Source: Acidobacteriota bacterium (GTDB lineage: Bacteria > Acidobacteriota > Thermoanaerobaculia > Gp7-AA8). Taken from it: a DNA stretch of 64,000 bases. Below are positions 1 to 64,000 of the stretch, one piece after another. A program made the translations under genes and the position numbers. The notes below the pieces were generated by a model. The model was not told the origin of the DNA, made no database searches, and saw only the letters and a program-made list of their open reading frames with translations. Where the stretch lies: contig JAJPHC010000063.1 of the NCBI GenBank assembly GCA_021325515.1, positions 62,001-126,000 on the forward strand, written 5' to 3'. The stretch's first letter is position 1. The number at the start of each line of letters is the position of its first letter.

Positions 1-560
1 CGCTTGAGACGTGCGCGCGCCGCTGTCGCTTTCTTTTCCGCATAGAGCCGTTCGTCGGCGCGCGCGAGCAGCGAACGGCGGACCATCCCCTCCGAGGGCC
101 ACGAGGCGACACCGACGGAAAAGGAAAGCGGCACGCGGATGCGCTCGCGCTCCGCCGGCGTGAAGAACTCATGCGATCGCATCGCGTCGCGGGCGCGCTC
201 TCCGAGTTGCCGCGCTTCCTCCGCATCGACTCCCGGAAGCAGCACGATGAACTCGTCGCCGCCGTAGCGGAAGAGCATGTCACCGCTGCGAAAATGCGTC
301 CGCAGCAGGGTCGCGGTCGTGCGCAGCACATCATCGCCGGAGAGATGCCCGTAGCGGTCGTTCACCTGCTTGAAGAGATCGAGATCGATCAGCACCAGCG
401 AGAGCTTGCCGCAGAGGCTCACCATCTCCTCCCAGCGCTCGTCGAGCAAAGACGTCAGCAGGCGAGCGTTGTAGAGGCCCGTCAGATCATCGCGGAACGC
501 CAGATCCGACTCCGCTGGCTGGAGCGGTGCCAGGACGTTTCGCTCGCCGTTCCCGATCAT
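1..560 (-). CDS. GGDEF-domain diguanylate cyclase (3' end outside window)
   Basis: The minus-strand frame opens with ATG at 560 (MIGNGERNVL) and stays open to the window edge, so the C-terminus is missing. A DDLTGLYN segment at about residue 25 begins a GGDEF domain. The active-site motif YGGDEF is intact and is preceded by RSGD five residues before GGDEF, the RxxD inhibitory I-site. Late signature residues (SVGVASWP, ARADERLYAEKK) are also present. Known role of the family: making c-di-GMP from two GTP, with product inhibition through the I-site. Only about 20 residues precede the domain, so no sensor domain is seen. The start lies 17 bases after the stop of the upstream permease gene, so co-transcription is likely. 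Confidence 0.85.
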   Translation of the reverse strand, partial: MIGNGERNVLAPLQPAESDLAFRDDLTGLYNARLLTSLLDERWEEMVSLCGKLSLVLIDLDLFKQVNDRYGHLSGDDVLRTTATLLRTHFRSGDMLFRYGGDEFIVLLPGVDAEEARQLGERARDAMRSHEFFTPAERERIRVPLSFSVGVASWPSEGMVRRSLLARADERLYAEKKATAARARLK

Positions 561-577
561 TGGACTGCTTGACGGTA

Positions 578-1783
578 CTACTCGTGCCGCAGCGCTTCAA
601 CCGGATTCAGCTTCGCGGCGCGCAGCGACGGCACGATCGTCGCCGCGAACGAGACGAGCAGCGAGAACGCGGCGATGATCGCCAGGTCCATCCACCTCGT
701 CACGAACGGGATCGACGACACGTAATACACCTCGGCGATCTCCGGCGGGAACGACAGCAGCTTGAAGCGAGTCATCACCCAGCAGATCAGCGTGCCGAGT
801 CCGATGCCGGCGGCGGTGCCTGCGAAGCCGACCATCGATCCGTACCAGACGAAGATGCGCGCCACGAGGTGCTGCTCCGCTCCCATCGACGTCAGAATGC
901 CGATCTCCTTCCGCTTCTCGTGCACGGTCATGATGAGCGTCGAAACGATGTTGAACGTCGAGACGAAGACGATCAGGCCGATGACGATGAAGAGCACGAT
1001 CTGCTGCAGCTTCAGCATCGAGAAGAGCTGGCGGTTGAGATCGCGCCAGTCGCTCACCGCGTAGTGATGGGAGGTCCTGTTGTCGATGTCGCGCACCGCG
1101 TCGTCGATCGCGGTGCCGGGCAGGAGCTTCACTTCGATCAGATTCGCCGAGCCTTCCATGCCGGTCAGGCGCTCCGCTTCGCGAAGGTCGATGAAGAGCC
1201 AGCGCGCGTCGTATTCGTAGAAGCCGGTGTCGAACACGTTCGTCACGACGAATGATGACGATTGCGGCATGAAGCTGCCTTGGCGGTCGCTCGGCACCGT
1301 GACGCTGATCGACGAGCCCTGCGTAACGCCGAGGCGCTTCGCCATGTACTTGCCGAGAGCGACGCCATGCAGCGTGCCCGCCGGTCCGACGACTCGGGCC
1401 AGCATCGGAGATGTTTTCGCGCGCGCGGGATCGATCCCCTTCAGCGTGACTTCCGCGCCGGTCGCGTTGGCCTCGGTCGTCACCAGCGCGATCTTGAAGA
1501 CGACTGGCGAAGCCTCGGCGACGCCCGGAGTTTCTCTCAGGATTTTCAGCACGGAGGAGGTGTTGGTGATCGGCCCCCCGACCGAGTAGACATAGACCTC
1601 GGCATTCCCGCCGAGAAGCTTGCGCTGAAGATCGCCGCGATACCCCGTCATGAGCGCCATCGAGATGACGAGCGCCATGACGCCGATGACAAGTCCGAAG
1701 ATCGAGACGAGCCCCACCGCGGACACGAGCGCATCCGTGGGCCGCCGCAGATACCGCCAGGCAATGAGCCGAGCCAGATTCAC
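578..1783 (-). CDS. LolC/LolE-type ABC transporter permease (FtsX family)
   Basis: A 401-residue membrane protein starting from GTG at 1783 (MNLARLIAWRYLRRP). It has the four-helix layout of lipoprotein-releasing permeases: one helix at about 20-45, a large periplasmic domain at about 50-260, and three helices at about 265-390, ending in SLRAAKLNPVEALRHE, typical of FtsX/MacB-type permeases. Family role: extracting lipoproteins from the inner membrane for the Lol pathway, together with the ATPase LolD. No LolD gene is adjacent, so the partner must be encoded elsewhere. LolC and LolE cannot be told apart here, and another FtsX-type permease function is possible. Palindromic repeat unit 1 lies only about 12 bases upstream of the start codon, so the promoter or leader overlaps that repeat. 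Confidence 0.88.
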   Translation of the reverse strand: MNLARLIAWRYLRRPTDALVSAVGLVSIFGLVIGVMALVISMALMTGYRGDLQRKLLGGNAEVYVYSVGGPITNTSSVLKILRETPGVAEASPVVFKIALVTTEANATGAEVTLKGIDPARAKTSPMLARVVGPAGTLHGVALGKYMAKRLGVTQGSSISVTVPSDRQGSFMPQSSSFVVTNVFDTGFYEYDARWLFIDLREAERLTGMEGSANLIEVKLLPGTAIDDAVRDIDNRTSHHYAVSDWRDLNRQLFSMLKLQQIVLFIVIGLIVFVSTFNIVSTLIMTVHEKRKEIGILTSMGAEQHLVARIFVWYGSMVGFAGTAAGIGLGTLICWVMTRFKLLSFPPEIAEVYYVSSIPFVTRWMDLAIIAAFSLLVSFAATIVPSLRAAKLNPVEALRHE

Positions 1784-1795
1784 GCGCCGCGTAGT

Positions 1796-1960
1796 TTAAG
1801 TTGGTCCGCGGGGGTCACACCTGGAAAATCAACTTAACGCCGCACGTTAAGTTGGTTTTCGGGGGTCACACCTGGAAAATCAACTTAACGGCGTGCCAGA
1901 CCGGGCGCGTTAAGTTGATTTTCCAGGTGTGACCCCCAAAACCCCCAAAAACCAACTTAA
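1796..1960. repeat. Three-unit palindromic repeat cluster (TTAAGTTG...CAACTTAA)
   Basis: Three related units lie at 1796-1837, 1847-1888 and 1910-1960, the third inverted relative to the first two. Each begins TTAAGTTG and ends CAACTTAA, so each can fold into a hairpin. Each carries a core GGGGGTCACACCTGGAAAAT or its complement; in unit 3 the core is lengthened by a second run of C and A bases. The stop codon of the downstream nucleotidase (1957-1959) lies inside unit 3. Terminal palindromes around a GGGGTCA core resemble REP/MITE-like elements mobilised in trans, but no transposase is present in the window. Confidence 0.85.
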
Positions 1961-3504
1961 CGGGTGATGCGGCCTTCGATGGATGTTGTGATCGTGTGGT
2001 TGGGGAGGGCGGCGATCGTTGCCTCGGTTGCTTTGCGGAAGTCGAGCGTCGGGCGGTCGGGCGGCGGCAGCAGCTTCGGCTTCGCCGGGTTCGCCGGATC
2101 GAACAGCGTGTAGCCGTCTTCCGCTCCCCTCTCGTATTCGAACGAGATCGTCCCGACCGTGTACGTCGCCGCGAGATCCAGCGGCTTGTCCCCGACCGTC
2201 ACGCTCGTCACGACACCCTTGCCGTCGACGACCTTGTACGTCAGCTTCAGCCCCGACACCTGCAGGAAGCGCCCATCTCCCGCTTCGACGAGCGACACGC
2301 TGTTGTTGAGGATGTCGAGCAACTGCTGTCCTGTCACGGCAAAGCGAACGAGTGGATTCGAGTAGTAGAAGATCCCCTCGATGTCATGCGTGCGCACCGG
2401 ACCGGCTGGAATGTTGTCGTTGATGCGGATTCCTCCGCCGTTCACGAACGCGACGTCAGTCTCCATCCAGCTCCGAATGACATCGGCGAGAAAGTTGCCC
2501 AGCGCGGATTCCCGCTGGCGCACCGCCGTCTCGACACCTTCCAGCAGATTCTTCGTCGTCCCGATCTCCACATTCGGACCGAGTTTCTCGTCGAGCGCCT
2601 TCAGCCACTTCTGCACCTCGGCATCGACCGCCGGATCTTTTTCGATCGCCGAGTCGAGCATCACGCGGCGCGTCGTGATCTTCGCCTCGCCTTCATCGGG
2701 AATGGCCACGTCCCACACGACCACGCTCACGGCATCGGCATCGCCCTTGGCGATCTTCGTCTTCCCCGCGGTTCGCTCCAGGTATTGATGATCGTGTCCG
2801 CCGGCGATGAGGGAGATCTCCGGAAACTTCTTCGCGAGCTCGACATCGTCGCCGAGGTCTTCATGCGTCAGACCGATGATGAGCTTCGCACCTTTGCGCT
2901 GGAGGTGATCAATCGCCGCACGCACATCCGCGAAGCGCGCCTCCTGATCGCGAAAATCGACGCGGAAGTAGTCGGACTGGCCGCTGTCCGTCGTCACGCC
3001 GAAGATGCCGACCGGAACTCCGCCCACGCGCACGACGACCTCGTTGTTCATCGGCGTGAGCCGAGAGGCGAACGTCTGCGTACACTTCCCGCCGCGGCAG
3101 TAGCGGACATTCGACGAGACCCAGTGGAAATCCGATTCCGCGACGCGCCCGAGCACATACATCGGATCAGAGCGCTCCAGCTCGTGATTGCCGAGCGTGA
3201 CGTACATCGCGTTGTCGATCTTCGCGCCGTCGCCGTCGAGCATGTTGAGCACGCGGATCATCGGCTCGCCGTTGAGGTACTTGCTCATGACCGACGGAAA
3301 GAGCAGATCCCCCGCATGCAGCACGAGCAGCGGCGTACCGTCGGCCTCGAGCTGTTTGCGCAGCGTCCGCACCCGCGCCAGTCCGCCGCGCGCTCCGTTC
3401 TCGATTCCCTCGATCTTGTAGACGTCGTTGAGTTGGAGAATCCGAAAGTGTTTCTCGGCGGCGAGCGCGTTGAAGGCGAAGCCCGCCGCGAGAATGATGG
3501 ACAG
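1957..3504 (-). CDS. Secreted bifunctional metallophosphatase/5'-nucleotidase (UshA-like)
   Basis: An N-terminal calcineurin-like phosphoesterase domain carries LHAGDLLFPS, TLGNHELERS and AGGHDHQ metal-site motifs. It is followed by a 5'-nucleotidase C-terminal domain (FVNGGGIR, YTVGTISFEYE). Family role: periplasmic hydrolysis of nucleotides or similar phosphoesters. The first in-frame conventional start is GTG at 3372, but homologous sequence continues upstream: ILQLNDVYKIEG (first metal motif, with Tyr where UshA has His) preceded by a signal-peptide-like stretch (ILAAGFAFNALAA). No ATG, GTG or TTG exists between the in-frame stop and this stretch. The gene therefore seems to start at CTG 3504, or ATC/ATT a few codons on, or a start was lost by mutation or error. 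It follows the TonB receptor stop by about 5 bases. Confidence 0.85.
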   Translation of the reverse strand: MSIILAAGFAFNALAAEKHFRILQLNDVYKIEGIENGARGGLARVRTLRKQLEADGTPLLVLHAGDLLFPSVMSKYLNGEPMIRVLNMLDGDGAKIDNAMYVTLGNHELERSDPMYVLGRVAESDFHWVSSNVRYCRGGKCTQTFASRLTPMNNEVVVRVGGVPVGIFGVTTDSGQSDYFRVDFRDQEARFADVRAAIDHLQRKGAKLIIGLTHEDLGDDVELAKKFPEISLIAGGHDHQYLERTAGKTKIAKGDADAVSVVVWDVAIPDEGEAKITTRRVMLDSAIEKDPAVDAEVQKWLKALDEKLGPNVEIGTTKNLLEGVETAVRQRESALGNFLADVIRSWMETDVAFVNGGGIRINDNIPAGPVRTHDIEGIFYYSNPLVRFAVTGQQLLDILNNSVSLVEAGDGRFLQVSGLKLTYKVVDGKGVVTSVTVGDKPLDLAATYTVGTISFEYERGAEDGYTLFDPANPAKPKLLPPPDRPTLDFRKATEATIAALPNHTITTSIEGRITR

Positions 3505-3509
3505 AACCT

Positions 3510-5687
3510 TTATAACTTCACCCCCGCGCGAAACAGAATCCTGCGTCCCTGCATGCGATAGTCGAATGGAAAGTCATTCGTCTTCACCAGCATGCGGTCA
3601 TTCTTGCCCAGAAGATTCGTTCCCTGCACACCCAGCTCCAGTTTTTCGCTGATGCGATAGTTGAACACGCCGTCGAGCGACAGCCAGGAACCGACCGTGC
3701 TCCCGCGATACGGCAGGAACTGAGGATCGAGCCGGTCGCTGTCGCGGCGGTTCACCTCGCCCTGGTAATGCGCCGAGATCGACCCCTGCCACTTCCGCGC
3801 GTCATGCATGTAGCCCGCGTTGGCGATGTGCTCGGGATACCAGGTCATCTCGTGCCGGCTGACGGCGATCGTCGGATCGATGATCGTCTCGTCGAGCCGT
3901 CTCGCGAACGACACGTTGGCGAATGCGTAATCCTGCGGCGTGCCGAATAGCGACTCGAGCTCCAGACCCGCCGTCTTCAGCGAGAACACATTCGTGCTCA
4001 GATTCGCATTCGCGACGCTGTACGCGATCTCGTTCTTGAAATTGTTGCGAAATGCGTTCGCCCGCAACAGCAGATCGTTCGTCGCGCGCCACTCGGTGAT
4101 GAACTCGAGGCTCGTCACGTTCTCCGGCTGCAACTGCCGCGGATTCGATGCGAGCGAATAGGTGTTCGCACCGAACATCTCGGTCGGCGCAGGCGCGCGG
4201 AACGCCCTGCCGATCAGTGCCTTCATCGTCACCTTGCCGCCCGGCTTGAAGATGAGCCCGAGGCGCGGGCTCGTCTGCGAAAACGACTTGCTCTCCTTCG
4301 GCGTACCGGCCACATCGAGCGCGTTCAGCTTGAACGACTGCCGGTCGTAGCGCATGCCGGCCGTCAGCGCGATCTTCTCGCCGAACTTCGTTCCGCTCGA
4401 GTACTGCGCGTAGGCCCCGAGGTTGTACACGGGATTGCCTTTCACCCAGGCGAGCCAGGGCCCGAGCGGCTGCATCCGATTCTGATCGAACGGCTGATAG
4501 TCGCCGCCGTAGTTGATGTTGACGTTCGAGAAGTGCTCGTTGTCGCCGCGATAGTCGAAGCGGTCCGTCTCGATACCGGTGACGACCGACGCATTGGCGC
4601 TCATCGGAATCGAAACCTGCGCGCGTCCGAACACGTCGCTCGCCGATGTATCCAGGAACTCCCACAATCCCGCGGGATAGAAGTCGCCGTAGGGATCCGT
4701 CGCGTCATTCGGGTAATAGCGCTGATTCCAGTTGATCGAATGGCGCTGATAGCGGACGACGTACTCTTCCTGCCACTTCCGCGCGTTCGTACGCCGGTAC
4801 GAGAGCGATGCGAGCTGCCGCGTCTCGTGCATCGCTTCCTTGAAATCAGGGATGTAGAAGATCCATCCGTGGCCCGTGCCGAAATCCCATCCCTGCCAGT
4901 GCACCTGCAGCGAAAGACCGCTCAGCGCGCCGCGGCCATCGACCTTCGTGAAGACGTAGTCGTTCCGCCGGTGATCGTGCGTGCGAAACTGAAGCAGCTT
5001 GCCGGCGCTGTCCGCGCGGCGCGAGCCGTCGTAGGAGAAGTACTCATTGCCGTTCGTCTCCGAGCCGCTGTAGCCGGCCACGAACGAGACGAGGTCCGAG
5101 CTCGAGCCGCCGATCACGTCGACGTTGCGCGTTCCGAAGTTGCCATAGCGCAATGTGCCGCTGACCGTTCCTCCCAGATCTTCCGGCTTCAGCGTCGTGA
5201 TGCTGACCGCCCCGTTCATCGCATTCGATCCATACAGCGCCGACCCGGGGCCGCGCAGGACCTCGACCGACTTTGCCATGAACAGCGGCGTGATCTCCGA
5301 CGTGTATGCGCTGCCGTACAGGTTGTCGTTCACCGGCACGCCGTCGACGAGCAGCAGCAGATGGTTGTTGTTCCACCCTTCGAACACGCCGCGCGATGAA
5401 ACCGTACGCCGATCGTAGTCCATCGACGGAGCAAAGCCCGGCTGTGCGTAGAGCAGCGCGTTGATACTGTTCCAGCCGAAGCCCTGAAACTGATAGTCGG
5501 GAATCACGGAGATCGACGCCGGCGCATCGCTCACGAGCTGCGAGAGTTTCGACGCGAGTGTGACGAACGTCGACATCAGCTCGTCGAGGCTCATGTCCTC
5601 GACTTTCTTCGGCGGCGGTGGCGGAGTCTGAGCGAAGAGAGGGAGCGCGATACAGATCACAAGGAGAGAGCCGACGAAACGGGTCAT
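3510..5687 (-). CDS. TonB-dependent outer-membrane receptor
   Basis: A 725-residue protein with a signal peptide (MTRFVGSLLVICIALPLFAQ), then a plug domain at about 45-165 containing VEVLRGPGSALYGSNAMNGA, then a long beta-barrel region ending in an aromatic/hydrophobic strand (ILFRAGVKL). Family role: energy-dependent uptake of metal chelates, vitamins or oligomers across the outer membrane, powered by TonB-ExbBD. No clear TonB box was seen near the mature N-terminus. A good GGAGG ribosome site precedes the ATG. The downstream nucleotidase follows with almost no gap, suggesting an operon, perhaps for phosphoester or nucleotide scavenging; the substrate cannot be read from sequence. Confidence 0.9.
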   Translation of the reverse strand: MTRFVGSLLVICIALPLFAQTPPPPPKKVEDMSLDELMSTFVTLASKLSQLVSDAPASISVIPDYQFQGFGWNSINALLYAQPGFAPSMDYDRRTVSSRGVFEGWNNNHLLLLVDGVPVNDNLYGSAYTSEITPLFMAKSVEVLRGPGSALYGSNAMNGAVSITTLKPEDLGGTVSGTLRYGNFGTRNVDVIGGSSSDLVSFVAGYSGSETNGNEYFSYDGSRRADSAGKLLQFRTHDHRRNDYVFTKVDGRGALSGLSLQVHWQGWDFGTGHGWIFYIPDFKEAMHETRQLASLSYRRTNARKWQEEYVVRYQRHSINWNQRYYPNDATDPYGDFYPAGLWEFLDTSASDVFGRAQVSIPMSANASVVTGIETDRFDYRGDNEHFSNVNINYGGDYQPFDQNRMQPLGPWLAWVKGNPVYNLGAYAQYSSGTKFGEKIALTAGMRYDRQSFKLNALDVAGTPKESKSFSQTSPRLGLIFKPGGKVTMKALIGRAFRAPAPTEMFGANTYSLASNPRQLQPENVTSLEFITEWRATNDLLLRANAFRNNFKNEIAYSVANANLSTNVFSLKTAGLELESLFGTPQDYAFANVSFARRLDETIIDPTIAVSRHEMTWYPEHIANAGYMHDARKWQGSISAHYQGEVNRRDSDRLDPQFLPYRGSTVGSWLSLDGVFNYRISEKLELGVQGTNLLGKNDRMLVKTNDFPFDYRMQGRRILFRAGVKL

Positions 5688-5745
5688 GACGTCCTCCGTA
5701 TGCTGCGGCTGCGAGTGGTGCCGAAATTATATGTCCGCCCTGTAC

Positions 5746-5813
5746 GACAGGCGCCCTCGCCTGTCGGGATGGGTGGTGGACAGACGGCGATTGGACAGGC
5801 GAGGGCGCCTGTC
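5746..5813. repeat. Nested inverted repeat, probable murI terminator
   Basis: Two 20-base arms (5746-5765 and 5794-5813) are exact reverse complements. Each arm is itself a palindrome: GACAGGCG and CGCCTGTC around a 4-base loop. The right arm abuts the murI stop codon. The unit can fold as one long hairpin or as two small ones. It may act as a transcription terminator for murI or be a dispersed repeat. Confidence 0.8.
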
Positions 5814-6605
5814 CTACAGGCTCACGAGCTCGAGGCTCTCGATGTCGCGCGAGAGAAACTCCGCCGCGATCTTGCGGAAGCGCTCCTCCGCGTCGGTCAC
5901 GAGAAAATGATGCTCGGCCTCGCCGCGCGCGGAGTCACCGACGATCGACTTCACCCACGCGGCGGTCGTCTCCGCGCTGTCGACGATCGCCATCGAATCG
6001 CCGACGACCTTCTCGATGGTTCCGCGGAGGATCGGATAGTGCGTGCAGCCGAGGACGAGCGTATCGACGCCGGCGTCGATGAGAGGCTCGAGATAGACCT
6101 CGGCGACCTCGCGCGCGACATGCGTATTCGCCCACCCTTCTTCGGCCAGCGGCACGAAGAGCGGCGCCGCGCATTCCAGCACTTCGACATTCGGATCGAG
6201 GGTATGGATGGCCTTCCGGTAGGCGTGCGACTTCACCGTCCCCTCGGTCGCGATCACGCCGACGCGCCCCCGCGTCTTCGCGATTGCCGCGCGCGCTCCC
6301 GGCTCGACGACGCCGATGACCGGAATCGGCAGCGTTTCCTGCAGCGTCGGCAGCGCGGCCGCGGTCGCGGTGTTGCAGGCGACGACGAGCATCTTGATTC
6401 CGCGCTGCATCAGATGGTTAGCCGCCTCGAGCGAGTAGCGAACGACGGTCTGCGGCGACTTCGTTCCGTACGGTACGCGCGCCGAGTCGCCGAGATAGAT
6501 CAGCGATTCGCCGGGGAGCGCGCGGTGGATCTCGCGGAACACCGTGAGTCCGCCCACGCCCGAGTCGAACACGCCGATGGGTGCCTCAGCCGGCAGGCTC
6601 GCCAT
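5814..6605 (-). CDS. murI: Glutamate racemase
   Basis: A 263-residue Asp/Glu racemase, normal length for the family. It converts L-glutamate to D-glutamate for peptidoglycan. Visible motifs are IGVFDSGVGGLTV near the N-terminus, VACNTATAA containing catalytic Cys77, and VLGCTHYPIL containing Cys187; both catalytic cysteines are present. The start was placed at ATG 6605 ([11 protein letters not shown]), as the longer open frame upstream encodes only Arg-rich sequence antisense-free of homology and overlaps the regulator gene. With this start the gene overlaps the end of the upstream regulator by 20 bases, implying translational coupling. Confidence 0.95.
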   Translation of the reverse strand: MASLPAEAPIGVFDSGVGGLTVFREIHRALPGESLIYLGDSARVPYGTKSPQTVVRYSLEAANHLMQRGIKMLVVACNTATAAALPTLQETLPIPVIGVVEPGARAAIAKTRGRVGVIATEGTVKSHAYRKAIHTLDPNVEVLECAAPLFVPLAEEGWANTHVAREVAEVYLEPLIDAGVDTLVLGCTHYPILRGTIEKVVGDSMAIVDSAETTAAWVKSIVGDSARGEAEHHFLVTDAEERFRKIAAEFLSRDIESLELVSL

Positions 6606-7979
6606 CCCCTGCCACTCCCGCGCCCGCCTCGCGCCTGATGTTGTACTGCTCGATCTTCTTGTAGAGATTCGAGCGCGGCGTGTCGATCGCTTCCGCCGTC
6701 TTGGAGACGTTCCATCCATGCTCGCGCAGCTTGGCGAGGATGAACGCCTTCTCCGCCTCGTCCTTGAACTCCTGCAGCGTGTTGAGACGCATCGCGCCGG
6801 CGATGATGTCGGCAGGCGCGCGGAAAAATTCGGACGGGAGATCGGTCACATCGATCTCTTCGTGCGGCACCATGATGACCAGCCGCTCGATGAGATTGCG
6901 CAGCTCACGCACGTTGCCGCGCCACGACGCGTCGGAGAGAGCTTTCAGCGCGGCCGGCTTGAACTTCTTCGGGTGGAAGTTGTGCTCCTCGCTGAAGAGC
7001 TGTGCGAAGTGCTGCGCCAGGATGGCGATGTCATCGCGCCGCTCGCGCAACGGCGGCGTGCGAATCGGAATCACGTTCAGCCGTAGTAGAGATCCTCGCG
7101 GAATCGCCCGCTCCTGATCTCTTCCTCCAGATCCTTGTTGGTCGCGGCGATCACGCGCACGTCGACTTTCACCACCGTCGCCGAGCCGACCGGCTCGACC
7201 TCCCCCTCCTGCAGCACGCGCAGAACCTTCGCCTGCGTGCGCAGCGACATGTCGCCGATCTCATCAAGGAAGATCGTGCCGCCATCCGCGGCCACGAATT
7301 TCCCCGTCTGCTTGCGCACCGCGCCGGTGAAGGAGCCCTTCTCATGTCCGAACAGCTCGGCCTCGATCAGCTCCTCGGGAATCGCCGCGCAGTTCACCTG
7401 CACAAAACTCTGTGCAGCGCGCGAAGAGCGGCGATGGATCTCGCGCGCGACGAGCTCCTTGCCGGTGCCCGATTCGCCGGTGATCAGCACCGTAGCCTTG
7501 GTCGGCGCAGCGCGATCGATCAGCGTCTTGAGCTCGGCCATCGGAGCCGACTCCCCGACGAGCTGATAGACCTTCTCGCTCTTCTCGCGCAGCTCGCCGA
7601 CCTGCTCCTCGAGCTTCTGCGTACGAACGGCGTTGCGGACGGCGAGCAGCAGCTTCTCGCGGTTCAGCGGCTTCTCCAGGAAGTCGAACGCGCCGCGCTT
7701 CGTACACTCGACGGCAGTCGAGATGTCGCCGTGACCGGAGACCATGACCACCGGCGTCATGATCTTCATCTCTTTCAGATTCTCGAGGACTTCGATGCCG
7801 TCGAGGACGGGCATCTTGATGTCGAGCAGGATCGCGTCGAAGGGCGTCTTCTGCGCCTTCTCGAGGCCATCCTGTCCCGAGCGCGCCTCGTCGACGCGGT
7901 AGCCCTCGTACTCCAATGTCATCCGGATGGCTTCCCGGATGGCGGTTTCATCATCGACTACAAGAACGCGATACGGCAT
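6586..7979 (-). CDS. NtrC-family sigma-54 response regulator, apparent frameshift
   Basis: Domains in order: receiver ([11 protein letters not shown] start, phospho-acceptor Asp in ILLDIKMP), AAA+ sigma-54 activator with Walker A GESGTGKE and a GSFTGA loop (usual form GAFTGA), and a Fis-type helix-turn-helix ([20 protein letters not shown]). The reading frame breaks near 7080. The sequence reads REDLYYG-stop, whereas the family motif is [14 protein letters not shown]; adding one C restores [14 protein letters not shown] and the rest of the protein. All domains are otherwise intact, so this is either a sequencing or assembly error or a very recent mutation. Family role: activating sigma-54 promoters when phosphorylated. 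No cognate histidine kinase is adjacent. Confidence 0.87.
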
Positions 7980-8074
7980 AGGTGCGAATGACCTCAGTGC
8001 ATGAGCTTGGCCAATTGTATGTTGGGGAGTGCGTGCGCCGCGGGCCGGCGGGGTTCCGAGGTAAGCTGAAGCGG

Positions 8075-8605
8075 ATGGAGTTCGAACGCGTTCTGACGAC
8101 GTTCCTCGAATTCTTCGATCGAGAGAACATCCGTTACGCGATCGTCGGAGGATTGGCCGTTCACGCCTACGGACGGCTCCGCTCGACGAAGGAAGTGGAC
8201 TTCGCCGTCGATCTCGCAAATCGGCAGCGAGTCATCGCGTTTGCCGAATCATTGGGGTATGACACGCTCCTCACCAGCCGCGCTTTTTCCAATCACGCTC
8301 ACGCAGACGCAGCATGGGGCCGTGTCGACTTCATGTATTTCGATCCGGCAACCGCGGCAAAGGTATTCGCCGGCTCGCGGCCGCAGCAGATCATGGCGAA
8401 CATCACGGCAACCGTCGCCTCACCGGAACATGTAGCCATGATGAAGGCGCTCTCCATGAAAAATCATCCCCATCGGGTTCTCTATGAAGGACACGACGTC
8501 CAGGTACTCATGAGCGCCCCTGGCGTCGATATTGAGAGCGTAAGGGACTACTATCGGACGCACGGGTTGTTGGAGCTATTCGATGCCATCGTCAAGAAAA
8601 GTTGA
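8075..8605 (+). CDS. Nucleotidyltransferase-fold protein (AbiEii/MNT-like)
   Basis: A 176-residue protein starting at ATG 8075 ([18 protein letters not shown]). It shows the minimal nucleotidyltransferase pattern [20 protein letters not shown] followed by KEVDFAVDL, where a canonical enzyme has a second metal aspartate (DxD); here only one Asp is obvious. Such proteins occur as toxin-antitoxin or housekeeping nucleotidyltransferases. It overlaps a 68-residue small gene by 23 bases, making a two-gene unit. Its start region is divergent from the regulator gene at 7979. Confidence 0.75.
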
Positions 8606-8789
8606 GCCGCTCGATGAGCTGGCCGATTGGCTGACGCTCACTCCGGAAGACAACCAGAAGCTCTGGGATGTGAAACAGCTCGACTGGCTGCCCTGGGATG
8701 AGTATCTCGCCTGGTGCTCGTATCTCACGAAAGACGAGCCCCCTTCGCGCGAGATCACCCCTCCCGACATCGAGCCCTTCACGCTCTGA
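8583..8789 (+). CDS. Small acidic hypothetical protein (68 aa)
   Basis: An open frame, ATG to stop, overlapping the 3' end of the nucleotidyltransferase gene by 23 bases. The protein is acidic and Trp-rich (LWDVKQLDWLPWDEYLAWCSY) with no membrane segment. I do not recognise the family. The overlap and shared strand suggest it is translated together with, and possibly binds, the nucleotidyltransferase. pepA starts 38 bases downstream. Confidence 0.6.
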   Translation: MPSSRKVEPLDELADWLTLTPEDNQKLWDVKQLDWLPWDEYLAWCSYLTKDEPPSREITPPDIEPFTL

Positions 8790-8826
8790 CCGCGTTGGCG
8801 CGCAACCGGATACAATCCGCCCTCGC

Positions 8827-10281
8827 ATGAAAGTCGAACTCGTTCGCGAATTAAAGCTGTCTAAAACAGATCATCTCTTTGTCGTCCTCGCGGAAGGCGT
8901 GAAGCCCGAGACGACTCCGGTCAACGACCTCATCACCAAGACCATCTTCGATTCGGGATTCAGCGGCCGCAGCGGCGAGAGCATCACCGTGCTGTCGCGC
9001 TTCCCGCGCAAGATCTCGCTGATCGGCATCGGCAAAAAGCTCACCGTGCGCGCCGTCCGCGGCGCTCTCTATCAGATCGGCAAGATCGCGCAGCGCCAGC
9101 GCGACACGCACATCGCCGTCGCGGTCCCGATCAGCATTCCGGGCTTCGAGGCCGAAGCCGCGGCGCGCCTGCTCGCCGATGCACTCGCGGCCGCCGACTA
9201 CAAGTACGACCGCTTCATCACGACGAACAAGGACGAACAGAAGCGCGTGGCGATCGACGCCAAGCTGCTCGTCTCGCTCGACGGCCGCCGCATCAAAGTC
9301 ATCAACAAGGAAGCGAACGCCATCATCGACGGCGTCCGCACCGTGCGCGACCTCGGCAACGCTCCCGCGAATCTGATGACTGCCACGCGCATCGCGGAGC
9401 GCGCCGTGGAAGTCGCGAAAGAAACGGGCGTGAAGTGCACGGTCTACGGCAAGCGCGAGATCGAGCGGATGAAGATGGGCGGCCTCCTCGCCGTCAACCG
9501 CGGCTCGGCTGAAGAACCGCGCTTCATCACACTCGAATACACGCCGAAGAAATACTCGAAGCACGTCGCGCTCGTCGGCAAAGGCATCACGTTCGATTCC
9601 GGCGGCATCTCCATCAAGCCCGCCGAGCGAATGGAGGAGATGAAGTTCGACATGTGCGGCGCCGCGGCCGTGATCGGCACGATCGAAGCCGCCGCCAAGC
9701 TCGGCCTCCCGGTCAAGATCACCGGCGCGATCCCCTCGACGGACAACCTGCCGAGCGGCAGCGCCTACAAGCCGGGCGAGATCATCACGATGATGAACGG
9801 CAAGACCGTCGAGATCGTGAATACCGATGCCGAAGGCCGCATGATCCTCGCCGATGCACTGCATTGGGCCTCGCAGAAGAAGCCCGATCACATGCTCGAC
9901 TACGCCACCCTCACCGGCGCCTGCGTCGTCGCCCTCGGCAACGAAGCCGCCGGCCTCTTCACCAGTGATGATGAGCTGGCTCGGAAGTTGATTGAGTGCG
10001 GTGAGCGGGTTGGCGAGCGACTGTGGAGACTCCCCGAGTGGGACGACTACAAAGACCTCGTCCGCAGTGAGTGGGCCGATATCAAGAACTCCGGCGGACG
10101 CTGGGGCGGCGCCATCACCGCCGCGATTTTCCTGAAGGAGTTCGTGACTTGTCCCTCCTGGGCACATCTCGATATCGCCGGCACGGCCTACACGGAACAC
10201 GAGACACCGCGCGAGGCCAGAGGCGCGACCGGCGCGGGCGTCCGCGTCACGATCGAGTTCCTCGAGTCGCTCGTGCGATGA
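8827..10281 (+). CDS. pepA: Leucyl aminopeptidase (M17 family)
   Basis: A 484-residue cytosolic aminopeptidase, usual length. The C-terminal catalytic domain contains LVGKGITFDSGGISIKP (metal/catalytic Lys252 and Asp257 by this start) and the signature NTDAEGRMILADAL with the second metal cluster and Arg. The N-terminal macro-like domain is at about 1-170. It removes N-terminal residues from peptides using two metal ions. ATG 8827 (MKVELVRELKLSK) was chosen because upstream in-frame sequence is Arg/Ser-rich antisense-like coding. Its stop overlaps the next gene start as ATGA. Confidence 0.95.
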   Translation: MKVELVRELKLSKTDHLFVVLAEGVKPETTPVNDLITKTIFDSGFSGRSGESITVLSRFPRKISLIGIGKKLTVRAVRGALYQIGKIAQRQRDTHIAVAVPISIPGFEAEAAARLLADALAAADYKYDRFITTNKDEQKRVAIDAKLLVSLDGRRIKVINKEANAIIDGVRTVRDLGNAPANLMTATRIAERAVEVAKETGVKCTVYGKREIERMKMGGLLAVNRGSAEEPRFITLEYTPKKYSKHVALVGKGITFDSGGISIKPAERMEEMKFDMCGAAAVIGTIEAAAKLGLPVKITGAIPSTDNLPSGSAYKPGEIITMMNGKTVEIVNTDAEGRMILADALHWASQKKPDHMLDYATLTGACVVALGNEAAGLFTSDDELARKLIECGERVGERLWRLPEWDDYKDLVRSEWADIKNSGGRWGGAITAAIFLKEFVTCPSWAHLDIAGTAYTEHETPREARGATGAGVRVTIEFLESLVR

Positions 10282-11342
10282 CGGAGGCGCGGCGCATTGC
10301 CGCCGCCCTCCTTCTGCTTCCTCTTCTCCTCTCCTGCGACCGCGACCGCGATCGCAATGCGGCGCCGCGCCCCGCGGTGCCGCACGAGGAAGTGAACTTC
10401 ACCTCGCTCGATTCCCCCAGCCTGCAGTTCCTTCCGCGAGGACAGGAGGCGCCGCGCTGGCAACTGCAGGAAGATCCGCTCGTCATTCCTGCACAGCAAC
10501 TCGTCAGCTATCTCGATCGCGAAGGCGCACGCTTCGCGCACTACGACGCGCTCGACGTCACCTCGGGCAAGTACCAGTCACTCGACGCGCAGGATGGCTT
10601 CGCGCTCGTCGAGATCTTTCGCTTCCCCGACTTCGTGAAGGCGTTCGGCGCCTGGTCGACGAGCAAGACAGACAGCAGCAAGCCGTTCGATCTGGCGAAT
10701 GGCGCGTTCGAGAATCAACACTCGCTGCACCTCTGGCGCGGCCCGTTCTACGTTCGCGTGACGGGAGGCGGAACGCCGGATGGCCACGAGGCGCTCAAGC
10801 GTCTTCTGCTCACGGTGTCGGAGAAGATGCCGGCGGCGCCCGGCCTGCCCGCGGTCTTCGCCTTCTTCCCCACCGCGAATCGGATTCCGAGCAGCGAGCG
10901 CTACGCGGCGGAGTCCGCGTTCGGCCAGCGCTTCCTCGCCAACTCGTTCATGGCAAGCTTCACACTTGCGGATGGACAGAAGGCCGACGGCCTCATCATC
11001 CCCGCGGCCGACAAGACTGCGGCAGCGAAGATCCTCGACGCCTATCGCACGCTCTTCGTCCACAACGGCAAGCTGCTCGATCCGGTGCCGAACCTCGGCG
11101 AAGAAAACTTCACGGCCGAGGATCGCTACATGGGCCGCGCGGTGGCGTTCCGCCTCGATCGCTTCGTCATCGCGTTCAACGGCTTCGACGACCGCCAGCC
11201 GATCGTCGACATCGCGGGCGCGACGGAACAGCGGATCATCGGCTCCATCCGCAAGCAACTCGTGAACGCCGACAAGCAGGCAGACAACAGCGATCGCGCG
11301 ACGAACGACGGAACGCCGGGCTGGGTGACGAAGAGGCAGTAG
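10278..11342 (+). CDS. DUF6599-like lipoprotein
   Basis: A 354-residue protein with a lipoprotein signal (LLLLPLLLSC, Cys at about residue 21). It then has an extended domain with AHYDALDVTSGKYQSLDAQDG and AFFPTANRIPSSERY segments, which I associate with the DUF6599 family of acidobacterial proteins; function unknown. The start codon overlaps the pepA stop by four bases (ATGA), so the two are translationally coupled. Probably anchored to an envelope membrane facing the periplasm. Confidence 0.75.
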   Translation: MTEARRIAAALLLLPLLLSCDRDRDRNAAPRPAVPHEEVNFTSLDSPSLQFLPRGQEAPRWQLQEDPLVIPAQQLVSYLDREGARFAHYDALDVTSGKYQSLDAQDGFALVEIFRFPDFVKAFGAWSTSKTDSSKPFDLANGAFENQHSLHLWRGPFYVRVTGGGTPDGHEALKRLLLTVSEKMPAAPGLPAVFAFFPTANRIPSSERYAAESAFGQRFLANSFMASFTLADGQKADGLIIPAADKTAAAKILDAYRTLFVHNGKLLDPVPNLGEENFTAEDRYMGRAVAFRLDRFVIAFNGFDDRQPIVDIAGATEQRIIGSIRKQLVNADKQADNSDRATNDGTPGWVTKRQ

Positions 11343-11350
11343 TGCAGTTC

Positions 11351-11431
11351 ATCCCGACTGAGCGAAGCGAATGGAGCCTTTCGCTCGGCGCCGTCGTTGA
11401 TCCCTCCGCTCCGCTTCGCTCCGGTCGGGAT
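11351..11431. repeat. Inverted repeat, 'GAGCGAAGCGA' family, copy 1
   Basis: The left arm (11351-11376) begins ATCCCGACTGAGCGAAGCGA; the right arm (11401-11431) ends TTCGCTCCGGTCGGGAT. The arms are imperfect reverse complements. The same family occurs at 13151-13270. It sits between two convergent genes and could act as a bidirectional terminator. Confidence 0.8.
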
Positions 11432-11442
11432 AAACGGAACCC

Positions 11443-11916
11443 TCACCTCTCCCAGGTCCCGCTCTTCCCTCCCGTCTTCCGCACGAGCTGCAGGCCTTCG
11501 ATCACGATCCCTTTTTCTGCGCTCTTGCACATGTCGTAGATCGTGAGGGCTGCGACGGCGCAGCCGGTCATGGCTTCCATTTCGACACCGGTCTTCGCTT
11601 CGCAGCGGACGATGGCCCGGATCTCGATCGTGCCGGCTTTGGGATCGAGATCGAAGGTAACGTCGACGGAGTCGAGAGCGATCGGGTGTGCGAGAGGAAT
11701 GAGCGACGGCGTCTGTTTCGCCGCCATCACGCCGGCCACCTTCGCGGTCGTGAGCACATCGCCTTTCGGCAGCGCGCGCTCGACCAGTTTCTTCAGGGTC
11801 GCAGGCTGCATCCTGACGGTCGCCACGGCGACCGCCTCACGCACCGACGCGCGTTTGGCGCCGACGTGCACCATGGAGATGCCGCCGGTCTCATCGAGAT
11901 GGGAAAAGTCGTTCAT
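11443..11916 (-). CDS. moaC: Cyclic pyranopterin monophosphate synthase
   Basis: A 157-residue MoaC, normal length. It makes cyclic pyranopterin monophosphate from the MoaA product in molybdenum cofactor synthesis. Visible motifs are FSHLDETGGISMVHVG, KGDVLTTAKVAGVMAAKQT, LIPLAHPI and EMEAMTGCAVAALTIYDM, with the conserved Lys and Asp catalytic residues in the last segments. It overlaps the end of mobA by 26 bases, forming a mobA-moaC unit for the first and a late step of the cofactor pathway. Confidence 0.96.
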   Translation of the reverse strand: MNDFSHLDETGGISMVHVGAKRASVREAVAVATVRMQPATLKKLVERALPKGDVLTTAKVAGVMAAKQTPSLIPLAHPIALDSVDVTFDLDPKAGTIEIRAIVRCEAKTGVEMEAMTGCAVAALTIYDMCKSAEKGIVIEGLQLVRKTGGKSGTWER

Positions 11917-12457
11917 CGATCCGCCTCGCTAGTTCGAGATCTTCCGCAGTATTCACGTTCAGCAGCGGCTCGCCTGCAAATCGCGCACGCAGTTCCGCCT
12001 CCTCGATCATCGTCACATGCGCCTCGGCGATCAAGCCTCGAAGATCGAAACGGCTCTCCGCGATTCGCGCCTCGATGCGCGCCAGCATCGCGGGGCCATA
12101 TCCCGCACAAAGCATCTGCGGGATTCCGCTCCACACCGGGATGAGCATCTCCTCGTGAAAGGAGTCGCGCAGAAACGCCAGCACGCCGCTGGTGATCAAC
12201 GGGTAATCCACGGCGAGCACGAAGCAGGGTGCAGCGGAGTGTTGGAGCGCGCGGGCCACGCCGAAGATGGCGGCTTCGCCGTCGTGCGGCGGCTCATGAA
12301 TCGTCTCGATCGCCAGAGCCTCGCCGCCGGGGCGCTGCACCGCGATCACGCGATCGAACACGGCACGCGCGGACGCCGCAACGCGATCGAGAAACATCGC
12401 GGTCTTCGACTCTCCCATCCTCCGCGATCGACCGCCGGTCAGCACGTAGCAGTTCAT
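11891..12457 (-). CDS. mobA: Molybdenum cofactor guanylyltransferase
   Basis: A 188-residue NTP transferase starting at ATG 12457. The N-terminus YVLTGGRSRRMGESKTAMF is the LxGGxSxRMGxxK nucleotide-binding signature, LAVDYPLIT is the metal-binding aspartate strand, and LLNVNTAEDLELA is the usual C-terminal motif. The family adds GMP to Mo-molybdopterin. Overlap with moaC indicates an operon. The start is only 27 bases from the divergent glycosyltransferase start, so their promoters overlap. Confidence 0.9.
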   Translation of the reverse strand: MNCYVLTGGRSRRMGESKTAMFLDRVAASARAVFDRVIAVQRPGGEALAIETIHEPPHDGEAAIFGVARALQHSAAPCFVLAVDYPLITSGVLAFLRDSFHEEMLIPVWSGIPQMLCAGYGPAMLARIEARIAESRFDLRGLIAEAHVTMIEEAELRARFAGEPLLNVNTAEDLELARRIDERLFPSR

Positions 12458-12484
12458 GCCGGGCGTTACGTTACCATCGGGCCG

Positions 12485-13189
12485 ATGAAGGTCGCCGCGG
12501 TCATTCCCGCGCTCAACGAAGAGAAATGGATCGCCGCGTCGATCCGTGCCGCGCGCGCCGCGGGAATCGATGAGGTGATCGTCTCCGACGGCGGGAGCAG
12601 CGATCAGACGCTGGCCATCGCCCGGGAGTGCGCAGCACGCGTTCTCACCGGCGAGACGATGCGCGCACGGCAACTGAATCGGGGAGCCGAAGCAGCGACC
12701 AGCGACGCCGTCGTCTTCGTCCACGCCGACACGCTTCTGCCTCTCGGCGCCGCGCGCGCGATCGCCGATGCACTACAGAGCCATGGCTTCGGCGGATTCC
12801 GTCTCCGCTTCGCCGAATCGGATCCGAAGCTCCTCATCGCTGCGATGATGATCAACGCGCGCACGGCGTTGACGAAGTCACCCTGGGGCGATCAGTCGCA
12901 GTTCATCCTGCGCCGGCAGTTTCTCGATGACGGAGGCTTTCGCGAGATCCCGATCATGGAGGACTACGAGCTCGCCATCCGAATGAAGCGCAGAGGCTCG
13001 ACGACGCTCCTGCCACTGCACGTCATCACCTCGGGCCGCCGCTTTCTCGAGAAGGGATTGTGGAAGACCGCCGCGATCAACTGGCGGATGATCGCCGCCT
13101 ACCGGCTCGGCGCCGATCCTGAGGAACTGGCGAAGATGTATCGGGCGCGCATCCCGACCGAGCGAAGCGAGCGGAGGGATCAACGCTGA
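12485..13189 (+). CDS. Family 2 glycosyltransferase (TIGR04283-like)
   Basis: A 234-residue protein with GT-A fold motifs: VIPALNEEKWIAASI, VSDGGSSDQTL, VFVHADTLLP (DxD-like) and MEDYELAIRMKRRG. This pattern matches the TIGR04283 group of glycosyltransferases, often near radical-SAM/selenium genes; the substrate is unknown. No membrane helices were seen. The last residues, RIPTERSERRDQR, are encoded by the left arm of the 13151-13270 repeat, so the native C-terminus has been replaced or extended by the repeat. Confidence 0.88.
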   Translation: MKVAAVIPALNEEKWIAASIRAARAAGIDEVIVSDGGSSDQTLAIARECAARVLTGETMRARQLNRGAEAATSDAVVFVHADTLLPLGAARAIADALQSHGFGGFRLRFAESDPKLLIAAMMINARTALTKSPWGDQSQFILRRQFLDDGGFREIPIMEDYELAIRMKRRGSTTLLPLHVITSGRRFLEKGLWKTAAINWRMIAAYRLGADPEELAKMYRARIPTERSERRDQR

Positions 13190-13270
13190 CACCGGCAGGC
13201 GTGCTTCGGTGACGTCGCAACCCTGCCGGTGCCGTCGCTGGTCCCTCCGCTCGCTTCGCTCGGTCGGGAT
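13151..13270. repeat. Perfect 29-base inverted repeat with nested palindrome, copy 2
   Basis: Arms 13151-13179 and 13242-13270 are exact reverse complements (outer end ATCCCGACCGAGCGAAGCGA). Inside is a second pair, CACCGGCAGG at 13190-13199 and CCTGCCGGTG at 13222-13231. The block lies between convergent genes and extends into the coding end of the glycosyltransferase. Related to the copy at 11351-11431. Confidence 0.88.
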
Positions 13271-13283
13271 GTTTGCGCCGCGC

Positions 13284-13781
13284 TCACTCCCTGCGCCGCG
13301 GCTTCCGCTTCTCTTCCTCTTCCACCTTCTTCGCATGCCGGGCCTGGCCGAGGCTTACGTTGATGGGGTGGCTGCGGTCGAGGAAGGGAACCGTCGGCCG
13401 CGCGCGGACGCCGAGCATCCTCTGTACAGCGAGCAGTCCGTCGTGATGCTCGTTCAGCTTCAAGCCTGCCTCGACCATCTCCAGCGCCTTCCGCCGATGC
13501 CCGGCGGCAAGGTAGACGCGAGCGAGATTCGCGTAGTGATCGGGGTTGTAGAACTCGAGATCGATCGCGCGACGGCAGAGATCGATCGCGCTCTTGTATT
13601 GCTTCCTCACGAGCGCCAGACAGACGCCGAAGTACGAGAGGCCCTGCGCGAGCTTGACCGACTGCAGCGAGGGGACATCTTCCGATCCATAGGCATCATC
13701 GAAGATCAACAACGCGCGGAGATAATCCTCGGCCTTGGTGTAGAGGATGCCTTCCGCGATCTGCTTCACCAGTTTGCTCAT
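13284..13781 (-). CDS. Tetratricopeptide repeat protein
   Basis: A 165-residue protein with TPR-like helices at about 15-110 (YLRALLIFDDAYG, YKSAIDLCRRAIDLEFYNPDHYANLARVYLAAGHRRKALEMV) and a basic tail (KRKPRRRE). No signal peptide. It directly abuts the stop codon of the receiver-PilZ gene, so it is part of the cysteine desulfurase/PilZ/TPR transcription unit. TPRs mediate protein contacts; the partner is not evident, though the PilZ protein is the natural candidate. Confidence 0.82.
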   Translation of the reverse strand: MSKLVKQIAEGILYTKAEDYLRALLIFDDAYGSEDVPSLQSVKLAQGLSYFGVCLALVRKQYKSAIDLCRRAIDLEFYNPDHYANLARVYLAAGHRRKALEMVEAGLKLNEHHDGLLAVQRMLGVRARPTVPFLDRSHPINVSLGQARHAKKVEEEEKRKPRRRE

Positions 13782-14483
13782 TCAGATCAACTCCCTCGAT
13801 CGTAGACGATGAACGTAGCGCTCGATGCGTTCCTTCTGCTCTTCCGTGAGGTCGATGAAACGCATGCCGTACTTGGCCATCGTTCCGCAGAACTCCGCGC
13901 GCAGCACCTGAGCCTCGACCTGCAGCGGGCGGGGATCGCCGGGCAGGTAGAAGTGCAATCGTACCGACCCGTCGCCGGGCAGCATGCGATCGACTTCGAG
14001 CAGCATGCCGCTGGCAGAGATGTTGAGGCTGCGGCCGAGAACGAAGCGGCCGTTCTTTTCGAGCGAGACTTCGATCTTCGTGATCGTACGGAGCTGGCGG
14101 CGAACGGGAATCGTCGTCAGCTTCTCGACCTTGGAATCGAGCTCGCGCCGCTGGATCGGACGGAAGATCACGTCATTGCAGCCGGCGGAGAGACAGAGGT
14201 CGCCATGATCGGGATTCTCGCGATCGGCGATGAGCAGGAGCGACGCGGAGCGCGTCAGGTCATGGCCGCGGATCTCGCGGCAGAACTCCGGCGCGGTCAT
14301 GTCGAAGAGATCGAACCCGAAGATGATGAGATGCGGGACCTCCTCGCGCGCCTTCTGCAGCCCTTCGGTGCCGGCGAGCGCCGTGAGAATGATCGTGTCG
14401 CGGCGCCGCAGAATCGTCTCCTGAAAGGTCAGCGCGCCACGGGAGTGGTCGACGAGAAGAATGCGGCCGGTCTCCGTGCTCAT
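13782..14483 (-). CDS. Receiver-like and PilZ domain protein
   Basis: A 233-residue protein. Residues about 8-120 resemble a CheY-like receiver (RILLVDHSRGALTFQETIL, LIIFGFDLFDM, SAGCNDVIFRPI); the phospho-acceptor position is occupied within GFDLFDM, and a PI replaces the usual KP. Residues about 130-225 form a PilZ domain with RRQLR and GRSLNISASGMLLE, the RxxxR and [DN]xSxxG c-di-GMP contact motifs. Likely a c-di-GMP effector, matching the three GGDEF proteins in the window. Its start overlaps the cysteine desulfurase stop by four bases. Confidence 0.85.
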   Translation of the reverse strand: MSTETGRILLVDHSRGALTFQETILRRRDTIILTALAGTEGLQKAREEVPHLIIFGFDLFDMTAPEFCREIRGHDLTRSASLLLIADRENPDHGDLCLSAGCNDVIFRPIQRRELDSKVEKLTTIPVRRQLRTITKIEVSLEKNGRFVLGRSLNISASGMLLEVDRMLPGDGSVRLHFYLPGDPRPLQVEAQVLRAEFCGTMAKYGMRFIDLTEEQKERIERYVHRLRSRELI

Positions 14484-15589
14484 GGCGTAATCTGCCTGAG
14501 CCGCGCCACGGCTCGCTCGAGATCGTCGACGAGCATCGCCGCATGCTCGGGTGTGTTCGCCGTTCCCAGACCAACGCGGATGGATCCCATCGCCGCAGCC
14601 TCACCCACTCCGATTGCTGTCAGCACACGCGAAGGACCGCGTTCGCCGGTGCTGCATGCGGAACCTGTGGACAGAGAGAAACGCCGCATGCCCAGGATCA
14701 GCGATTCGGCCTCGACTCGCTCGAAACTGACGTTCAGGTTACCCGGCAATCTTAAATCCCTTGGGCCGTGAACGGAAACACCGGCGATTTCCGCAGCGAT
14801 CGAATCCCACAGCGAGTTGCGCAGCGCGGTCAGACGGCGCGCCTCTTCCTCCATCTCCGCAGCGCGAAGCTCGAGCGCGGCGGCCATGCCGATCACGCCC
14901 GGCACGTTCACCGTTCCGGAGCGCAGATTGCGCTCCTGTCCCCCACCCACGATCAGCGGCGGCACCCTGATGCCGCGCCGCACCATCAGACCTCCGATCC
15001 CTTTCGGACCGTAGACCTTGTGCGCGGAAAACGACGCGAGGTCGACGTTGGTCAGATCGAGGGGGACCTTGCCGGCGGCCTGCGTGATGTCGCTGTGAAA
15101 GAGGATGCCGCGCTCGCGCGCGATCGCGCCGATCGCAGCGATGTTCTGCAACGTGCCGATCTCGCCGTTCGCGGCTTCGATCGAGATCAGTTTCGTATTC
15201 GACCGGATCGCGGCACTCACCGCCTCCGGCGCGATGAAGCCCTCGCGGTCAGGCCGCAGAATCGTCAGCTCCGCGCCGCTTTCGTGGAGAGGAGCGAGCA
15301 CGGACTTGTGCTCGATCGCGCTGGTGATTGCATGATCCTTGCGCCCCACGATCCGCAGCGCGATGTTGTTCGACTCGGTCGCGCCCGCGGTAAAGCAGAT
15401 CTCGGCGGAGACGACACCGAAGAACCGCGCAATCGCAATCCGCGCGTCTTCGACCGCGCGCGACGCAGCGCGCCCATGCTCATGAACGATCGCCGCCGGA
15501 TTGCCGAAGACCGACGTAAAGAAAGGCAGCATCTTCTCGACGACACGCGGATCGCAGGGAGTCGTGGCGTGATGGTCGAGGTAGATCAT
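14480..15589 (-). CDS. Cysteine desulfurase (class V aminotransferase, NifS/IscS-like)
   Basis: A 369-residue PLP enzyme that releases sulfur from cysteine as a protein persulfide. Motifs: IYLDHHATTPCDP at the N-terminus, AGATESNN, the PLP lysine in SFSAHKVYGPKG (Lys191), RSGTVNVPGVIG, and the flexible-loop cysteine in STGSACSTGERGPS (Cys312). The short loop around Cys is typical of NifS/IscS group I enzymes. No iscU, iscA or tRNA thiolase gene is adjacent, so the sulfur acceptor is unknown. First gene of the unit with the PilZ and TPR genes. Confidence 0.93.
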   Translation of the reverse strand: MIYLDHHATTPCDPRVVEKMLPFFTSVFGNPAAIVHEHGRAASRAVEDARIAIARFFGVVSAEICFTAGATESNNIALRIVGRKDHAITSAIEHKSVLAPLHESGAELTILRPDREGFIAPEAVSAAIRSNTKLISIEAANGEIGTLQNIAAIGAIARERGILFHSDITQAAGKVPLDLTNVDLASFSAHKVYGPKGIGGLMVRRGIRVPPLIVGGGQERNLRSGTVNVPGVIGMAAALELRAAEMEEEARRLTALRNSLWDSIAAEIAGVSVHGPRDLRLPGNLNVSFERVEAESLILGMRRFSLSTGSACSTGERGPSRVLTAIGVGEAAAMGSIRVGLGTANTPEHAAMLVDDLERAVARLRQITP

Positions 15590-15603
15590 GAGTTGTGATG
15601 GGA

Positions 15604-15684
15604 AATTGAAAATTGAATTTGAAAATTGAAAATTGGACGACCAGGAGAGCCGGCCCAGGCATTTTCAATTTTCAATTTTCAATT
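15604..15684. repeat. A/T-rich inverted repeat of TTTTCAA units
   Basis: The left arm (15604-15635) consists of TTGAAAA-type heptamers and the right arm (15661-15684) of TTTTCAATTTTCAA heptamers, separated by a GC-rich 25-base loop. It is a sharp low-GC island in otherwise GC-rich sequence, lying between pcnB (stop 15690) and the cysteine desulfurase start. It can form a long A-U hairpin and may be a terminator for pcnB or a simple-sequence expansion. Confidence 0.75.
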
Positions 15685-15689
15685 CCCCC

Positions 15690-16994
15690 TCACCTCCGCC
15701 GTCTTCGCCGTCTAACCGGCTGCTGCGCCACCTCGCCTTCCCTTCTCGCCCGTTGCGCGAAGTGGTGCCACTGCTTGTATTGCTCGACGTACCTGCCGGA
15801 GGAGAGTGCATAGAGCTCGAGCAGGGCGAGCGCGTCGTTGAACGGCTCGCGATGCACGGCGCGGAATTGCGCGCGCCGGTCGCTTGGCGGCTCGAGCAGA
15901 CGCCACAGAGTCTCGAGTGCCTGCTCGATCTGATGGCGTGTCCCCGCTGCCAGCGCCATGCGCGCGCAAAGCGGCTGCACGAGGTCGCGGATGAACGTCA
16001 GCACCTCGGCGATCCGCATCCGCGATTCCCGGCGATGCTCTTCACGCTCGAGCTCCGCGACCACCCATGGGAGCATCAGCACGCTGAGCAGCACGGCATC
16101 GGTGATCTTCCGCCCCGCCTGCACGGTGCGATCGAGCACTTCCAGCATCTTCCAGAAATACGGTGCCCGCTCCCCGGCGATCGCTCCATACACTTCCGGC
16201 AGCAGCGGCTCGAGGAGCCCGGAGTCCACCATCCTGCGGATCGCCTCGCGCGACCAGCCGCGGCGGAGCAGCTCCAGGATCTCTTCCGACACACGCGGCG
16301 GCGACGCCTTCAGGATCTCGTTGCGATGCCGCAGGACGGCGTCATACGTCGCCTGCTCGATCTCGAAACCGAGACGCGATGCGAACTCGATCGCGCGCAT
16401 CATCCGCACGGGGTCCTCGCGGAAACGGACATCGGGATCGCCGATCATCCGCACGCGTTTCTGCCGCATGTCCTCGAGGCCGCCGACGTAGTCGATCACC
16501 GAGAAATCGGCGATGTTGTAGAAGAGCGCGTTGATCGTGAAGTCGCGCCGCTTCGCATCCTGAAGCGGCGAGCCGAACGTGTTGTCATCCGTGATCAGGA
16601 AATCTTCGTTCTCTTCATCCGTCGAGCTTCGCTCCGGCTCGCGCCGGAAGGTCGCGACCTCGACGATCTGATCCTGAAAGATGATGTGCACCAGCCGGAA
16701 GCGCCGGCCGATGATGCGGCTGTTGCGGAAGAGACGGCGGATGTCGCCCGGATGCGCATCCGTCGCGATGTCGAAGTCCTTCGGCTGCCGGTTCATCAGC
16801 AGATCGCGCACGCTGCCTCCGCACAAATACGCGCGATAGCCGCTGCGATGCAGCCGGTAGAGAACCTTCAGAACGTTTTCCGGAATGCGGCGGCGCGAGA
16901 TCGAGTGATCGCTGCGATCGATTACCGTCGCACCGGCGTTGTCATTCACCGGTGTCGAATCGTCCGTCTCCGGACCTGTAGGCAACTCCGTCAT
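15690..16994 (-). CDS. pcnB: Poly(A) polymerase / CCA-adding-type nucleotidyltransferase
   Basis: A 434-residue class II nucleotidyltransferase. The head domain shows YLCGGSVRDLLMNRQPKDFDIATDAHP (GGxVRD and the DxD metal pair), then RRDFTINALFYN, and the RNA-binding neck VRFREDPVRMMRAIEFASRLGF. The C-terminus is Arg-rich (RRRRRRR). Domain order and the basic tail favour PcnB, which adds 3' poly(A) to RNA, over a tRNA CCA enzyme, but the two are hard to separate by eye. The start overlaps the lepB stop by four bases. Confidence 0.85.
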   Translation of the reverse strand: MTELPTGPETDDSTPVNDNAGATVIDRSDHSISRRRIPENVLKVLYRLHRSGYRAYLCGGSVRDLLMNRQPKDFDIATDAHPGDIRRLFRNSRIIGRRFRLVHIIFQDQIVEVATFRREPERSSTDEENEDFLITDDNTFGSPLQDAKRRDFTINALFYNIADFSVIDYVGGLEDMRQKRVRMIGDPDVRFREDPVRMMRAIEFASRLGFEIEQATYDAVLRHRNEILKASPPRVSEEILELLRRGWSREAIRRMVDSGLLEPLLPEVYGAIAGERAPYFWKMLEVLDRTVQAGRKITDAVLLSVLMLPWVVAELEREEHRRESRMRIAEVLTFIRDLVQPLCARMALAAGTRHQIEQALETLWRLLEPPSDRRAQFRAVHREPFNDALALLELYALSSGRYVEQYKQWHHFAQRARREGEVAQQPVRRRRRRR

Positions 16995-17713
16995 TGGAGC
17001 TCGTTCACTCCTTCGATCGGTTCTTCAGCGTGATAGTGGTACTTCCTGTCGACGATCATGAACATGCGATCCCAGCGCGTGCGCGTGCCGAAGTAACGCA
17101 CGACGCCCCACAATTCCTTCGCGCGATCACGCCACGTTGCATCCGCCATCGTCGGCTGCCCGTGAAAGGACCAGTAGACCATGAATGCACGCCCCTTGAT
17201 CATCGAGCGGGGCACCGGACCCCAATATCGCGAGTCCTTCGAATTGTCCCGATTGTCTCCCATCGCGAAGTACTCCCCCTGGGGAACCGTGTACGGCGCC
17301 AGTTGATCGCGAAATGGATAGATCGCCTGATCGATGTGAATGACGTACGGCTCGTCCAGCTTCTTCCCGTTGATGAACACTTCCTTGTTCTGAATCATCA
17401 CGGTCTCGCCCGGCAAGCCGATCACGCGCTTCACGAAGTCGGTCTCCGGTTGCAGCGGATAGCGGAAGACGATGATGTCGCCGCGGCGGATGTCGCGGAT
17501 CGGCAGGAGAAACTGCGCGCCGGGGCCATAGATGAACTTGTTGACGATGAGGTGATCGCCGACTTTCAGATTGTCTTCCATCGAGCCCGACGGAATCTTG
17601 AACGCCTGAAAGACGAAGACCGAGGCGAAGCGGACGAAGATGACGGCGATGAGCAACGCCTCGAGGTACTCCCGCAGCGTCGACTTGCCCTCCCCATCCT
17701 CGTGCGGAACCAT
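16991..17713 (-). CDS. lepB: Signal peptidase I
   Basis: A 240-residue S26 protease that removes signal peptides from exported proteins. One N-terminal membrane segment (ALLIAVIFVRFASVFVFQAF) precedes IPSGSM with catalytic Ser44. The general base lies in TDFVKRVIGLPGE (Lys95), and the box MGDNRDNSKDSRYWGPV is complete. It is coupled to pcnB by a four-base overlap. The many predicted secreted proteins in the window would be its clients. Confidence 0.95.
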   Translation of the reverse strand: MVPHEDGEGKSTLREYLEALLIAVIFVRFASVFVFQAFKIPSGSMEDNLKVGDHLIVNKFIYGPGAQFLLPIRDIRRGDIIVFRYPLQPETDFVKRVIGLPGETVMIQNKEVFINGKKLDEPYVIHIDQAIYPFRDQLAPYTVPQGEYFAMGDNRDNSKDSRYWGPVPRSMIKGRAFMVYWSFHGQPTMADATWRDRAKELWGVVRYFGTRTRWDRMFMIVDRKYHYHAEEPIEGVNELQ

Positions 17714-17833
17714 GCGGGACGGGATTGTACTTCGCTCCGGCAGCGGGCACCACGAACAGACGGGTAGTTCTGGCTCAACTTATTGAAAAACAAAGTCAAA
17801 TTGACTGGCCGCCCGATTGCAAATAACTGCTCC

Positions 17834-18751
17834 ATGGACCTCCAAGAAAATCTCATCGAATCGAGTGACCGGACGGGCCGCAAACGCAAATGGAAACCGT
17901 ACCTCGGCTCGCTTGTCATGCATGCGCTGTTGATCGCACTGATTCTCTTTCTATCGATGACCTCGGTGAAGAACGTCAAGGCGGAGCAGAAACCGATCCG
18001 AGCCTATCTGACGCAGGGCGCCGCACCTCCGCCGCCTCCCCCGCCGCCGCCCCCGGCGCCGGCGAAGTCGTCCGGAGGAGGGCCGAAGCCGGTGAAGCTC
18101 GTGACGCAGTTGCAACTGCCGAGCACGCCCAAATTCATTACGCCGGTGGAGACGCCCAAAGAAGTGCCGCAGCCGGTGCAGACGCCGTCGCCTCAGACTT
18201 TGAAGATCGACGACGAGTCGTCCCTTCCGCAGCCGATGATGTCGTCATCGTCGAGCAGCGAAGGCAGCGGCTCCGGTGACTCGACTTCCACCGCGGGTGT
18301 TGCGGGTGGGGTGCCGGGCGGCGTTGCAGGCGGCGTCGTTGGCGGCGTCGTCGGCGGTCAGATCGGTGGCGAAAAGGGTGGAGTCGTCGGCGGACAACTC
18401 GGCGGCCAGCTCGGAGGCACGGGCTCAGGCACCGCGGGGAACGGCAGCGAAGGGACCGATGGTCCGCTGCGCGTCGGCGGCGACGTGAAGGCTCCGACTG
18501 CGATTTCGAAACCGGAACCGAAATACACCGAGGCGGCGCGCCATGCGCACATCACCGGCGTCGTCGTCGTGGAAGCCGTGATCAACCGGCAGGGAACGGT
18601 CGAAGAAGTCCACGTACTGAAGGGACTGCCGATGGGTCTGTCCGAAGAGGCCGTGCAGGCGGTGAAGCAGTGGCGCTTCCACCCGGGCACGCTCAATGGT
18701 CAACCTGTTGACGTTATCTTCTCCCTGACCGTCAACTTCAAGATGGACTAG
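17834..18751 (+). CDS. TonB-family energy transducer
   Basis: A 305-residue protein: a cytoplasmic start, one membrane anchor (LGSLVMHALLIALILFLSM), a Pro-rich spacer (ten consecutive prolines), a Ser- and Gly-rich low-complexity stretch at about 130-215 with repeating GGVVGG/GGQLGG units, and a C-terminal TonB domain (KYTEAARHAHITGVVVVEAV, VKQWRFHPGTLNGQPV). Role: coupling inner-membrane proton motive force to outer-membrane receptors such as the one at 3510-5687. A longer TTG start at 17783 is possible but adds a non-typical N-terminus. No exbB/exbD is nearby. Confidence 0.9.
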   Translation: MDLQENLIESSDRTGRKRKWKPYLGSLVMHALLIALILFLSMTSVKNVKAEQKPIRAYLTQGAAPPPPPPPPPPAPAKSSGGGPKPVKLVTQLQLPSTPKFITPVETPKEVPQPVQTPSPQTLKIDDESSLPQPMMSSSSSSEGSGSGDSTSTAGVAGGVPGGVAGGVVGGVVGGQIGGEKGGVVGGQLGGQLGGTGSGTAGNGSEGTDGPLRVGGDVKAPTAISKPEPKYTEAARHAHITGVVVVEAVINRQGTVEEVHVLKGLPMGLSEEAVQAVKQWRFHPGTLNGQPVDVIFSLTVNFKMD

Positions 18752-18795
18752 TGGCGCGCGGCCGTTCGGCCGCTCACTTTTCCACGCACGCGATG

Positions 18796-18839
18796 GTCGC
18801 CGGGCGAGTCGCCCGGCGACTGCGGGCGGGGACGCCCGC
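18796..18839. repeat. Double palindrome, 'GTCGCCGGGCG' family
   Basis: GTCGCCGGGCG and its complement CGCCCGGCGAC flank AGT at 18796-18820. A second hairpin, GCGGGCG...CGCCCGC, follows at 18822-18839. It lies between the convergent tonB-like gene and pruA stop. The same composite unit occurs inverted at 33054-33100. Possible bidirectional terminator or mobile repeat. Confidence 0.82.
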
Positions 18840-18843
18840 GCTC

Positions 18844-20427
18844 CTACTCCCCTACTCCCGCCGGCTGCGCGGCGGCCTTCTTTTTTCGCGACATGGCTTT
18901 AGCCTGCAGGAAGAGGCCGAGGTAGTCGCGGCCGCCGGCCTTCGAATCGGTGCCCGACATGTTGAAGCCGCCGAAGGGGTGCACACCGACTAACGCTCCG
19001 GTGCACTTGCGGTTGATGTAGAGATTGCCGACGAAGAATTCCTCCTCCGCGCGGCGGATCTTCTCTTCGTTGTCGGTGAAGACGGCGCCCGTCAATCCGA
19101 ACTCCGTGCCGTTCGCGATGCGCAGCGCGTCATCGAAGTCTTTCGCCTTGATGATCGCCAGCACCGGCCCGAAGATCTCTTCCTGCGAGATCGTCGCGTC
19201 TTCCGCGACATCGGCGATGACCGTCGGCTCGATGAAGAACCCCTCGTCCGGACGGACATTGCCGCCGGCGACGAGCCGTCCTTCCTTCGACCCCTTGTCG
19301 ATGTACTCCTTGATCTTCTTCATCGCCTTCTCGTTGACGACGGGTCCGATCTGCGAGTCCGCCGCTTCGGCCGCGCCGATCTTCAGCGCCTTCGTCTTCT
19401 CCGCGACGAGCGGCACGATCTTGTCGTACACCGCCTCGTCGACGATCAGCCGCGAGCAGGCGGAGCACTTCTGTCCCTGGAATCCGAACGCCGACGCCAC
19501 CGCCGCAGCGGCAGCCTCGTCGAGGTTCTTCGTCTCGCGATCGATGATGATCGCGTCCTTGCCGCCCATCTCGGCGACGACGCGCTTGATCCAGATCTGT
19601 CCCTTGCGCGGCTTCGCGGCCTCTTCGTTGATGTGCAGTCCGACTTCCTTCGATCCGGTGAAGGAGATGAAGCGAATCCGCGGATGCTGAATCAGCGGAT
19701 CGCCGACCTCGCCGCCCGAGCCGCTGACGAAGTTGACGACGCCGGCGGGCATGCCGGCCTCTTCGAGCAGCGCGAAGAATCGCCACGCGATCCACGGTGC
19801 ATCCGAGGACGGCTTGAGAATCACGCAGTTGCCGGTGACCGCGGCCGCGGTCGTCATGCCGGCCATGATGGCCAGCGGGAAGTTCCAGGGCGGAATCACG
19901 GCTCCCACGCCGAGAGGAAGGTAGACGAGCTCGTTGTCTTCGCCGGCGATCTTCGTGATCGGCTGCTCGCCACCCCAGCGATACGCTTCGCGCGCATAGA
20001 ACTCGCAGAAGTCGATCGCCTCGGCGGTGTCCGCATCGGCTTCGGCCCAGGTCTTGCCGACCTCGAGCACCATCGTCGCAGAGAACTCATGCTTCCGTTC
20101 CCGCAGCAGCGCCGCCGTTTTCACGAGCAGTCCGGCTCGCGTGTCGACGCTCGCCTTCTTCCAGCTCTCGAAGGCGTTCCACGCGGCGTCGATCGCCTGC
20201 TCGACGTGCGGCGTCGTCCCCTTCTGGAATTTCCCGAGCACCTGCGACTTGTGCGAGGGGTTGATGGAGTCGAAGGTCTTGAGTCCGGTGATGTGCTGGC
20301 CGCCGATGACCAGCGGATATTCGCGCCCGATTTCGGACTGCACTTTCCCGAGAGCGGCCTCCATCGCGGCTTTGTTGTCAGGTTTGTTAAAGTCGGTCAG
20401 GGGCTCGTTTTTGAATTCGCTGAGCAT
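18844..20427 (-). CDS. pruA: L-glutamate gamma-semialdehyde dehydrogenase
   Basis: A 527-residue aldehyde dehydrogenase of the delta-1-pyrroline-5-carboxylate dehydrogenase type, which oxidises glutamate semialdehyde to glutamate in proline breakdown. Motifs: VGAVIPPWNFPLAI, FTGSKEVG, catalytic Glu in VAEMGGKDAII and catalytic Cys in GFQGQKCSACSR, then EEIFGPVLA. ATG 20427 has a GGAGG ribosome site. No proline dehydrogenase gene is adjacent. The start lies only 35 bases from a divergent lipoprotein start. Confidence 0.93.
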   Translation of the reverse strand: MLSEFKNEPLTDFNKPDNKAAMEAALGKVQSEIGREYPLVIGGQHITGLKTFDSINPSHKSQVLGKFQKGTTPHVEQAIDAAWNAFESWKKASVDTRAGLLVKTAALLRERKHEFSATMVLEVGKTWAEADADTAEAIDFCEFYAREAYRWGGEQPITKIAGEDNELVYLPLGVGAVIPPWNFPLAIMAGMTTAAAVTGNCVILKPSSDAPWIAWRFFALLEEAGMPAGVVNFVSGSGGEVGDPLIQHPRIRFISFTGSKEVGLHINEEAAKPRKGQIWIKRVVAEMGGKDAIIIDRETKNLDEAAAAAVASAFGFQGQKCSACSRLIVDEAVYDKIVPLVAEKTKALKIGAAEAADSQIGPVVNEKAMKKIKEYIDKGSKEGRLVAGGNVRPDEGFFIEPTVIADVAEDATISQEEIFGPVLAIIKAKDFDDALRIANGTEFGLTGAVFTDNEEKIRRAEEEFFVGNLYINRKCTGALVGVHPFGGFNMSGTDSKAGGRDYLGLFLQAKAMSRKKKAAAQPAGVGE

Positions 20428-20462
20428 TTGCTTGCAATCCTCCGGGTGAAACAAGGGTGGGT

Positions 20463-21185
20463 ATGTACTCGAAATTGAAGGCGATCGCAACCGCCGCCGT
20501 CGCACTGTCGTGGATCGGTTGCGCGCCGGTCCTGCCGTGGCACGACGAGCCTGTGGCGAGCGAGGTGAACATCGCGTTCACCATTCACAACAATCTTCTC
20601 TTCCTCTCGACGCCCACGATCGAGAATCATCGCGGGCGTTTCTTTCTTTCGACGGCGAGCGCGCGCTCCGCGATCGACCCGCAATTCGCCGCGACGCTGC
20701 AGGCACGGCCGCCGTTCACCTTCGCGATCAGCGAGAAGGAATCGCTGCGAGTCGAGCCCGTCGTCGTCAGCCTCGGCGGAACGGGTGACGCGATGTTCGG
20801 CGCCGACGTCTGGGGACGCCACTCCATCACGATCGACTATCACGCGGGACTCGTCACGTATCAGAAGCAGCGGATGGAGCCAGCGGCCATGACGCTCCAT
20901 CGTTTTTCCGGTGCCCCTGCCGTGCTGATCGACGTCGATGGGAAGAAGGTGGAAGCGATCGTCGACACCGCTCTGCCCGACACGCTCGTCCTTCCCGCGG
21001 CGAAGCCGTCACGGGGAACGGCGCATGTGCAGATGGGCGGCACAGACTTCGGCACGATCGATGTGCAATACGCCAGCGTGGCGCAGCCGCGCGCCGGCAA
21101 TCGCCTGCTCTCGCGCTTTCTCGTTTCGATCGACTACGGCCAGCGCGTGACAGGCCTGTGGCGCGATCCGCGAATCCCGCTCTAG
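20463..21185 (+). CDS. Lipoprotein with retropepsin-like aspartyl protease region
   Basis: A 240-residue protein with a lipoprotein signal (LSWIGC). Two related halves are visible: the first has HRGRFFLSTASARSAID, the second VDGKKVEAIVDTALPDTLVLP, close to the pattern of pepsin/retropepsin-like proteins (hydrophobic-Asp-Thr-Ala). Only the second half keeps the Asp; the first has Ser. Two-lobed folds of this kind occur in bacterial aspartyl protease-like proteins of unknown substrate. ATG 20463 has an AAGGGTGG stretch upstream. Activity is uncertain. Confidence 0.65.
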   Translation: MYSKLKAIATAAVALSWIGCAPVLPWHDEPVASEVNIAFTIHNNLLFLSTPTIENHRGRFFLSTASARSAIDPQFAATLQARPPFTFAISEKESLRVEPVVVSLGGTGDAMFGADVWGRHSITIDYHAGLVTYQKQRMEPAAMTLHRFSGAPAVLIDVDGKKVEAIVDTALPDTLVLPAAKPSRGTAHVQMGGTDFGTIDVQYASVAQPRAGNRLLSRFLVSIDYGQRVTGLWRDPRIPL

Positions 21186-21196
21186 AGCAAGGTCGA

Positions 21197-21217
21197 GTGC
21201 GGACGCCTCGTCCGCAC
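21197..21217. repeat. Short palindrome GTGCGGACG...CGTCCGCAC
   Basis: A 21-base near-palindrome with arms of nine bases and a CCT loop, located in the 64-base gap between two genes on the plus strand. The same unit recurs at 36.5-36.7, 40.5, 43.4 and 53.7-53.8 kb, with a partial unit at 55.65 kb; this is the shortest isolated copy. Confidence 0.85.
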
Positions 21218-21249
21218 AGTCCTGAGAGTGACCCTGCTAACATGCCCGG

Positions 21250-22470
21250 ATGCAGCGGGTGGTTGGGATCGTTGCCGTCGCTCTGTTTCTCTGCAATTCC
21301 GCGAGCGCGCAGACGGTCCGGTTGTCGGGCTTCCTTTCCGGAGGCGGCGTTTACGCGACCGGACCGCGCAGCTGGCTGGATGGAGGATTCGGACGCCTCG
21401 ATCAGAGCCGCAACGCTCCCTTCGCTCAGGCGCAGCTCGGACTCGACTGGACTCCGAGCTCCTGGTTCGACGTCCATCTGCATGGAATCGCGCGGCATGA
21501 TCACGATCGCGATCACGCCGGAGTCGCCGAGGCGTACGCCGAAGTCCGGAAGACGTTCGCGCACGATCAGATTCAACTGAAGGCTGGGGAGTTCTTCCTC
21601 CCGACCTCGCGCGAGAATCGCGACAACCTCTGGACGTCGCCGTACGCGATCACCTTCTCCGCGGTGAACAGTTGGATGGCGCACGAGGTGCGGCCGATCG
21701 GAGCGGAGGTCGAGTGGCGACACGAGCTCCCGTCGCTGTCGGCTCTCACGGTGGCAGGCACCGCGTTCCGCGGCAATGACACGATGGGGACGCTGCTGGG
21801 CTGGCGCGGCTGGGCGATCTCGAGCCGCGTCACGACGTACGGAGAGGAGCTGCCGCTGCCGCCGCTCTTCTCGTTCAATGACCCGAGAATGTTTCTCGAT
21901 CAAAAGCGCGGCACGACCCCGTTTGATCGTGACCTCGACGGCCGCACAGGCTTCGCGGGCCGTGTGCGATTCAGCCTTCCCGAGCGCGGGATGATTCAGT
22001 TCGTCCGTCTCGACAACCGCGGAGACCGCGCTCTCTATCGGAATCAGTACTCGTGGCGAACGCGCTTCAATCTCATCGGCGGCGAGGTCGGATCGCGCGA
22101 GGCGACCGTGCTCGCTGCGGAGCTCATCAGCGGCGACACGGGCATGGGCTTTCGCGGCCGCGGACGCGGCTGGGTGCAGGCGGACTTTCACGCGTGGTAC
22201 GCGCTCGTCTCTCACAAGTACGGCCGCTCGCGCGTGACCGCGCGTCTGGATCAGTTCGCTACGTTCGACCGCGACCACTCCATCGCGGAGAGCAACGATG
22301 AACATGGCCGCGCGTGGACGCTCGCGTGGCTGTACGAGTTCACGCAGCACTGGCGCGTCGGTATGGACTTCACGAACGCCACCGGGGCGCGCCCTGCCGC
22401 GGCGCAGTCCGGCGCCGGCCCGAACATGGACGGCCGCACGTTCATCGCCGAAACGCGCTACGGCTGGTAG
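21250..22470 (+). CDS. Outer-membrane porin-like protein
   Basis: A 406-residue protein with a signal peptide (VVGIVAVALFLCNSASAQ) followed by alternating hydrophobic strands ending in an aromatic residue (FIAETRYGW), typical of a beta-barrel. Stretches such as AGEFFLPTSRENRDNLW resemble porin/phosphate-selective families, but I cannot name one. His- and Asp-rich segment ARHDHDRDHAG at about 85 could bind metal. The gene follows a palindromic repeat and precedes a PIG-L gene on the same strand. Confidence 0.7.
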   Translation: MQRVVGIVAVALFLCNSASAQTVRLSGFLSGGGVYATGPRSWLDGGFGRLDQSRNAPFAQAQLGLDWTPSSWFDVHLHGIARHDHDRDHAGVAEAYAEVRKTFAHDQIQLKAGEFFLPTSRENRDNLWTSPYAITFSAVNSWMAHEVRPIGAEVEWRHELPSLSALTVAGTAFRGNDTMGTLLGWRGWAISSRVTTYGEELPLPPLFSFNDPRMFLDQKRGTTPFDRDLDGRTGFAGRVRFSLPERGMIQFVRLDNRGDRALYRNQYSWRTRFNLIGGEVGSREATVLAAELISGDTGMGFRGRGRGWVQADFHAWYALVSHKYGRSRVTARLDQFATFDRDHSIAESNDEHGRAWTLAWLYEFTQHWRVGMDFTNATGARPAAAQSGAGPNMDGRTFIAETRYGW

Positions 22471-22518
22471 TCGCAGACTTGCCTGTTGGTGTTATCTACA
22501 TCAATATTCACGGGTCCC

Positions 22519-23403
22519 ATGTTGCTCGCCGGCATAGTCACGCTCCTGACGCTGTTCACCTGGAATCCGCATGGAAAGGCGATCGTGAACCAGTACCCCC
22601 GAATCGTGCACGCCGGCCGCAATGACCGCGTGCTCATCGTGGCTCCGCACATCGACGATGAAGCCATCGGCGCGGCGGGCTATGCGTTCGACGCGGTTGC
22701 GAATGGCGCCGAGGTGTATGTCGTCTTCCTGACGGCGGGCGACTGCAACCGGTTCTCCGCGCGAATCATGCACAAGACGCTCGAGCCGAGCGCGGCGAAC
22801 TTCCTCGCCGTCGGCCACGCGCGCATCGCCGAGGCACACACGGCGATGCAGCTTCTCGGCGTCCCGAACGACCACTACTTCGTCCTCGGGTATCCCGATC
22901 GGGGACTTCAGGCGATCCTCGACGACAAGACGGCGATCGTCCGCTCGCGCGGCACTGCGCAGAAAGCGGTTCCGTATCAGGAGGCGCTGTCGCCGGGGTC
23001 ACCATACCGGTTCGATCACCTGATGGCGGACATGGAGCGCGTGATCGAGATCGCGAAGCCGACGATGGTGATCGCGCCGGTCGACTTCGACGAACATTCG
23101 GATCATGCAGCGACGGCTGCGTTCACGGAGCTCGCACTGCAGGCGGTTCACAGCGACGCGCATCGTCTCGGATATCTGGTGCATGCGGGCCGCATCGCGC
23201 GATCGCTGGTCCGGACGCCGCAGCGGGCGCTGCTGCCGCCGGCGAGTATGCGCTCCTACGCGTGGGCGACCTATCCGCTGACGCCGGAAGTGAAGAAGCA
23301 GAAGGACGCGCTGCTGCAGACCTACAAGAGCCAGCGCCCGTACATCTCGCTGCTGCGCAATGCGTTCGTAAGGACGAACGAGCTTTTCTATGTCTACCGA
23401 TAG
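22519..23403 (+). CDS. PIG-L family deacetylase
   Basis: A 294-residue protein with an N-terminal hydrophobic segment (MLLAGIVTLLTLF) and the LmbE/PIG-L zinc motif VAPHIDDEAIGAAG, with the second metal box in DEHSDHAA. Members remove N-acetyl groups from amino sugars or glycoconjugates. The hydrophobic N-terminus implies membrane or periplasmic localisation. A TTG at 22486 would extend the N-terminus by 11 residues; ATG 22519 is preferred. It is the last gene before the attC-like region. Confidence 0.9.
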   Translation: MLLAGIVTLLTLFTWNPHGKAIVNQYPRIVHAGRNDRVLIVAPHIDDEAIGAAGYAFDAVANGAEVYVVFLTAGDCNRFSARIMHKTLEPSAANFLAVGHARIAEAHTAMQLLGVPNDHYFVLGYPDRGLQAILDDKTAIVRSRGTAQKAVPYQEALSPGSPYRFDHLMADMERVIEIAKPTMVIAPVDFDEHSDHAATAAFTELALQAVHSDAHRLGYLVHAGRIARSLVRTPQRALLPPASMRSYAWATYPLTPEVKKQKDALLQTYKSQRPYISLLRNAFVRTNELFYVYR

Positions 23404-23562
23404 CACGCCCGGCGGAATGCGGCTATCCGTCAGACACTGAAAGGAATTTCGCAGCGACGATTTCCGGCGGGTATCGAAGTTAAGCCCGAAGCAAAGGCAC
23501 GTTCGTGGATGACGCTGTTCTCAAAGAGAGGCCGAACTCGCTGACGCAAAGACACTAACGGT
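23404..23562. other. Intergenic stretch before the cassette
   Basis: About 160 bases with no convincing gene. It contains GTTAAGC at 23479-23485, which fits the 3' recombination-box pattern GTTRRRY of attC sites, so this may be a worn cassette boundary or a tiny empty cassette. No promoter could be identified. Confidence 0.4.
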
Positions 23563-23669
23563 ACCTAACTCTGCGCTGCACCTGGCTTCGAACCGCTAGC
23601 CGCACCCTTCTTGAGCGCTATACTTTCCCGCGTACGGGTCTGAGCCGGGCGAGCGCCGAACCGTTGGGC
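23563..23669 (+). other. attC-like recombination site 1
   Basis: It starts with ACCTAAC (fits RYYYAAC) and ends with GTTGGGC (fits GTTRRRY), 107 bases apart. Inner segments GCGCTGCACCTGGCT and its approximate complement near 23646-23656 can pair, as in folded attC sites. It shares its first 20 bases almost exactly with site 2. An alternative 3' box, GTTAGAC at 23732-23738, lies seven bases before the cassette gene's ATG. Confidence 0.6.
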
Positions 23670-23744
23670 GGACCGTGGGCAACACATGGCGATCTCACTC
23701 GTGTGAAGCACGGCGCCAGTGACCGGCAAACGTTAGACGACGAA

Positions 23745-24293
23745 ATGAAAAGTCTCGACGCACAGATCGACGACTTTGTGTCGCGAATCAATTCCTCAGC
23801 ACGCCCCGCCAAACTGAAAGACGAAGTCGCCCCATCGGTTGCCGAACCGACCGCCGATCCTGGTCTCTGGAGCTGGAGCATTCGTCTATACGACGTCTCC
23901 TGGATCGACCACGTCGAAGCGAAGCTTCCGAAGAGGTTTCCCGAGATCTTCCGGTCGTTCGCGGGACGGTACATCTACCCTGAGTTCGCCTGGCACAAGG
24001 TTCTGTTCTTCGCGAACACTCCTGAGGGGATTGGTTACGCCGCTCACGAGCTGCGATTCGGAATCTTTCGTGACGAGGCGATCTTCAATGCGCTCGCGAA
24101 GAACGGCTTCGTCCAAATCGGCCAGCCGAGCGACGGGAGTTACGATCCTGTCTGTTTCGCACCTGGCAATCGCGCCCATGATGCCGCCGTCGTGAGGATC
24201 GATCACGAAGACATCCTCATTCGCGGCGAAGTGCGAGTCATCGAACACATCGCACCGTCGTTCAGCGCACTCATCGCGGCGCCGGTCGTCTAA
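23745..24293 (+). CDS. SMI1/KNR4-like (SUKH) cassette protein
   Basis: A 182-residue soluble protein starting at ATG 23745 (MKSLDAQIDDFVS). The central part, LPKRFPEIFRSFAGRYIYPEF and FFANTPEG, and the end, GSYDPVCFA and VRIDHEDILIRGEVRVIEHIAPSF, match the pattern I know from SMI1/KNR4 family proteins, many of which are immunity proteins against toxins. No toxin gene is adjacent. The stop codon TAA (24291-24293) lies inside the 5' box of attC-like site 2, the usual arrangement in integron cassettes. Its base composition is less GC-skewed than its neighbours, consistent with transfer. Confidence 0.75.
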   Translation: MKSLDAQIDDFVSRINSSARPAKLKDEVAPSVAEPTADPGLWSWSIRLYDVSWIDHVEAKLPKRFPEIFRSFAGRYIYPEFAWHKVLFFANTPEGIGYAAHELRFGIFRDEAIFNALAKNGFVQIGQPSDGSYDPVCFAPGNRAHDAAVVRIDHEDILIRGEVRVIEHIAPSFSALIAAPVV

Positions 24294-24380
24294 CTCTGCG
24301 CTGCACCCGGCACCAACCGCCGCGCAATTTTCGCGAGAGCAATACTTCAGCGCGTGCGGTTAGCAGGGAGAGCGTTGGCC
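24288..24380 (+). other. attC-like recombination site 2
   Basis: It starts with GTCTAAC (RYYYAAC) and ends with GTTGGCC (one mismatch to GTTRRRY), 93 bases. The opening CTAACTCTGCGCTGCACC is shared with site 1 apart from small differences. Inner AACCGC pairs with GCGGTT. The preceding gene's stop is inside the first box. Confidence 0.58.
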
Positions 24381-24582
24381 CGTTACGCATCGGAAGCCGG
24401 CGAGCTTCGGATACGGTTAAGGTCCACCGAGGCGAATCGAACGCTGGCCGAGGAAGCCCTCGCCGGGAAGGGCGTCATTCGCGAGCAGCTTCCGATCGCT
24501 GGATGACATCTCGGACAGTGAATAGGGCGCGCCAATGCAAACAGTCGCAGGACAGCGAGCTTTCGTCTGTCACTCCACTTGC

Positions 24583-26232
24583 ATGAGGATCGCGGCGCTT
24601 TTTCTCGCTCTCGCCTGTACCCATGCCCCCTCACCCCCTTCCCTGCCGCGGACGGCACCCGATTTCGATCTCATCATCCGCAACGGAGAGGTGATCGACG
24701 GCAGCGGGGCACCGCGCATCCGTGCTGACGTCGGGATTCGCGGCGACACGATCGCGGCGATCGGCGATCTCTCGCACCACACCGCAGCGCAGACGATCGA
24801 CGCCCGCAATCAGGCCGTCGCGCCCGGCTTCATCGACCTCCTCGGCGATTCCGAGCGCTCTGTCCTCATCGACCCGCACCTCGAGGGAAAGATCCGCCAG
24901 GGAGTGACGACCGAGGTGACGGGTGAAGGGCATTCGCCGGGGCCGATCGACGAGGCGATGGCCGCAGAGATCAACCGCACGCGTCTGCCCGGATTTCCCG
25001 ACGCCACCTGGCGAACGCTCGCCGATTTCATGCGGACGGTCGAGAAACGCGGTTCGGCGATCAACTTCGCCTTCTACGTCGGCGCCGCCAATCCCCGCGA
25101 GATCGTGCTCGGCACCGCCAGCGTCTCCCCCACTCCGGCGCAGCTCGCCGAGATGCAGCGGATGGTTAGCCAGGCGATGGATGAGGGAGCCACCGGCCTG
25201 TCGAGCGCACTGATCTATCCGCCGGGACGCTTCGCCGGCACCGAGGAGCTGATCGCGCTCGCCACGGCCGCCGGGCGGAAAGGGGGCGCGTACTGGACGC
25301 ACATGCGGAGCGAATCGGCCGGCATCATGGATGCCCTCGACGAGGCGTTCCGCATCGGACGCGAAGCGCACGCGCCGGTGAACATCTTTCACCTGAAAGC
25401 GGGCGGCTCCATGCGCGGACACATGCCGGAGATCGTCGCGAAGATCGAGGCCGCGCGGAAAAGCGGGCTCGATGTCGCGGCGAACATCTATCCATACACC
25501 GCCACATCGACGGAGCTCACGTCGATCGTGCCCGCGTGGGCGCTGGAGAAGGGCTATCTCGCGTTCACCGCGTCGCTGAAGGATCCCGCGACGCGCGCGA
25601 AGATCGCCGAGAGCCTGCGCATCACGGAGCCGCACGACATCCTCGTCCGCAATCTGCCGGATGCACCCGCCGCGATGAAGACGCAACTCGAGCGGAAGCG
25701 TCTCGATGAGATCGCCGGCGCGCTCGGCACGACGGCGCCGGAAGCCGTGCTGCGCCTCTTCGAGATGTGCAGCGCCTCCCCCATCGCGATCTATTTCGGA
25801 TTGCGCGAGGACGACATGCAGTACGCGCTCCGGCAGCCCTGGGTCGCCGTCGGCTCCGACAGCGGCGCCGTCGTCGGCGCGATGCGCGACGTCGGTGCGC
25901 ATCCCCGCGCCTACGGCACGTTCCCGCGCATCCTCGGCCACTACGTTCGCGACGAGCATCTCTTCCCGCTGGAAGAAGCCGTGCGGAAGATGACATCACT
26001 CGCCGCGTCGCGCGCCGGCATCAGCGATCGCGGGCTGCTGCGCGCCGGGATGAAAGCCGACATCGCCGTCTTCGATCCGAAGACGATCCGGGACGTCTCG
26101 ACGTACGAAGATCCGCATCACTTCAGCGAAGGCATCAGCAACGTGATCGTCAACGGCACCGCGGTGCTCAGGGACGGCGCGATGACGCCTGCGCTGCCGG
26201 GACGGGTGCTGCGCCACCGGGCAGGTCCCTGA
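24583..26232 (+). CDS. D-aminoacylase-like amidohydrolase, lipoprotein
   Basis: A 549-residue protein starting at ATG 24583 with a short lipoprotein-like signal (LFLALACTH). The fold follows N-acyl-D-amino-acid deacylases: DFDLIIRNGEVIDGSG, GVTTEVTGEG, YWTHMRSES, VGSDSGAVVG and HPRAYGTFPRILGHYV. The usual metal motif PGFIDxHxH reads PGFIDLLGDSE here, and the GNCG cysteine position reads GEGHS, so the standard zinc site is altered. Family role: hydrolysis of N-acyl-D-amino acids or similar amides; substrate unknown. It overlaps the convergent transglutaminase gene by 65 bases. Confidence 0.85.
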   Translation: MRIAALFLALACTHAPSPPSLPRTAPDFDLIIRNGEVIDGSGAPRIRADVGIRGDTIAAIGDLSHHTAAQTIDARNQAVAPGFIDLLGDSERSVLIDPHLEGKIRQGVTTEVTGEGHSPGPIDEAMAAEINRTRLPGFPDATWRTLADFMRTVEKRGSAINFAFYVGAANPREIVLGTASVSPTPAQLAEMQRMVSQAMDEGATGLSSALIYPPGRFAGTEELIALATAAGRKGGAYWTHMRSESAGIMDALDEAFRIGREAHAPVNIFHLKAGGSMRGHMPEIVAKIEAARKSGLDVAANIYPYTATSTELTSIVPAWALEKGYLAFTASLKDPATRAKIAESLRITEPHDILVRNLPDAPAAMKTQLERKRLDEIAGALGTTAPEAVLRLFEMCSASPIAIYFGLREDDMQYALRQPWVAVGSDSGAVVGAMRDVGAHPRAYGTFPRILGHYVRDEHLFPLEEAVRKMTSLAASRAGISDRGLLRAGMKADIAVFDPKTIRDVSTYEDPHHFSEGISNVIVNGTAVLRDGAMTPALPGRVLRHRAGP

Positions 26233-27160
26233 ACTCCAGCGCGATCGACGGCGTGCCGATCTCTTCCCCATTCGCCTCGGCGTGCGGATAGATGAAGTAG
26301 TTCAGCGGCTGCGCCGTACGCGGCTCCAGAACGAGGTCGCGCCCCATCGTGAACTGCACGCGATCGGGATCGAGATTGCCGAAGAGATACGAGCGCACCG
26401 CCGGATCGGAGGACTTCGACGCCTCGGAAGGATCGACGGGAATCCAACCCTTCCCTTTCACATAGAACTCCGCCCAGCAGTGATAGCCCTTCACCTGTCC
26501 ATCCTTCGCAGTCATCGGGAAGCCGATGACGAAGCGCGACGGGATGCCTTTCGCGCGCGCGAGCGACATGAAGAGCGAATGAAAATCGGTGCAGTTGCCG
26601 GCGCGGATGTCGCACGCGCGCTCGCTGTCGCCCTTGCCCCAGCCGGGCGTCGTCTTGTCGTACTTCATCGTGGCGAGGAGATGATCGTAGATGGCGTGCG
26701 CCTGATCGATGGGCGTGGTCTTTCCTGCCGTGACTTCCGCAGCGAGCTTGCGCAGACGCGGCGAGAGCGTCACCAGCCTGTCGGCGCGAAGCGCGCGGTC
26801 GAGCTCGCGCTTCGAGGCGTTCCTCTCGGCAATCGTCGACATCGTGATCTCGCGCCGCTCCGCCGTGAAGCGGATGCGCACGGTGAAGTCGCCGGCGGGC
26901 GGATGCTCGATCGCCGCGAACGCATATTCATCGCCGAATTCCTTTTCGCGATAACGCCTCAGCTCGACCGGCGAATCGATCGTCACGTTGCTGATCTGCT
27001 GAGGTCCGCGCGACACCGGCAGCGGAATCCAGACGTTGAGCCTGTCGAGTCCGGCAGGGATATTGGCGACGGTCGCGGTGTAGGTCGCTTCCACTTTTCG
27101 GGCGGGTGCAGCGGATAGTTGGGCTGCGACGAGTGCGAGGAGCAGAAGTGATTTTTTCAA
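26168..27160 (-). CDS. Secreted transglutaminase-like protease
   Basis: A 330-residue protein with a signal peptide (KKSLLLLALVAAQLSAAPA), an N-terminal beta-rich domain (WIPLPVSRGPQQIS), and a transglutaminase-like domain with a complete triad: Cys190 in AGNCTDFHS, His227 in KGYHCWAEFY, Asp243 in PVDPSEA. Bacterial members are usually cysteine proteases or cross-linkers in the periplasm. Its 3' end overlaps the convergent amidohydrolase. The start is 55 bases from the divergent antiporter. Confidence 0.9.
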   Translation of the reverse strand: MKKSLLLLALVAAQLSAAPARKVEATYTATVANIPAGLDRLNVWIPLPVSRGPQQISNVTIDSPVELRRYREKEFGDEYAFAAIEHPPAGDFTVRIRFTAERREITMSTIAERNASKRELDRALRADRLVTLSPRLRKLAAEVTAGKTTPIDQAHAIYDHLLATMKYDKTTPGWGKGDSERACDIRAGNCTDFHSLFMSLARAKGIPSRFVIGFPMTAKDGQVKGYHCWAEFYVKGKGWIPVDPSEASKSSDPAVRSYLFGNLDPDRVQFTMGRDLVLEPRTAQPLNYFIYPHAEANGEEIGTPSIALEFRDLPGGAAPVPAAQASSRRP

Positions 27161-27215
27161 TGTAGGTCTCCGTCAGGGCGAGCCAGCGGCCCGCTCTCCC
27201 TTACAATCCGCAATC

Positions 27216-28496
27216 GTGTCGAATTTCGATCTGGTTCTCAAACTGTTTTTGCAGTTGACGGTGATCCTCGCCGTTTGCCGCGCCGTCGGCTGGCTCGGCC
27301 GTTTCGCCGGACAGACGCAGGTGGTCAGCGAAATGATCGCCGGCGTCCTCCTCGGACCGTCGCTCTTCGGCGCACTCGCTCCCTCCGCGCAGCACTGGCT
27401 CTTTCCGAAAGCCAGCATGCCGATTCTCTACGCGATCAGCCAGGTCGGCCTCGTGCTCTACATGTTCATGGTCGGTCTCGAATTCGACGCCGGACTGATT
27501 CGCGGACGCGTCCGGAGCGCCGCGGCCATCTCCGCCTCGGGGATCATCGTGCCGTTCGCGCTGGGCGCAACGCTCGCGCTCAATCTGAAGAAGGACGCGG
27601 GTCTGTTCACCGCCAGCATCTCTCCGCTGATGGGAGCGCTGTACATGGGCGCCGCGATGTCGATCACGGCGTTTCCGATGCTGGCGCGGATTCTCGATGA
27701 GCGAGGAATCGCCCGAACGCGCATCGGCACGATCTCGCTCGCCGCGGGCTCTCTCGACGACGCGATGGCATGGTGTCTTCTCGCCTTCATCCTCGCCGCC
27801 GTGAAAGCGGACTCCTCGATCGCCATGACCGCGATCTTCGGCGGCGCGGTGTATGTCCTCGCGATGATCTACCTCTTCAAGCCGCTGCTGGCGCGCTTCG
27901 AGCGCCGCGTCGATGCGAGTGGAAACATCGATGCCACGACAGCCACGCTGATGCTGATGATCGTCATGCTCTGCGCCTGGGCGACCGATGCGATCGGGAT
28001 CTACGCGGTCTTCGGAGCGTTCATCTGCGGCACCTCGATGCCGCGCGGCCGCTTCGCGGAGGTGGTGCATGAGAAGTTCGGGCTGGTGACAGGGACACTT
28101 CTCGTCCCCGTGTTCTTCGTCTACTCGGGCCTCAACACGCAGGTCGGTCTTCTCGACTCGCGCGCGATCTGGAATCTGGCCGGCATCGTCTTCATTCTCG
28201 CGATCGCCGGGAAAGGCGTGGCGTGCGCGCTCGCGGCACGCGCGACGGGCGAGCCGTGGCGTGAGTCATGGACCATCGGCACGCTGATGAATGCGCGCGG
28301 ACTGATGGAGCTGATCATTCTCAACATCGGCCTCGAGCGCGGCCTCATCACGCCAGCGCTCTTCACGATCATGGTGTTGATGGCGATCATCACCACGGTC
28401 ATGACGTCGCCGATCTTCTCGCTGATCTACGGGCGCCGCGCCGCGGAGCTCAATGCTTCACCGTCCGGCGTCGCGGCGGCGTGTCCTCGAACGTAA
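27216..28496 (+). CDS. Kef-type cation:proton antiporter (CPA2)
   Basis: A 426-residue inner-membrane protein starting from GTG, with about 12 hydrophobic helices and the Na/H exchanger fold: VVSEMIAGVLLGPS, LYMFMVGLEFD, MSITAFPMLARIL, SLDDAMAW and GKGVACALAARATGEPWRESWTIGTLMNARGLMEL. No TrkA-N/RCK regulatory domain follows. Likely exchanges K+ or Na+ for H+. The C-terminal tail (NASPSGVAAACPRT) overlaps the convergent cupredoxin gene by 47 bases. Confidence 0.92.
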   Translation: MSNFDLVLKLFLQLTVILAVCRAVGWLGRFAGQTQVVSEMIAGVLLGPSLFGALAPSAQHWLFPKASMPILYAISQVGLVLYMFMVGLEFDAGLIRGRVRSAAAISASGIIVPFALGATLALNLKKDAGLFTASISPLMGALYMGAAMSITAFPMLARILDERGIARTRIGTISLAAGSLDDAMAWCLLAFILAAVKADSSIAMTAIFGGAVYVLAMIYLFKPLLARFERRVDASGNIDATTATLMLMIVMLCAWATDAIGIYAVFGAFICGTSMPRGRFAEVVHEKFGLVTGTLLVPVFFVYSGLNTQVGLLDSRAIWNLAGIVFILAIAGKGVACALAARATGEPWRESWTIGTLMNARGLMELIILNIGLERGLITPALFTIMVLMAIITTVMTSPIFSLIYGRRAAELNASPSGVAAACPRT

Positions 28497-29694
28497 AGGC
28501 CGACCGCGCGGTCACGGTCTGACCGCCCATCGTCACGGCAACATCGACGGTGCCGTTGGCGTGCGCGGGGACTTTCACGGTAAGCGTGGCCGCATCGAGA
28601 ACGGCCAGGCTCGTGCCTGCAACGCCGCCGAACGTGACCGACGCGCCGGCGAGCGCCGACGTGAAGCCGGTGCCGCTGATCGAGACGAGGCTCCCGCCCT
28701 GGTTCGAGCCGCTCGCCGGCGACACGCTCGCGACGGAGAGCGGCACGGCCGTGTAGCGGAATGCCTGCGCCGCGGTCGCCGACTGCCCGTCAGGATTCCT
28801 GACGACGACATCGGCGGCGAGCGATTGCTGCTCCGTCGCGACGGCGACCGGCGTCACGATCGTGATCGCCGACGAAGTTGCGCTGAGCACCAGCGCCGCC
28901 TTTCCACCGACGGTGACCGTGGCCCCGCTCTGAAAGTTGTTCCCGCTGATCTGCACGGATGTGCCGCCGTTGCTCGGGCCTGACGCCGGCGAGACGGAGG
29001 CGATCGACGGCGCTGGAACGACATACGTGAAGCCGTTGAACGTCGCGCTCTGGCCGTCGGGATTCGTCACCGAGACACTCACCGTTCCCGCATCCTGCGG
29101 AGGCGCCGTCGCCACGATCGAGGTCGCGCTCTGCACCGTGACGCTCGACGCGGCGACCGTTCCGAACTTCACCGTCGCTCCGCTCACGAAATTCGTGCCG
29201 GTGATCGTCACTGTCGTTCCCTGCGAGCCGGATGAGGGCTGCACGCTGGAGATCGAGGGCGCAGCCGCGGCCGTCACGACGAAGTTGCCCGACATCGTCG
29301 AATGTCCCGCGCCGCACGACGACTGGTTGCAGAGGAAGAGGAACGTGCCTGCCTGATCGGCGGTAAACGTCACGGTCCGCGTCGTCCCCTTGTCGAGCTT
29401 GAGCCCGGCTCCGAGCACGTAGCGCTCCATCAGCAGGATGTGCTGCACATCGCTCGACGTCCCGTTGATCACGACGGTATCGCCGACATTCGCCACGAAC
29501 GGCGACGGGGAGAACGTGAACGCCCACTGCTTCGCGGTCAGCGTGTAGGTGCGCGTCACGCCGGTCGGCGCGACGGGAATCGGCTCCGGCGTCTCCAGCG
29601 AGAACGCAACGTGATGGTGATGTTCTTCGGCGATTGCGACCGGGACGAGGAGACTGACGATGAGCAGGCAGACGAGCGAGCGCATGAGCACCAT
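28450..29694 (-). CDS. CuA-like cupredoxin fused to three IPT/TIG domains
   Basis: A 414-residue secreted protein: signal peptide (LVCLLIVSLLVPVAIA), His-rich stretch EEHHHH, cupredoxin domain at about 45-142, then three IPT/TIG domains at about 147-230, 232-318 and 321-405 (each PxISSVxPxSG). The cupredoxin holds His85 (DVQHILL) and CNQSSCGAGHSTM, i.e. Cys122, Cys127, His131, Met134: the ligand order of a CuA centre but with four residues between the cysteines, where COX2 has three. Could be a secreted copper electron carrier or copper-binding surface protein. No oxidase gene is nearby. Confidence 0.82.
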   Translation of the reverse strand: MVLMRSLVCLLIVSLLVPVAIAEEHHHHVAFSLETPEPIPVAPTGVTRTYTLTAKQWAFTFSPSPFVANVGDTVVINGTSSDVQHILLMERYVLGAGLKLDKGTTRTVTFTADQAGTFLFLCNQSSCGAGHSTMSGNFVVTAAAAPSISSVQPSSGSQGTTVTITGTNFVSGATVKFGTVAASSVTVQSATSIVATAPPQDAGTVSVSVTNPDGQSATFNGFTYVVPAPSIASVSPASGPSNGGTSVQISGNNFQSGATVTVGGKAALVLSATSSAITIVTPVAVATEQQSLAADVVVRNPDGQSATAAQAFRYTAVPLSVASVSPASGSNQGGSLVSISGTGFTSALAGASVTFGGVAGTSLAVLDAATLTVKVPAHANGTVDVAVTMGGQTVTARSAFTFEDTPPRRRTVKH

Positions 29695-29784
29695 GATAGG
29701 GAATCGACGGGCGAGGGTGTGCTTTGGTTTACAGGGTTCACTTCAAGTTTTTCCCGGCCGCAGCGACGATCCATTGCAGCGAGC

Positions 29785-30948
29785 TCACACCCGCAGCACG
29801 ATCTTGCGCCGGTAGAGAATCGTCAGAATCCCCAGCCAGAGCGCGACGAAGCAGAGGCCCCACAGCAGCGACGCGAACTTCTCCGGGAAGAACGGCTCGA
29901 AGAAAAGCGCGAACGTCGCCTGATGCAGCGACGTCTTCTGTCCCGTCCACGTGACCTTGATCAGCGAGTCGATCGTGCGCGCCATGACGCCGGAGCCAAC
30001 GAACGCCACCAGCGGATTGAGGCCGTAGATCACGAACGGTTTCGACCAGCGCGTCGCGCCGAGGTAGTCGATGAGCCACATGCAGGTGGCGAGAACGAGC
30101 GAAGCGAAACCGGCGGTGAAGACGACGTAGGAGCTCGTCCAGAGATTCTTGTTGATCGGAAAGAGCCAGCCCCACAGCGAGCCGGCGAACATCGCGATCG
30201 CACCCGCGCCGAACATCGCGGCGATGCGCTCGATGAGCGGCTTCTCTTTTCTCGAGATCCACTCACCGGCGAGAATGCCGAACAGCGCGGTCGCAATCGC
30301 GGGCAGCGTCGACAGCGGCCCTTCGGGATCCCACGTTTTGGTGATCGACCAGATGTGATTCGCGCCGAGCAGCGCGCGGTCGGCGCGGGCGGCCATCGTC
30401 ACGTCCGGCGGCTCGAGCGGCGCGAACAGCATCACGCCCCAGTAGCCGACGAGAATCGCCGCGATGATGGCGAGGCGCGAGCGCCACGCCGTGACATAGC
30501 GCGCGATGAGCGCGGAGATCGCGTAGACGATCCCGATCCGCTGCAGCACGCCCATGAAGCGGAGATGCGCGAAGCGATAGACGACGCGCTGCAGAAACGA
30601 CGGATCGGCAACGCCGGCGATCTTCCCCCACCAGAAGAATGGATACGCATTCAACAGAAGTCCGAAGAGAACGATGAGCGCGCCGCGGCGCAGGATCGCC
30701 TTCGGCTCCTTGCGCGAGAGATGCGTCGTGATGCCGACGATGAAGAGGAAGAAGGGAAAGACGAGATCGGTCGGCGTCCACCCGTGCCACTCGGCATGTT
30801 CGAGCGGCGCATAGATGGCGCTCCAGCTTCCGGGATCGTTGACGAGCAGCATGCCGGCGATCGTGAGCCCGCGGAACGCATCGAGGGAAACGAGGCGCTC
30901 TTTGGGAGCCGCCGGTGCGGGGACTTGCGGGCTCGCCGTGCCGCTCAT
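29785..30948 (-). CDS. HGSNAT-like membrane acetyltransferase (DUF5009/NagX type)
   Basis: A 387-residue protein with about 10-11 membrane helices, opening RLVSLDAFRGLTIAGMLLVNDPGSW, the signature of the heparan-alpha-glucosaminide N-acetyltransferase/NagX group, followed by HGWTPTDLVFPFFLFIVG. Family role: transmembrane acetyl transfer to amino sugars, or cell-wall sugar handling. The start overlaps the MerR-TPR gene stop by four bases, so they are co-translated. Confidence 0.9.
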   Translation of the reverse strand: MSGTASPQVPAPAAPKERLVSLDAFRGLTIAGMLLVNDPGSWSAIYAPLEHAEWHGWTPTDLVFPFFLFIVGITTHLSRKEPKAILRRGALIVLFGLLLNAYPFFWWGKIAGVADPSFLQRVVYRFAHLRFMGVLQRIGIVYAISALIARYVTAWRSRLAIIAAILVGYWGVMLFAPLEPPDVTMAARADRALLGANHIWSITKTWDPEGPLSTLPAIATALFGILAGEWISRKEKPLIERIAAMFGAGAIAMFAGSLWGWLFPINKNLWTSSYVVFTAGFASLVLATCMWLIDYLGATRWSKPFVIYGLNPLVAFVGSGVMARTIDSLIKVTWTGQKTSLHQATFALFFEPFFPEKFASLLWGLCFVALWLGILTILYRRKIVLRV

Positions 30949-31751
30949 TCGCGAAGCCTCCGGTACGCCGCGAGATGCCGCAGCGCGCCAGGCTTGTCGC
31001 CGCGCCGCTCGAGAATGCCGGCGAGGTTGTAGTGCGCGTCGGCGTTCAGCTCATCGAGCCCGATTGCCTTTTCGTACGCTTCCTCCGCCTCCTGAGAGCG
31101 GCCGAGGTCTTCCAGCGCGACGCCGAGATTGAACCAGGCCACGCCATGCTCCGGATCGGCATCGAGCGCCGCGCGATACTGCTTCGCTGCCGCGGCCGCG
31201 GCGCGCGCCTCGTGCAGGAGGCGGCCGAGGTTCACGTGCGCGTCGGCATGCTGAGGATCGATCGCGATCGCTTTCTCGTAGGCCTCGCGCGCTTTCTCCA
31301 CGGAAGTCATCTCCAGCTCACATCCGAGAAAGTACCAGTCGTCGGCATCGTCGGCCGTCTCCGCGGCCTGCAGCAGAACCGGCGCGGTTTTCTCCGCGAT
31401 CTCCGACACGGCGAAATCGAAGAGCGCCTGGCCCGACTCCGGATTCCAGACTGCATCACCGTCGCTGACGACGACGCGCTCGCCATCGGCTGCGATGCGC
31501 ACGGCGGTGATCGAGCGTCCGGCAGGAAGCTGCTCGCGCAGCAGCGAGAGGACGCGCCGCACTTTTTTCGGAGGAATCCTCGCCGCCGTCAGCTCGCCGG
31601 CTGTCCGCAGCACGATGAGATCGCGAAAGCCGAAGAGGAGCTCGCCGCGCGCACCGCGCTCCGGATGGAGAAAGCCCTGATTCGCGAACGAGCGAATCTG
31701 CGCCGGCGTCAGGCCGAGCATCGCCGCGACCTCGCGGACGGAGTAGGACAT
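30945..31751 (-). CDS. MerR-type HTH fused to tetratricopeptide repeats
   Basis: A 268-residue protein. Residues 3-70 are a MerR-like winged helix (YSVREVAAMLGLTPAQIRSF), and residues about 130-265 hold three to four TPRs (YFLGCELEMTSVEKAREAYEKA, HADAHVNLGRLLHEA, AWFNLGVALEDLGRSQEAEEAYEKA). No dimerisation helix or metal-binding cysteines are seen, so this is not a metal-sensing MerR. Likely a DNA-binding regulator using the TPRs for protein contacts. It shares an operon with the acetyltransferase. Confidence 0.85.
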   Translation of the reverse strand: MSYSVREVAAMLGLTPAQIRSFANQGFLHPERGARGELLFGFRDLIVLRTAGELTAARIPPKKVRRVLSLLREQLPAGRSITAVRIAADGERVVVSDGDAVWNPESGQALFDFAVSEIAEKTAPVLLQAAETADDADDWYFLGCELEMTSVEKAREAYEKAIAIDPQHADAHVNLGRLLHEARAAAAAAKQYRAALDADPEHGVAWFNLGVALEDLGRSQEAEEAYEKAIGLDELNADAHYNLAGILERRGDKPGALRHLAAYRRLRE

Positions 31752-31760
31752 ACGGCGATG

Positions 31761-32672
31761 CTATCGCGCTTTCGACTTCGCCGCGGGAGCAGCCTTGCGC
31801 GCTGCCGGCTTCGCAGGTTTGCGCTTCTCTTCCGTGCGGACCGGCATCTTCGCCGGCGCACTCTTCGCCGCGCGCGAAGATGACGGCGAGGATGCCGCGC
31901 GGGAGCCGCCGCCGAGGCTGGCGCGCAGTGCTTCCATGAGGTCGATGACCTGCGCGCGCGGCTCTTCGCTCGCGAGCGAGGTGATCTCTTCTCCTTCGAT
32001 CTTGCGCTGGATCAGTGCGCGCGTGCGCTCCGCCTGCTCGTCGCGATAGTTCTCGGGATGGAACTCTTCGGTCGCGCCCATCTCGGCGAGCTGAATCGCC
32101 ATCTTCAGCTCGTTGTCCTTCACCGGCGCGTCGGACAGATCGAGCTCATCGATCGAGCGGATCTCGCTCGGATAGTAGAGCTGCTGCATCACGAGCCCTT
32201 TGCCGAGCGGCCGGAGAATCGTCAGGTACTGCTTGCCGCGCGCAGCGTACTTGGCGAGCGCCCAGCGTCCCGTTTCCTGCAGCGCTTTCGACAGCAGCGT
32301 GTACGCGCGATCGCCGCCGCGGTCGGGGCCGAGGTAGTAAGCCTTCGAGAAAAAGATCGGATCGATCTCGGTCGACGGGAGGAACTCGGTGATCTCGATC
32401 GTCTGCGTCGCCTTCTCTTCCAGCGACTTGATCTCTTCTTCACTGAAGAGGACGTATTGTCCCTTCGAGAACTCGTAGCCCTTCACGACTTCGGAGCGAT
32501 CGATCGTCCGCTCGTCTTTGGGGCAGAAGAGCTGCTGCTGGATGCGGCTGCCGCAATCCTTGTGCAGCATGTTGAAGCTGATCCGCTCCGACGACTCGGC
32601 CGCAGAAAAGAGCTTGACGGGAATGGCAACGAGACCGAAGGCGATCTGTGCGGAGGCTATGGCTCTGGGCAT
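31761..32672 (-). CDS. ku: Ku protein for non-homologous end joining
   Basis: A 303-residue bacterial Ku starting at ATG 32672 (MPRAIASAQIAFGLVAIPVKLF), with FNMLHKDCGSRIQQQLFCPKDE and KGYEFSKGQYVLFSEEE. The core is about 1-255; the tail is Lys/Ala/Pro-rich, a known DNA-binding extension. Homodimeric Ku binds DNA ends and recruits LigD. No LigD is adjacent in this window. Divergent from an alkyltransferase-like gene, giving a DNA-repair pair with an 80-base shared control region. Confidence 0.95.
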   Translation of the reverse strand: MPRAIASAQIAFGLVAIPVKLFSAAESSERISFNMLHKDCGSRIQQQLFCPKDERTIDRSEVVKGYEFSKGQYVLFSEEEIKSLEEKATQTIEITEFLPSTEIDPIFFSKAYYLGPDRGGDRAYTLLSKALQETGRWALAKYAARGKQYLTILRPLGKGLVMQQLYYPSEIRSIDELDLSDAPVKDNELKMAIQLAEMGATEEFHPENYRDEQAERTRALIQRKIEGEEITSLASEEPRAQVIDLMEALRASLGGGSRAASSPSSSRAAKSAPAKMPVRTEEKRKPAKPAARKAAPAAKSKAR

Positions 32673-32752
32673 GATGGAACCTCGAAAACACTCACATTCA
32701 CACGCTTGTTCCGAACCGGGCACTGCCCAAGGGAGTGTGCAATCCTAGCACG

Positions 32753-33121
32753 ATGAGCTCGCACTACGAACGGATCTGGTCGGTGGTGAAGAGGATCCCG
32801 CGAGGGAAAGTCGCGACGTATGGACAGGTGGCGGAGCTCGCCGGACTGGAAGGGCACGCGCGGCAGGCCGGCTACGCGATGCACGCGCTGCCGGCGGACA
32901 GCGATGTGCCGTGGCATCGCGTCATCAATGCGCGCGGCGAAATCTCCGCGCGGACGAGCGGCGACTCGCACGAGTTGCAGCGCATGTTGCTCGAGGCCGA
33001 AGGAATCGCGTTCGACGCCAAAGGCCGCTGCGATCTGAAACGGTATCGCTGGAGCGCGGGCGTCTCGCCCGCAGTCGCCGGGCGTCCCGCCCGGCGACTC
33101 AGAACGACGAAGAGAACGTGA
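32753..33121 (+). CDS. Alkyltransferase-like (ATL/MGMT-type) DNA-binding protein
   Basis: A 122-residue protein with the MGMT C-terminal fold: YERIWSVVKRIPRGKVATYGQVAELAG (HTH region) and VPWHRVINARGEIS. The active-site motif PCHRV reads PWHRV, so the alkyl-accepting Cys is Trp, the hallmark of ATL proteins that flag O6-alkylguanine for nucleotide excision repair rather than repairing it. Start ATG 32753. The natural domain ends near DLKRYRW; the tail SAGVSPAVAGRPARRL is encoded by the palindromic repeat at 33054-33100. Confidence 0.9.
   Translation: MSSHYERIWSVVKRIPRGKVATYGQVAELAGLEGHARQAGYAMHALPADSDVPWHRVINARGEISARTSGDSHELQRMLLEAEGIAFDAKGRCDLKRYRWSAGVSPAVAGRPARRLRTTKRT
33054..33100. repeat. 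Double palindrome, 'GTCGCCGGGCG' family, coding copy
   Basis: Two hairpins (GCGGGCG...CGCCCGC and GTCGCCGGGCG...CGCCCGGCGAC) in the opposite orientation to the copy at 18796-18839. This copy is read through by the ATL gene and encodes the last residues of that protein. Confidence 0.85.
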
Positions 33122-33238
33122 TCGGGCGGGTCCCCCGCGACCGTGAAAAAAGTGATCGGGCGGGAACGCCCGCGACCATAAAAAAAAGTGATCGGGCGGG
33201 TCCCCCGATCACTGCGGGCGGGGACGCCCGCGCTCCTT
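33115..33238. repeat. Tandem AGTGATCGGGCGGG repeats plus a terminal palindrome
   Basis: Three direct copies of a unit of about 34-37 bases with core GTGATCGGGCGGG separated by A-rich spacers, followed by CGATCACTGCGGGCGGGGA and CGCCCGCGCTCC, the same end as the 18.8 kb repeat. The last part overlaps the coding end of the protease gene, providing its final codons. Confidence 0.8.
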
Positions 33239-36200
33239 GAGCTCCTGCATCAGGACTTCGACTGCTTTTTCCAGGGTCGGGTCGTGGCCGGCGGCGACGA
33301 GATCGGGACGATCGACGACTTCGATGTCGGGCGCCGTGCCCACACCTTCCACCGCCCACATGCCGTGCGTATCTTTGAAGCGGAACGTCGGCACCGTGAC
33401 ACCGCCGCCATCCATCAGATCGGGACTGCCGCTCAATCCGATCAGCCCTCCCCACGTCCGCGTTCCGATGACGGGACCGAGCTTGCGCTCGCGGAAGTAG
33501 TACGGCAGCGCGTCGCCGCCTGAGCCCGCGAGTCCGTTCGTCAGAATCGCTTTCGGGCCTTCATGTGCGTAGGCCGGCGTCATCGCCGGCTCGAGATTGC
33601 GGCGCACCCAGTAGTTGAGCAGCGGACGGTCGAGCAGCTCGATCATCCGGTCGGGGATGAAGCCGCCGCCGTTGAAGCGATCGTCGATGATCAGCGCGTC
33701 CTTGCCGATCTGCGGATAGAAATAGCGGAATAGCTCCCGATTGCCCTCCCCTGCGGTATCGGGCAGATGGATGTATCCGATGCGTCCGCCCGAGACCTTG
33801 TCGACGTAGGCGCGGCGCGATGCCACCCAGTCGAGATAGCGCACGTTCGTCTCGTTCGTGATCGTGCGCACCTTCTCCTCATGCGATCCAGTTCCATCGG
33901 CGCTCGCCGCGAGCGTGAGCGTCACGACGCGCCTTCCCTTGTTCTCCAGCAGCCGGTAGAAGTTGTCGACGCCGCGCGCCGATACGCCGTCGACTGCGAG
34001 GATGTACTCCCCTTCCTTCGCTTTCACTCCCGGTTCGGTGAGCGGCGAGCGGCGCGACTCGTGCCAGTTCTCGCCGGGATAGATCTTCGCGATGCGGAAC
34101 ACGCCGTCCGCCGCCACGATCTCGGCGCCGAGGAGGCCGCTCTCCATGCGGGGAGCAGGATCGAGGTCGGATGGCGATTGCACGTAGACGTGACCCGCGC
34201 CCACCTCGCCGGCGAGCTCGCCGAGCACGTAGTCGAGATCGAAGCGGTGAGCGACCCAGGGAACGAGCGGCGCATATTGCGCGCGCACGGCATTCCAGTC
34301 GTTGCCGTGCATCTTCGGGTCGTAGAACCAGTCGCGCAGAATCCGCCACGCGTCGGTGAACTCCTGCGCCCATTCCGCGCGCGGGTCGATCTTCATCTCC
34401 AGATGATCGAGATTGAGCGCGTCGCTGATCTTCTGGCCGGGCTTCGCGGCGACGATCGCATACGTCTCTCCGCTGCGCACGAGGACTTTCTCGTGATCGG
34501 CCGAGAGGTCGTAGCCGCGAACGTTTCCGTCGACGACGGTCTCTTCCTTGCGGTCATCGATGTCGTAGAGATTGAGCTGCGTCTTCGCCCCGGTGCCGCT
34601 GAGATAGAGCACGCCATTGGCGACGGCATCGAGCTGGCGGTAGTTGCCGGACGAGACCGGGATCGCGCGCACGCGCGACTCGAAGCCGGCGAAGTCGATG
34701 TTCACTTTGACCGCGTCGGCTTTCTTCGCTTCCTTCTTCTCGTCCTTCTTCTCTTCAGGCGCAGGAGCCGCTGCGGCCTTCTCCTCATCGCTCTGCGGCA
34801 GGAAGAGCGCCGGACCATCGGCGGCGAGCACGCCGGCATAGACGCGGGTCGGATCGGTGTAGACGTAGTTGAATTCGAACGCGCTGAACGTCAGATTGAA
34901 ATCGCGATTCGACGTGAAATAGAGGTAGCGCCCCTTCGGATCGAAGGCAGGATCGCTGTCGCTCGTCATGCCTCCGGTGAGCCGCGCGCTCTTCGCGTCG
35001 GGGACGGAGTAGACCCAGATCTCGTTGAAGCGCGCGCGGTTCGCTTTCACGTAGGCGATCCAGCGGCTGTCGGGCGACCAGACGTAGGTGGTGATGTCCT
35101 CGAACTTTCCCTTGTCCACGTCGGTGATCTTTCCCGTCGCGACGTCGATCACATGCAGCGTGTGCTCCTTGTCGGCGTATGCGATCAGCTTGGAATCGGG
35201 CGACCACTTCGGCGCGAGGTTCCAGGCCTTGCTGCCCTTCGTCAACTGGCGCTCGCTGCCGGTGCCGTCGGCGGGACGGAGATAGAGCTCGTACTCGTCG
35301 CCGTTGCGATCGCTCAGATACGCGATGGTCTTGCCGTCGGGCGACCATGCGGCGTCGCGCTCGCGCACGCCGGGCGACTGCGTGAGATTGCGGATCTCTC
35401 CATTCTTCGCCGGGACGGTGAAGAGCTCGCCGCGTGCAACGAGCAGCGCGCGCGCGCCGGTTGGCGACACGAACGCATCTTCGATGTTGCCGCGCACGTT
35501 CTTGAAATACGGCAGCGCTCCGCGAAAATCGCCGACGACGCGGATCGGGATCCGCTCCTCTTTCCCGCTGCGCGTGTCGTAGCGCCAGAGATAACCGCCG
35601 CACTCGTAGACGACCTGCGCGTCATCGGAGCTCGGCCAGAGGACATCGAAGTCGGTGTGATTCGTGACCTTCTTCGTCTGTTTCGTCTTCAGATCGTAGG
35701 ACCAGAGATTGAGCTTGCCGCCTTCGCGATCGGAGGTGAAGTAGATCGCATCGCCGATCCAGACCGGCTGGTTGTCCGTCATCGGATCGTTGGTGATCTG
35801 CTCCGCCGTGTTCTTCACGAGGTCGTAGATCCAGACATCCTGAGCGCGTCCGCCGCGATAGCGTTTCCAGGTGCGGAACTCGCGGTCCCACGGCGTGTAG
35901 ACGAGCTTCGTGCCGTCGGGAGAGAACGCGCCTCCGCCGCCCATCGGCATCGGCAGCGGCTGCTCCATCCCGCCGCCTGCCGGCACGATGTAGGGCCGCG
36001 CGAGGCGATCGCTCTGCGCGACGCGATGCGAGAGAAACAGAATCGACTTTCCATCAGGCGTCCAGTCGAGCACGCGGTTGTCGATGCCGCCGCGCGGAGG
36101 CAGCGGGCCGGCGTCGTTGTAGAACGTGAGCTGCCGGGGAGTGCCTCCCTCTGCGCTGATGACGTACACCTGCCGCGTGCCGCTGTACTCGCCGCAGAAC

Positions 36201-36424
36201 GCGATCCACTTTCCGTCGGGGGAGAATTTCGGGAAGAGCTCGATCCCATCATCCGCCGTCAGCCGGCGCGCCTCGCCGCCGCTCGTGGATGCGAGCCAGA
36301 GATCGCCCGCATAAACGAAGACGACTTTGTCGCCGTGGATGTCCGGCTGGCGAAGAAGTCTGGTGAGAGTTTCCTGAGAGAAAGCAGTGAGCGAGAGCGC
36401 GAGCAGAAGCGCGAGGCGTTTCAT
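33209..36424 (-). CDS. Tricorn-like S41 protease with TolB-type propeller
   Basis: A 1071-residue secreted protein: signal peptide (KRLALLLALSLTAFSQ), N-terminal six- to seven-bladed TolB/PD40-like propeller (repeating SPDGKWIAF, WTPDGKSILF, WSPDGKTIAYLSD), a Lys/Glu/Asp/Ala-rich linker at about 540-575, a second propeller part, a PDZ-like domain (AVDGVSARGVDNFYRLLENKG) and an S41 protease domain with GRIGYIHLPD, DALIIDDRFNGGG and the Ser-containing NGLAGSGGDALPYYFRE. This is the tricorn layout for degrading oligopeptides, here outside the cytosol. The last residues, RGRPRPQ, come from the adjoining repeat. Confidence 0.92.
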   Translation of the reverse strand: MKRLALLLALSLTAFSQETLTRLLRQPDIHGDKVVFVYAGDLWLASTSGGEARRLTADDGIELFPKFSPDGKWIAFCGEYSGTRQVYVISAEGGTPRQLTFYNDAGPLPPRGGIDNRVLDWTPDGKSILFLSHRVAQSDRLARPYIVPAGGGMEQPLPMPMGGGGAFSPDGTKLVYTPWDREFRTWKRYRGGRAQDVWIYDLVKNTAEQITNDPMTDNQPVWIGDAIYFTSDREGGKLNLWSYDLKTKQTKKVTNHTDFDVLWPSSDDAQVVYECGGYLWRYDTRSGKEERIPIRVVGDFRGALPYFKNVRGNIEDAFVSPTGARALLVARGELFTVPAKNGEIRNLTQSPGVRERDAAWSPDGKTIAYLSDRNGDEYELYLRPADGTGSERQLTKGSKAWNLAPKWSPDSKLIAYADKEHTLHVIDVATGKITDVDKGKFEDITTYVWSPDSRWIAYVKANRARFNEIWVYSVPDAKSARLTGGMTSDSDPAFDPKGRYLYFTSNRDFNLTFSAFEFNYVYTDPTRVYAGVLAADGPALFLPQSDEEKAAAAPAPEEKKDEKKEAKKADAVKVNIDFAGFESRVRAIPVSSGNYRQLDAVANGVLYLSGTGAKTQLNLYDIDDRKEETVVDGNVRGYDLSADHEKVLVRSGETYAIVAAKPGQKISDALNLDHLEMKIDPRAEWAQEFTDAWRILRDWFYDPKMHGNDWNAVRAQYAPLVPWVAHRFDLDYVLGELAGEVGAGHVYVQSPSDLDPAPRMESGLLGAEIVAADGVFRIAKIYPGENWHESRRSPLTEPGVKAKEGEYILAVDGVSARGVDNFYRLLENKGRRVVTLTLAASADGTGSHEEKVRTITNETNVRYLDWVASRRAYVDKVSGGRIGYIHLPDTAGEGNRELFRYFYPQIGKDALIIDDRFNGGGFIPDRMIELLDRPLLNYWVRRNLEPAMTPAYAHEGPKAILTNGLAGSGGDALPYYFRERKLGPVIGTRTWGGLIGLSGSPDLMDGGGVTVPTFRFKDTHGMWAVEGVGTAPDIEVVDRPDLVAAGHDPTLEKAVEVLMQELKERGRPRPQ

Positions 36425-36765
36425 ATCGCGTGACGTGATAGCACGATTGGGAACGGGCGCGTGTAACGGACGAGTGTTTTTTGGGGGGGGCATCGCACTG
36501 CTGCCTCGACGGCAGCAGCTCGCGGACGAGGACGTCCGCGCCCCAATTCCCGTCTTAGGTGGAGTGCGGACGCCTCGTCCGCACATCGCGTGTGCTTCAA
36601 CGGAGCACTGCTGCCTCGACGGCAGCAGCTCGCGGACGAGGGCGTCCGCGCTCCAATTCCCGTCTCAGGTGGGGTGCGGACGTCTCGTCCGCACATCGTG
36701 TGTTTCAACGGAGCACTGCTGCCTCGACGGCCGCAGCTCGCGGACGAGGACGTCCGCGCCCACCA
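36425..36765. repeat. Tandem block of ~109-base repeats
   Basis: This 341-base stretch between the protease start and the aldehyde dehydrogenase stop holds no gene. Copies start at 36495, 36605 and 36713 (periods 110 and 108; the third partial). Each unit contains three palindromes: CTGC-CTCGACG-GCAG, CGCGGACGAGG-CGTCCGCG and GTGCGGACG-CGTCCGCAC. A run of eight or more G lies at 36482-36490. It shares the unit found at 53.6 and 55.7 kb. Confidence 0.88.
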
Positions 36766-38175
36766 TCACAGCCACTTCACTGCGAAATCGATCAGCTTCT
36801 GCTTCCATGCCGTGTACGGCGGATACATCAACTGGATCAGGCTGAACCTGAATGGTTGCTCGAGGACTCCTCGCGCGTTCGAGAACGTTTCGAAGCCGTA
36901 GCGGCCGTGCGCTTTTCCCATTCCGCTGTAGCCGATGCCGCCGAATGGGAGATGCAGTTGATAGAAGTGGATCAACGTGTCGTTCACCACCGTGCCGCCG
37001 GCGCTCGTCTCGCGCAACACGCGCTGCTGCACCGCGCGATCGCGGCTGAACAGATAGAGCACGAGCGGCTTCTCGCGCGCGGCGATCGACTGCAGCGCCT
37101 CATCCAGATCGCGATACGCGACCATCGGCAGGAGCGGACCGAAGATCTCCTGCTGCATCACCGGCTGGGACTCGGGCACATCCTCGAGCACCGTCGGGGC
37201 GACATCGCGTTCGTTGAATGCGCCGCCGGCGACGACGTTCGCGCCACTCTTCACCGCCTCGTCGAACAGATGCCGGATCCGTCCCGCGTGATTCGCATTC
37301 ACGAGCCAGCCGCGCTCACCCTCGACCGAGATCCTCTCGAGCTCCGCACGCAACTTCCCGATGAACGCGCCGCGCACCGTCTCATCGACCAGCAGATAGT
37401 CGGGCGCGATGCACACCTGGCCCGAATTGAAGCTCTTGCCCCACGCGATTTTCTTCGCGGCTTCGTCGAGATCGGCAGTGCGGTCGACGATCGCCGGCGA
37501 CTTGCCGCCCAGCTCCAGCGTCACCGGCGTCAGATGTTCGGCGGCTGCCTTCATCACGAGTTGTCCGATGCGGGGGCTGCCGGTGAAGAAGATGTGATCC
37601 CATCGTTTGCGAAGCAGCGCCTGCGCCACGGCTGCATCCCCTTCGATCACCGCCACCTCATCCTCGTCGAACACCTCGGCGAGAATGCGTTTCATGCAGG
37701 CCGCGGCATGCGGCGTCAACTCACTCGGCTTCAAAACCGCGCGATTGCCCGCGGCGATCGCCGAGGCGAGCGGGCCGAGCGTGAGATTGAAGGGGAAGTT
37801 CCAGGGCGAGATGATGAGCACCACACCCTTCGGCTCATAGACGATTTTCGATCGCGAGCCGAGCAATCCGATCGGCGTCGAAACGCGCTGCGGCCTCATC
37901 CACCGCTTCACGCGCCGCGCGGCATGTCTCGCCTCCTGCACGGACGGAAGGAGCTCGGAGAGATCGACTTCGGCGGCCGGTTTGCGGAAATCAGCCCAGA
38001 GCGCTGCGCGGATCTCCTCGCGCCGCGCGAGCAGCGTGTCGTGCAGCCGCCGCAGCTTCGCGCTGCGCATGCGCGCGCCGGGAGGACCCGCGCGCGCACG
38101 CGCCTGTTGTTGCGCTTCGTAGATTCGATCGATTTCGTCCGCGGCTACATCGCGGACGAGCGGTTCGATGGTCAC
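36766..38175 (-). CDS. Aldehyde dehydrogenase (class 3-like)
   Basis: A 469-residue NAD(P)-dependent dehydrogenase with GVVLIISPWNFPFNLTLGP, FTGSPRIGQLVMKAAAEHLT, catalytic Glu in LELGGKSPAIV and catalytic Cys in NSGQVCIAPDYLLV, and the EIFGPLLP motif. The C-terminus has a hydrophobic, basic tail (MYPPYTAWKQKLIDFAVKWL) like the membrane-facing end of fatty-aldehyde dehydrogenases. Likely acts on long-chain or aromatic aldehydes. The stop lies just after the tandem repeat block. Confidence 0.93.
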   Translation of the reverse strand: MTIEPLVRDVAADEIDRIYEAQQQARARAGPPGARMRSAKLRRLHDTLLARREEIRAALWADFRKPAAEVDLSELLPSVQEARHAARRVKRWMRPQRVSTPIGLLGSRSKIVYEPKGVVLIISPWNFPFNLTLGPLASAIAAGNRAVLKPSELTPHAAACMKRILAEVFDEDEVAVIEGDAAVAQALLRKRWDHIFFTGSPRIGQLVMKAAAEHLTPVTLELGGKSPAIVDRTADLDEAAKKIAWGKSFNSGQVCIAPDYLLVDETVRGAFIGKLRAELERISVEGERGWLVNANHAGRIRHLFDEAVKSGANVVAGGAFNERDVAPTVLEDVPESQPVMQQEIFGPLLPMVAYRDLDEALQSIAAREKPLVLYLFSRDRAVQQRVLRETSAGGTVVNDTLIHFYQLHLPFGGIGYSGMGKAHGRYGFETFSNARGVLEQPFRFSLIQLMYPPYTAWKQKLIDFAVKWL

Positions 38176-38184
38176 CGCGCGATG

Positions 38185-38928
38185 TTACGGCAGATTCACT
38201 TCCGCGACGTTCGTCAGATTGAAATAAACGAATTGCCCGCTGAAGTGATCCCGCGCCAGCACATCGACTTCGTTGCCGATGCACGAGTCGCTCAGGAAGG
38301 CCGTCGCCGTGTGGCCGTCCTTGTACGCCACCTGAACGGCGAGCACCTGAGTGCTGCAGCACTTCGCATTCGACTGCGGTGCCGCGGGACCGATGATCTT
38401 CGCGATCTCGGAACGATCGGGATGCGACACCGTGCCGTCGGCGAGGCAGAAGTTCGCCGTGTCGCTCGAGGCATAGCCGCTGAACGGAATCAGGTAGGCG
38501 AACTTGAAGCTGTCGGCATCGATCGCCACGGTGTTGCCGGCAACATCCTTGACGCTTCCCGTCGGCTTCGACTGCAGCGAAAAGTTGAGCGTGGTGCCTG
38601 TGGGTGCGGATGCAGTCACGGTCTGCGTCGAGGGCGAGTAGCCGCTGCGCGCCGCGGTCAGCCGCACGGGCAGGCCGCCGACGCGCGCGGAGATCGAGTA
38701 CTTCCCTTCCGCGTTCGTCGTCGCTTTCGTCTTGAAATTCTCGACCGTGATCTCAACGCTGGCGACGGGGCGCAGTGTCGTCGCATCGGAAACGATTCCG
38801 GTGATGGTCACATCGTACGGCGGAGCAGCCGCATGACGGCGCGCCGGTGCGGCGAACAGAGGCATGGCGATGATGGCAGCCGAACAGGCAAGCCAAACGA
38901 GCTTCTTCAACTGGGGAACCTGAGTCAT
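38185..38928 (-). CDS. Secreted protein with carboxypeptidase-regulatory-like domain
   Basis: A 247-residue protein starting at ATG 38928 with a GAGGAG ribosome site. Signal peptide (LVWLACSAAIIAMPLFAAPA), then a beta-sandwich of the CarboxypepD_reg type (VTITGIVSDATTLRPVASVEITVENFKTKATTNAEGKYSIS), and a unique C-terminal half with four cysteines (NFCLADG, KCCST, DSCIGN) that could form disulfides. Function unknown; probably a surface or periplasmic adhesive module. The longer in-frame reading is not needed. Confidence 0.75.
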   Translation of the reverse strand: MTQVPQLKKLVWLACSAAIIAMPLFAAPARRHAAAPPYDVTITGIVSDATTLRPVASVEITVENFKTKATTNAEGKYSISARVGGLPVRLTAARSGYSPSTQTVTASAPTGTTLNFSLQSKPTGSVKDVAGNTVAIDADSFKFAYLIPFSGYASSDTANFCLADGTVSHPDRSEIAKIIGPAAPQSNAKCCSTQVLAVQVAYKDGHTATAFLSDSCIGNEVDVLARDHFSGQFVYFNLTNVAEVNLP

Positions 38929-39181
38929 CGAGTCTCCTCGGGCATTTTTGAATGCGACGCGGCACGAGCGCGCGAAGTTCCGCGATCCTACCAAACCAGA
39001 CCGCACGCAGCAGGGCTGCCAGTGCCGTGCCGGAATTGGTACGTGTCTGCCTGACCTGCCGTTTAGCACGTTCTGTCTGATTTCGTGACCCGCGCCACAT
39101 TCTTTCCTTTTTTTCGACATTACGCTGTCGAAACAGAACGAAATCATCTTCTCGTCCGTAGTTGGATGAGAGAGCGCAACG
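38929..39181. other. Divergent intergenic region
   Basis: 253 bases between divergent starts at 38928 and 39182. It is noticeably lower in GC near 39085-39160 (CTTTTTTTCGACATTACG) and presumably carries both promoters, but no clear -35/-10 pair could be assigned. No gene was seen. Confidence 0.4.
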
Positions 39182-39655
39182 ATGTTCGCCATCAGAATCG
39201 AAACCGACCTCCCGCCGGATCAGGTACGCAGCCGCCTCAGCCGGGTCGTGGGACCGCGCGTCCGAAGCACCTCGGAGACGGCGATCCTCCGCCCGCTCGT
39301 TGGCCGCGTCGACGCCGAATCGTTCCTGATCCGCCGCCGCACTGCGCGCCGCGCGATGTGGCAGTCGAGGATCAACGGCCGCTACAGCGCCGCCGAGGCG
39401 GGCACGAGAATCGAGCTCGACATGCCGGCGGCGGTTCCGCTGCTGATGATCACCGTGCTGACCGTCGCCGCGATTGCGAACGGCGATGCGGCGATCGCCG
39501 GTCTGCTGGCGATGGTCGTCGCGATCTGCTCGGCCGCGGTGGCCTACGACGCCGGACGCGCCGTTGCCATCGTCCGCGGTGCGGTGAATGCGCATCGCGA
39601 TCGCGATCACGATCAGCCTCTCGCAGCCATCCAGTCGGAGCGCAAGATCGCGTAG
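39182..39655 (+). CDS. Small membrane protein, unknown
   Basis: A 157-residue protein: a soluble N-terminal part of about 80 residues (MFAIRIETDLPPDQVRSRLS) and two adjacent membrane helices at about 84-125 (AVPLLMITVLTVAAIANGDAAIAGLLAMVVAICSAAVAY, split by NGD). I do not recognise the family. It overlaps the convergent GNAT gene by 43 bases, coding both ends in opposite strands. Confidence 0.65.
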   Translation: MFAIRIETDLPPDQVRSRLSRVVGPRVRSTSETAILRPLVGRVDAESFLIRRRTARRAMWQSRINGRYSAAEAGTRIELDMPAAVPLLMITVLTVAAIANGDAAIAGLLAMVVAICSAAVAYDAGRAVAIVRGAVNAHRDRDHDQPLAAIQSERKIA

Positions 39656-40164
39656 TGGTCGACGTCGACGAGCTCGTCCCATTTCCTGACTGACTCGCGG
39701 AAGCGCCCTTCGAACGTCATCCCCACCTTCTGCATCACGCGGCCCGATCCCGGGTTCCTCGTGAAGTGCTCCGCCTCGATGCGATGCAGGCCGAGCTCGC
39801 GAAAGCCGTAGTCGATGAGCGCAGCCGCGGCTTCCGTGGCATAGCCGCGATTCCAGTACGGGACGCCGATCCAGTAACCGAGCTCGCCGCGATCGTGCTC
39901 GCGGTGAATCGTGAGGCCGATCGCCCCCGCCAGCGCACCATCCTCACGAAGAAAGATCCCGAGGTTGACCATCTTGCCTTCCTCGAACTTCTGCACATTC
40001 GACGCAATCCAATCGGCTGCTGCACCTTCCGGATAGGGATGAGGGATCGCGAGCGTGTTCAGCGCGATCTCGTACGCGGAGACGAGGCGGTGCAGGGCCG
40101 CGGCGTCCTCCAGGTTCAGCGCGCGAAGCGTCAGGCGCTCGGTCTCGAGTGTCGGCAACGTCAC
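39613..40164 (-). CDS. GNAT acetyltransferase (RimJ/RimL type)
   Basis: A 183-residue N-acetyltransferase: LETERLTLRALNLEDAAALHRL at the N-terminus, GAIGLTIHREHDRGELGYWIGVPYWNRGYATEAAAALIDYGF with the acetyl-CoA loop (RGYATE), and HRIEAEHFTRNPGSGRVMQKVGM. Such enzymes acetylate ribosomal protein N-termini or small amines. It is the last gene of the MoxR/Bat unit, its ATG overlapping the batD stop by four bases, but it may serve an unrelated role. Confidence 0.9.
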   Translation of the reverse strand: MTLPTLETERLTLRALNLEDAAALHRLVSAYEIALNTLAIPHPYPEGAAADWIASNVQKFEEGKMVNLGIFLREDGALAGAIGLTIHREHDRGELGYWIGVPYWNRGYATEAAAALIDYGFRELGLHRIEAEHFTRNPGSGRVMQKVGMTFEGRFRESVRKWDELVDVDHYAILRSDWMAARG

Positions 40165-41741
40165 GGACGCGATTGTAGGAAATCACGCACGCGTACTTCG
40201 ATCTCTTTCTGGACGTCGTCGACCTCGATGCGTTCATGCTCGACGGAGTCGAGCAGAGAGACGACGGCTCGATACGCATCGCCGCGATCGCTCGCCTCGC
40301 GGAGAAGTGCGGCTTCGTCGAGGTCTTTCGCCGCGAGGAACGCTTGCAGCTTCGCGCGCGCCTCTTCCAGCGGATGCGTAAGCGCGCGAACGCGCGAGCG
40401 GAGAGAGAGCGCGCGGCGAATCGGAACAGCGCTCAGTCCCAGGACGGCGAGCGCGAGAACGGCGAGCGCAATGCGGCGGAGTGCGGGCGACTCCTCAACA
40501 CTGTGCGGACGAGGCGTCCGCACTCCGACCTGCTGGGCAGCGGTCACGGTCAGCGTCTTCGCCCCGCATCGGAGATCCTGGCGTCCGTTCGCAGGAGAGA
40601 AGGCGTGCGTGATCAGCGGCGGCAGGGTGAATGCGCCGTCGTGCGATGGAAAGACGAGCAGCTTCCAGTGCCGCGTCATCGTCGCGCCATCCGCGCTGCG
40701 AATGACGTTGACCTTCCCCTCTTCGATCTGCGTGCTGCCTTCAACGGGGCCTGCCCATTGCGGCGCCGGTGCATTGCGAAGATTCGCGCGGCCGCTCAAT
40801 GCGACGTCGATCGTGACCGGCCCGCCGTTCGCCTGCACCGGATTGCCGCAGTTCATCGCCACATCGCCAACGACATCGACCTGCGGTCCGGGCGGAATCG
40901 GCTGCACGTCGATGGAGAGCGGCGTGCTGTGCCGCGAGATATCGACGACGCTTCCTTCGAATTCTCCGAACGGCGTGCCGAGGTCGATCTGCCGCACGAT
41001 GCGCGCGGCCACCTCGAGCGGATCGATCGTGAGCGTGCCCGTCTGCAGCGGGAACACCGCGATCCGCTTGATGACGAGCTTCTGCGCCGTCAGCCCATCG
41101 AGCGTCACCTGCTGCGCCTGCTCGTTCGCGACACCCAGCTCTTCCGTCCAGAAGTTCTGAAGTTTCGGCGCATTCGTGATGTCCCACTGATCGACGCTCG
41201 CCGCGTTGTAGACGGTCCAGGTCACGACGATCTGTTCGCCGGCGTACGCCTTCGTTCGATCCGCTTCGACGACGACGAAGAACGGATCGCGTTTCGTGGC
41301 GAGCAGCTCGCGGAGAATGCTCGACGGGTCGTTCGTCTGACCGGCGAGATCCGCGGCGACCTGAATCGTGACCTGCGGCAGCGTCTCGTGCGCCCCTTCC
41401 TTCGACTCGAGCGCGATCGGACCGACCGCCGCCGTGCCCGCCGCCAGCGGCCGCGCGAGATAGCGCAGCGCCTTCCGCTGCGTCAACGTGCCATTCACCC
41501 ACGTGATCTCCGACGACGTCGAAGGTCCACTGACGATCTTCAGATTCGTCAGCGGCAGCTCGACGGAATCGATCGAGGTGAAGCCGCCCTCCAGCGAGAC
41601 GGTGATCGTGATCGTGTCATCGACCATGATCGAGTTGCGATCGACGGTGAGGGTATCGGCGACGGTCGTGCCGGCGAACAGCAGGAACAACGCAAGAATG
41701 GTCACGCGGGCTCGTGGGCTCGTGAAACCGCGCATCCTCAT
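40161..41741 (-). CDS. BatD-like periplasmic protein
   Basis: A 526-residue protein: signal peptide (VTILALFLLFAGTTVADT), several Ig-like beta domains (LTVDRNSIMVDDTITITVSLEGGF, NGGPVTIDVALSGRANL), a C-terminal membrane helix (IALAVLALAVLGLSAVPI) and a cytoplasmic tail. Family: BatD, linked to aerotolerance and envelope integrity with MoxR and VWA partners. Two repeat insertions are in frame: the N-terminal RGFTSPRARVT (41701-41733) and VGVRTPRPHS before the membrane helix (40503-40523). A GTG start six bases upstream (41747) is possible; ATG 41741 gives a TGATG junction. Confidence 0.85.
   Translation of the reverse strand: MRMRGFTSPRARVTILALFLLFAGTTVADTLTVDRNSIMVDDTITITVSLEGGFTSIDSVELPLTNLKIVSGPSTSSEITWVNGTLTQRKALRYLARPLAAGTAAVGPIALESKEGAHETLPQVTIQVAADLAGQTNDPSSILRELLATKRDPFFVVVEADRTKAYAGEQIVVTWTVYNAASVDQWDITNAPKLQNFWTEELGVANEQAQQVTLDGLTAQKLVIKRIAVFPLQTGTLTIDPLEVAARIVRQIDLGTPFGEFEGSVVDISRHSTPLSIDVQPIPPGPQVDVVGDVAMNCGNPVQANGGPVTIDVALSGRANLRNAPAPQWAGPVEGSTQIEEGKVNVIRSADGATMTRHWKLLVFPSHDGAFTLPPLITHAFSPANGRQDLRCGAKTLTVTAAQQVGVRTPRPHSVEESPALRRIALAVLALAVLGLSAVPIRRALSLRSRVRALTHPLEEARAKLQAFLAAKDLDEAALLREASDRGDAYRAVVSLLDSVEHERIEVDDVQKEIEVRVRDFLQSRP
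40503..40523. repeat. GTGCGGACG palindrome inside batD coding sequence
   Basis: The 21-base palindrome lies in frame in batD and encodes VRTPRPH. It is the same unit as at 21197 and 43409 but in a coding position between the last Ig-like domain and the membrane helix. Confidence 0.88.
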
Positions 41742-42379
41742 CACCACCCTACTCCCGCGTTCTCCGCCTTCCCCCTGCGCATGCGCGACAACTCTTCCTG
41801 TTCCTGTTGCTGCACGGCGCGCAGCAGCGCTTCGGCGCTCGTCTGGCCGTTCTGCTGATTCGACGGTTTTTCGCCCGGCGCGGGAGCGCGATTCTGCTGC
41901 TGGTTCTGCTGCGGCCCTTTCGGATTCGGCTGCCGGCCGCCGCCGTTCTGCTGTTGCTGGGACTCGGCTTTCTTTCGCAGCGCGATCTCGAGATTGCGCT
42001 TCGCCTGCGCATCTTCCGGCCGCATCCGCAGCACGTCCTTCAGATCGCGGATCGCGGCATCGAACGCATTCGCGGCGAGCGCGCTGGTGCCGCGGTTGTA
42101 GAGCGCGTCGGCGCGCAGCTTCGGATCGCGCATCGCATTCGACAACGTCTTCGATCCCTTTTCCAGCTCACCGGCCGCGACCTGCGCGGTGCCGAGGTTG
42201 AATTGCGCCGGCGGGGTGTGGCGGATCGCTTCCGCATCGGCGAAGGATTTCGCCGCCTTTCTGTACTCCTGCTTCGCGTATTCGGCGATTCCGCGCGACG
42301 TCGCCGCGTAGGAGCTCGTGGCCTGCGTCAGCTTCTGCCACAACCCCGTCCACGTGATGAGCAGCAGAATCGCGATCAT
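41741..42379 (-). CDS. TPR protein of the Bat operon (BatC/BatE-like)
   Basis: A 212-residue protein starting at ATG 42379 with an N-terminal membrane helix (MIAILLLITWTGLW), TPR units at about 40-140 (AEYAKQEYRKAAKSFADAEAI, ALYNRGTSALAANAFDAAIRDLKDVL), and a Gln/Asn/Pro-rich disordered tail (QQQQNGGGRQPNPKGPQQNQQ). Fits the TPR component found with BatA/B/D. The start overlaps the VWA gene stop as ATGA, the end overlaps batD by one base. Confidence 0.82.
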   Translation of the reverse strand: MIAILLLITWTGLWQKLTQATSSYAATSRGIAEYAKQEYRKAAKSFADAEAIRHTPPAQFNLGTAQVAAGELEKGSKTLSNAMRDPKLRADALYNRGTSALAANAFDAAIRDLKDVLRMRPEDAQAKRNLEIALRKKAESQQQQNGGGRQPNPKGPQQNQQQNRAPAPGEKPSNQQNGQTSAEALLRAVQQQEQEELSRMRRGKAENAGVGW

Positions 42380-43329
42380 TCCGCACCTCGATGCGCGAGC
42401 GATCCGAGCATCAGCGCGATGAACGCGCAGGCCAGCGGCCACTGATAGCGATCGACCGGCACGCGAACCTGCTTCTGCCGCGCCGTGCCGCTGCCGCTCG
42501 ACGCCAGTGCATCGAGCGCATGCTCCGCGAAGGGATTGAAGAAGAAGAGGCCTCCGCTCTGGCTGGCGATCGACTGCATCACGTCCGGATGCGCGACCGT
42601 GTGCACCGCATTCCCTTCGTTGTCGATCAGCGACTTCCCTCCGCCGATCGGAATCGACGCACCGTTCTCGCTGCCGACGAGAACCGTGGAGACGGCGATG
42701 CCACGCGACTTCAGTTTCGCCAGCGCTTCGTTGAGACGCCGCCCCTGCTCTTCGCCGTCGCTGATGAGAATGATGTCGGCCTTCTGCGTCGGATCGGCGT
42801 CGATGAGCTTCTCCGCCGCGAGCAGCGCCTTGCCGATATCGGATCCGGGATCGCCGACCTCGCCCGCCGCGATCGAGTCGACGAGCTCCGCCACCGCCTC
42901 GCTGTCATTCGTCAGCGGCGACACCACCTCGGCATCGGCCTCGAAGATCACCATGCCGATGCGGCCGGGATGCGCGGCGATGATGCGCTTCGCCACCGAC
43001 TTCGCCGCATCGAGCCGCGAGGTTCCCACATCCTCCGCAAGCATGCTGTTGGAAACATCGAGCACGATGACGCGATTCGCCTCGCGCGCCTCGACGATCT
43101 GAAGCCGCGATCCGAATTGCGGGCCGGCGAGCGCGAAGAACCCGAGCGCAATCCCTGGCGTGAGGAACCACGGCCGCAGCCAGCGGATCGTGTTGGACGC
43201 GCCGCGCAGACGCTCGGAGACGAACTGCCGCGCAAGGCGATCGCGCATGCGCTCGCGCGCCACGAAAAAGATCGCCGCAAACGGAACCGCCGCGAGCAAC
43301 CAGAGAAAGCGCGCATCACGAAAGGTCAA
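42376..43329 (-). CDS. VWA-domain membrane protein (BatA/BatB-like)
   Basis: A 317-residue protein starting at TTG 43329 after a G-rich leader (LTFRDARFLWLLAAVPFAAIFF). Two N-terminal helices, a VWA domain at about 80-265 with MIDAS motif VLDVSNSM, and a C-terminal helix (WPLACAFIALMLGSLAHRG). A longer open frame upstream only adds repeat-derived residues (GRGVRTPVGV), so the TTG start is preferred. The VWA side faces the periplasm; partner to the next VWA protein. Confidence 0.87.
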   Translation of the reverse strand: MTFRDARFLWLLAAVPFAAIFFVARERMRDRLARQFVSERLRGASNTIRWLRPWFLTPGIALGFFALAGPQFGSRLQIVEAREANRVIVLDVSNSMLAEDVGTSRLDAAKSVAKRIIAAHPGRIGMVIFEADAEVVSPLTNDSEAVAELVDSIAAGEVGDPGSDIGKALLAAEKLIDADPTQKADIILISDGEEQGRRLNEALAKLKSRGIAVSTVLVGSENGASIPIGGGKSLIDNEGNAVHTVAHPDVMQSIASQSGGLFFFNPFAEHALDALASSGSGTARQKQVRVPVDRYQWPLACAFIALMLGSLAHRGAE

Positions 43330-43347
43330 GCGAACCCCCCGGGGTGC

Positions 43348-43446
43348 GCGGTCACGCGGGTTCGCGGGCTCGGAGGTGAAGCATGGTTTCCACCGCACCC
43401 CAACTGGAGTGCGGACGCCTCGTCCGCACATCTGTCCGTCCGCGCC
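43348..43446. repeat. Repeat pair between the two VWA genes
   Basis: It holds GGTCACGCGGGTTCGCGGGC-like sequence (43348-43373) and a GTGCGGACG palindrome (43409-43429), followed by CCGTCCGCGCCCC. It fills most of the only sizeable gap in the operon. The first element is related to repeats at 41701-41733 and 62550-62634. Confidence 0.8.
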
Positions 43447-43459
43447 CCACTTCGCCTCG

Positions 43460-44467
43460 TCATGCGCTCACCTTCATCCACACCGTCTCTCCCGCGAGCA
43501 GCGCCACGAGCAGCAGAGCGATGCCGTACATCAACGGCTGGACATACAACTCCTCCACCTTCTCGTTGCGCGGCGCGTTGAGCCTCGTCTTCTCGAGCTG
43601 ATCGATGCGCTGCAGGACTTCGCCCATCGAACGCGCGTCCGTTGCGCGGAAGTACGCGCCGCCGGTGCGCCGCGCGATCTCGGACAGCGACTCCTCGTCG
43701 AGGTCGGCGCGGACGAGCTGGTAGGTCGTCTCGATCTCGCCGGTGAACGCGTTCTGACGCTTGATCGGCATCGGCACGGCGCCGCGGCTGCCGACTCCGA
43801 TCGTGTAGATCCTGATCCCATATTGAGCCGCGAGCGACGCCGCAGTGAGCGGATCGATCGAGCCCGCGTTGTTCACGCCATCGGTCAGAAGAATGATCAC
43901 GCGGCTGCGCGACTTCGACGTCCGCAGCCGGTTCACGCATGTCGCGATCGCGTGGCCGATCGCCGTGCCGTCGCCGTTGTCGCCGACCTGCGCCTTGTTG
44001 AGGATCGCCTGCGCGACATCGCGATCGAATGTGATCGGCACCCGCGTCGCGGCGCGCACGCCGAAGGTCACGATGCCGATGCGGTCGTCCTGTCTCCGCG
44101 AGATGAAATCGCCGATGAGCTCTTTCGCGACTCCGAAGCGATTGCGCGGCCGGAAATCCTCGGCCGCCATGCTGCCCGAGGCGTCGAGAGCGATCACGAT
44201 GTCGATGCCGTAGCGGTCGTTCGCCGCCATGCGGACGACGCGCTGCGGACGCGCCAGCGCGTAGATCAGCAACAGCAGCGCCGCGATCTCGAGCGCGAAG
44301 GGAATCCATGCGAGCGACGATCGGAACGTCATCCGGTCGCGAACCAGCGAGAGCGACGAGAACGAGAACATGCCGCGTCCCGCACGCCGGTCGCGCAGAA
44401 GCAGAACGGCTCGTGCGATCACGAGCAGCAGCAGCGCGAAGAACCACGGCGCGGCGAAGCGCGTCAC
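43460..44467 (-). CDS. VWA-domain membrane protein (BatA/BatB-like)
   Basis: A 335-residue protein starting from GTG 44467, overlapping the preceding stop as GTGA. N-terminal helices (APWFFALLLLVIARAVLLL and SSLAWIPFALEIAALLLLIYAL), VWA domain with MIDAS motif ALDASGSM, the T residue in NGDGTAIGHAIA and LTDGVNNAG, and a C-terminal helix (YGIALLLVALLAG). Consistent with BatA. Acts with the second VWA protein and MoxR. Confidence 0.9.
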   Translation of the reverse strand: MTRFAAPWFFALLLLVIARAVLLLRDRRAGRGMFSFSSLSLVRDRMTFRSSLAWIPFALEIAALLLLIYALARPQRVVRMAANDRYGIDIVIALDASGSMAAEDFRPRNRFGVAKELIGDFISRRQDDRIGIVTFGVRAATRVPITFDRDVAQAILNKAQVGDNGDGTAIGHAIATCVNRLRTSKSRSRVIILLTDGVNNAGSIDPLTAASLAAQYGIRIYTIGVGSRGAVPMPIKRQNAFTGEIETTYQLVRADLDEESLSEIARRTGGAYFRATDARSMGEVLQRIDQLEKTRLNAPRNEKVEELYVQPLMYGIALLLVALLAGETVWMKVSA

Positions 44468-45189
44468 TCCGCACCTCCCACGACAGGCTTCGGCCGGATC
44501 AGTGCAATCGCGCTCTTCGCGGCCTCGTCGAAGTCTCCCGGCTGCGCGCCCCATGGCGCGAACTTCTCGAGATCGCCCTGCCGCAGAATCGTCTGGAGCG
44601 GCGGAGGCATCGCATGGAGACGCAACAGCTCCTCCGTCGTCAGCTCGAGCCCGAGGCCGGGATACTCCGCGGCGAGATAGGTGCGCGTCGCATCGGCAAG
44701 AGCTGCCCAGCGGAGCCGGTGGCGTGCGGCTGCCTGCACCGCAAGGCGGAAGCGCTCGTCGGGCGGAACGCGCGACTCGATCTCCGCTGCGGTGGTCCGT
44801 CTCGATCGCCGCCAGGCGAGCATCCAGACGGCCGCTGCGATCAGGGCCGCAATCGCGATCGCGATCCATGGCGTGCGCGATGCGGCCAGCGCACGCGGAG
44901 GCTGCAGCGGCGCAGGCTTCAGCGCGTCGTTCGGCGCGAGCACGGAACGAATCCCGATCACCACATCGCCCGCGGGCTCACCATTCGCTGCACTCGCGTG
45001 CACGGTGATCGGATGCGTGTCGAACGTGCGGATCACGACCTGCGCCGGTTTCCGCGAGACGATCTCGAAGTCGGGCGAGGGCTGCACGGTCACCGGCGCG
45101 GAGTAATTGATCGTCACGCGATCGCCGATCGCCGGAGAGGCCGGCGTGTACGTCGCCGTCACGAAGAGCACGAGGATCGGGATCATCAT
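44464..45189 (-). CDS. DUF4381-like membrane protein of the Bat operon
   Basis: A 241-residue protein: signal/N-terminal hydrophobic stretch (MMIPILVLFVTA), an Ig-like periplasmic region (GDRVTINYSAPVTVQPSPDFEI), a membrane helix at about 108-125 (WIAIAIAALIAAAVWMLAW) and a cytosolic domain (RHRLRWAALADATRTYLAAEYPGLGLELTTEELL), the pattern of DUF4381 proteins found between DUF58 and VWA genes. Overlaps both neighbours by four bases. Confidence 0.78.
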   Translation of the reverse strand: MMIPILVLFVTATYTPASPAIGDRVTINYSAPVTVQPSPDFEIVSRKPAQVVIRTFDTHPITVHASAANGEPAGDVVIGIRSVLAPNDALKPAPLQPPRALAASRTPWIAIAIAALIAAAVWMLAWRRSRRTTAAEIESRVPPDERFRLAVQAAARHRLRWAALADATRTYLAAEYPGLGLELTTEELLRLHAMPPPLQTILRQGDLEKFAPWGAQPGDFDEAAKSAIALIRPKPVVGGAE

Positions 45190-46079
45190 CTGCGCAGACT
45201 GCGTTGGCGGAAGAATCGGAGAAGGTCGCGGTCGTAGGGAATCGCCGTGCTGATCGCGAGCCAGTCGGTGCCTGTGCTTCTGAAGCGGCGCTCGAGCTGC
45301 TGGTGGCGCTGGACTGCGCGGCGGCTGACTTCGCCCGCCGGAAGGTCGACGAGGCGCTGCTCGCCGCTCTCCGCATCGCGCAGCCGCGCCAGTCCTTTCG
45401 ATGGGAACCGCTCCTCGCGCGGATCGAAGAGCGCCATCGCGACGACATCATGGCGCCGCCCGAGGCGCTGCAGCGCGCGCTCGAAGTGGAGATCGAGGAA
45501 GTCGGAGATCACGATCAGCACGGCGCGGTGCACATTCACGCGATCGAGAAACGTCGCGGCGAAATCGATGTCGGCATTCCCTTCACACTCTTCCATCGCA
45601 GCATCGGCGGCCGTGCGCACGATCAACTGCGCATGCGGGTGGCCGCGCCGCGGCGGAATGAACGTGCGCACGCCGTCGGAAAAGAGCAGCAGTCCCGCGC
45701 GGTCCGCGTTCTGCACGGCGGAGAACGCGAAGATCGCCGTCAGCTCCGCCGCCAGATCCGCCTTGCGCCAGTCGGCGGAACCGAATGCCATCGAGGCCGA
45801 GACATCGACGACGACGATGATCGTGAGGTCTCGCTCCTCCACGAACTCCTTGACGAAGGGAGTGCCGTGCCGCGCGGTGACATTCCAGTCGATCGTGCGG
45901 ATGTCGTCGCCCGGCTGATACTCGCGCACCTGGGAGAACTCGATGCCGCGGCCATGAAAGGCCGATTGATAATCGCCCGCGAAGCCGGCGCGCAGCAGTC
46001 GTGCCGACGCGATCTCAAGATCGCGCACGCGCCGCGTGACTGGACGGCGAGGCGTCGGCGGCTTCGAGAACCACATCAT
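45186..46079 (-). CDS. DUF58 domain protein
   Basis: A 297-residue protein with the DUF58 core GRGIEFSQVREYQPGDDIRTIDWNVTARHGTPFVKEF and a VWA-like fold with VDVSASM. Cytosolic; no membrane helix. DUF58 proteins form conserved units with MoxR ATPases. The start ATG shares its base with the moxR stop (one-base overlap). Confidence 0.93.
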   Translation of the reverse strand: MMWFSKPPTPRRPVTRRVRDLEIASARLLRAGFAGDYQSAFHGRGIEFSQVREYQPGDDIRTIDWNVTARHGTPFVKEFVEERDLTIIVVVDVSASMAFGSADWRKADLAAELTAIFAFSAVQNADRAGLLLFSDGVRTFIPPRRGHPHAQLIVRTAADAAMEECEGNADIDFAATFLDRVNVHRAVLIVISDFLDLHFERALQRLGRRHDVVAMALFDPREERFPSKGLARLRDAESGEQRLVDLPAGEVSRRAVQRHQQLERRFRSTGTDWLAISTAIPYDRDLLRFFRQRSLRR

Positions 46080-47068
46080 CAGGGGACGGGAACGGCGCCG
46101 AGAATCTGGTCGATCACGCGATCGGCAGTCATCTGCTCGGCAGCGGCTTCGTAACTCAGCACGAGCCTGTGGCGGAGGACATCGTGCGCGACGTTCTTCA
46201 CATCCTCCGGGATGACGAACGGGCGGCCCTGGATGAACGCATGCGCCTTCGCGACGTGCGCGAGCGCCAGCGTCGCGCGAGGCGAGGCACCGTACGAAAC
46301 GTACTGCACGAGCGCCGGAAGCCGGACGTCGAGCGGACGCCGTGTCGCGGCGACGAGCTGCACGATGTAGCGGCTGATCTTCTCGTCGACATGGACGCCG
46401 GCCGCGAGTTGCGCGACACCGTGGATATCGGCGAGCGAGAGGACGGGAAAGACGCCGGCAACCGCCGCCGTCGGATCGAGATAGAGATTGAGGATGCGGA
46501 GCTCCTCCTCCGCGCTCGGGTAGTCGACCTTCAGCTTCATCACGAAGCGGTCCACCTGCGCCTCGGGCAGCGTGTAGGTGCCTTCGTGCTCGATCGGATT
46601 CTGCGTGGCGATGACGAGAAAGGGATCGGGAAGCGTGTACGAGGAGTCGCCGATCGTGACCTGCCGCTCCTGCATCGCCTCGAGCAGCGCGCTCTGCACT
46701 TTCGCCGGAGCGCGATTGATCTCGTCCGCGAGCACGAGGTTCGCGAAGATCGGGCCGAAGCGCGGATTGAAGGTGCGCGCGGCCGGATCGAAGATCAGCG
46801 TGCCGGTGATGTCGGCCGGAAGCAGATCGGGCGTGAACTGGACGCGCTTGAACGTCGCGTCGATCGCGCCGGCGAGCGTCTTCACGAGCAGCGTTTTCGC
46901 GAGACCGGGCAGACCTTCGACGAGAACATGGCCGCGGATCAACAGCGCGGCGATCAGCCGGTCGACGATCTGCTGCTGGCCGACGACGGCGCGTGAGACT
47001 TCGGTGCGGAGTCGGGAGATGACTTCATGTGCGGCAGCGATATTCGCTTGTGAAGTGGCCTGATCCAT
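46079..47068 (-). CDS. moxR: MoxR-family AAA+ ATPase
   Basis: A 329-residue ATPase: Walker A in VLVEGLPGLAKTLLVKTLA, Walker B LVLADEINRAPAKVQSALLEAM, sensor IATQNPIEHEGTYTLPEAQVDRF, and a C-terminal lid helix (RATLALAHVAKAHAFIQGRPFV). MoxR proteins act as chaperone-like ATPases that insert cofactors or remodel VWA partners. First gene of the eight-gene operon; divergent from the 992-residue secreted protein. Confidence 0.95.
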   Translation of the reverse strand: MDQATSQANIAAAHEVISRLRTEVSRAVVGQQQIVDRLIAALLIRGHVLVEGLPGLAKTLLVKTLAGAIDATFKRVQFTPDLLPADITGTLIFDPAARTFNPRFGPIFANLVLADEINRAPAKVQSALLEAMQERQVTIGDSSYTLPDPFLVIATQNPIEHEGTYTLPEAQVDRFVMKLKVDYPSAEEELRILNLYLDPTAAVAGVFPVLSLADIHGVAQLAAGVHVDEKISRYIVQLVAATRRPLDVRLPALVQYVSYGASPRATLALAHVAKAHAFIQGRPFVIPEDVKNVAHDVLRHRLVLSYEAAAEQMTADRVIDQILGAVPVP

Positions 47069-47161
47069 GTTGCATCAGTCTATAGGACGACGATTGCGGC
47101 CTTGGAGATCACGACGTATATTTTTTACCTTCAGCAAGCATTGACGGAAAGAGGGGTTCCC

Positions 47162-50080
47162 ATGATTCGAAGCCGTCTATCGTTCGTTTCGATGTTGCTG
47201 CTCTTCATCGCTCTGCCGGCCGCCGGCCAGACGTTCGCCGGCACCTGGACGGGAACCATTACCGAACAACTGCCCTGTCATACCGGAGGCAGCGTGCCGG
47301 CGAGTTTTTCCATCGTCTGGACGGTGCAGCAGTCAGGAACGCAAGTGTCAGGCCCGATGACCTTCAATGGTCCCGCCGACGCGTGCATCTCCAACGCTCC
47401 TGAGACCGTCCAGGCGGAGGTCATTGGAACCGCGAATGGATCCACGTTTACCGGGACTGCGTTCACGCAGGGACAACAGTCGGCAGTGAGCGCAACCGTG
47501 ACCGGCACGAGCATGAACTTCACGCTGACGTTCCCCGACGGGGTTCCGGCGACCGGCATCCTGACCAGGCAAGGCAGCTCTTCGACGTCCTGCAACCTCG
47601 GCATCAGCGTGATCTGCAATCAGAACGGCAACTGCACTGGCGTCACGACGAACAACGGCGGCACGGCGTGCAGCGGTCTGATCTTCACAGGCTTCGAGAC
47701 TCCCGGCGCTTCGAGCGGCTCGCTGGCGAACTTCAATTCGGGACTCTCCGGTGCGCAATGCTTCGACTCCGGCTCCATTCCGGGGTCGACGGTGCCGTTC
47801 GTCTTCTGCTTCGCACAATCGTCACTCGCTCCCGGCGCTTCATTCACGAGTACCGTGCACGTGAACGGAACTGCCGATCAGCCGATCATCGCCTTCTCGG
47901 GATCGACCGATCCAAACAACACGAGTGCGTCTCCGGCGATCGTCTACGCCTATGCCAACGCGCAGGCGCCGACGTGCACGCCGAGCCTCAGCGCGCCGAC
48001 GATTGCGCAGTCGGGATCGAGCTATCGCGTTTACTGGACCTCCGTCAGCAATCCGAACACGCAATTCCAGATCGACGAGTCGACGGCGTCAGACTTCTCC
48101 GCGAACGTCAATTCGCAAACGATCAGCGGGTTCTCGACCACGTTCACGCACAGCGTGACCGCCAACACGAGCTACTACTACCGCGTGCGCGCCACGAATT
48201 GCGGCGGCGGTCCCGGCCCGTACTCGGCGACGGCGACCACGGTCGTGCAGGCCCAGGCGACGTTCGCCGCGAACTCGAAGACGGGAGCGGATGTTGCCGT
48301 GCCCGTCGGCTCGACCGATCCGATCATGCTGAAGCTCTTCATCCCGTCGCCAACCGGTAAGACCGGCACGAATGACACCGGCTACTCGGTCACGACCGAC
48401 AAGCCCTATCTGTCCGTGACGCCTTCATCGGGAACGATTCCGCCGGGCGGCACGACGGTCACGGTCACTGCGAACCCGACGCTCCTCCCCACCGGTGCGA
48501 ACACGGGAACGATCAGCGTGACCACGCCGTCGAGCACGAGCAACGTTCCTCTCTCGGTCAGCGTCGTCACACCGGTCGCTTCGGGCAGCAAGTCGCTGCC
48601 TCCCGGAAATGCGCTGATCATCCCCGTCGTCACGCACGTGAACGGCGCGAGCAGCCAGTTCTTCTCGGATCTGCGGCTGACCAACGCTTCGGCATCCACG
48701 ATCACATATCAGTTGACCTTTACGCCGACGAGAAGCAACGGCACGACGGCGAGCAAAGTCACGAACGTGACCGTCAATGGGACGCAGACCGTGGCGTTGA
48801 ACGACGTCGTGAAGGATTTCTTCGGATACGGCGCGACGGGTGCGGCAAGCGACGTCGGATTCGGCGCGCTGGAAATCCGCCCGCTCAGCACCTCGAGCAA
48901 TCTCACGTACGCATCGAGCCGCACGTATGCGAGCACGGCCTCGGGAACGTTCGGGCAATTCATCGCGGCAGTCCCATTCGCGAAGTTCATCGGATCTTCG
49001 GGTGCGCCCGCGTTGCCCGGGATTCCGGCCACGGCATCGCCGAAGACGCTCAGCCTTCAGCAGATCGCTCAGTCCACGAAATTCCGTACGAACCTTGGCA
49101 TCGCGGAAGGGTCCGGATCGCCAGCAAGCGGCTCGATCCGCGTCTACGACGACAACGGCACCGTTCTGAAGACCGTCCCCTTCAGTCTCATGCCGGGCGA
49201 GCATCAGCAGCTCAACGCATTTCTCGCCGTGAACGGCATCACGACGCTCGAAGACGGCCGGATCGAGATCACGGTCGAATCGTCGACGGGCGCCGTGACT
49301 GCGTACGCATCCGTGCTCGACAATCTCACCACTGATCCGCTGGCCGTGATGCCGGCGATCCCGCCGCAGATCAACGCGACCCGCTACGTGCTGCCGGGAA
49401 TCGCGGATCTGAACAACGGCGCCGCGAACTTCCACTCCGACATCCGCATCTACAACGGCGGTACGTCCTCCGTCACTCTGACGCCGACGTACTACCCGCA
49501 GGCGAATCCGGCCGGCGCGAAGAGCGGCACGGCGTTCACGGTTGCACCGGGACAGGTGAAGACGTTCGACAACGCGCTGCCGGCGATGTTCGGAGTGACG
49601 AACAGCGGCGGCTCGATTCTCTTCATCGCCAATGCGCCCTCGTCGGTCGTCGTGACGGGACGCACGTACAGCATCGACGTGAGCGAGAGTCCGACGAAGG
49701 GCGGGACGTTCGGGCAGTTCATTCCGGGCGTCACACCGGCCGATGGGATCGGCACAGGCGACAAGGCGCTGCAGATCCTGCAACTCGAGCAGTCGGCGAA
49801 CTTCCGCTCGAACCTCGGTCTTGCGGAGCTGACGGGCAACCCGGCGCATGTGCGCATCTCGCTCTATCTGCCAGACTCGAAAGTCACGCCGACGACCGAG
49901 CTCGATCTGGCGCCGAACGAGTTCCGCCAGCTCGGAAGCGTGATCGCCGGAATGAATCCCGGCAATACGTACAACGCGCGTATCTCCGTGGAGGTGACGA
50001 GCGGAACGGGGCGTGTGTCGGCCTACGGATCTGTGATCGATAATGCGACGCAGGATCCGACGTACGTGCCGGCGCAGTAG
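47162..50080 (+). CDS. Large secreted protein with Ig/FN3/BACON-like and duplicated C-terminal domains
   Basis: A 972-residue protein with a signal peptide (FVSMLLLFIALPAAGQ). Regions: a lipocalin-like or META-like N-terminus at about 25-135, a Cys-rich segment, an FN3-like domain (YRVYWTSVSNPNTQFQIDES, TSYYYRVRATNCGG) and a BACON-like domain (YLSVTPSSGTIPPGGTTVTV). Then come two copies of a domain beginning IPVVTHVNGASSQFFSDLRL and LPGIADLNNGAANFHSDIRI, each followed by a GTFGQFI and FRTNLG/FRSNLG motif. The repeated unit recurs in many acidobacterial surface proteins; its function is unknown. A RBS AGAGGGG precedes ATG 47162. Its stop abuts rsmA. Confidence 0.8.
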   Translation: MIRSRLSFVSMLLLFIALPAAGQTFAGTWTGTITEQLPCHTGGSVPASFSIVWTVQQSGTQVSGPMTFNGPADACISNAPETVQAEVIGTANGSTFTGTAFTQGQQSAVSATVTGTSMNFTLTFPDGVPATGILTRQGSSSTSCNLGISVICNQNGNCTGVTTNNGGTACSGLIFTGFETPGASSGSLANFNSGLSGAQCFDSGSIPGSTVPFVFCFAQSSLAPGASFTSTVHVNGTADQPIIAFSGSTDPNNTSASPAIVYAYANAQAPTCTPSLSAPTIAQSGSSYRVYWTSVSNPNTQFQIDESTASDFSANVNSQTISGFSTTFTHSVTANTSYYYRVRATNCGGGPGPYSATATTVVQAQATFAANSKTGADVAVPVGSTDPIMLKLFIPSPTGKTGTNDTGYSVTTDKPYLSVTPSSGTIPPGGTTVTVTANPTLLPTGANTGTISVTTPSSTSNVPLSVSVVTPVASGSKSLPPGNALIIPVVTHVNGASSQFFSDLRLTNASASTITYQLTFTPTRSNGTTASKVTNVTVNGTQTVALNDVVKDFFGYGATGAASDVGFGALEIRPLSTSSNLTYASSRTYASTASGTFGQFIAAVPFAKFIGSSGAPALPGIPATASPKTLSLQQIAQSTKFRTNLGIAEGSGSPASGSIRVYDDNGTVLKTVPFSLMPGEHQQLNAFLAVNGITTLEDGRIEITVESSTGAVTAYASVLDNLTTDPLAVMPAIPPQINATRYVLPGIADLNNGAANFHSDIRIYNGGTSSVTLTPTYYPQANPAGAKSGTAFTVAPGQVKTFDNALPAMFGVTNSGGSILFIANAPSSVVVTGRTYSIDVSESPTKGGTFGQFIPGVTPADGIGTGDKALQILQLEQSANFRSNLGLAELTGNPAHVRISLYLPDSKVTPTTELDLAPNEFRQLGSVIAGMNPGNTYNARISVEVTSGTGRVSAYGSVIDNATQDPTYVPAQ

Positions 50081-50845
50081 ATGGCGCATCCGAAAAAAAA
50101 GTGGGGCCAGAACTTTCTTCGCAACCGCGGCGCGGTTGCGAAGATCGTCGAGGCCATCGATGCGCAACCCGGCGAGCTCGTGCTGGAGATCGGACCCGGC
50201 GAAGGGGTGCTGACCGAGAAGCTGGTCGAGCTGCCGAATGAAATCGCCGCCATCGAGATCGATCCGGATCTCGCCGCGAATCTCGAGGTACGATTCGGCG
50301 ACCGCCTCGCGCTGCGTCACGAAGACGCAGTCGAGGCGGAGTTGCCGCAAAGGCCGTATCGCGCCGTGGGCAATCTCCCCTACAACGTCGGGACGCCGAT
50401 CCTGCGGCGCGTGATCGCCGATCCGAACTGCAGGCGCGCGGTCTTCATGCTGCAGAAGGAAGTCGCCGACCGCGTGATCGCGAAGCCGGGCTCTGATCCC
50501 TACGGATTCCTCACGCTCTATGTCGCGCTCTTCGCCGCGGCGAGGACGGTCATGACGCTCGATCCGCGATCGTTCTATCCGCCGCCCAAGGTGCGCAGCG
50601 CGGTCGTCGTGCTCGATCCCGTTCCGCCGGCATACACCGCGAACCGCGAGCTGCTGCTGGAGCTCATCAGCACGTCGTTCCGGATGCGCCGTAAGACGTT
50701 AGTCAACAACTTGACCGGTTGGCGGAACCTCACGCGCGGCGCGGCCGAGGAGGCGTTGAAGGAGGCGGGGCTGCAGCCGGCGGTGCGGGCGGAGACGCTC
50801 TCCCTCGCCGACTTCGACCGGCTGGCGCACGCGCTCACACGCTGA
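50081..50845 (+). CDS. rsmA: 16S rRNA dimethyladenosine transferase
   Basis: A 254-residue SAM-dependent enzyme: PKKKWGQNFLRNRG (RNA-binding N-terminus), SAM motif LEIGPGEGVLTEKL, AIEIDPDLA, and catalytic NLPYNVGTPIL (NLPY). It dimethylates the two adenines near the 3' end of 16S rRNA. The ATG follows the preceding stop codon with no gap, an unusual pairing with a secreted protein gene. A degenerate copy of part of this gene lies at 53889. Confidence 0.96.
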   Translation: MAHPKKKWGQNFLRNRGAVAKIVEAIDAQPGELVLEIGPGEGVLTEKLVELPNEIAAIEIDPDLAANLEVRFGDRLALRHEDAVEAELPQRPYRAVGNLPYNVGTPILRRVIADPNCRRAVFMLQKEVADRVIAKPGSDPYGFLTLYVALFAAARTVMTLDPRSFYPPPKVRSAVVVLDPVPPAYTANRELLLELISTSFRMRRKTLVNNLTGWRNLTRGAAEEALKEAGLQPAVRAETLSLADFDRLAHALTR

Positions 50846-50991
50846 CGAGCGGCTCTATGGCACGCGAGCCTCTGCCGCCACACGCCGGCACCGATGGCTT
50901 CAACATTCTCGACTCGCGTTTTGGTGATCCAGCTCACGTTCGCGGCGGAAAACGGATTTACCTTGCTCGAAGGAAACACGATGGAGGGCCT

Positions 50992-51918
50992 GTGGACACC
51001 GGTCATGCCCGTAGAAGGGCGGATCGCGCGAACCATGATGCTGCGCATGGTTTACGCGTGCTGGTCGTCGATGACGACAGTTCGTACTCGAGGCTGCTTC
51101 AGGCGCTGCTGACACGCGCCGGTTTCTCCGTCGAGACCGCGGCTGATGGCCCGGCCGCTCTCACGCTGCTCCATACGGATGAGTTCGCAGTTGCGCTGAT
51201 CGATCTTGCGATGCCGGGCCTGGACGGAGTCGAGACCGCGCGGCAGTTTCTGGCAAAGGAAACCGGCGTTCAGCGTCCCTATCTGATCCTGCACACGGCA
51301 TTCGACGAGATCTCGAACAAGCTCCTCGCACTCGACGCCGGCTTCGACGACTTCGTGCCGAAGAGCGCGACCACGAGCGAGTTGATCGCCCGGCTGCGGA
51401 GCGCCGCGCGGCGCCACGAGATGGAGCAGCGGCTTCACATCGAGAATCAGGAACTGCAGACCCTCGCGCTCACCGACGAACTGACGGGCATCCTCAATCG
51501 CCGCGCTCTCTTTCGCGCGGCTGCCGAGATCCTCGGCCGGAATCGCACGCTGAGCGTGGTGATGTTCGACCTCGATCACTTCAAGGAAATCAACGACAGG
51601 CGGGGACACCTCGAAGGCGACCGGATCCTCGCCGAAGTCGCAGGTCTGCTGCAGGCGAATACGAGAGCCGGCGATCTCGTCGGGCGCTATGGTGGAGACG
51701 AGTTCCTGCTGCTGCTGCCGGACACCGGCGCCAGGGAGGCGCGAGCGATCGAGCAGCGGCTGCGGCAGTTGGAAGGGCTCCCCGTCCGGATGAGCAGCGG
51801 CGTCGCGACGTCGGCTTCGTCGCGCGACACGCTGACGGATCTGATCCTCGCCTGCGACCGGAGGCTCTACCGGCACAAGCGAGGCAGGAGCGACGAAGGC
51901 CTACGGGCACGCCCCTGA
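50992..51918 (+). CDS. Response regulator with GGDEF output (diguanylate cyclase)
   Basis: A 308-residue protein: receiver at about 25-140 (RVLVVDDDSSYSRLLQALL, phospho-Asp in ALIDLAMPGLDG, the usual KP loop reads VPKSAT) and a GGDEF domain at about 165-300 (LTDELTGILNRRALF, RAGDLVGRYGGDEFLLLLP with an intact I-site RAGD). GTG 50992 is my start; a longer start at ATG 50857 or a shorter GTG near 51058 cannot be excluded. A kinase partner is not adjacent. It overlaps a small opposite-strand ORF by 18 bases. Confidence 0.88.
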   Translation: MDTGHARRRADRANHDAAHGLRVLVVDDDSSYSRLLQALLTRAGFSVETAADGPAALTLLHTDEFAVALIDLAMPGLDGVETARQFLAKETGVQRPYLILHTAFDEISNKLLALDAGFDDFVPKSATTSELIARLRSAARRHEMEQRLHIENQELQTLALTDELTGILNRRALFRAAAEILGRNRTLSVVMFDLDHFKEINDRRGHLEGDRILAEVAGLLQANTRAGDLVGRYGGDEFLLLLPDTGAREARAIEQRLRQLEGLPVRMSSGVATSASSRDTLTDLILACDRRLYRHKRGRSDEGLRARP

Positions 51919-52044
51919 GGCGCGCTCGTCCTCGGATTCTCGGGCCTCTTCTCTGCGCTCTTCCTCGTCGCGCTTCTGCAGCAGTTCCAGCACTCTTCCC
52001 GGGAGGGGAAGGGTCGCATCCGGATCAGGATCGTGGTCTCTCAT
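51901..52044 (-). CDS. Small highly charged ORF (47 aa), uncertain
   Basis: An ATG-to-stop frame encoding MRDHDPDPDATLPLPGRVLE then LLQKRDEEERREEARESEDE: acidic N-terminus, then a charged helix. It sits divergent to the Fur-type gene, 67 bases from its start, with the palindromic operator between, so it could share that control. No family recognised; may not be translated. Confidence 0.4.
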   Translation of the reverse strand: MRDHDPDPDATLPLPGRVLELLQKRDEEERREEARESEDERASGACP

Positions 52045-52091
52045 GCCTCTTACAAGAGCACGACCAATGCCGCACTTGACACGATCCCGTT

Positions 52092-52106
52092 TTAGACATA
52101 GTCTAA
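52092..52106. promoter_or_regulatory. Probable Fur/PerR-type operator
   Basis: A perfect 15-base palindrome, TTAGACATAGTCTAA (6-3-6), ends five bases before the GTG start of the Fur-family gene. This layout matches autoregulation by Fur-family repressors. A half-matching copy (TTAGACATCATCCAG) lies before ahpC. Confidence 0.7.
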
Positions 52107-52111
52107 TCGCC

Positions 52112-52513
52112 GTGAAGCGCGACACAGCCGGACTGCTCCGCGAGCATGGCATCCAGCCTTCCGCCCAGCGCGTGGCGGTCGGCGAGTACGTCCTCTTCAC
52201 CGATGAGCACCCTTCAGCCGATCTCGTCTGGAGCCGCGTGCGGGACAACTTCCCCTGGATCTCCCGCGCCACCGTCTACAACACGCTCAATCTGTTCGTA
52301 GAGAAGGGCCTGCTGAAGACGCTCGATCTCGCCGACAACGCGGTGGTGTTCGACCCTCGCGTCGAGCGGCATCACCACTTCGTCGATGACGAAGACGGCT
52401 CGATTCACGACGTGCCGTGGGAGAAGGTGCAGGTCTGCAACATCGAGGGGCTGCGCGGATATCAGATCCGCGATTACCAGGTCGTGATGCACGGCGTGAA
52501 GAAGAAACGTTAA
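52112..52513 (+). CDS. Fur-family transcription regulator (PerR-like)
   Basis: A 133-residue Fur-superfamily protein starting at GTG 52112. Winged helix with ISRATVYNTLNLF, regulatory-site motif RHHHFVDDEDG, and a C-terminal dimerisation part. The CxxC structural zinc pairs of most Fur/PerR proteins are absent: only one Cys (VCNIEG) is seen, so it likely uses only a regulatory metal site. The peroxiredoxin-ahpD neighbours suggest a peroxide-sensing PerR role. The start leaves no room for a Shine-Dalgarno site downstream of the operator, so translation may be leaderless. Confidence 0.88.
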   Translation: MKRDTAGLLREHGIQPSAQRVAVGEYVLFTDEHPSADLVWSRVRDNFPWISRATVYNTLNLFVEKGLLKTLDLADNAVVFDPRVERHHHFVDDEDGSIHDVPWEKVQVCNIEGLRGYQIRDYQVVMHGVKKKR

Positions 52514-52530
52514 AAAAATTTGGATGGTGT

Positions 52531-52545
52531 TTAGACATCATCCAG
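52531..52545. promoter_or_regulatory. Candidate second Fur/PerR site before ahpC
   Basis: TTAGACATCATCCAG shares the left half TTAGACAT of the operator at 52092. It is embedded in a near-perfect inverted repeat (GGATGGTG...CATCATCC) about 25 bases before the ahpC start, followed by an AAAGGAG ribosome site. Weak right half. Confidence 0.45.
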
Positions 52546-52569
52546 TATTGAAAGGAGTCGAAAGACAAT

Positions 52570-53106
52570 ATGTTGACCGTTGGTGACAAGTTCCCCCAGT
52601 TCAAGGCGCAGGCCTGCGTCAGCCGCGAAAAGGGCAAAGAGTTCGCGACGCTGAGCAATGACAACTTCTCCGGCCAGTGGCTGGTCTTCTACTCGTATCC
52701 GAAGGACTTCACCTTCATCTGCCCGACAGAGATCGTCGAGCTCGACAAGGCGGCGAAGGACTTCGCGGAGCGCGACGCCGTCGTCGTCGGCGGCTCCACC
52801 GACAACGAGTTCTCGCACCTCGCCTGGCGTAATTCGCACGACGATCTGCAGAAGATCAACACCCCGCTGATCCACATCTCGGCCTCGTTCGGCCAGGAGC
52901 TCGGCATCATCCGCAAGGATGCCGGCGTCGCTCTTCGCGCCACGTTCATCGTCGATCCGGAAGGGACGATCCGCTGGGTGAACGTGAACGATCTCTCCGT
53001 CGGCCGCAGCGTCGCCGAAACGCTTCGCGTGCTCGATGCACTGCAGACCGATGAGCTCTGCCCCTGCAACTGGAGCAAGGGACAGGAAACGATCAAGGTC
53101 GGATGA
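52570..53106 (+). CDS. ahpC: Peroxiredoxin (AhpC type)
   Basis: A 178-residue typical 2-Cys peroxiredoxin. The peroxidatic Cys51 lies in FTFICPTEIVEL; a C-terminal ELCPCNW holds the resolving Cys (two cysteines). It reduces hydrogen peroxide and alkyl hydroperoxides. A ribosome site AAGGAG lies upstream of ATG 52570. The gene is followed by ahpD after one base, forming a peroxide-defence pair under the Fur-type regulator. Confidence 0.95.
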   Translation: MLTVGDKFPQFKAQACVSREKGKEFATLSNDNFSGQWLVFYSYPKDFTFICPTEIVELDKAAKDFAERDAVVVGGSTDNEFSHLAWRNSHDDLQKINTPLIHISASFGQELGIIRKDAGVALRATFIVDPEGTIRWVNVNDLSVGRSVAETLRVLDALQTDELCPCNWSKGQETIKVG

Positions 53107-53107
53107 C

Positions 53108-53623
53108 ATGAATGCGGTCGAAGAGCTGCGCGCGTCCATCTCCGAGCCGGCGCGCGACATCAAGCTGAATCTGCAGGCAGTGCTTGCACCCGGCCTGCTC
53201 ACGCCCGCACAGCGCTACGGTGTGGCGATCGCTTCGGCGGTCGCCACCCGCAATCACGCGCTGCGCGACGCGCTGATCGCCGACGGGCGCGAGCTCGCCG
53301 GCGACGCCGTGATCGACGACGCGCTCGCCGCGGCGTCCCTCATGGCGATGAACAACGTCTTCTATCGATTCCGCCACATGGTTGGAAAGCCCTCCTACGG
53401 TGAACGCCCGGCTCGACTCCGGATGCAGCGCATCGCAAAGCCGGCGACGAACAAGCCCGACTTCGAGCTCTTCTGCCTCGCCGTCAGCGCGATCAACGGC
53501 TGCGAGGTCTGCATCCGCTCACACGAAGAAGCCGTGCTCAACGGCGGCCTCACCGAAGAACATGTGCACGACGCCGTGCGCATCGCCGCCGTGGTGAATG
53601 CGGCTGCCGTAGCAATCGCGTGA
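53108..53623 (+). CDS. ahpD: Alkylhydroperoxidase AhpD
   Basis: A 171-residue AhpD-fold enzyme with the catalytic CEVCIRSHEEAV motif (Cys132, Cys135, His139). It re-reduces AhpC or acts directly on hydroperoxides, in place of AhpF. The start follows the ahpC stop directly. The last ~230 bases are overlapped on the opposite strand by the extended ORF at 53395-54828, which is not expected to be real there. Confidence 0.93.
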   Translation: MNAVEELRASISEPARDIKLNLQAVLAPGLLTPAQRYGVAIASAVATRNHALRDALIADGRELAGDAVIDDALAAASLMAMNNVFYRFRHMVGKPSYGERPARLRMQRIAKPATNKPDFELFCLAVSAINGCEVCIRSHEEAVLNGGLTEEHVHDAVRIAAVVNAAAVAIA

Positions 53624-54828
53624 GTGTCGCAAAGAACACCGCTGACTCGACGGCAGCAGCTCGCGGACGAGGACCAAGTGGGGTGCGGACGTCTCGTCCG
53701 CACTTCGCGCCACGGAGCTCGCGGACGAGGACGTCCGCGCTCCACCCCAGGCAAGTGGGGTGCGGACGCCTCGTCCGCACTTTGTTCTCGAGGGCAATCG
53801 CTGCCTCGACGGCAGCGGCCCGCGGACGAGGACGTCCGCGCTCCACCCCTCAGCGGCTGACTTGCACCTTCACATATCGCGCGGCAAGAACAACGTCGGG
53901 ATGCCGATCCTGCGGCGGGTGATCGCCGATACGAACTGCCGGCGCGCCGGTCTTCATGCTGCAAAAGAAGTCGCCGATCGCGAAACCGGGCTCGGATCCC
54001 CACGACTTCCTGACGTCCGCCGCCACACGCGATCAACCGTTGAGGAGCGACTCCTAGGGCACGCGAGCCTCTGCCGTGACGACACTCGGGCGGAATCCGG
54101 GAGCAAGCGACGAAGAGGCAGCGAGGTAACGGAAAATCGGACGAGACGATCACGTCGGCACCGAGGGCTTCAAAGCGCTCGCTACTGATTCCAAAGAAAT
54201 TCCCTCCCTGGTTCCCGCCCGCGCCTCCCGGTAACTCCGTGATCGAAGTCGCCCCGGGGGCTACGGTCACCAAGCCCGATCGATCGCCGTAACGGTATCG
54301 AATCGCAATCGGAAATTCGTTCGGATTGACGAAGTACAGACGGAAGGTGCTGTCCTGTATGAGCGGTGCACCTCGTGCAATCACGCTCGTGCCTGGGGGA
54401 AGCCAGCCGTGCGCAATCGAAACGGTCTGCGCCACGAGTGCTGCCGGATATCGGTAGATCTCGCTTTCGATATGGATCGGCACATCGCACTCGAGCGAGA
54501 ACGATCCAAACCGAAGTACGCGCTGGCCAAAGACAATCGCGGATTCCGAGTCGATGGTCAGAGTCTGGCGGGGCTGAAGAGAGAGACGCGTGTTCTCGCA
54601 GCTGCTCACGCATGGATCGGCAACGGCGGGAAAGATCCCGGCAACAGTGACGTTGGCGACAACGTCGGACAAGTTGGTGAGTGACAACACCGAGGAGTAA
54701 GTGCCTGTCGCCCCACGCACAGACGCTCCCCACACAGGAACGACATACATGTTCGCCGAAAAAAGCGGCGTGCAACAGGCAAAGATCAGAATCGCGAGGA
54801 GCGTACGCAAGGTGGCCCGTTTCCGCAT
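53395..54828 (-). CDS. Secreted protein with rearranged or chimeric 3' half
   Basis: The frame starts at ATG 54828 with a signal peptide (ATLRTLLAILIFACCTPLFSA) and about 220 residues of believable beta-rich sequence (YVVPVWGASVRGATGTYSSVL, ECDVPIHIESEIYR, TSVIARGAPLIQDSTFRLYFV). After about 54170 it runs through the antisense of the rsmA fragment, the palindromic repeats (GRPRPRA, VRTRRPH) and the antisense of ahpD, so the original 3' end is lost. Product family not recognised. The true end is unknown; the region before 54140 is the likely authentic part. Confidence 0.5.
   Translation of the reverse strand: MRKRATLRTLLAILIFACCTPLFSANMYVVPVWGASVRGATGTYSSVLSLTNLSDVVANVTVAGIFPAVADPCVSSCENTRLSLQPRQTLTIDSESAIVFGQRVLRFGSFSLECDVPIHIESEIYRYPAALVAQTVSIAHGWLPPGTSVIARGAPLIQDSTFRLYFVNPNEFPIAIRYRYGDRSGLVTVAPGATSITELPGGAGGNQGGNFFGISSERFEALGADVIVSSDFPLPRCLFVACSRIPPECRHGRGSRALGVAPQRLIACGGGRQEVVGIRARFRDRRLLLQHEDRRAGSSYRRSPAAGSASRRCSCRAICEGASQPLRGGARTSSSAGRCRRGSDCPREQSADEASAPHLPGVERGRPRPRAPWREVRTRRPHPTWSSSASCCRRVSGVLCDTHAIATAAAFTTAAMRTASCTCSSVRPPLSTASSCERMQTSQPLIALTARQKSSKSGLFVAGFAMRCIRSRAGRSP
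53635..53852. repeat. Composite palindromic repeat block after ahpD
   Basis: It contains two GTGCGGACG palindromes, several CGCGGACGAGGACGTCCGCG units and CTCGACGGCAGC segments, as in the 36.5 kb tandem block but shuffled. It immediately follows ahpD and precedes the rsmA-derived fragment. Confidence 0.87.
53889..54076 (+). pseudogene. Degenerate partial copy of rsmA and its downstream region
   Basis: 53889-54014 matches the intact rsmA at about 50382-50515 at clearly high identity (both contain GCCGATCCTGCGGCG and GTCTTCATGCTGCA), with an internal deletion of about eight bases. The copy then jumps to the sequence after rsmA (54058-54076, GGCACGCGAGCCTCTGCCG, as at 50859-50877). It codes no intact protein. 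A duplicated and eroded fragment beside the repeat block. Confidence 0.8.
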
Positions 54829-54839
54829 AGTAGAGGCCT

Positions 54840-55650
54840 CTAGAATGTGCAGCACGCGCGTCTTCTGGGAACGAACGTGAAGAGTAGTAGATTGGGCGTT
54901 CCCAGCCCGAGATTTGTGATCTTGTTCGGCGTCGCGCAGTCTTTTAACAAACCTTGGATTGTGCTGGGCGCGTTCGTAAACCCATATCGTTCATAGTGCA
55001 AAGCCGCCACACCGGAAACATATGGCGTTGCCGCCGAGCAACCCGAAAATGTGTTCACAAAATTCGATGCGGACATCGTGGCCACACCTACCCCGGGAGC
55101 CAAAATGTCGATGCAGTTGCCATAGTCGGAATCATTCGAGAAGCTGTGATACCTATCGGTCGCACCGACCGTGCTTGTGCTTCTGCCATTTTGATCGGAG
55201 TAAATCGTTGAGCTACCAACTCTTGCTGGAGAGTTTCCGCAAGCGTTAAAGCGAGCGAGTCACCTCGTTCGTTATTGGATCGTGAAAAGCATTTCCAGCG
55301 CATGCCACGAACGTTATACCAGCTTCTACCGTGTGCAAGGCAGCTAGGTCTAGATCCTGTACGACGCTGTGATCTCTCACTACCCAGTCGATACCGGCAA
55401 GAATGTCGGCTGTTGAGCCCCTGTTGTCACATCCAAGAACTCGAACGCTAACGATCGTTGCTTGTTTGGCAACCCCCAACGTCCGGCCAGCAGCAATTGA
55501 AGCGACTTGGGTGCCGTGGCCGAAGTTGATGTTGTTATAGATAACGCAATCATCAACAGCGTTGGGATCAACTATCCCGTTGCTGTCTGAGACAAAGTTT
55601 ACGCGTTGCCTAACACGACTAAAAATGTCGTCAACCAGATATACGCCCGG
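54840..55650 (-). pseudogene. Broken subtilisin-like (S8) protease gene
   Basis: The translated pieces keep all three S8 regions: YLVDDIFSRVRQRVNF (Asp), FGHGTQVASIAAG (His), and SGCSAATPYVSGVAALHY (Ser). The first reading frame ends at a stop at 55246; continuing in the next frame gives NACGNSPARVGSS and GNCIDILAPGVGVATM up to 54840, so one frameshift separates the halves. At the 5' end, the signal peptide and propeptide are missing: the frame joins directly to the repeat at 55648. It appears to be a secreted protease truncated by the repeat and frameshifted. Confidence 0.75.
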
Positions 55651-55734
55651 ACGCCTCGTCCGCACTTTGTTCTCGAGGGCAATCGCTGCCTCGACGGCAG
55701 CGGCTCGCGGACGAGGACGTCCGCGCTCCACCTC
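55648..55734. repeat. Composite palindromic repeat before treZ
   Basis: It carries CGGACGCCTCGTCCGCA, TGCCTCGACGGCAGCGGC and CGCGGACGAGGACGTCCGCG, same as the 53.76-53.85 kb copy over most of its length (both also contain TTTGTTCTCGAGGGCAATCG). It marks the junction where the S8 protease gene is cut. Confidence 0.87.
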
Positions 55735-55762
55735 GGCGTTTGAATTGCACCTTCCCTGAGTG

Positions 55763-57559
55763 ATGTTCGTGCGTCGTCGTGCCGCCGGCGCGGAAGTGAC
55801 CGCCGGCGGCGCTCATTTCCGCGTCTGGGCGCCGGGGCGCCGCTCGGTCTCTGTCGTCTTCGACGACGGCGACGAGATACCGCTCGATCCCGAGGAGAAC
55901 GGTTACTTCGCAGGATTTGCGAAGAGCGGGCTCTACAAGTTCCGCATCGACGATCAGAACGAGACCTACCCTGATCCCGCTTCGCGATTCCAGCCCGATG
56001 GCCCGCATGGATTCTCTGCGGTCATCGACCCCACGGCGTATCGCTGGAACGACGCGCACTGGCGCGGCATCACTCGCGAGAACCTCGTCTACTCCGAGAT
56101 CCACATCGGCACGTTCACTCCGGCGGGCACGTACGCCGCGGCCGCTGAGAAACTGCCGCTGCTGAAAGACGTTGGGATCAACGTCATCGAGCTGATGCCG
56201 CTGCACGAATTCGCCGGAACCTTCGGCTGGGGCTACGACGGCGTCGATCTCTGGGCTCCCTACCATCACTACGGCACTCCGGATGATCTCCGCGCGTTCG
56301 TCGATCGCGCCCACGCCCTCGGCCTCGCGGTCGTTCTCGATGTCGTCTACAACCACTTCGGTCCCGACGGCTGCTACCTCCGCCAGTTCACCCCCTCGTA
56401 CTTCACGCACGAGAAGAACGAATGGGGGGATGCGCTCGACTTCACGCAGAAGGGTGTCCGCGAGTTTCTCGCCGACAACGCCGCGTATTGGATTGAAGAG
56501 TTTCACTTCGACGGGCTGCGGCTCGACGCTACGCAATCGATCACCGATCGCTCGGTGATCGGAGAGATCGTGGCGCGGGCGCGCGCGGCGGCAGGCGATC
56601 GCGGAATCGTCATCAGCGCGGAGAACGAGCCGCAGGAAGCGGCTCTGATCGATCGCTGGGGAGTCGACGTGCTCTGGAACGACGACTGTCATCACGCCGC
56701 GCAAGTCGCGCTCACCGGCAACCGGGAGGCCTACTACACCGACTACGCAGGCACTCCGCACGAATTCACGGCGATGGCGCTGCACGGCTTTCTCTACCAG
56801 GGACAGTGGTATCGCTGGCAGAAGCAGCGGCGCGGCACGCCATCGCTGCACCTCGATCCCGATCGCTTCGTCTGCTATCTGCAGAATCACGATCAGATCG
56901 CGAATTCGGTGGCCGGCGCGCGCATCCATCAACTCACGAGCCCCGGCCGATCTCGCGCGATGACGGCGCTCCTGCTGCTGCAGCCTCAGACTCCGCTGCT
57001 CTTTCAGGGAGAGGAGTTCGCCGCTTCCACTCCCTTTCTCTACTTTGCCGATCATCAGCCGGAGCTGGCGAAGGCGGTGGCAGCCGGGCGCCGCGAATTT
57101 CTCCAGCAATTCCCCAGCATCGCCACCGGCGAGCATCCGCTCGCGCCGCCGCATGCGCGCGAGACGTTCGAGCGCTGCAAGCTCGACTTCGGCGAGCGCG
57201 AGCGAAATCGCGTCGTCGTCGAGCTGCATCGCGATCTCCTTCGCCTGCGATGCAGCGAATCGTTAGCCGGCACTGCGGTCCTCGGTCCCGATGCACTTCT
57301 CCTCCGCTGGCCCGAGCGTCTCCTCATCGTGAACCTCGGGCGCGACCTGCGCCTCGACACGGTGCCCGAACCGCTGCTCGCGCCTCCTGCCGGCAGGCAA
57401 TGGAAGCTCGTCCTCTCGACGAATGCGCCGGCTTACGGCGGTGCGGGGACTCCCCCGCCGGAGTCCGAAGGCGGCTGGCGGATTCCGGCCGAGTGCGCGC
57501 TGCTCATGACTTCAGGCGAGGACGATCGGGATCGCTCAGATCGAGATCATTCCACTTGA
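55763..57559 (+). CDS. treZ: Malto-oligosyltrehalose trehalohydrolase
   Basis: A 598-residue GH13 enzyme with an N-terminal CBM48-like domain (AHFRVWAPGRRSVSVVFDDGD), then the catalytic barrel: VLDVVYNHFGPDG, nucleophile in FDGLRLDATQSI (Asp255), acid/base in ISAENEPQE, and LQNHDQIANS. It releases trehalose from maltooligosyl trehalose made by TreY. No TreY gene is present here. ATG 55763 is preceded by a GTG at 55760; both are weakly spaced from a ribosome site. The end overlaps a convergent gene by 56 bases. Confidence 0.93.
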   Translation: MFVRRRAAGAEVTAGGAHFRVWAPGRRSVSVVFDDGDEIPLDPEENGYFAGFAKSGLYKFRIDDQNETYPDPASRFQPDGPHGFSAVIDPTAYRWNDAHWRGITRENLVYSEIHIGTFTPAGTYAAAAEKLPLLKDVGINVIELMPLHEFAGTFGWGYDGVDLWAPYHHYGTPDDLRAFVDRAHALGLAVVLDVVYNHFGPDGCYLRQFTPSYFTHEKNEWGDALDFTQKGVREFLADNAAYWIEEFHFDGLRLDATQSITDRSVIGEIVARARAAAGDRGIVISAENEPQEAALIDRWGVDVLWNDDCHHAAQVALTGNREAYYTDYAGTPHEFTAMALHGFLYQGQWYRWQKQRRGTPSLHLDPDRFVCYLQNHDQIANSVAGARIHQLTSPGRSRAMTALLLLQPQTPLLFQGEEFAASTPFLYFADHQPELAKAVAAGRREFLQQFPSIATGEHPLAPPHARETFERCKLDFGERERNRVVVELHRDLLRLRCSESLAGTAVLGPDALLLRWPERLLIVNLGRDLRLDTVPEPLLAPPAGRQWKLVLSTNAPAYGGAGTPPPESEGGWRIPAECALLMTSGEDDRDRSDRDHST

Positions 57560-57794
57560 CGCGTTGCGCGCTGGGGCTCGCGCCCTTGGCGCCGAGGCGG
57601 CGAAGGATCGTGCTGCCGAAATGATGGATGGAAAAGCGCTCCATCACTCCGAACGTTCCGATCAGAAACTCCTTCACGATCCATTCTCCGTTGCGCTGCT
57701 CCGCAACAACTTCTTCGATGCGTCCGGCCTTTTCGCCATCCGCCTTGAATACTTCGCGGCCGAGCAGGAGCTCGAGATGGAGTTGCCGTTTCAT
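57504..57794 (-). CDS. PRC-barrel-like small protein (96 aa)
   Basis: Start at ATG 57794 (MKRQLHLELLLGREVFKADG). The segment LLGREVFKADGEKAGRIEEVVAEQRNGEWIVKEFLIG matches the PRC-barrel style: a small beta-barrel found in ribosome maturation and photosynthetic or stress proteins. Overlaps the upstream PRC-like gene by four bases. Function unknown. Confidence 0.75.
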   Translation of the reverse strand: MKRQLHLELLLGREVFKADGEKAGRIEEVVAEQRNGEWIVKEFLIGTFGVMERFSIHHFGSTILRRLGAKGASPSAQRVKWNDLDLSDPDRPRLKS

Positions 57795-58144
57795 CCTGGC
57801 GGAATCCTGCGGATGATGTGATCGCGAAACCAGCGCTCCCATGCGAACGCCGGTGACGTTCTCGTGTCGATGTCGACCTTCACATCGACCTCGTAGGCGA
57901 GGACGCGATCGAACGCGATGCGATAACGCGGCCTCCGTACGCCGAGCTTTCGGTTCAGCACGATCGCCCATCGCTCCAGGCGCCGGCTGATGCGGCGCGC
58001 CATCGTCGCCGATCCGAGCTCGAGATACGCGACGCGCGGCGGCTCCCCTTCGCGCAGCTCCAGAATGATGCCGTCGACCTTCCCCAGCTTCTCGCCGTCG
58101 CGGCCGCGGATCTGCTTGTCGAGAACGTCGCGCACCAGCTTCAT
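57791..58144 (-). CDS. PRC-barrel-like protein (117 aa)
   Basis: A second, related small protein: VRDVLDKQIRGRDGEKLGKVDGIILELREGEPPRVAYLELGSA, a PRC-barrel with a longer C-terminal helix region (RRLERWAIVLNRKLG) and hydrophobic tail. Tandem with the next gene and adjacent to the Nramp-like transporter, so it may regulate or partner with it; not known. Confidence 0.75.
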   Translation of the reverse strand: MKLVRDVLDKQIRGRDGEKLGKVDGIILELREGEPPRVAYLELGSATMARRISRRLERWAIVLNRKLGVRRPRYRIAFDRVLAYEVDVKVDIDTRTSPAFAWERWFRDHIIRRIPPG

Positions 58145-58145
58145 C

Positions 58146-59369
58146 TCAACTCCCTCCCGCCAGCTCGAGCGGGATGGCCACGAGCGCGATGACGGACGCG
58201 ACGAGCACCACGATCACCACGACTGTGTTTCCGATCCAGCCACTGACGTGTTTGCCGACATAGTGCTCATCGTTGACGAGCAGAAGAAACGGCACGATGA
58301 CCGCCGGAAGAATCACCGCGGTCAGCGCCATCGAGAACAGCGTGAGCTTCAACGGATCGAGACCAGTCGTCATGATCACCGCGGCCAGCACGATCACGAT
58401 CGAGTACGTCGCCGAAAATCGCGCTTCCTCCAGCGGCCTGCGGTCCTCGCCCCAGTTCCATCCGAAGGTCTGCGCGATGAGATAGCCGGTCGACAGTGCG
58501 AGCTCCGCTGCGGCGCCGAAACAGCAGACGCCGAGTGAGCCGGCGAACAGCGGGAATCCCCAGCGGCCGAGCACGGGCGAGAGCACCACCGCGAGTTGCT
58601 CGTACGAATCGACCTGAATGTGCAGCGGAAGAAATACGCGCGCGCTGACGATCAGCACTCCGATCGACATCAGGCATCCGAAACCCATTCCGCCGATCGC
58701 CGTCAGCCGGTTCGACGTCAGGCTCTCCTCATCCCATTTCTCCTCGACGGCGCCGGACGAGTAGAAGTGAAACATGTAAGGCGAGATCGTCGAGCCGGCG
58801 ATGCTCACGGCAAGAAACCAGTACTTCGCGGCTCCCTCCGACGGCCGCGACGGGACGAAACCTCTCAGCAGTTCGTGCGGATCGGGATGCAGCTTCCACG
58901 CGGCGACGACGAATGCGATCGTCATGAGACCGAGAATCGCGGTGGAGTTCTCGATCCAGGAGAGCGTGCCGAACCAGATCACGAGCCAGAGCAGGAGCGC
59001 GATGGGAATCGCGAGTGCAACGATCGGCCAGCCTGTCACCAGCTTGATGGCGAGGCAGACGCCGCCGATCTCCGCCGCGAGAACGAGCAGATTGACGAGC
59101 ACTTCCAGCAGGCGGGGAACGATGGTGAAGACGAAGCCGAAGCGCTCGCGGACGGCATCGGCGAGCGCGCGCTTCGACACCGCGGCGAACCGGCCCGACA
59201 TCTCGATCAGAAAGATCAGGCCGAGAGTCGAGAAGAAGATCGCCCAGAGCAGCTTGTAGCCGAAGAGCGCTCCCGCGGTCGCGGCAGTCGCCATCGATCC
59301 GACCTCGAGAAAGCCGCCGATGCTCGTGATGATTCCGAGCGTCAGGTTCATGAGGTCTTTCTTCTTCAT
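58146..59369 (-). CDS. Nramp-related divalent metal transporter without DPGN motif
   Basis: A 407-residue inner-membrane protein with about 11 helices. The Nramp fold is recognisable (GALFGYKLLWAIFFSTLGLIF, LTGYLIAQ-like LSTGYLIAQTFGW), but the TM1 motif DPGN reads EVGS (FLEVGSMATAA) and the TM6 MPH reads SPY in STISPYMFHFYSSGA. Nramp proteins lacking DPGN and MPH are known as Nramp-related magnesium transporters (NRMT), so magnesium or another divalent ion may be transported. The start overlaps the lipoprotein gene stop by four bases. Confidence 0.85.
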   Translation of the reverse strand: MKKKDLMNLTLGIITSIGGFLEVGSMATAATAGALFGYKLLWAIFFSTLGLIFLIEMSGRFAAVSKRALADAVRERFGFVFTIVPRLLEVLVNLLVLAAEIGGVCLAIKLVTGWPIVALAIPIALLLWLVIWFGTLSWIENSTAILGLMTIAFVVAAWKLHPDPHELLRGFVPSRPSEGAAKYWFLAVSIAGSTISPYMFHFYSSGAVEEKWDEESLTSNRLTAIGGMGFGCLMSIGVLIVSARVFLPLHIQVDSYEQLAVVLSPVLGRWGFPLFAGSLGVCCFGAAAELALSTGYLIAQTFGWNWGEDRRPLEEARFSATYSIVIVLAAVIMTTGLDPLKLTLFSMALTAVILPAVIVPFLLLVNDEHYVGKHVSGWIGNTVVVIVVLVASVIALVAIPLELAGGS

Positions 59370-59644
59370 CGCTGTTTTGCGGCGAGCGCCAGAACACGCT
59401 CCCCTTCCTCACGCGTCGCGCGCTCGTGTGGCTTCTTAAATTCCTTCGAGACGTCGTCGATCGCCTGATCAACGACCTGCTTCGCATACACGGCGGGAAC
59501 GTTGTGCTGCTCACGCTGCAGGCGCACCAGCTCGAGGGTGCTTCGCCATGAGCGCAGCTTGTCCCGCGTGTCCTTCTCTTCGTCTCTGTGACACGCAGAG
59601 AGAATGAGCAGCAAGCCTGCCGCGACTCCATGCCTGAATGTCAT
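59366..59644 (-). CDS. Small lipoprotein (92 aa)
   Basis: A 92-residue protein with lipobox LLLILSAC, a charged coiled-coil-like body (KLRSWRSTLELVRLQREQHNVPAVYAKQVVDQAIDDVSKEFKK). Located between the NRDE gene (one-base overlap) and the transporter (four-base overlap). Function unknown; likely periplasm-facing. Confidence 0.7.
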   Translation of the reverse strand: MTFRHGVAAGLLLILSACHRDEEKDTRDKLRSWRSTLELVRLQREQHNVPAVYAKQVVDQAIDDVSKEFKKPHERATREEGERVLALAAKQR

Positions 59645-60354
59645 CAGGCGAGTTGTTCAGCAACTCCCGGACCACGCCGGCCCATGCTCTCCCATCCCCG
59701 CTCGAAGAAGCGAATGCCGTCGGCGCCCGCCGTGATCACGGTCGACGACCGCGTCCCATAGCGCTCTCCGGTCACGAAGATGCTCCGCTCGAGCGGCTCG
59801 CCCGGCGAAGGCGTCGCGAGAAACGTGAGGAGCGGCGTCACGATCTCCTCCCGCTCCATCGCGGCGCGCATCGCCTGCACGCCCTTCTCGACTTTCACCC
59901 ATTGCGCTCCGGGGCTGCCGTTGCTGACACCGTGAATGCCGGGCGGCAACTCGCGCGCGGCATCCATGCCGCTGGCGAAATGCGCGAGCGATTCGCCCGC
60001 GACGCCGGCGAGCAGATGGAAGCCGGCATAGAGCTCTGCCTCCTGCGCGACCGACGACGCGTAGTCGATCGGCGAGCGATTTCCGAGGACGAAGGTGGAG
60101 ACGAGCGCACCGCGCGAACGATGGTCCGCGCTCTTCGCAGAGCCGCGCATGTTCGTGACCGCGGCCCATCTGCCGTTCTTCCGAATCGCGAGCCAGCTCC
60201 CGCCGGCAAGAAGATCGCGCCCGCCGAAGACATCCGGCGCTTCGTCCCATGCATGGGCCGCACGCGAGGGACGCAGATGGTCTTCGTCGCGATTGGCGGC
60301 GATGACCAGCGGGAAGCTCCTGTGCACGAGGTGCGCGACGATGATGAGGCACAT
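59644..60354 (-). CDS. NRDE family protein (TANGO2-like)
   Basis: A 236-residue protein starting at ATG 60354. Opening MCLIIVAHLVHRSFPLVIAANRDED is the NRDE signature (Asn-Arg-Asp-Glu), with an N-terminal Cys2, followed by GGRDLLAGGSWLAI and NGRWAAVTNMRG. TANGO2/NRDE proteins relate to Ntn-hydrolase folds and to heme or lipid handling in eukaryotes; bacterial function unclear. Divergent from the GAF-GGDEF gene, 62 bases apart. Confidence 0.9.
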   Translation of the reverse strand: MCLIIVAHLVHRSFPLVIAANRDEDHLRPSRAAHAWDEAPDVFGGRDLLAGGSWLAIRKNGRWAAVTNMRGSAKSADHRSRGALVSTFVLGNRSPIDYASSVAQEAELYAGFHLLAGVAGESLAHFASGMDAARELPPGIHGVSNGSPGAQWVKVEKGVQAMRAAMEREEIVTPLLTFLATPSPGEPLERSIFVTGERYGTRSSTVITAGADGIRFFERGWESMGRRGPGVAEQLA

Positions 60355-60416
60355 GGGACGGCCTGGATCGGGGCCCATCGTCGCACGGAGGCGTACAATC
60401 ATGGAACGGTCCTCCC

Positions 60417-62543
60417 GTGCTTCACCACGTGACGCAGCATGACGATTCGACGCAGGGCATTCGTGTCCCGCTTGTGCGTCTCGGTGCGTGCATCATGGGC
60501 GCGCTGGCTATCGCGGCGCACAACATCTACGTGTTGCGCAGCTTCGCGATCGCGCCGTTCGCGGTCGTGACCGCATTTCTCCTCGGCTACGGCGCTCTCT
60601 CCGTTCTCCTGCTCCGCCGTCACCCCGGAGCGGCCTGGGCCTTTCACGTCGGCGACCTCGCGGTCTGCACGGTAGTCGTCTACGCATCAGGCGCGGAGCA
60701 CAGCTGGCTCTTTGCCTTCCTGCTCATTCCCGTCTGGAATCAGACGCACACGAACGCGAAGCGGGCAGCGGTCTCCGGCGTGCTCGCGACGCTTTTCTAT
60801 CTGGCGATGCTGTTGTTCGTCCGCGTCGTGGAAGAGCGGCCGCTGGCGACCTCACTCATCATCTTCCGCACGATCATGATTGCGATCGTCACGACGTACT
60901 GCGTGACGTCCGCGATCATCGTGCAGCGCAGCCGGCGACGCTTCACAGTCGCGCTCACCGATGCACAGCGTGACGCGCTGGAGAACGCGGCCACTCTCAC
61001 CGCGCTGAACCGGCTGACGCAGGCCGTCACCATGACGCCGGAAGTGGCGCCGATGCTCGACACGGCCGCCGGCGAGATGCTCACGCTCTTCAACGCATCG
61101 GGCTGCATGATCGCGCTCATCGACGAGAAGCAGGATGCGCTGGAGATCGTCGCCTGCCGTGCGACGCGTCCCGTTCCCTCCGCCGTCTTCGGCCTCCGGA
61201 TTCCGTTCACCGAGGGTGCGGCGTGCGCGATCGTGACACGCACGAGGCGCCCGCTGATCGTGCCTGAGGCGCAGACCAGTCCGATGCTGGAGGCGACGCG
61301 AGACGCACTGCGCGCTCTTTCGGCGCAGAGCGTTCTGGTCGCGCCGATCATCACCCACTCCGACGTGATCGGCACGATCAACATTCACACCGACGATCCG
61401 CGGCGCAGGTTCACCGACGAAGAGGCGATGCTTGCCACGACGGCCGCGGCGCAGGTCGCAGCGCCGATCCGCAATGCGCGTCTCTACGACGCCGAGCGCC
61501 GCGCGCGCCTGCTCAACGAGCGGCTGCAGCAGGCGGGCCGGGAGATCACCGAGAGTCTCGACCTCAACGAAACACTGGAACGCATCATGGTGAACCTTCG
61601 CGGCGTTCTCGACTTCGACGCCGGCAGCATCCAGCTCCTCGAAGGCGATGCGATGCGGGTCCTCGCAGTCCACGGCCACTCGCAGGATGAAGTCGGACGC
61701 GTTCGCGATCTCGCTACTCACGGCTACAACCGCCGGCTGGCAACCTCTCCCGAGCCGGTGATTCTTCACCTGCCGGAGGCGGATGACATCTGGCCCTACG
61801 ACATCGATTTCGCCGCCGTTCGCACAGTCCTCGGCCTCCCTCTCATCGTGCACAACAAGATCATCGGCGCGATGAGCATCGACAGCCACAAGCAGGATGC
61901 GTACGACCAGAAGGACGCCGAAGCCGCGATGGCATTCGCGCGCGTGGCGGCGGTCGCCGTCGATCATGCGCGCCTCTACACCTCGGTGCGCGAGATGTCG
62001 ATGCTCGATCCGCTGACGGGCATCCCCAACCGGCGCTACTTCGATGACCGTCTCGATAACGAATGGCGCCGCGCAGCGCGCAACCGGACGCCGTTCTCCG
62101 TGATGATGATCGATGTCGATCACTTCAAGGCGTACAACGATCATCACGGTCATGCCGCCGGCGACGTCGTTCTGCAGCGGGTCGCAGCCGCGCTGCAGGG
62201 AGCGCTGCAGCGCGCAACGGATTTCGTCGCGCGATACGGCGGCGAGGAGTTCGTGGCGGTGCTGCCGGCCACGAATCTCGCGATCGCGACGACGCATGCC
62301 GAACGGCTGCGGCGCCGCATCGAGAATCTCGCGATCCAGCACGGACACTCATCGGCGTCGACCGTAGTCACCGTGAGCATCGGCGTGGCCACCGCAGTCG
62401 CCGGCTCTGCCGACGCCGCATCGCTGATGATCGCCGCCGATCAACAGCTCTACTCGGCGAAACGCGCAGGCCGCAACGGCGTCGCCGCCGCCGCAGTCGT
62501 CTCGCAGGAATCGACGTCGTCGAGGCCGGCGCTGGAGGCGTGA
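60417..62543 (+). CDS. Membrane GAF-GAF-GGDEF diguanylate cyclase
   Basis: A 708-residue protein: N-terminal membrane region of about five to six helices (LGACIMGALAIAAHNIYV, FAVVTAFLLGYGALSVLLL, SLIIFRTIMIAIVTTY), two GAF domains at about 200-350 and 375-530, and a GGDEF domain at about 535-690 with MLDPLTGIPNRRYF, DVDHFKAYNDHHGH and RATDFVARYGGEEF, with an I-site (RATD). Start at GTG 60417 may be GTG 60429. Likely an envelope sensor producing c-di-GMP. Confidence 0.93.
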   Translation: MLHHVTQHDDSTQGIRVPLVRLGACIMGALAIAAHNIYVLRSFAIAPFAVVTAFLLGYGALSVLLLRRHPGAAWAFHVGDLAVCTVVVYASGAEHSWLFAFLLIPVWNQTHTNAKRAAVSGVLATLFYLAMLLFVRVVEERPLATSLIIFRTIMIAIVTTYCVTSAIIVQRSRRRFTVALTDAQRDALENAATLTALNRLTQAVTMTPEVAPMLDTAAGEMLTLFNASGCMIALIDEKQDALEIVACRATRPVPSAVFGLRIPFTEGAACAIVTRTRRPLIVPEAQTSPMLEATRDALRALSAQSVLVAPIITHSDVIGTINIHTDDPRRRFTDEEAMLATTAAAQVAAPIRNARLYDAERRARLLNERLQQAGREITESLDLNETLERIMVNLRGVLDFDAGSIQLLEGDAMRVLAVHGHSQDEVGRVRDLATHGYNRRLATSPEPVILHLPEADDIWPYDIDFAAVRTVLGLPLIVHNKIIGAMSIDSHKQDAYDQKDAEAAMAFARVAAVAVDHARLYTSVREMSMLDPLTGIPNRRYFDDRLDNEWRRAARNRTPFSVMMIDVDHFKAYNDHHGHAAGDVVLQRVAAALQGALQRATDFVARYGGEEFVAVLPATNLAIATTHAERLRRRIENLAIQHGHSSASTVVTVSIGVATAVAGSADAASLMIAADQQLYSAKRAGRNGVAAAAVVSQESTSSRPALEA

Positions 62544-62549
62544 TTACCG

Positions 62550-62634
62550 GGGTCGCGCGGGCTCGCGGTTACGCGGGCTCGCGGTGTCGGTTCTTCCTCG
62601 ACCGCGTGCCCGCGAGCCCGCGCATCCGCGTGAC
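62550..62634. repeat. Repeat of GCGGGCTCGCGG units
   Basis: Two direct GCGGGCTCGCGG copies, then an inverted CGCGAGCCCGCGCATCCGCG-type end. It lies in the 94-base gap between two convergent genes. Related to sequences at 41701-41733 and 43348-43373. Confidence 0.82.
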
Positions 62635-62637
62635 CCT

Positions 62638-64000
62638 CTACTGCACCTTCAACGTCTCCCCGTCATACAGCACGCCGTTCTTCACCACCCATCGCACGGT
62701 GTTCGTGTTGTGGATGTCGTCGAGCGGGTTCGCGTCGAGCACGATGAAGTCGGCGAGCTTGCCGGCTTCGATCGATCCGAGATCCGTGGCGAAGCCGATC
62801 TTTCCGGCGGCCGCGATCGTCGCCGCGCGGATCGCTTCCATCGGCGTCATCGCGAATCCTTTCGGCGCGTTCTCGCCGGCGTGCGCCCAGATCTCCCAGT
62901 GCGGCCCGAGCCCCTGCACCTGTCCGTGTGCACCCATGGAGACGTTGCCGCCGGCGCGTGCGACGAGCATCGCGCCATGCGCGACCGTCGGGAACTGATA
63001 CTCCGACGGCTCGATCCACGCGTGACGGCGATACTTCGCATCGATCACGAAGTGCGGCGTGAAGCGGCGCAGCTTCGGATCGTCGTGCAGATTCAGGAGC
63101 GACTGCCAGAGATACTCCTCGCCCCATGGCCCGCCGTACGAGACGATCAGCGTCGGCGTGTAATACGTCTGCGACTTCGCAACCAGCTGCACGACGTCGT
63201 TGCCCAGTTCCACCGGCAGCGAGTGCTCGAACGAGGTGAAGCCATCGAGCGCCATCGTGAGATCCGTCGCGAGCTCGCCCGCTCCTTCCGCGGTCAGCAG
63301 CATGTGCTCTCCGCGCGAGGCCTCCGCGAAGTAGATGCGCTGCGAGCGCCCCGGCTGCTGGTAGACCTTGATCATGCGCGCGCCGTACGCCTTCATGCGC
63401 CGCACCTGCCGCTTCGCATCATCGAGATCGTTCACCTCGGCGAAGATGTCCGTCTGCGCGCCGCCAAACAGCACGTCGCCCGACGAATAGACGCGCGGTC
63501 CCGTCATCAGTCCGGCATCCACCATCTCCGCCTGCGAGAAGACATCGAGCGACGGCGCGGAAGGGTCGTACACGGTGGTCACGCCGTACGCGAGATTCGC
63601 GAGGTACTCCCATTTCGCTTCGGGATAGAGCTCGTAGTTCGCGTAGTGCATGTGCGCATGCGTGTCGATGATGCCGGGCATGATCGTCCTGCCCGCGCCG
63701 TCGATCACCTTCGCACCATCCGGCGCCTTGAGATTCGCTCCGACCGCGGTGATGCGATCGTTCGTCACGATCACATCGGCGTGCTCGAGAACTTCGTCGC
63801 CTTTCATCGTGATCACGCGCGCGTTGCGGATGATCGTCGTGCCGGAAGGAGCGGGGCGCGGCATCGAGAGATCGATGACGATCGACTCCGACTTCGGCAC
63901 CTTCAGCTTCGGCTCTTCGTCCGGCTTCTTGTCGTCCTTCTTCGCATCATCTTTCTTCTCGGCCTTCTTCCGCTGCTCTTCGACGAACGCCAGCGCGTTG
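62638..64000 (-). CDS. Amidohydrolase domain protein, propeller-linked (N-terminus outside window)
   Basis: The frame is open to the window edge through a Lys/Asp/Glu-rich linker (KKAEKKDDAKKDDKKPDEEP), so the true start is off-window and the GTG at 63900 is only internal. The C-terminal amidohydrolase domain has TIIRNARVITMKGDEVLEHAD, MPGIIDTHAHMHY (HxH metal site), YGVTTVYDPS, EHSLPVE and the C-terminal GKIGFATDLGSIEAGKLADFIVLDANPLDD. In relatives this domain follows a TolB-like propeller, as in the S41 protease at 33209. Substrate unknown. Confidence 0.88.
   Translation of the reverse strand, partial: NALAFVEEQRKKAEKKDDAKKDDKKPDEEPKLKVPKSESIVIDLSMPRPAPSGTTIIRNARVITMKGDEVLEHADVIVTNDRITAVGANLKAPDGAKVIDGAGRTIMPGIIDTHAHMHYANYELYPEAKWEYLANLAYGVTTVYDPSAPSLDVFSQAEMVDAGLMTGPRVYSSGDVLFGGAQTDIFAEVNDLDDAKRQVRRMKAYGARMIKVYQQPGRSQRIYFAEASRGEHMLLTAEGAGELATDLTMALDGFTSFEHSLPVELGNDVVQLVAKSQTYYTPTLIVSYGGPWGEEYLWQSLLNLHDDPKLRRFTPHFVIDAKYRRHAWIEPSEYQFPTVAHGAMLVARAGGNVSMGAHGQVQGLGPHWEIWAHAGENAPKGFAMTPMEAIRAATIAAAGKIGFATDLGSIEAGKLADFIVLDANPLDDIHNTNTVRWVVKNGVLYDGETLKVQ

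Follow-up and report, generated by a model that had tools for sequence, protein, structure and literature searches.

REP, BIME, and REPIN systems with an associated RAYT have been described previously (Nunvar 2010, PMC2817692; Bertels and Rainey 2011, PMC3116915). Intragenic GTAG REPs have been reported from several species, where they lie inside ORFs and are read in frame, and the same survey names RAYTs from Acidobacteria (PMC3733652). Rickettsia palindromic elements (RPEs) often occur within genes, and RPEs with the CGTC tag lack a dedicated transposase (as cited in PMC3733652).

The palindrome described here comes from a soil Acidobacteriota genome (Thermoanaerobaculia, Gp7-like) of 5.38 Mb in 63 contigs. 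The window, the whole stretch of DNA that was analyzed, is 64 kb long. The 21-mer is a REP hairpin with a perfect 9-bp stem and a 3-base loop. The full unit, referred to as class A, is 5'-GTGG[A/G]-GTGCGGACG-[C/T]CT-CGTCCGCAC-3'. It contains no stop codon in any of the six frames, as read directly off the sequence. A total of 79 class A copies were orientable within a 1.89-Mb sample. The GTGG[AG] head was matched at 5/5 positions in 59 of the 79 copies and at 4/5 in another 17, and the family thus has the GT(A/G)G tetranucleotide that is required 5' of a REP hairpin. The loop was CCT in 44 of the oriented copies and TCT in 26, and the flanks were variable outside positions -5 to +3. The last base of the head covaries with the first base of the loop (A with CCT in 37 copies and G with TCT in 22, 59 versus 9 crossed). 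This pairing distinguishes two subtypes or reflects a link in recognition.

Copies within the window were searched for on both strands with up to 3 mismatches. This gave 15 matches, against 0.04 expected from shuffled windows. Perfect-arm copies were found at seven sites. The one inside batD is on the minus strand and matches GTGCGGACGAGGCGTCCGCAC exactly at 40503-40523; with its head (CGGA, 40524-40527) it spans 40503-40527. The others are on the plus strand. They comprise a lone intergenic copy (21197-21217), two copies in an intergenic array at about 36.5 to 36.76 kb (36564-36584 and 36674-36694, the second with a TCT loop), a copy in the bat operon, in the intergenic gap between a pair of VWA genes (43409-43429), and two copies in an intergenic array at 53.6 to 53.85 kb (53683-53703 with a TCT loop and 53760-53780 with a CCT loop). 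A degenerate relic with 3 mismatches is present at 55645-55665, also on the plus strand. The intergenic copies listed in the earlier note were all recovered, but its position 36563 should read 36564, and it did not list those at 36674 and 55645. A second REP class, class B (GGAGCGCGGACGTCCTCGTCCGCG), is inverted and sits between class A copies. It was found on the minus strand at 53720-53743 and 53821-53844, within the array at 53.6 to 53.85 kb, and at 55706-55729, after the degenerate copy. REPs no more than 100 bases apart alternate in orientation in 74 of 91 adjacent pairs, and such alternating inverted neighbors are the BIME/REPIN arrangement. A third short palindrome, GCTGCCTCGACGGCAGC, separates class A REPs from the inverted class B REPs in the arrays at 36510-36760 and 53640-53845 of the window.

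The pattern GTGCGGACGNNNCGTCCGCAC has 165 exact copies across the genome, and its reversed control has 0. Among 18 other genomes of the same order, one contained 1 copy, one contained 3, and the rest contained none. An exact scan of genome contigs for the 24-mer gave no match beyond the host genome. The family has the high copy number (about 100 or more) and the mostly intergenic location of REPs, with one gene-interior site among 39 clusters. The genome-wide mapping proposed in the earlier note thus bears out its suggestion of a dispersed, spreading element family. Several contigs start or end in or beside REP arrays (C5:34-258, C7:102223-102552, C18:87, and C40:284713-285001), and the arrays probably break the assembly.

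The genome contains seven Y1_Tnp genes. One of these, the RAYT (REP-associated tyrosine transposase) gene at G000:C54:67612-68229, is on a different contig from the window and is directly flanked by two inverted class A REPs that share a 27-base match. This is the placement of a RAYT within inverted copies known from REP systems. The C54 RAYT scored 85.1 bits against the NCBIfam model REP_Tyr_transpos (NF047646; cut-off, 80). The remaining six Y1_Tnp genes are without flanking class A REPs. In other genera (G012, G001, G009, and G015), relatives of the RAYT are accompanied by their own inverted palindromes, which have GT[AG]G heads. The hairpin at the G012 RAYT, GTAGGAGTGCGGACGTCCTCGTCCGCA, is nearly identical to the class A hairpin. 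Since a RAYT gene is flanked by inverted REPs, its product passes the NCBIfam cut-off, and related RAYTs have their own palindromes, the family is a REP family with a cognate RAYT. The C54 RAYT is the predicted cognate transposase of the class A REP.

Placement relative to genes was surveyed in 1.89 of the 5.38 Mb with a home-made codon-usage gene caller, on contigs partly picked for REPs or RAYTs. Predicted coding sequence made up 91% of this sample, and gene-interior calls were made for 2 of 39 class A clusters (P about 1e-36). Across the 1.89 Mb, the exact 21-mer lies inside a coding gene only in batD. The other interior call, an array on contig C12 that falls in a 1052-codon frame, was rejected as coding; it sits between methyltransferase and M16 peptidase genes. 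REPs at gene ends (C11:22211 and C20:11547) were left out of the interior count. It had been proposed that a palindromic repeat whose length is a multiple of three can be tolerated in coding DNA in either orientation. The arithmetic holds, with six frames free of stops, but it explains little, as the copies are almost absent from genes.

The gene batD is on the minus strand at 40161-41747. This reading frame of 528 codons has a match to Pfam BatD (PF13584), a membrane protein, and the nearest named relatives of its product are from Thermoanaerobaculia and Acidobacteria Gp7 MAGs. The palindrome is real and in frame, as the earlier note had read it. The minus strand reads CGGA-GTGCGGACGCCTCGTCCGCAC, and the core codons GTG CGG ACG CCT CGT CCG CAC encode VRTPRPH, or (G)VRTPRPH with the head. 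The core is the commonest variant in the genome, including the CCT loop. The head is imperfect (TCGGA versus GTGGA), which is also the case in some other single copies. The copy folds into a 9-bp hairpin (z, -3.0).

An alignment that covered relatives in the same order confirmed that VRTPRPH lies between the Ig-like region and the membrane helix. It is located in a hypervariable linker rich in Pro, Arg, and Ala that leads from the last beta strand to the helix. A search of 99 loci carrying BatD relatives recovered no VRTPRPH segment and no REP core, and the same segment in unrelated BatD proteins, which would have spoken against the mobile-element reading, was thus not found there. The region that starts at the conserved Cys and ends with the membrane helix is 51 amino acids long, including the 7 REP residues, versus 52 to 64 in complete relatives. 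The host linker is therefore the shortest among the complete relatives compared even with the REP residues, and a simple net insertion is not demonstrated. The description of the segment as inserted in batD stands as far as its variable position and its absence elsewhere are concerned, but the lengths do not indicate a gain. The copy may have replaced part of the linker or may have been inserted into a shortened linker, either of which fits as well as a simple net insertion.

We consider it very likely that the palindromes are a RAYT-linked REP family and that one copy contributes in-frame codons to a variable, noncritical linker of BatD. The class A REP was probably spread in the genome by the predicted single-strand-cutting HUH/Y1 activity of the C54 RAYT. 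In single-stranded DNA, the RAYT is predicted to recognize the hairpin together with its head. Almost all copies come to rest or persist between genes, either alone or in alternating BIME/REPIN-like arrays. One copy would have landed, by insertion or replacement, in the unconserved stretch of batD that leads from the last Ig-like strand to the membrane helix. The six open frames would have let batD survive with seven REP-encoded residues, presumably with a neutral effect on BatD.

A broader version of this reading is doubtful. It holds that REPs or REP pairs of this RAYT family recurrently become coding in interdomain or premembrane linkers, so that the RAYT supplies new linker peptides, and that the batD copy replaced the native linker. 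Besides batD, it draws on two cases. A class A copy forms the C terminus of a rhomboid gene. A 555-amino-acid protein contains a related REP pair, GTGGAAGGCGGACGCCTCGTCCGCC...CGCGGACGAGGCGTCCGCACTCCAC, in frame between its N-terminal leader region and its amidase domain. Directly ahead of the amidase domain there is an internal ATG, and translation from the upstream start is uncertain. The amidase pair is at C51:58560-58630 (L065 18560-18630), is inverted, and has GTGGA...TCCAC ends.

The palindromes could instead be selected bidirectional terminators or mRNA-stabilizing hairpins, with the batD copy a regulatory hairpin of the operon and not debris of a mobile element. We regard this as improbable. 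Class A clusters do prefer convergent gaps (12) and codirectional gaps (19) to divergent gaps (2; background, 123, 502, and 191, respectively), and the copy between the two VWA genes is in the same operon as batD. A T-run after the hairpin is absent in the copies listed, and the alternating arrays, the inverted copies around the RAYT gene, and the near restriction to one genome are signs of a mobile family. Secondary use as an RNA hairpin is compatible with a REP origin. With a second REP at 43409, the hairpin may play a role in the transcript of the bat operon.

It is very improbable that batD has an Arg/Pro-rich linker that came to resemble a REP by chance or convergence. The linker shows no net gain in length, and a REP-like 23-mer in an AMP-binding enzyme (C61:137548, L108) indicates that chance or substitution can produce such a stretch. 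That 23-mer encodes ADETSALL directly before the AMP-binding YTSGTTG motif; it was not counted, as it involves no insertion or change in length and keeps the conserved residues. In batD, however, all 21 of 21 core bases and the adjoining GGA match, where shuffled windows give 0.04 matches at up to 3 mismatches, and the core is the commonest genomic variant down to its loop. Least probable of all is an RPE-like element adapted for in-frame insertion into proteins, as the in-frame reading, the stop-free frames, and the in-frame amidase pair would allow, since it is mostly refuted by the almost complete avoidance of genes, and the short unit has a GTGG head and a RAYT partner, which the published survey connects with GTAG and not with CGTC or RPE-type repeats (PMC3733652).

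The RAYT-linked REP family resembles the described REPs, REPINs, and BIMEs (PMC2817692 and PMC3116915) in its GT(A/G)G head, 20- to 40-bp hairpin, more than 100 copies, alternating orientation, intergenic location, and RAYT within inverted copies. It differs from them in its host, an Acidobacteriota Gp7 lineage, and in its own sequence with a perfect 9-bp stem and 3-base loop. Like RPEs, it places a palindromic repeat in frame in a protein; unlike RPEs, class A is almost entirely intergenic and RAYT linked, and gene-interior sites are not frequent. As with intragenic GTAG REPs (PMC3733652), the batD copy lies within an ORF and is read in frame. The intragenic GTAG REPs are stressed for DNA repair and replication genes, whereas here the sites are the BatD linker and, for a related REP pair, an amidase linker. 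In-frame intragenic REPs are already known in other bacteria (PMC3733652), and the batD copy is therefore a new instance of a known phenomenon that leaves the understanding of how REPs work unchanged. The family adds a well-defined REP/RAYT pair from an uncultured group of Acidobacteriota, and its batD copy is a clear case of a REP read as protein. RAYT-associated palindromes with GT[AG]G heads occur across several genera of one family, with REP sequences that are largely genus specific.
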